DNA of 12,779 bases, from positions 1-12,779 of the forward strand of contig DNJQ01000104.1 in NCBI GenBank assembly GCA_003497225.1, given 5' to 3'. Origin of the DNA: Bacillota bacterium. GTDB taxonomy: Bacteria > Bacillota_I > Bacilli_A > RFN20 > CAG-288. The notes beneath the pieces were generated by a model, which worked only from the letters and a program-made list of their open reading frames with translations, was not told where the DNA came from and did not search any database. Numbering within the stretch: position 1 is the first letter of the stretch; each line of letters begins with the position of its first letter. Below are positions 1 to 12,779 of this stretch, in pieces. The translations under genes were made by a program, and so were the position numbers.

Positions 1-21
1 ACATGAATAAACTCATTATGG

Positions 22-42
22 TATAATTTTTTTATATGGGAG
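22..42 (+). promoter_or_regulatory. Promoter -10 and ribosome binding site of the ABC exporter operon
   Basis: A perfect TATAAT lies at 22-27 and a GGGAG Shine-Dalgarno at 38-42, six bases before the ATG at 49. The leader would be only about 15 bases. The -35 element would straddle the window edge: the first three bases, ACA, could be the end of a TTGACA with an 18-base spacer, but this cannot be confirmed here. Confidence 0.65.
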
Positions 43-48
43 TATTTT

Positions 49-777
49 ATGATAGAACTTACTAATGTTACAAAAAGATATGGACAAAAAGTTGCTGTAG
101 ATGATTTAAGTCTTACGATTAAAGATGGTGAGATATTAGGTCTTATTGGTCCTAATGGTGCTGGAAAATCAACAACATTAAAGATGATTACCGGATTAAC
201 TGATATTACAAAAGGAACAATACTAGTTGATGGTTATAATATCGCTACACAGCCTTTAGAAGCTAAACAATGTTTCGGTTTTGTCATGGATTCACCAGAC
301 ATGTTTCTTCAACTTAAAGCTATTGATTTTTTAACTTATGTTGGAAATATCTATGGATATAGTGGAATGGAATTAAAAAGTAAAATACTTGATTACGCGC
401 ATAGACTTGAAATAGATAATAATTTAAATCAATATATCGGAACGTTTTCTCATGGTATGAGACAGAAGATAATGGTTTTAAGTGCTCTTATTCATGAACC
501 TAAAACTTTGATTCTCGACGAGCCGATGACTGGACTTGATCCAAAGAGCCAATTCACTATAAAAGAACTAATGCATGAGCATGTTAAAAGTGGTCACGCC
601 GTTTTGTTTTCTACCCACGTTTTAGATACCGCAGAAAAACTATGCGATAGAATAGCGATAATTAATGAAGGAAAACTTGTGTGCTGTGGAACGCTTGAAG
701 AACTAAAATCAAAAACAAAAGACAATAATCTTGAAGATATATTCTTGGAGTTAACTGCTAATGAAGAAAATAAATAG
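49..777 (+). CDS. ABC transporter ATP-binding protein (exporter type)
   Basis: This 242-residue protein is a cytoplasmic nucleotide-binding subunit that would power the membrane permease encoded immediately downstream. Walker A GPNGAGKST is at residues 34-42, the signature region FSHGM at 133-137, Walker B LILDEP at 154-159 followed by the D-loop (GLDP), and the switch histidine in STH at 190. The Q-loop position reads MDSPDMF, so the usual glutamine is not evident; this is common in the drug/Na+/antibiotic-export branch of ABC-2 systems. The length is typical of a stand-alone ATPase. The ATG at 49 has a GGGAG site six bases upstream and a TATAAT. The 3' end overlaps the permease start by 17 bases, implying coupled translation and one complex. 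The substrate cannot be told from sequence. Family assignment is secure; export rather than import is inferred from the type of partner and the lack of a binding protein. Confidence 0.95.
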   Translation: MIELTNVTKRYGQKVAVDDLSLTIKDGEILGLIGPNGAGKSTTLKMITGLTDITKGTILVDGYNIATQPLEAKQCFGFVMDSPDMFLQLKAIDFLTYVGNIYGYSGMELKSKILDYAHRLEIDNNLNQYIGTFSHGMRQKIMVLSALIHEPKTLILDEPMTGLDPKSQFTIKELMHEHVKSGHAVLFSTHVLDTAEKLCDRIAIINEGKLVCCGTLEELKSKTKDNNLEDIFLELTANEENK

Positions 778-2410
778 GCTTGTTCCCATATTTAAGTTAA
801 TCTTTAAATCTACAAATGTAAATTTTAATCAAAAGAAGAAAAAGAACAAGTTTACATCAAATATTCTTTTGATTGGTCTTATTACATTACTTTTTGCTGC
901 TATTTTTATTCTTTTAAATGTGTCTAGCATTTTTCAAGTAAAAGATACAATACCAGATGAAGCTTTACAAGTTGCAGCAATTCAATCTTCTTACGCAACT
1001 AATACATTCGTATATTTAATATTTATCCTTTTATGTTTTGGGGTTAGTTCAGTATTTTCTACTTTGTTTTTAAGTACAAATGATCACTTTTTTCTTCACC
1101 TCCCCATAAGCGCCTCCGATATATTTTTAGCTAAATTTGTTTCTTCCCTTTTTATAGGGTGCTTTATAGGTTTATCTGTTCCTGTATCTAACTTAATAAT
1201 TACATGTATTTTCAATCAGTATTTTAGTTTCCTTGGAGCTTTAAATACGCTTTTAATTTATCTTGGTCTATCTTTAGCAATCGTTTCTTTCATTTTCCTT
1301 TTTGGTATATTTTTAAGTGAAGTATGTCACTTAAAGAAACACAAAAAAGTCATGACTAGTGTCATGTTTATACTAATTATCTCTTTATCTATATTATTCT
1401 CTTTATCATTTAATCTTGATGTCTTAGACGAAATGCTTCAAAAGTTGTTTTCGTCAATCAATTTTATACCTTTAGGAATTGGAATTAGATCTTTAGGTTA
1501 TTCATCTTTATTCTTCTTAGGTGGAATTATCTTTACCATAATTGCCTTCTTCATTACTCGTCGACCCTATATTCGTTCATTAACAGGTATGCAGGATAAT
1601 CTAAATAAGATTAAGAGCTTAAAAGATGAAGAAGTTGAACAATTTGTTACTAATAGAATTTCTAAAACGAGCAAATCTTTCGTTATACGCCAATATAAAA
1701 GCGAGTTAGCCAGTTATTTTAAAACACCTGCGCTTTTCTTTAACGTTGTATTTGTTGCACTTTTAATGTCTATTATGTTTGGATTATCGATGAATGTTTC
1801 GATTATAGCTATTCATTATTCGAGTGAAGTTCAAGCCAATATGAGAGAGTTTGTTTCTCAACTAATGTGCTTTATCTACTTAGCAATTTCATTTTTAATT
1901 CCTTCATTTAATTGTGTAGCCTATTCAAAGGATCTGAAAAATGGTTTATTCCTTCTTTCAACTCCAGCTAATCAAAAGAAGATATTCCATATTAAACTAT
2001 TAGCTTTGCCATCTATTATAGTTCCAATAAACTTCATAGGTCTAATATTAGCTACTTGTTTTTCTTTCTTTAATCCCGTAGAAATAATGATCTTTATTTT
2101 GATATTCCTTTTATCAAGTTTTGGTCTTAATTACTTAAATGTACTTTTAGATTTAGCATTTGGAAGTCCAAATTCAGAAAATGCTATTCAAATGACAAAT
2201 AATAGCAAGCCAAGAATTTTAGCCTCAGTGTTTGATATATTAGTAGGTATTGTAATTTGTTTACCGTTATTTTTAACCTTTGTCTTTAGTTTTGATCCGA
2301 TTTACTTATATGTAATTTCTTTAATTATAGCAGTTATATTCGCTTTATTAACAACTATCTTAACAGAAAAAAATCTCGCCAAAAACTTGACGAGATTCTA
2401 TCAAAAATAA
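761..2410 (+). CDS. ABC-2-type exporter permease, 12 predicted membrane helices
   Basis: This 549-residue polytopic membrane protein is the partner of the ATPase just upstream. Hydrophobic segments lie at about residues 35-55, 82-105, 125-150, 160-187, 198-217, 248-266, 324-350, 367-387, 411-434, 440-462, 488-510 and 513-533, giving twelve helices. A basic N-terminus (KKKKNK at 25-30) precedes the first. Each half carries a similar cytoplasmic motif: FFLHLPISASDIFLAKF at about 110-126 and LFLLSTPANQKKIFHIK at about 396-412. This indicates an internally duplicated 6+6 permease. It resembles, from memory, the putative ABC exporter family PF16949. The ATG at 761 follows GGAG at 747-750 and overlaps the ATPase gene. 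The last codons double as an intrinsic terminator for the convergent gene on the other strand. The substrate is unknown. Confidence 0.88.
   Translation: MKKINRLVPIFKLIFKSTNVNFNQKKKKNKFTSNILLIGLITLLFAAIFILLNVSSIFQVKDTIPDEALQVAAIQSSYATNTFVYLIFILLCFGVSSVFSTLFLSTNDHFFLHLPISASDIFLAKFVSSLFIGCFIGLSVPVSNLIITCIFNQYFSFLGALNTLLIYLGLSLAIVSFIFLFGIFLSEVCHLKKHKKVMTSVMFILIISLSILFSLSFNLDVLDEMLQKLFSSINFIPLGIGIRSLGYSSLFFLGGIIFTIIAFFITRRPYIRSLTGMQDNLNKIKSLKDEEVEQFVTNRISKTSKSFVIRQYKSELASYFKTPALFFNVVFVALLMSIMFGLSMNVSIIAIHYSSEVQANMREFVSQLMCFIYLAISFLIPSFNCVAYSKDLKNGLFLLSTPANQKKIFHIKLLALPSIIVPINFIGLILATCFSFFNPVEIMIFILIFLLSSFGLNYLNVLLDLAFGSPNSENAIQMTNNSKPRILASVFDILVGIVICLPLFLTFVFSFDPIYLYVISLIIAVIFALLTTILTEKNLAKNLTRFYQK
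2365..2397 (-). terminator. Intrinsic terminator of the cyclophilin gene, inside the permease CDS
   Basis: On the minus strand the stem AATCTCG/CGAGATT (2391-2397 with 2372-2378), extended by TTG/CAA pairs across one mismatch, is followed by seven T residues (2371-2365). It lies 25 bases past the stop of the minus-strand gene and wholly within the last 16 codons of the plus-strand permease. On the plus strand the hairpin is not followed by a T run, so it acts mainly in the minus direction. Confidence 0.8.
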
Positions 2411-2421
2411 ATAATCTTAAT

Positions 2422-2925
2422 TTATCTTAGTTTTTCAAATGGAGTTACTTCTTCATCGATAACTTCAATCTTTTCAATTGTTACTTCTTTTAACGGTCTA
2501 TCACTTTTAGAAGTTTTAACATTAGCTATTTGATCAATTACTTCTTCTCCGCTAACTATTGTTCCAAAAGATGCGTAATTACCATCAAGGAATTCAGAGT
2601 TTTTGTGAACGATAAAGAATTGTGATCCAGCAGAATCGAAGTCTTGTGCTCGAGCCATGGATATTACTCCGCGCTTGTGCGATAAAGTGTTTTTAACTCC
2701 ATTAGTTAAAAATTCGCCTTTGATGCAGTAATCTGGTCCACCCGTACCATTTCCTAATGGATCTCCGCCTTGAATCATAAATCCTTTGATGACACGATGG
2801 AAAGTTGTTCCATCATAGAAGCCACTTTTAGCTAGTTCAACAAAGTTTGAGCAAGATATCGGGGCGTTTTTTCTATCGAGTTTGAAACTCATAACTCCAT
2901 AATCTTTTACATATATTTTAATCAT
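2422..2925 (-). CDS. ppiB: Cyclophilin-type peptidyl-prolyl cis-trans isomerase
   Basis: This 167-residue protein is predicted to catalyse cis-trans isomerisation of X-Pro bonds as a folding helper. It has no signal peptide or membrane segment, so it should be cytosolic. Cyclophilin motifs are intact: FHRVIKGFMIQGGD at residues 42-55 contains the catalytic arginine R44 plus the F and Q of the active site, RGVISMARA is at 85-93, and SAGSQFFI at 98-105. The LDGNYASFG stretch at 113-121 matches the usual LDGxxxxFG. The length is typical of bacterial single-domain PpiB. The ATG at 2925 has a good GAGGTG site upstream and an extended -10 promoter, so it is probably a single-gene unit. It ends in a terminator shared with the permease coding sequence. 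The symbol follows common use for this cyclophilin class. Confidence 0.95.
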   Translation of the reverse strand: MIKIYVKDYGVMSFKLDRKNAPISCSNFVELAKSGFYDGTTFHRVIKGFMIQGGDPLGNGTGGPDYCIKGEFLTNGVKNTLSHKRGVISMARAQDFDSAGSQFFIVHKNSEFLDGNYASFGTIVSGEEVIDQIANVKTSKSDRPLKEVTIEKIEVIDEEVTPFEKLR

Positions 2926-2929
2926 ATTT

Positions 2930-2950
2930 CACCTCTTCACTATTATAGCA
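2930..2950 (-). promoter_or_regulatory. Extended -10 promoter and RBS of the cyclophilin gene
   Basis: Reading the minus strand, TGCTATAAT (2950-2942) is an extended -10 element. Upstream is only a weak -35-like TTTTCA (2968-2963), with a 15-base spacer. The Shine-Dalgarno GAGGTG is at 2935-2930. The predicted start of transcription falls very close to it, giving a leader of about 10 bases. The -35 candidate overlaps the T run of the terminator of the upstream operon. Confidence 0.6.
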
Positions 2951-2964
2951 ATTTAGTAGATATG

Positions 2965-2992
2965 AAAAAAGACCGTTTGTTTCTACGGTCTT
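2965..2992 (-). terminator. Intrinsic terminator downstream of the fmt/ECF operon
   Basis: A perfect 8-base-pair stem, AAGACCGT (2969-2976) with ACGGTCTT (2985-2992), and an 8-base loop. On the minus strand it is followed by TTTTTT (2970-2965, partly shared with the stem). It lies about 70 bases past the stop of the S-component gene, as a second stop after the hairpin at 3043-3067. Confidence 0.82.
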
Positions 2993-3042
2993 AACTTAGG
3001 AGGCGCAAGCGGCTTACACTACAATATATGCGTGTTGCTTTT

Positions 3043-3067
3043 AAAATAGGCGTTAAGCGCCTATTTT
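3043..3067. terminator. Hairpin over the S-component stop codon, probable bidirectional terminator
   Basis: A perfect 10-base-pair stem, AAAATAGGCG (3043-3052) with CGCCTATTTT (3058-3067), around a 5-base loop. The stop codon of the minus-strand gene (3061-3063) lies inside the stem. The A/T outer part gives U-rich tails in both directions (T run at 3064-3068 on the plus strand). With the hairpin at 2965-2992 it forms a double barrier behind the fmt operon. Confidence 0.65.
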
Positions 3068-3630
3068 TGCAAAAAAAGGGCGTTTGTCGTGATGCTTATT
3101 TGTTTCCAAATTGGAACGAAGAAGAGTGAATAAGATAATGCTATAGCAACTATTGCGCCAAAAAGTCCTTGTAATGCGTTTAAAGCGATATCAATAGTTG
3201 CGATAGAAAAGTCACGATATAAAATCATATCTGTTACAAAATAAAGTCCAGACATCACTAGTCCTGCTAAAATAGCATATACTGGAAGAAGTCCTAAACC
3301 CAATTTCTTATTTCTTTTCACCGTTATCCGGAATAAGTAACCAGATAAAATACCTTCCAAAGCTTTAATGATAAAGGTGAATGGTGCAAAAACACCGTAT
3401 CCTAAAGCTAGATCACTTATTAATCCACTAATTCCCCCAACTGCTCCACCGATTAATGGATGAATTACTAAAGATATAAGGATGGTTAAAGCATCGGATA
3501 AATTTAAATAACCTTGCCCGTTATTTATCGGGATAGATATAAATACTGTAATAACAATATTTAAAGCAGTAAATATACTGATAAAAGCGATGCTTTCGAT
3601 GCTTCTTCTTTTATTCGAATTTCTGCCCAT
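3061..3630 (-). CDS. ECF transporter S component (substrate-binding membrane subunit)
   Basis: This is an integral membrane protein of 189 residues from the start chosen here, with about five or six hydrophobic helices. It would capture a vitamin or similar small nutrient and dock on a shared ECF module (EcfA, EcfA', EcfT) not encoded in this window. The stretch GYLNLSDA (residues about 40-47), then GGAVGGISGLISDLALGY, then APFTFIIKALEG, fits from memory the pattern of the PF07155-like S-component family. I chose the ATG at 3630 because the basic NSNKRRS followed by the first helix is a normal N-terminus. An in-frame ATG at 3696 would add 22 residues and overlap fmt by 86 bases. Neither start has a strong RBS; GGTAG lies 8 bases before 3630. 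The gene overlaps the fmt end by 20 bases, so translation is probably coupled. The substrate cannot be assigned; no riboswitch is visible. Confidence 0.85.
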   Translation of the reverse strand: MGRNSNKRRSIESIAFISIFTALNIVITVFISIPINNGQGYLNLSDALTILISLVIHPLIGGAVGGISGLISDLALGYGVFAPFTFIIKALEGILSGYLFRITVKRNKKLGLGLLPVYAILAGLVMSGLYFVTDMILYRDFSIATIDIALNALQGLFGAIVAIALSYSLFFVPIWKQISITTNALFLQK

Positions 3631-4534
3631 TAATATTGCTACCGTTATTAAAGTCTTTAGCGCTGAGTATTTTCTTTCCTGGACGTTGAAGTTCATCGAT
3701 TAAAATTTGTCCATCTTTAAGTTGAAGAACAATAGATTCTTTTTTAGCTAAAATAACTTTTCCTACTTCATCATCAACTTTATTATTCAATAAATGTGCT
3801 TTATAAATCTTTACTTTTTCACCGTTTAAATATAAATATGCTCCAGGAGTATAACTTAGTGCTCTTATATAATTAATGATTTCGTTACAGTTAAGCGATA
3901 AATTTATATGCTCCGCTTCACTTTTTATACTTGGAGCAAAGGTAACTAAACTTTCATCTTGTTTTATCGGTGTTATTTCATTAGCAAAAAATTTTAAAAT
4001 GTTGTCTTTAAATACTTTAAATCCTGCTTCAACCATCTTCTTACACAAGGAAGAATAATTGTCATTAATATCGATATCAAACTTCTCTATTCCATATATA
4101 TCGCCACTATCCATCGTTTTTTCCATCGCCATTAAAGTAGCTCCACTTTCCTTTTCTCCATTAAGTAAAGCATATTGAATCGGTGCTGCTCCGCGATATT
4201 TAGGAAGAATTGAGCCATGAATATTTAGTGCTTTATATTTACTTAAATTTAAAACCTTTTCAGATACTATTTGACCATAAGCAAAAGTTAAAATTAAGTC
4301 TGGTTTTAATTCTTCAATAAATCCATAATCTTTATTGAGCTTAATAGGTTTATGACATGGAATATTATATTTTGAACAAATCTTTGAAACAGGACTCTCT
4401 TTGTTATCTTTTTTACCATAAGGATTATCAGGTTGAGTTACAGCACCGATTATTTCTACCTGGTTCCATAAAATAATCTTTTCCAATAATTCAGCTGACA
4501 TCGCTGGAGTACCTAAATATATCACTTTATACAT
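3611..4534 (-). CDS. fmt: Methionyl-tRNA formyltransferase
   Basis: This 307-residue cytosolic enzyme transfers a formyl group from 10-formyl-tetrahydrofolate to Met-tRNA(fMet) for translation initiation. The N-terminus MYKVIYLGTPAMS opens the Rossmann-like domain. The catalytic set is visible as N104 and H106 in LNIHGS and D142 in MDSGD, with the folate-binding signature SILPKYRGAAPIQ at 108-120. The C-terminal tRNA-binding domain (from about residue 205) ends with a family-typical tail. The length matches the usual 305-317. The start at 4534 is supported by AGGTGG at 4541-4546, six bases upstream, and by family alignment; an in-frame ATG 23 codons earlier has no support and would run into the divergent gene. 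It leads a two-gene unit with the ECF S component and is divergent from cysK. The usual neighbour def is absent here. Confidence 0.96.
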   Translation of the reverse strand: MYKVIYLGTPAMSAELLEKIILWNQVEIIGAVTQPDNPYGKKDNKESPVSKICSKYNIPCHKPIKLNKDYGFIEELKPDLILTFAYGQIVSEKVLNLSKYKALNIHGSILPKYRGAAPIQYALLNGEKESGATLMAMEKTMDSGDIYGIEKFDIDINDNYSSLCKKMVEAGFKVFKDNILKFFANEITPIKQDESLVTFAPSIKSEAEHINLSLNCNEIINYIRALSYTPGAYLYLNGEKVKIYKAHLLNNKVDDEVGKVILAKKESIVLQLKDGQILIDELQRPGKKILSAKDFNNGSNINGQKFE

Positions 4535-4583
4535 AATGCACCACCTTTTGAACGTATAGTATATTATCACGAGAGAAGAAACA
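4535..4583. promoter_or_regulatory. Divergent fmt / cysK promoter region
   Basis: Only 49 bases separate the two divergent start codons, so both promoters must overlap. On the minus strand TATACT (4563-4558) with TTGTTT upstream (4584-4579) is a plausible fmt promoter with a short 15-base spacer. On the plus strand TATATT (4560-4565) could be the -10 for cysK, but no good -35 is seen. The cysK start has only a purine-rich GAGAGAAG (4571-4578) as a possible ribosome site. There is no room for a riboswitch or T-box leader. Confidence 0.4.
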
Positions 4584-5492
4584 ATGAAAGAAATTGAACA
4601 CATTGATTTAAAGAATTTGAATGGTTATATAAAAAAGACCCCATTAAGTCATTATAAAGATAGTAATAACAACGATATATATGTAAAAGAAGAGTCTTTT
4701 AACCCTTCTGGTTCAATTAAAGATCGCGTGTTTTATTATGTTTTAAGCACACTAAAAAATGAAGGCAAGATAAAGCGAAACACTTTAGTAACTCTAGCAA
4801 GTAGCGGTAATGCCGCCATAAGTCTAGCTAAAATGGCACCGATATTTGATATTAATGTCGTTTTGTTTTTACCAAATAGCACAACAAACGAAAGACGAAA
4901 AATACTTAGTTTAACTAATGCTAAACTTTTATATATTGCTGGAAAAATGGAAGACTGCAGTAAAATAGCCCAAAATTATGCAGACGAAAATGAAGGAATA
5001 TATCTCGATCAATTTTCAAACGAATTATTCCTTTCTTCTCACCAAGATACATCAAAGGAAATATTTGATGATTTAGATGATATTGATTATGCGATTTTAA
5101 CTTCCGGAAGTGGAGTTACAATTAGTGCTTTAGGTCGAAGATTAAAAGAACATTATCCAAATCTTAAAATCATCGCCTATGAGCTTGAAGAAGCTAAATT
5201 TATCACGCAAAAAAAGTTCTTTCCTCATAAAATTGAAGGCATAGGTCCAAATTTTACACCCAAAAATCTTAACGCCTCTTTAATCGATAAGACTATTTCA
5301 TTACCACAAGAACATATCCTCTCTTATTGCCAAAAACTATATTCTTTAGGTTATAATTATGGTCCATCAACTGTTGGATGCTTTTTAGCAATCAAATCAC
5401 TTTCCCTTCAGAATAAGCATATATTGATTGTGAGCTATGATAATGCTGATAAATATCTAACTGCTCTAATCAATGAAAAAGAAGAAAACTGA
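4584..5492 (+). CDS. cysK: Cysteine synthase-family (O-acetylserine sulfhydrylase-like) PLP enzyme
   Basis: This 302-residue fold-type II PLP enzyme probably joins O-acetylserine and sulfide to give cysteine in the cytosol. The Schiff-base lysine is K46 in NPSGSIKDR (40-48). SSGN (73-76) is the substrate/PLP loop, TSGSG (173-177) stands where the phosphate-binding glycine loop is expected, and DQFSN (142-146) matches the family. Divergent points: SSGNAA instead of the usual TSGNTG, and YGPSTVG (259-265) where GxSSG is expected; the serine near the pyridine nitrogen is conserved only as ST. The length is normal. It overlaps the serine acetyltransferase gene by 20 bases, which supports a cysteine role over threonine synthase, cystathionine synthase or a diaminopropionate pathway. 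The general family is certain; exact substrate is moderately certain. Confidence 0.85.
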   Translation: MKEIEHIDLKNLNGYIKKTPLSHYKDSNNNDIYVKEESFNPSGSIKDRVFYYVLSTLKNEGKIKRNTLVTLASSGNAAISLAKMAPIFDINVVLFLPNSTTNERRKILSLTNAKLLYIAGKMEDCSKIAQNYADENEGIYLDQFSNELFLSSHQDTSKEIFDDLDDIDYAILTSGSGVTISALGRRLKEHYPNLKIIAYELEEAKFITQKKFFPHKIEGIGPNFTPKNLNASLIDKTISLPQEHILSYCQKLYSLGYNYGPSTVGCFLAIKSLSLQNKHILIVSYDNADKYLTALINEKEEN

Positions 5493-5979
5493 ATCATATT
5501 TTTCCTTTATAAAAAGACACGATAAAGCGGCGAGAAATAACCTACAAATCTTTCTAACCTATCCAGGATTTAAAGCGATAGTCTATTACCGCATCTCGCA
5601 CTTTTTCTTTCGCCATCATTTAAAATTATTAGCTGAAATGATTACTTTTCACGTCCGAAAGAAAACAGGGATTGAGATTCATCCAGCCGCAAAGATTGGA
5701 AGAAACCTATTTATTGATCACGGATTTGGCGTTATCATAGGTTCAGATAGTGTTATTGAAGACAATGTCGTTATTTATCACGGAGTGACTTTAGGTGCCA
5801 AGGGAACTGAAAGACTTGGTGAAAAAAGACATCCAACGATAAAAAGCGGCGCAATAATAGGGGCAGGAAGCATCATTTTAGGTGATGTAACTATTGGCGA
5901 AGGAGCAATAATAGGGGCTGGAAGTTTAATAACAAAAGATGTAAAAGCTCATACAACTTTTGTCCAAAAAAGGCGGTGA
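5473..5979 (+). CDS. cysE: Serine O-acetyltransferase, short EpsC-like form
   Basis: This 168-residue cytosolic enzyme makes O-acetylserine from serine and acetyl-CoA, feeding the cysteine synthase encoded just upstream. The short helical N-terminus has the family pattern YPGFKAIVYYRISHF (30-44), followed by the left-handed beta-helix of hexapeptide repeats. It contains IDHGFG (81-86, catalytic D82/H83), HGVTLGAKG (103-111) and RHPTI (119-123). The ATG at 5473 lies inside the cysK reading frame and has no clear RBS, so translation likely depends on coupling. The protein stops at TTFVQKRR, where relatives usually continue with a VGxPAKVI-like tail. Those last codons coincide with the A run and stem of a minus-strand terminator, so the end has probably been reshaped. 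Catalytic residues are intact; function is likely retained. Confidence 0.92.
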   Translation: MKKKKTESYFSFIKRHDKAARNNLQIFLTYPGFKAIVYYRISHFFFRHHLKLLAEMITFHVRKKTGIEIHPAAKIGRNLFIDHGFGVIIGSDSVIEDNVVIYHGVTLGAKGTERLGEKRHPTIKSGAIIGAGSIILGDVTIGEGAIIGAGSLITKDVKAHTTFVQKRR

Positions 5980-5992
5980 TTTTACCACCGCC
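5966..5992 (-). terminator. Strong intrinsic terminator of the minus-strand sporulation cluster, inside cysE
   Basis: A perfect 7-base-pair GC-rich stem, GGCGGTG (5972-5978) with CACCGCC (5986-5992), and a 7-base loop. On the minus strand it is followed by six T residues (5971-5966). It lies about 80 bases beyond the stop of the 99-residue protein gene. The cysE stop codon TGA is at the stem/loop junction, so the last four codons of cysE encode half of it. On the plus strand there is no T run; weak bidirectional action is possible. Confidence 0.85.
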
Positions 5993-6073
5993 CGAGTTCG
6001 AAAACTTTTGACAATCATAATCCGTTGGAGCTACTCGGCTATTAACCGACAAACGGAAATATGATGTCGGACC
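5993..6073 (-). other. Structured, GC-richer 3' untranslated segment
   Basis: This stretch lies between the 99-residue protein gene and its terminator. It contains an inverted repeat CCGACA (6046-6051) / TGTCGG (6065-6070) and an overlapping smaller one, TCGG (6035-6038) / CCGA (6046-6049), which could form alternative hairpins. A TTGACA-like string at 6008-6013 on the plus strand lacks a matching -10. I find no open reading frame or tRNA here. It may simply be part of the same compositionally distinct block as the gene. Confidence 0.35.
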
Positions 6074-6373
6074 TCACAGAAGGGATGAGATCAAGTCTCC
6101 GACCATCTTTAGAATTGAGGAGAATAAATTACTTGTTTTCTGTCCGATAGCGTTGGCCCCTTCTCCTATCGCGTTTGGCTTTGCGTTAGGATTCCTATCA
6201 TCTTCGATTATTCCGTCGGTAATAATCTCGCCGTTATTGACGGCTGTTTCGAGTTGAGTGATATCTTCTTCAACCTGCTCTTCCTTAACAGATTGTCCAC
6301 CTCCGTAAGAAACAACAGCAGAGAAGATAACCAGCCCGGAGAAGATGATCAAGCATGTCTTGAGAAACTTCAT
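6074..6373 (-). CDS. Small exported or membrane-anchored protein of unknown function
   Basis: I do not recognise this 99-residue protein. Residues 5-24 form one hydrophobic segment after a basic MKFLK start, consistent with an uncleaved anchor or signal peptide; there is no lipobox cysteine. A short glycine stretch (GGG, 24-26) is followed by an acidic region (EEQVEEDITQLE). A linker, NPNAKPNAIGEGANAIG, contains a repeated NAIG. The C-terminus (about 81-99) is an amphipathic helix SNLFSSILKMVGDLISSLL without a long charged tail. The start has a good TGAGGTGA ribosome site. Hand-counted GC over 6061-6360 is about 45%, against 27-35% in sampled neighbouring lines, and codons such as CTC, ATC and GCC are frequent, so transfer or a distinct expression regime is possible. 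It follows gpr on the same strand; a spore or envelope role is only a guess. Confidence 0.7.
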   Translation of the reverse strand: MKFLKTCLIIFSGLVIFSAVVSYGGGQSVKEEQVEEDITQLETAVNNGEIITDGIIEDDRNPNAKPNAIGEGANAIGQKTSNLFSSILKMVGDLISSLL

Positions 6374-6379
6374 TTCTTC

Positions 6380-6425
6380 ACCTCACGCGCATAATATATT
6401 CTATTCCAAGCGTATTATTTGTCGA
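6380..6425 (-). promoter_or_regulatory. Candidate promoter and RBS of the 99-residue protein gene
   Basis: On the minus strand TCGACA (6425-6420) and TAGAAT (6403-6398), spaced by 16 bases, resemble a housekeeping promoter. AGGTGA (within 6378-6385) is the ribosome site. The -35 abuts a seven-T run (6430-6424) that follows the gpr stop without a convincing GC-rich hairpin, so the gene may also be read through from gpr. Confidence 0.45.
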
Positions 6426-6444
6426 AAAAAAGTCAAATGCGAAA

Positions 6445-7263
6445 TTAGTTGAAAATTTCATTGATTCCACTGGCTATTACATCCGCTAATAAGGGTATTG
6501 TATAATCAATTTCATTAGTGGTTAAAAAAAGTTTCTGGTCTTCTCTATCTTCTAAGTTTTTAATTAGAAGTCTTTTTTCTTCCGTATTATTAGACATTTC
6601 ACTAATATAATCTTTAATTATTGAACTCATACTAACAACTGTTGCAACTCCAATACTAATAACTGGAACCTTTAAATAGTCTAATGATAAAATCTTTCGT
6701 GAATTTCCTATTCCTGCTCCTGGAACGATGCCTGAATCAGTAATCTGAATCACCTTATTTAAACGATTCAGTTTATGAGTCACTAATGAATCTATAGCGA
6801 TAACATAATCGATCTTCTCTTGTTCAATTATGGCTTTAGCTATGGCGGCTGATTCAATTCCTGTTGAAGCAAAAACTCCTGGTGATAAAGAATATAAATT
6901 TTTCTTTCTTCTTTCGTGAGTCGGAAGAATTCTACTAGAAACTTCCGGTCCTAAAGAATCTGGGGTATAATCTTTATTTCCTATTCCTAAAACCAAAGCT
7001 GATTTATTAGTTAATTTCCATTTGCGTATTAAAGATTTTAAACTTTTAATTAAGCATAATCTTAATCCATAATCATTTGAACAGGCCGTATTATCAAGTA
7101 ATATATAGCGCCCTTTAGGCTTTTTATAGATGTTATTTTCATCTAAGATATCAAGGTTTTCAACCTTTACGCCCTTAAAGTTATATCTATTAACTTTAAT
7201 CTTTTTATCATTACTCTCTTCCATCGCTTCACTAGCGATATCAAAAAAACTATAATCCTTCAT
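6445..7263 (-). CDS. gpr: Germination protease GPR (spore protease, short form)
   Basis: GPR degrades small acid-soluble spore proteins on germination, inside the spore core; it is made in the forespore as a zymogen and is an atypical aspartic protease. Diagnostic blocks are present: LVLGIGNKDYTPDSLGP (90-106) with D102, SLSPGVFASTGIES (125-138), VIAIDSL (154-160) with D158, ITDSGIVPGAGIGNSRK and PVISIGVATVV. D102 and D158 correspond to the two catalytic aspartates known from Bacillus GPR. The protein is 272 residues, against about 370 in Bacillus; shortening affects a mid-domain loop and the segment before the conserved C-terminal ADVIASGINEI. The N-terminus has only about seven residues before DIASEA, the counterpart of the TDLAVEA maturation site. 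An in-frame TAA nine bases upstream excludes a longer form. It overlaps the deacetylase gene by 14 bases, has no clear RBS, and is probably translationally coupled. Confidence 0.93.
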   Translation of the reverse strand: MKDYSFFDIASEAMEESNDKKIKVNRYNFKGVKVENLDILDENNIYKKPKGRYILLDNTACSNDYGLRLCLIKSLKSLIRKWKLTNKSALVLGIGNKDYTPDSLGPEVSSRILPTHERRKKNLYSLSPGVFASTGIESAAIAKAIIEQEKIDYVIAIDSLVTHKLNRLNKVIQITDSGIVPGAGIGNSRKILSLDYLKVPVISIGVATVVSMSSIIKDYISEMSNNTEEKRLLIKNLEDREDQKLFLTTNEIDYTIPLLADVIASGINEIFN

Positions 7264-7933
7264 TTTGATTTACTTTTTCACTCTTTAAAGTCACAAACTC
7301 ATAACCTAATTCTTTTATTTTATCTATTAATCTAGGTAGTGCTTTTATTGAATTTAAGTGATTTTTACTTTTATCGTGCATTAATATTATCGAACCTTTA
7401 TTGAGTTTTTTAAGCCCATTAGAAACGATGCAGTCACAATTATTACCACTTTTCCAGTCTAAAGTATCGATAGTCCAGGTAAAAATTGTTAAATTCATCT
7501 CTGTCGCCACGCTTAAAAAATTATTTGTTATTATTCCATAAGGTGGACGAACAATAGTAGGTTTAAAGTTAATATAACTCGCTATTTCTTCTTGATTTTT
7601 CTTTAATTCATCGCGGATTTCTTTAGCACTGAGCTGATGAAAATTAGGATGGGTATAAGAATGTAAGCCTATCTGATGACCATCTTTCACAATATTTTTA
7701 AGTTGCTCTGAATTCTTTTTGATATTTTCACCAAGAATAAAGAATGTTGCTTTAATATTCTTTTCTTTTAAAATTTCTAAAACTTTTGGTGTACTTTCAT
7801 TACTTGGACCATCATCAAAAGTTAAAGCTACTTGCATTTTATCAGTCACAAAATGGTTATATATCGTTCGTGGTTTTTCTTTTATTCCCGTTAGAGGCAA
7901 TAAAAAAGATAATATAGAGAAGAATACTTTCAT
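7250..7933 (-). CDS. NodB-type polysaccharide deacetylase, membrane-anchored or secreted
   Basis: This 227-residue protein is predicted to remove N-acetyl groups from a cell-wall polysaccharide, most likely peptidoglycan, outside the membrane using a divalent metal. All carbohydrate esterase family 4 motifs are seen: TFDDGP (38-43, catalytic base and metal aspartates D40/D41), HSYTHP (91-96, metal histidines H91/H95), RPPYG (129-133), DTLDW (156-160) and LMHD (184-187). Residues 3-15 are hydrophobic and act as a signal or anchor. An excellent AGGAGGT site (7939-7945) precedes the ATG at 7933. The gene lies 44 bases after the giant gene and overlaps gpr. Linkage to gpr suggests a spore-wall role such as that of PdaA or PdaB in Bacillus, but I cannot separate these from vegetative deacetylases on sequence alone. 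Confidence 0.9.
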   Translation of the reverse strand: MKVFFSILSFLLPLTGIKEKPRTIYNHFVTDKMQVALTFDDGPSNESTPKVLEILKEKNIKATFFILGENIKKNSEQLKNIVKDGHQIGLHSYTHPNFHQLSAKEIRDELKKNQEEIASYINFKPTIVRPPYGIITNNFLSVATEMNLTIFTWTIDTLDWKSGNNCDCIVSNGLKKLNKGSIILMHDKSKNHLNSIKALPRLIDKIKELGYEFVTLKSEKVNQNEGL

Positions 7934-7949
7934 CTTGTACCTCCTCTAA

Positions 7950-7978
7950 TATTATCTTCAAAGATAGATTTTATATAC
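7950..7978 (-). promoter_or_regulatory. Candidate forespore (sigma-F/G-like) promoter of the deacetylase-gpr pair
   Basis: On the minus strand GTATA (7978-7974) and GATAATA (7956-7950) are separated by 17 bases. This is close to the Bacillus sigma-G pattern of a GHATR -35 and a CATNHTA -10 about 18 bases apart, with one mismatch in the -10. The implied leader is about 10 bases, as short as others in this window. An ordinary vegetative -10 (GATAAT) is an alternative reading, and co-transcription from the giant gene is not excluded. Confidence 0.3.
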
Positions 7979-10900
7979 TAACTAGGTCTATCGGGGTTAA
8001 CCGGTATGGTACCAGGATCAGTAATATCATAATGTTCAATGGCGTAAGCTAGATCTTCAAATACCAAATTATTGATATCACCCGAACAAACCTGATCTAA
8101 ATATAAAGTGTATACACCATCAAACAATGCATTATTCGGCGTATATGACTTAAATAAGGTGAAGGCTAATTGTGAATTGACATTCGCGCGTTTAGTGCGG
8201 TAATCGCTATAATATGTAGCTGAGATATCTTTAAGAAGCGCTAATGAATTCTCTTCTCCAGCTACATATCCTGCATCCGCTAAAGTCATAGTGCTAATAG
8301 TTTCTGAATAGGAACCCATGAGTTTAAGAGCCTTTACAATGCTAGCTTCATCAGTTGCTGAAGCAAGATCTAACATACCTTTAATTCCTCGAGCCTCGAC
8401 GATATTAAGTCTTAAATAATCACGACCATTATCATCAGGGGCAAAGAAGAAGTTCTCTAAGGTATTTAATATTGCGGTATCAGTTGTTACGCTCTTAAAT
8501 CCCTTGGTTAGATAGGATGCTACAATTTCTGAAGCGAAGAGCGATTTAACAGCTTTAACTCCCGTACCATCCTCTTTAATCATCATGGTCTTCATAACTA
8601 GGTCATAAGCTTGTTTACCAGTGATTTCAAGGTTATTTTTATCAAAGCTTGCGTTAACCATACTAGCTAAGTTCTTTAAGAATGAATTTAATATATTGCA
8701 TTCTTCACGTAAATCTTCTTCAGTATGAGCGTAGGGGAAGAAGAGTTTTCTAATTCTCGCGGCTTTAATATGATCATTTGCACCAGAATCAAGGTCACGA
8801 ACTAGATCAACTAATTCAGCACCGGTATTTCTTAAATAGGAATAAACGATATATTCTTTATTATCGCTAAGTAAATCCATCTTATCGATTGGACCTAAGA
8901 CGCGATAAAGGTCGAAAACATCTTCGTTAAATCCTGTCTCCGAACTATCGATATAATATCCATTTCCCGCCGAATCAACTTTATAAAGGTTATCTGCTAA
9001 TTCAAAGAAGCCCTCAAGTTCATGATTCCAGAACGCCATATCCTCTTCGGAAGTTGTTAAATGAACACGATAATTAATATCATAATATACTCTCGAATCT
9101 ACTGTTATAAGTGTTGTAATATTGAAAAGTTCGAAAGCTTGTTCAAAGAATGTTGGCAAAGCTTGGTGGAGAATCTTACTATCGTTAAAGCAAGATAAGA
9201 TGCTTCTAACTTGTGTTGGTGAAAGTGAGGACATGTTGTTAAGATTATTGATATCTATACCATTGACATTTCTTAAAAGTCTAATGATCTTAGAGTTTTC
9301 TTGCATGACTTTTGCTCCACTTGGTGAAGTAGTATCAACCCAATCAGTTATCGAAGTTATAACTGACTGCATGCTTGTTTTAGCACGAAGCTTTACTTGA
9401 TGTTTCTCTTCTGCCGTCATTTCTTCTTTTTCGACATTGTTAGTAATCATTTGATCTAACTTGATGTAATTAAATAAAGAAGAAATAATAGTTTCGTGTA
9501 AACTCAAACGTTCAAGAGGCTTATTGACTGTAAATGATTTCATACTAGCAACATCGTCTAGAACTTTTTGAAGTGTATTTAATTGAGCTTCAGTTAAATT
9601 GCTTATAGTATTAAACATCGTATCTAATTCGCCAGTTTTAAACTGATTATAAACATCAACGAGATAATTGATCTCGGATTTCTTCTCTTCTTTAGTCATC
9701 GTATAGAAGACGCTAGTATTGAGCGAACGTAAATCGATTGAGTTATCTTCATCTAAAACGATAGGAGCGATATTTTGAATAGCCTTTTCAAGCATATCTG
9801 GTAAAACTATTGATAATGTATTAGTTTCAACTAATGACTCTAAAATTATTCTTAAAGTATTAGCATCAACACTATCACCAGTAATATTATCTACACCAGT
9901 TGTTTGAATGACGCTAAGAAGATTAATCAAATTAGCGATTTCTCCTTTTTCAGTTACAATTACTTCTTCAGTATCAATCGTAATAGTTTTTTCCTGTTCA
10001 ACCCATTTCCAACCTTTATTTAATTCACCAGTTGAAGGATCACAAGATTGGAAATATGTAGGATCGATGGAATCTCCTAAAACTCCTTGGAAGGAATCGT
10101 TATTAAAAACCTTATCGAGCAAGTCGCCGAAATAATCGAAGTATAATCCAGTATCTTGTTGACGAACACCTAAAACATTGGTTTGAGAGAAGGCGGTCAA
10201 AATGGCGTTAACTCGAGTTAAATCGGAATTGAGCCAATCAATATTAGCTAAATCCGCTGAAGAACTAATCTTCTTTAAGCTATCGACGACACGAGCTAAA
10301 CACTCTCCTTCATTCTCCCAGTCTTTAACGACGTAGAAATCTAATGATACTCCGATATCTTGAATGATAGGTGAAACATTCTTATTAAATATTGAAGCTA
10401 AAGATGGGGCGAATACATCACTTTTTCCTAATGTTGTTAAAATGTCCTTAATTAGTTTTCCATCGATATTATCTAATGTAATATCTCCAGAAGTAAAGAA
10501 TGACATATTATTTTTTACAACTTGGAGTGAATTTACAATCTTATCTATTTCTCCATTTTTTGTTCCTTCAATATACCATTCGATTGAAGAAAGATTATTT
10601 GGAACAATAACTCCGACATCTTGCAATGCCTTTTGTTTAAGTATTCCCTCAATAAGGGCTTCGAAGTTACGATCTTTTTCTATTTCTGCACTTCCGTCAA
10701 TGCGGTGAGATGGATTAATAATAGAAGATTTATACATCTTTACTAGAATATCTCTAACTTTTTCTAAATCAAGTTTTTCCATAGCTTGTTGAACTGTCAA
10801 TGATGAATTAGATAAAGTATCAGAAATTTCTAAGGCATCGCTAGCTATATCAAGTATCGTTGTTAATTCATTTTTCATTTGAGTTGAATCATCAAAGGTG

Positions 10901-12738
10901 AAACTCAAATCATCAACACTTAAGCCGAATAACATATCGCTGGAAATATTGGAATCTTTGAGTGCCTTTTTGACTAATCCTGGGAAAGCAGCTAACATAA
11001 GTTTTGAATTAGAAGCGACACTAATAACATTCTTTAGTTCTTTAACATGTGTATTATTCTTAAAATCAATCTTATCTAAAGGAAGATTGGGGTTATTATA
11101 AATAAGAGGAACAATATCGATAATCGTGTTAAATTCATCGATTAAATTCATATCCTCACTGCTAAAGACATCGTGGATAGTTCTTTCATCGACATATTCA
11201 CCAACGGATGGAACGCTTGATAATAGTTTAGTGACTAATGATTCTAGATCAACTGAATCGATGAGGTTTAAATTAAGAAGTCCTAAAACATCTTTTTCCT
11301 CATCTCCACAAATCGCTTTTCTTATAAATTCAATCTTTTCATTATCTTTCAAGGCTTTATTTAAAAGTTCTTCAAAATTTATATTATTTAGTGACGTTAT
11401 ATTAAACGCCTTTAAAAGATTTGATAAACAAGTAGCTAAACATTTAAGTTCATGATCCCAATCAAGATCTTTAAGAAGTCCTGAATCGGTTGGGAAGATA
11501 TCTTGTCCTAAGGATTTATTAACTTCTTTTAAAACAGGGCTCATGATGAATGGAAGATTTTTATCAATCATCTCTATTGATGTAATTGAAGTTAAAGCAT
11601 CACAGTATTGATCCATATTAGCTAGATACACAGTGAAATTAATTTCACTTGGCGTAACACGGTTAAATAAACCTGCATCATAAATCTTTTCGTAGAATGC
11701 ACTAACAGCATTCATATCATTTTTCCAATCAATATCTTTGAAGTCTAATTCATTGATTACTTCTTTCATTGATGGATCATCTATGACATTTTGTCCCATA
11801 CTTATTAATCCCGGGATGATATTAATAATAAGTTTAGATTTTCCTAAAAGTTCTAATACTTGTTTAATCGTATCCTTTGCTAAAAGTTTCTGATAGTCAA
11901 TAACAGGATTTCCGCCATTAAAAGTTACGGCTGGTAAAACTGGTTTAACTACTGTTAATAAAGTTTCTAACTCATTAAGAAGTCCCATCTTAACTCCATT
12001 AACTTCAACCTCAACTACTTGGTTGACTATTCCATCTGAAACTGGAGATAAAACTTTTAATGTACTATATAGTGCTGAACTATTATAGGCATCAATTCCT
12101 TTTTTAATCGTATTATATGTATTATCATCTAAAACTTTCATTTCGTGAGCCGAATCGATATATTCAGGTCTTTCTGTTACTATTTTGGCCATTGAAGATA
12201 ATGGTGAAAATAACATAACCATACATAGTGCGCCATCTAATAAACCACATAGTGCACCAGCCCAACGAATCTTCTTTTTCTTGCGTAATTTCTTTGAAAT
12301 AAAGTGTTTAAAAATCAAATGATAAAATAGTGTTGCTAAAAGACTTCCGATTAATAAAGTCAATATCATTAAAACAAAGAATATCGCGCAACTAAGAAGT
12401 GAATGAGCTAAAGCCAAACAAGTTCCATAAAGATCACTTCCTGTTACTGGTGAAATCTTTCCAGAATTAACTAAAATATTTGCTAATGTTTCATCAAATG
12501 TTGTTAGCTTAACATCTAATATTTCCGCATCAACATGAAAGGTTGTAGCAAAATTTATTTTACAGATAGCATTAGTAATAGGTTGTGAACAGAAAATCAT
12601 AACAACAAAACATATGCTTCGGAATATAAGTTTGAAAGAAGTCTTCCAAATTCCCTTCCATAATCCGATTAGTGATGCTATAACTACTAGCGCTATCATG
12701 CCTACTAGTACTAAATTTGCTATAAGTGTAATATCCAT
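7978..12738 (-). CDS. Giant CvpA-like membrane protein with a repeat-built ectodomain
   Basis: I do not recognise this 1586-residue protein as a whole. The N-terminal 180 residues carry four hydrophobic helices (about 5-26, 36-58, 108-140, 160-180). The features GLWKGIWK at 25-32 and RWAGALCGLLDGAL at 158-171 fit the CvpA/colicin-V-production membrane family, which is normally only about 160-220 residues long. A basic cluster, KKLRKKKK (149-156), sits before the fourth helix. The remaining 1400 residues have no membrane span, no LPXTG, no lipobox and no enzyme motif I know. They are rich in L, I, D, N and S, predicted helical, and built from diverged repeats described separately. The chain ends in a short PGTIPVNPDRPS tail. 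By topology (even helix number, basic loop inside) the C-terminal mass may lie either side of the membrane; inside is possible if both termini face the cytosol. GAGGAA (12744-12749) supports the ATG at 12738. Confidence 0.85.
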   Translation of the reverse strand: MDITLIANLVLVGMIALVVIASLIGLWKGIWKTSFKLIFRSICFVVMIFCSQPITNAICKINFATTFHVDAEILDVKLTTFDETLANILVNSGKISPVTGSDLYGTCLALAHSLLSCAIFFVLMILTLLIGSLLATLFYHLIFKHFISKKLRKKKKIRWAGALCGLLDGALCMVMLFSPLSSMAKIVTERPEYIDSAHEMKVLDDNTYNTIKKGIDAYNSSALYSTLKVLSPVSDGIVNQVVEVEVNGVKMGLLNELETLLTVVKPVLPAVTFNGGNPVIDYQKLLAKDTIKQVLELLGKSKLIINIIPGLISMGQNVIDDPSMKEVINELDFKDIDWKNDMNAVSAFYEKIYDAGLFNRVTPSEINFTVYLANMDQYCDALTSITSIEMIDKNLPFIMSPVLKEVNKSLGQDIFPTDSGLLKDLDWDHELKCLATCLSNLLKAFNITSLNNINFEELLNKALKDNEKIEFIRKAICGDEEKDVLGLLNLNLIDSVDLESLVTKLLSSVPSVGEYVDERTIHDVFSSEDMNLIDEFNTIIDIVPLIYNNPNLPLDKIDFKNNTHVKELKNVISVASNSKLMLAAFPGLVKKALKDSNISSDMLFGLSVDDLSFTFDDSTQMKNELTTILDIASDALEISDTLSNSSLTVQQAMEKLDLEKVRDILVKMYKSSIINPSHRIDGSAEIEKDRNFEALIEGILKQKALQDVGVIVPNNLSSIEWYIEGTKNGEIDKIVNSLQVVKNNMSFFTSGDITLDNIDGKLIKDILTTLGKSDVFAPSLASIFNKNVSPIIQDIGVSLDFYVVKDWENEGECLARVVDSLKKISSSADLANIDWLNSDLTRVNAILTAFSQTNVLGVRQQDTGLYFDYFGDLLDKVFNNDSFQGVLGDSIDPTYFQSCDPSTGELNKGWKWVEQEKTITIDTEEVIVTEKGEIANLINLLSVIQTTGVDNITGDSVDANTLRIILESLVETNTLSIVLPDMLEKAIQNIAPIVLDEDNSIDLRSLNTSVFYTMTKEEKKSEINYLVDVYNQFKTGELDTMFNTISNLTEAQLNTLQKVLDDVASMKSFTVNKPLERLSLHETIISSLFNYIKLDQMITNNVEKEEMTAEEKHQVKLRAKTSMQSVITSITDWVDTTSPSGAKVMQENSKIIRLLRNVNGIDINNLNNMSSLSPTQVRSILSCFNDSKILHQALPTFFEQAFELFNITTLITVDSRVYYDINYRVHLTTSEEDMAFWNHELEGFFELADNLYKVDSAGNGYYIDSSETGFNEDVFDLYRVLGPIDKMDLLSDNKEYIVYSYLRNTGAELVDLVRDLDSGANDHIKAARIRKLFFPYAHTEEDLREECNILNSFLKNLASMVNASFDKNNLEITGKQAYDLVMKTMMIKEDGTGVKAVKSLFASEIVASYLTKGFKSVTTDTAILNTLENFFFAPDDNGRDYLRLNIVEARGIKGMLDLASATDEASIVKALKLMGSYSETISTMTLADAGYVAGEENSLALLKDISATYYSDYRTKRANVNSQLAFTLFKSYTPNNALFDGVYTLYLDQVCSGDINNLVFEDLAYAIEHYDITDPGTIPVNPDRPS
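9136..11886 (-). repeat. Diverged tandem protein repeats within the giant gene
   Basis: Two motifs recur. Motif A is a helix of the form L-x-x-I-L-x-x-L-x-x-S-x-L-x-x-x-x-P: IKQVLELLGKSKLIINIIPG (about residues 290-309), LKNVISVASNSKLMLAAFPG (566-585), IKDILTTLGKSDVFAP (761-776), LRIILESLVETNTLSIVLPD (960-979) and VRSILSCFNDSKILHQALP (1176-1194), with weaker copies near 387 and 655. Motif B is an aromatic/acidic helix start such as IDWKNDMNAV, LDWDHELKCL, KDWENEGECL and AFWNHELEGF, near 335, 423, 804 and 1235. The copies alternate with a period of roughly 90-125 residues. DNA identity between units is low, so this is old duplication rather than a recent DNA repeat. Confidence 0.6.
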
Positions 12739-12743
12739 AACTA

Positions 12744-12771
12744 TTCCTCAAATTTACTCATGATTATTATA
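12744..12771 (-). promoter_or_regulatory. Promoter -10 and RBS of the giant gene
   Basis: On the minus strand a perfect TATAAT (12771-12766) lies 17 bases before GAGGAA (12749-12744), which is five bases before the ATG at 12738. This suggests vegetative transcription starting near 12759. The -35 is beyond the window end. Confidence 0.6.
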
Positions 12772-12779
12772 AAGTAAAT

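Follow-up and report, generated by a model that had tools for sequence, protein, structure and literature searches.

The 12,779-nucleotide window analyzed here is an entire contig of a draft genome (882,665 bases, 61.75% complete), and it raises the question of what a membrane domain resembling CvpA does at the head of a protein of 1,586 amino acids. The gene for this protein, P0001, occupies positions 7978..12738 of the minus strand and encodes a CvpA-like anchor followed by a repeat tail. It starts with ATG and runs through 1,586 codons with no internal stop. The open reading frame was confirmed as real: the P0001 query found matches in 22 of the 23 genomes of the window's family, and a frame conserved to this extent is not a chance ORF. 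GC content is even along the contig (0.29-0.36), whose end lies 41 bases upstream of the gene, and neither an Rfam match nor a tRNA was detected within the window. Overlapping CysK-type and CysE-type genes lie on the plus strand at 4584-5979.

A preliminary description of this DNA, made before any database search, had proposed a CvpA-like N-terminus with four helices. Hydropathy analysis of P0001 located four membrane segments, at residues ~3-21, 33-51, 117-135 and 160-178, and none beyond residue ~186, in agreement with that description, which had also seen no membrane span in the ~1400 residues that follow. The CvpA-like domain, defined by Pfam, hydropathy and profile comparison, covers residues 1-186 (12181..12738, minus strand). 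The Pfam score is borderline: Colicin_V/CvpA (PF02674) aligned with residues 14-203 at E=3e-6 and 27.7 bits for a cut-off of 29.3, and P0001 scored 28.3 bits in the genome search, or 31.6 with the frame neighbours. Since a Pfam match to this family at E<=0.1 was obtained for just 5 of 22 aligned relatives, the evidence from single sequences is weak. Profiles were more informative: residues 1-200 of 43 sequences matched 12 short CvpA proteins from same-family genomes (174-263 aa) at 97.5% (E=5.1e-12, 165 columns), against 25.3% for the reversed control and 0.1% for three shuffles. On this comparison of sequences, we regard the N-terminus of P0001 as clearly CvpA-like. Short CvpA proteins and the giant protein occur together in other genomes of the family, and in its own genome, at the completeness given above, the giant is the sole Pfam CvpA match.

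The nature of the tail was addressed by sequence and structure searches. Searches of Pfam, NCBIfam and PDB sequences returned nothing significant for residues ~190-1586 or for two larger relatives, and the family profile reached a best E of 0.5 against the PDB, which is not significant. The confident assignment to a characterized family that could have undone the preliminary description was thus not obtained in these libraries. Likewise, no catalytic family was found for P0001, the family profile or the larger relatives, and an enzyme was rejected. Two AlphaFold models were mostly helical (pLDDT 81.1 and 89.1; pTM 0.58 for the first), and Foldseek returned nothing significant for either of them, the second having also been compared with viral structures; a weak or missing match is not by itself a new fold. 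Eukaryotic intracellular solenoids (exportins, beta-catenin, nucleoporins) headed the insignificant lists, and a solenoid-like shape may be suggested for the tail.

Comparison of the tail with itself revealed its organization. The self-comparison gave 39 off-diagonal profile matches at >=70%. None appeared when the profile was reversed or in any of three shuffles of its columns, and the two controls with shuffled blocks yielded 3 and 1. Three super-repeats, all encoded like the rest of the tail on the minus strand, were delimited by repeat profile comparison as R2 (residues 574-768, 10435..11019), R3 (769-969, 9832..10434) and R4 (970-1182, 9193..9831), and they match one another pairwise at 95.0-97.6%, with reversed controls at <=2.0%. 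They are followed by a partial super-repeat R5 (residues 1183-1400, 8539..9192), whose first half matches R2-R4 at 48.9-77.2%, and by a C-terminal part that is helical in the structure model (residues 1401-1586, 7981..8538). According to self-comparison and model, the first tail part (residues 190-573, 11020..12171) has distant weak repeat similarity only, and R1 within it (385-573) does not resemble the other super-repeats convincingly (<=16.1%). The tail is therefore an array of tandem repeats of ~100/200 residues, mostly helical in the models, and this rules out the single large domain of 1,400 residues that had been assumed initially. Of 62 large membrane ORFs, among them some few from outside the giant family, 48 contained domains detected by an HMM built from R2-R4, 236 in total, compared with 2 domains in 1 ORF for reversed copies and 0 for shuffled ones. 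Among giants held out from the HMM, at least 3 repeat domains were found in 11/11 from the same order and at least 1 in 8/18 from other orders, the remaining 10/18 having no recognisable repeat. Longer proteins have more repeat domains (rho 0.85 for 40 proteins of the order, those used for training among them). In the tail, conserved positions return at intervals close to the repeat spacing, namely E535, E730, E933 and E1147, and S578, S773 and S1187, the Ser equivalent in R4 not being conserved. Such recurrence of conserved Glu and Ser gives the tail a structural look, unlike one active site.

On which side of the membrane would this array lie? In 43 sequences, P0001 and near-duplicates counted, the TM1-2 loop is net positive in 42 and the TM3-4 loop (residues 143-160, 12259..12312, minus strand), which we take as cytoplasmic, in 40, whereas the TM2-3 loop and the segment after TM4 are net positive in 0/43 each. 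By the positive-inside rule, these loop charges place the tail most likely outside the cytoplasm. The tails of the same sequences are acidic, with a mean of 236 D+E vs 106 K+R. The opposite arrangement, with an inverted anchor and the tail acting as a scaffold inside the cell, would suit the eukaryotic intracellular solenoids at the top of the insignificant Foldseek list. Several relatives (for example L036, L037, L039, L045, L046, L090 and L096-L098) also show a further segment whose hydropathy exceeds the threshold, at about the place of residue ~310; were this segment to span the membrane, the tail would lie on the opposite side. Both the loop charges and the strong acidity of the tail argue against an inverted anchor. 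A further argument comes from MarP, a mycobacterial acid-resistance protease whose transmembrane part is CvpA-like. Two reports place four TM helices at the N-terminus of MarP (Rv3671c) and its protease domain in the periplasm (PMC4992679, PMC3728290). We consider a cytoplasmic scaffold very improbable, and of the two locations left open initially, surface or cytoplasm, the first is retained and the second disfavoured.

We then asked how widely this architecture is distributed. A protein search returned 13 proteins including the query, all of 1,558-1,646 aa, and a second search with the alignment added one, P0014. Profile A1 matched all 23 family genomes (G010 by a C-terminal piece only), 126/245 genomes of the order and 89/395 of the class. 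The N-terminal profile A7 matched 149/245 order genomes, some via short CvpA-like frames of 250-306 aa only, and 125/296 class genomes, other families having frames as long as 6,056 aa. Giants, defined as open frames of >=700 aa, are present in at least 122/245 order genomes, with a median of 1,920 and a maximum of 3,921 aa among the matches listed. In a draw from the phylum, 55/225 genomes matched and all 55 belong to the same class, the share of the 225 outside that class not being given. The fusion of a CvpA-like domain to such a tail is shared by nearly the whole family and reaches further into the order and class, which answers the search for homologues suggested initially. The records of nine relatives, UBA7642 among them, are uncultured MAGs labelled Bacilli, Bacillales, Firmicutes or Clostridiales. 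In mycoplasma-like genomes (L138-L142), whose frames contain TGA, the CvpA-like proteins are short (343-419 aa), and the L138 gene lies, by eye, upstream of an apparent topoisomerase subunit gene; the weak matches that had made these genomes candidates for giants were these short proteins, read under code 4. In L035 (7343-11257, minus strand) and L040 (8004-11999, plus strand), antisense frames of 1,304 and 1,331 aa run across the giant gene and are most likely shadow ORFs. The family, its repeat and its spread did not turn up in the libraries and literature searched here, and judging by titles and the start of abstracts, the papers retrieved on the CvpA family and PF02674 describe no giant CvpA fusion. 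To this extent, the undescribed protein class put forward in the preliminary description is borne out.

A repetitive, length-variable tail predicted to lie outside the cytoplasm could belong to a sortase-independent adhesin, which would bind host mucus, plant fibre or cells and owe its variation in length to surface diversification. The named relatives fit such a role, as one genome comes from roe-deer omasum and one isolate name is of rumen type. However, no known adhesin domain was found, and conservation across nearly the whole family, with the same neighbours in most order loci, is more like a core envelope gene, so that an adhesin is possible and, in our judgment, unlikely.

These neighbours were surveyed in 56 loci, 41 of them from the window's order. 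A gene for an Rce1-like CPBP protease occurs in 37/56 loci and a TraX gene in 39/56, in both cases only among the 41 of the order, where the giant gene is usually divergent from them. Downstream of the giant, a UPF0029/YigZ-type gene was found in 33 and an Mrp-type gene in 24 of the 56 loci. None of these four genes is present in the window, and the conserved neighbours of the order name no function for the giant. The frequency of the CPBP and TraX genes could indicate protein quality control, the tail presenting clients to a CPBP-type protease; alternatively, the CvpA-like domain might move a solute, with the tail delivering the substrate, a role in line with a study of CvpA in EHEC that proposes deoxycholate export (PMC6705877). 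Both are improbable, as the window lacks the CPBP gene, other genomes of the family encode short CvpA proteins in addition to the giant, and the tail looks structural. In another family, giants adjoin an EPSP-synthase-family gene, MurA by our reading, and a Lyase_1 gene (L110, L111, L112). L110 and L112 carry copies of ~1,000 residues and of 3,000-4,000 residues in tandem.

In the window itself, a gene for a polysaccharide deacetylase (PF01522; 7250..7933) lies 44 bases downstream of the P0001 gene and in the same orientation; its best NCBIfam match is PdaB, below the cut-off. The deacetylase gene overlaps by 14 bases the gene of the germination protease GPR (6445..7263, minus strand; Pfam and NCBIfam). 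This arrangement would point to a sporulation protein, yet GPR was found in 27/245 order genomes and, within the family, in the window's own genome only, and it lacks a match in 97 of the 122 giant-bearing order genomes (among the matches listed). Sporulation as a general role was consequently rejected and is largely refuted, and we find it scarcely credible for P0001. The transpeptidase PF00905 is similarly restricted, with matches in 29/245 order genomes and none in 216, the window's own genome being again the only one in its family. Having GPR and transpeptidases that were seen in no other family genome, the window's organism appears to be a spore-former with a cell wall in a family that otherwise lacks one. 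Giants occur in 26/29 order genomes with transpeptidase vs 96/216 without (among the matches listed, genomes without a match being obtained by subtraction and the same 245 being assumed for the GPR, PF00905 and profile A7 searches), and their median lengths without and with transpeptidase, 2,092 vs 1,892, do not differ significantly (p=0.29). A simple rule by which giants make up for a lost wall was discarded on these numbers; the giant is neither tied to sporulation nor commoner in wall-less genomes. Sortase PF04203 was detected in 0/22 family genomes, including the window's own (62% complete), and the control detected it in 3 known genomes. Field et al. (PMC10868615) predict that RFN20-like orders combine walled with peptidoglycan-deficient families, that families of RFN20 have lost peptidoglycan and that sortases are missing there, from which reduced surface protein expression is deduced. 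If the order studied here is RFN20, as we presume, our counts for transpeptidase (29/245) and sortase (0/22) fit these predictions, and many host lineages of the giant seem to have lost the cell wall.

Taken together, the architecture, repeats, conservation and charge bias lead us to propose that P0001 is an envelope protein, anchored in the membrane with its repeats outside the cytoplasm, and serves as a scaffold or coat, a reading to which we give about an even chance. The deacetylase in the window and the EPSP-synthase-family gene beside giants in three loci point to the envelope. The CvpA-like four-helix domain would serve as membrane anchor and the chain would leave the cytoplasm after TM4, continuing as a long acidic series of repeats, each of ~100 residues, mostly helical and paired into ~200; the number of these units would set the protein size. 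On the outer face, the array may form a structural or docking scaffold, coat or spacer, binding neighbours or surface polymers via many equivalent sites with no catalysis, and its reach would depend on the repeat number. The large scaffold envisaged in the preliminary description is thus favoured in its extracytoplasmic form as a proposed function, and disfavoured in its cytoplasmic one. A bolder version, which we regard as quite unlikely, holds that the giants are an undescribed CvpA-anchored superfamily building a coat or exoskeleton in uncultured Bacilli; having originated in ancestors with walls and spores, a type that the window's organism resembles, it would have assumed part of the mechanical or barrier role of the wall after peptidoglycan and sortase were lost. 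If P0001 is an envelope scaffold or coat, wall-less Bacilli would display large surface proteins by a sortase-independent route, and the little understood CvpA family would gain an extracytoplasmic repeat array. With its built-in N-terminal anchor and its presence in many transpeptidase-free genomes, the giant is a concrete candidate for envelope material.

In principle, a CvpA anchor, an extracytoplasmic fusion and giant repeat surface proteins are each known elsewhere. From the insignificant Foldseek ranking, the general build of P0001 is perhaps similar to that of eukaryotic alpha-solenoids such as exportins, beta-catenin and nucleoporins. Ebh is a sortase-anchored giant surface protein made of helical repeats; P0001, predicted at the surface, is comparably long, repetitive and helical, but its anchor is N-terminal and polytopic and no sortase was found in the 22 family genomes. 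With MarP it shares four N-terminal TM helices followed by a domain that, for P0001 by the charge rule only, would be extracytoplasmic. The tail of MarP is a chymotrypsin-fold protease, whereas no trypsin-like protease domain matched after the TM helices of P0001 in Pfam, NCBIfam or PDB sequences and its tail is a repeat array; a 2008 survey lists Colicin_V among domains occurring with serine proteases. To CvpA itself (PF02674), P0001 is related by its N-terminal four-helix membrane domain, and it differs from the short CvpA proteins, of 174-263 aa, in extending this domain by a tail of ~1,400 residues.
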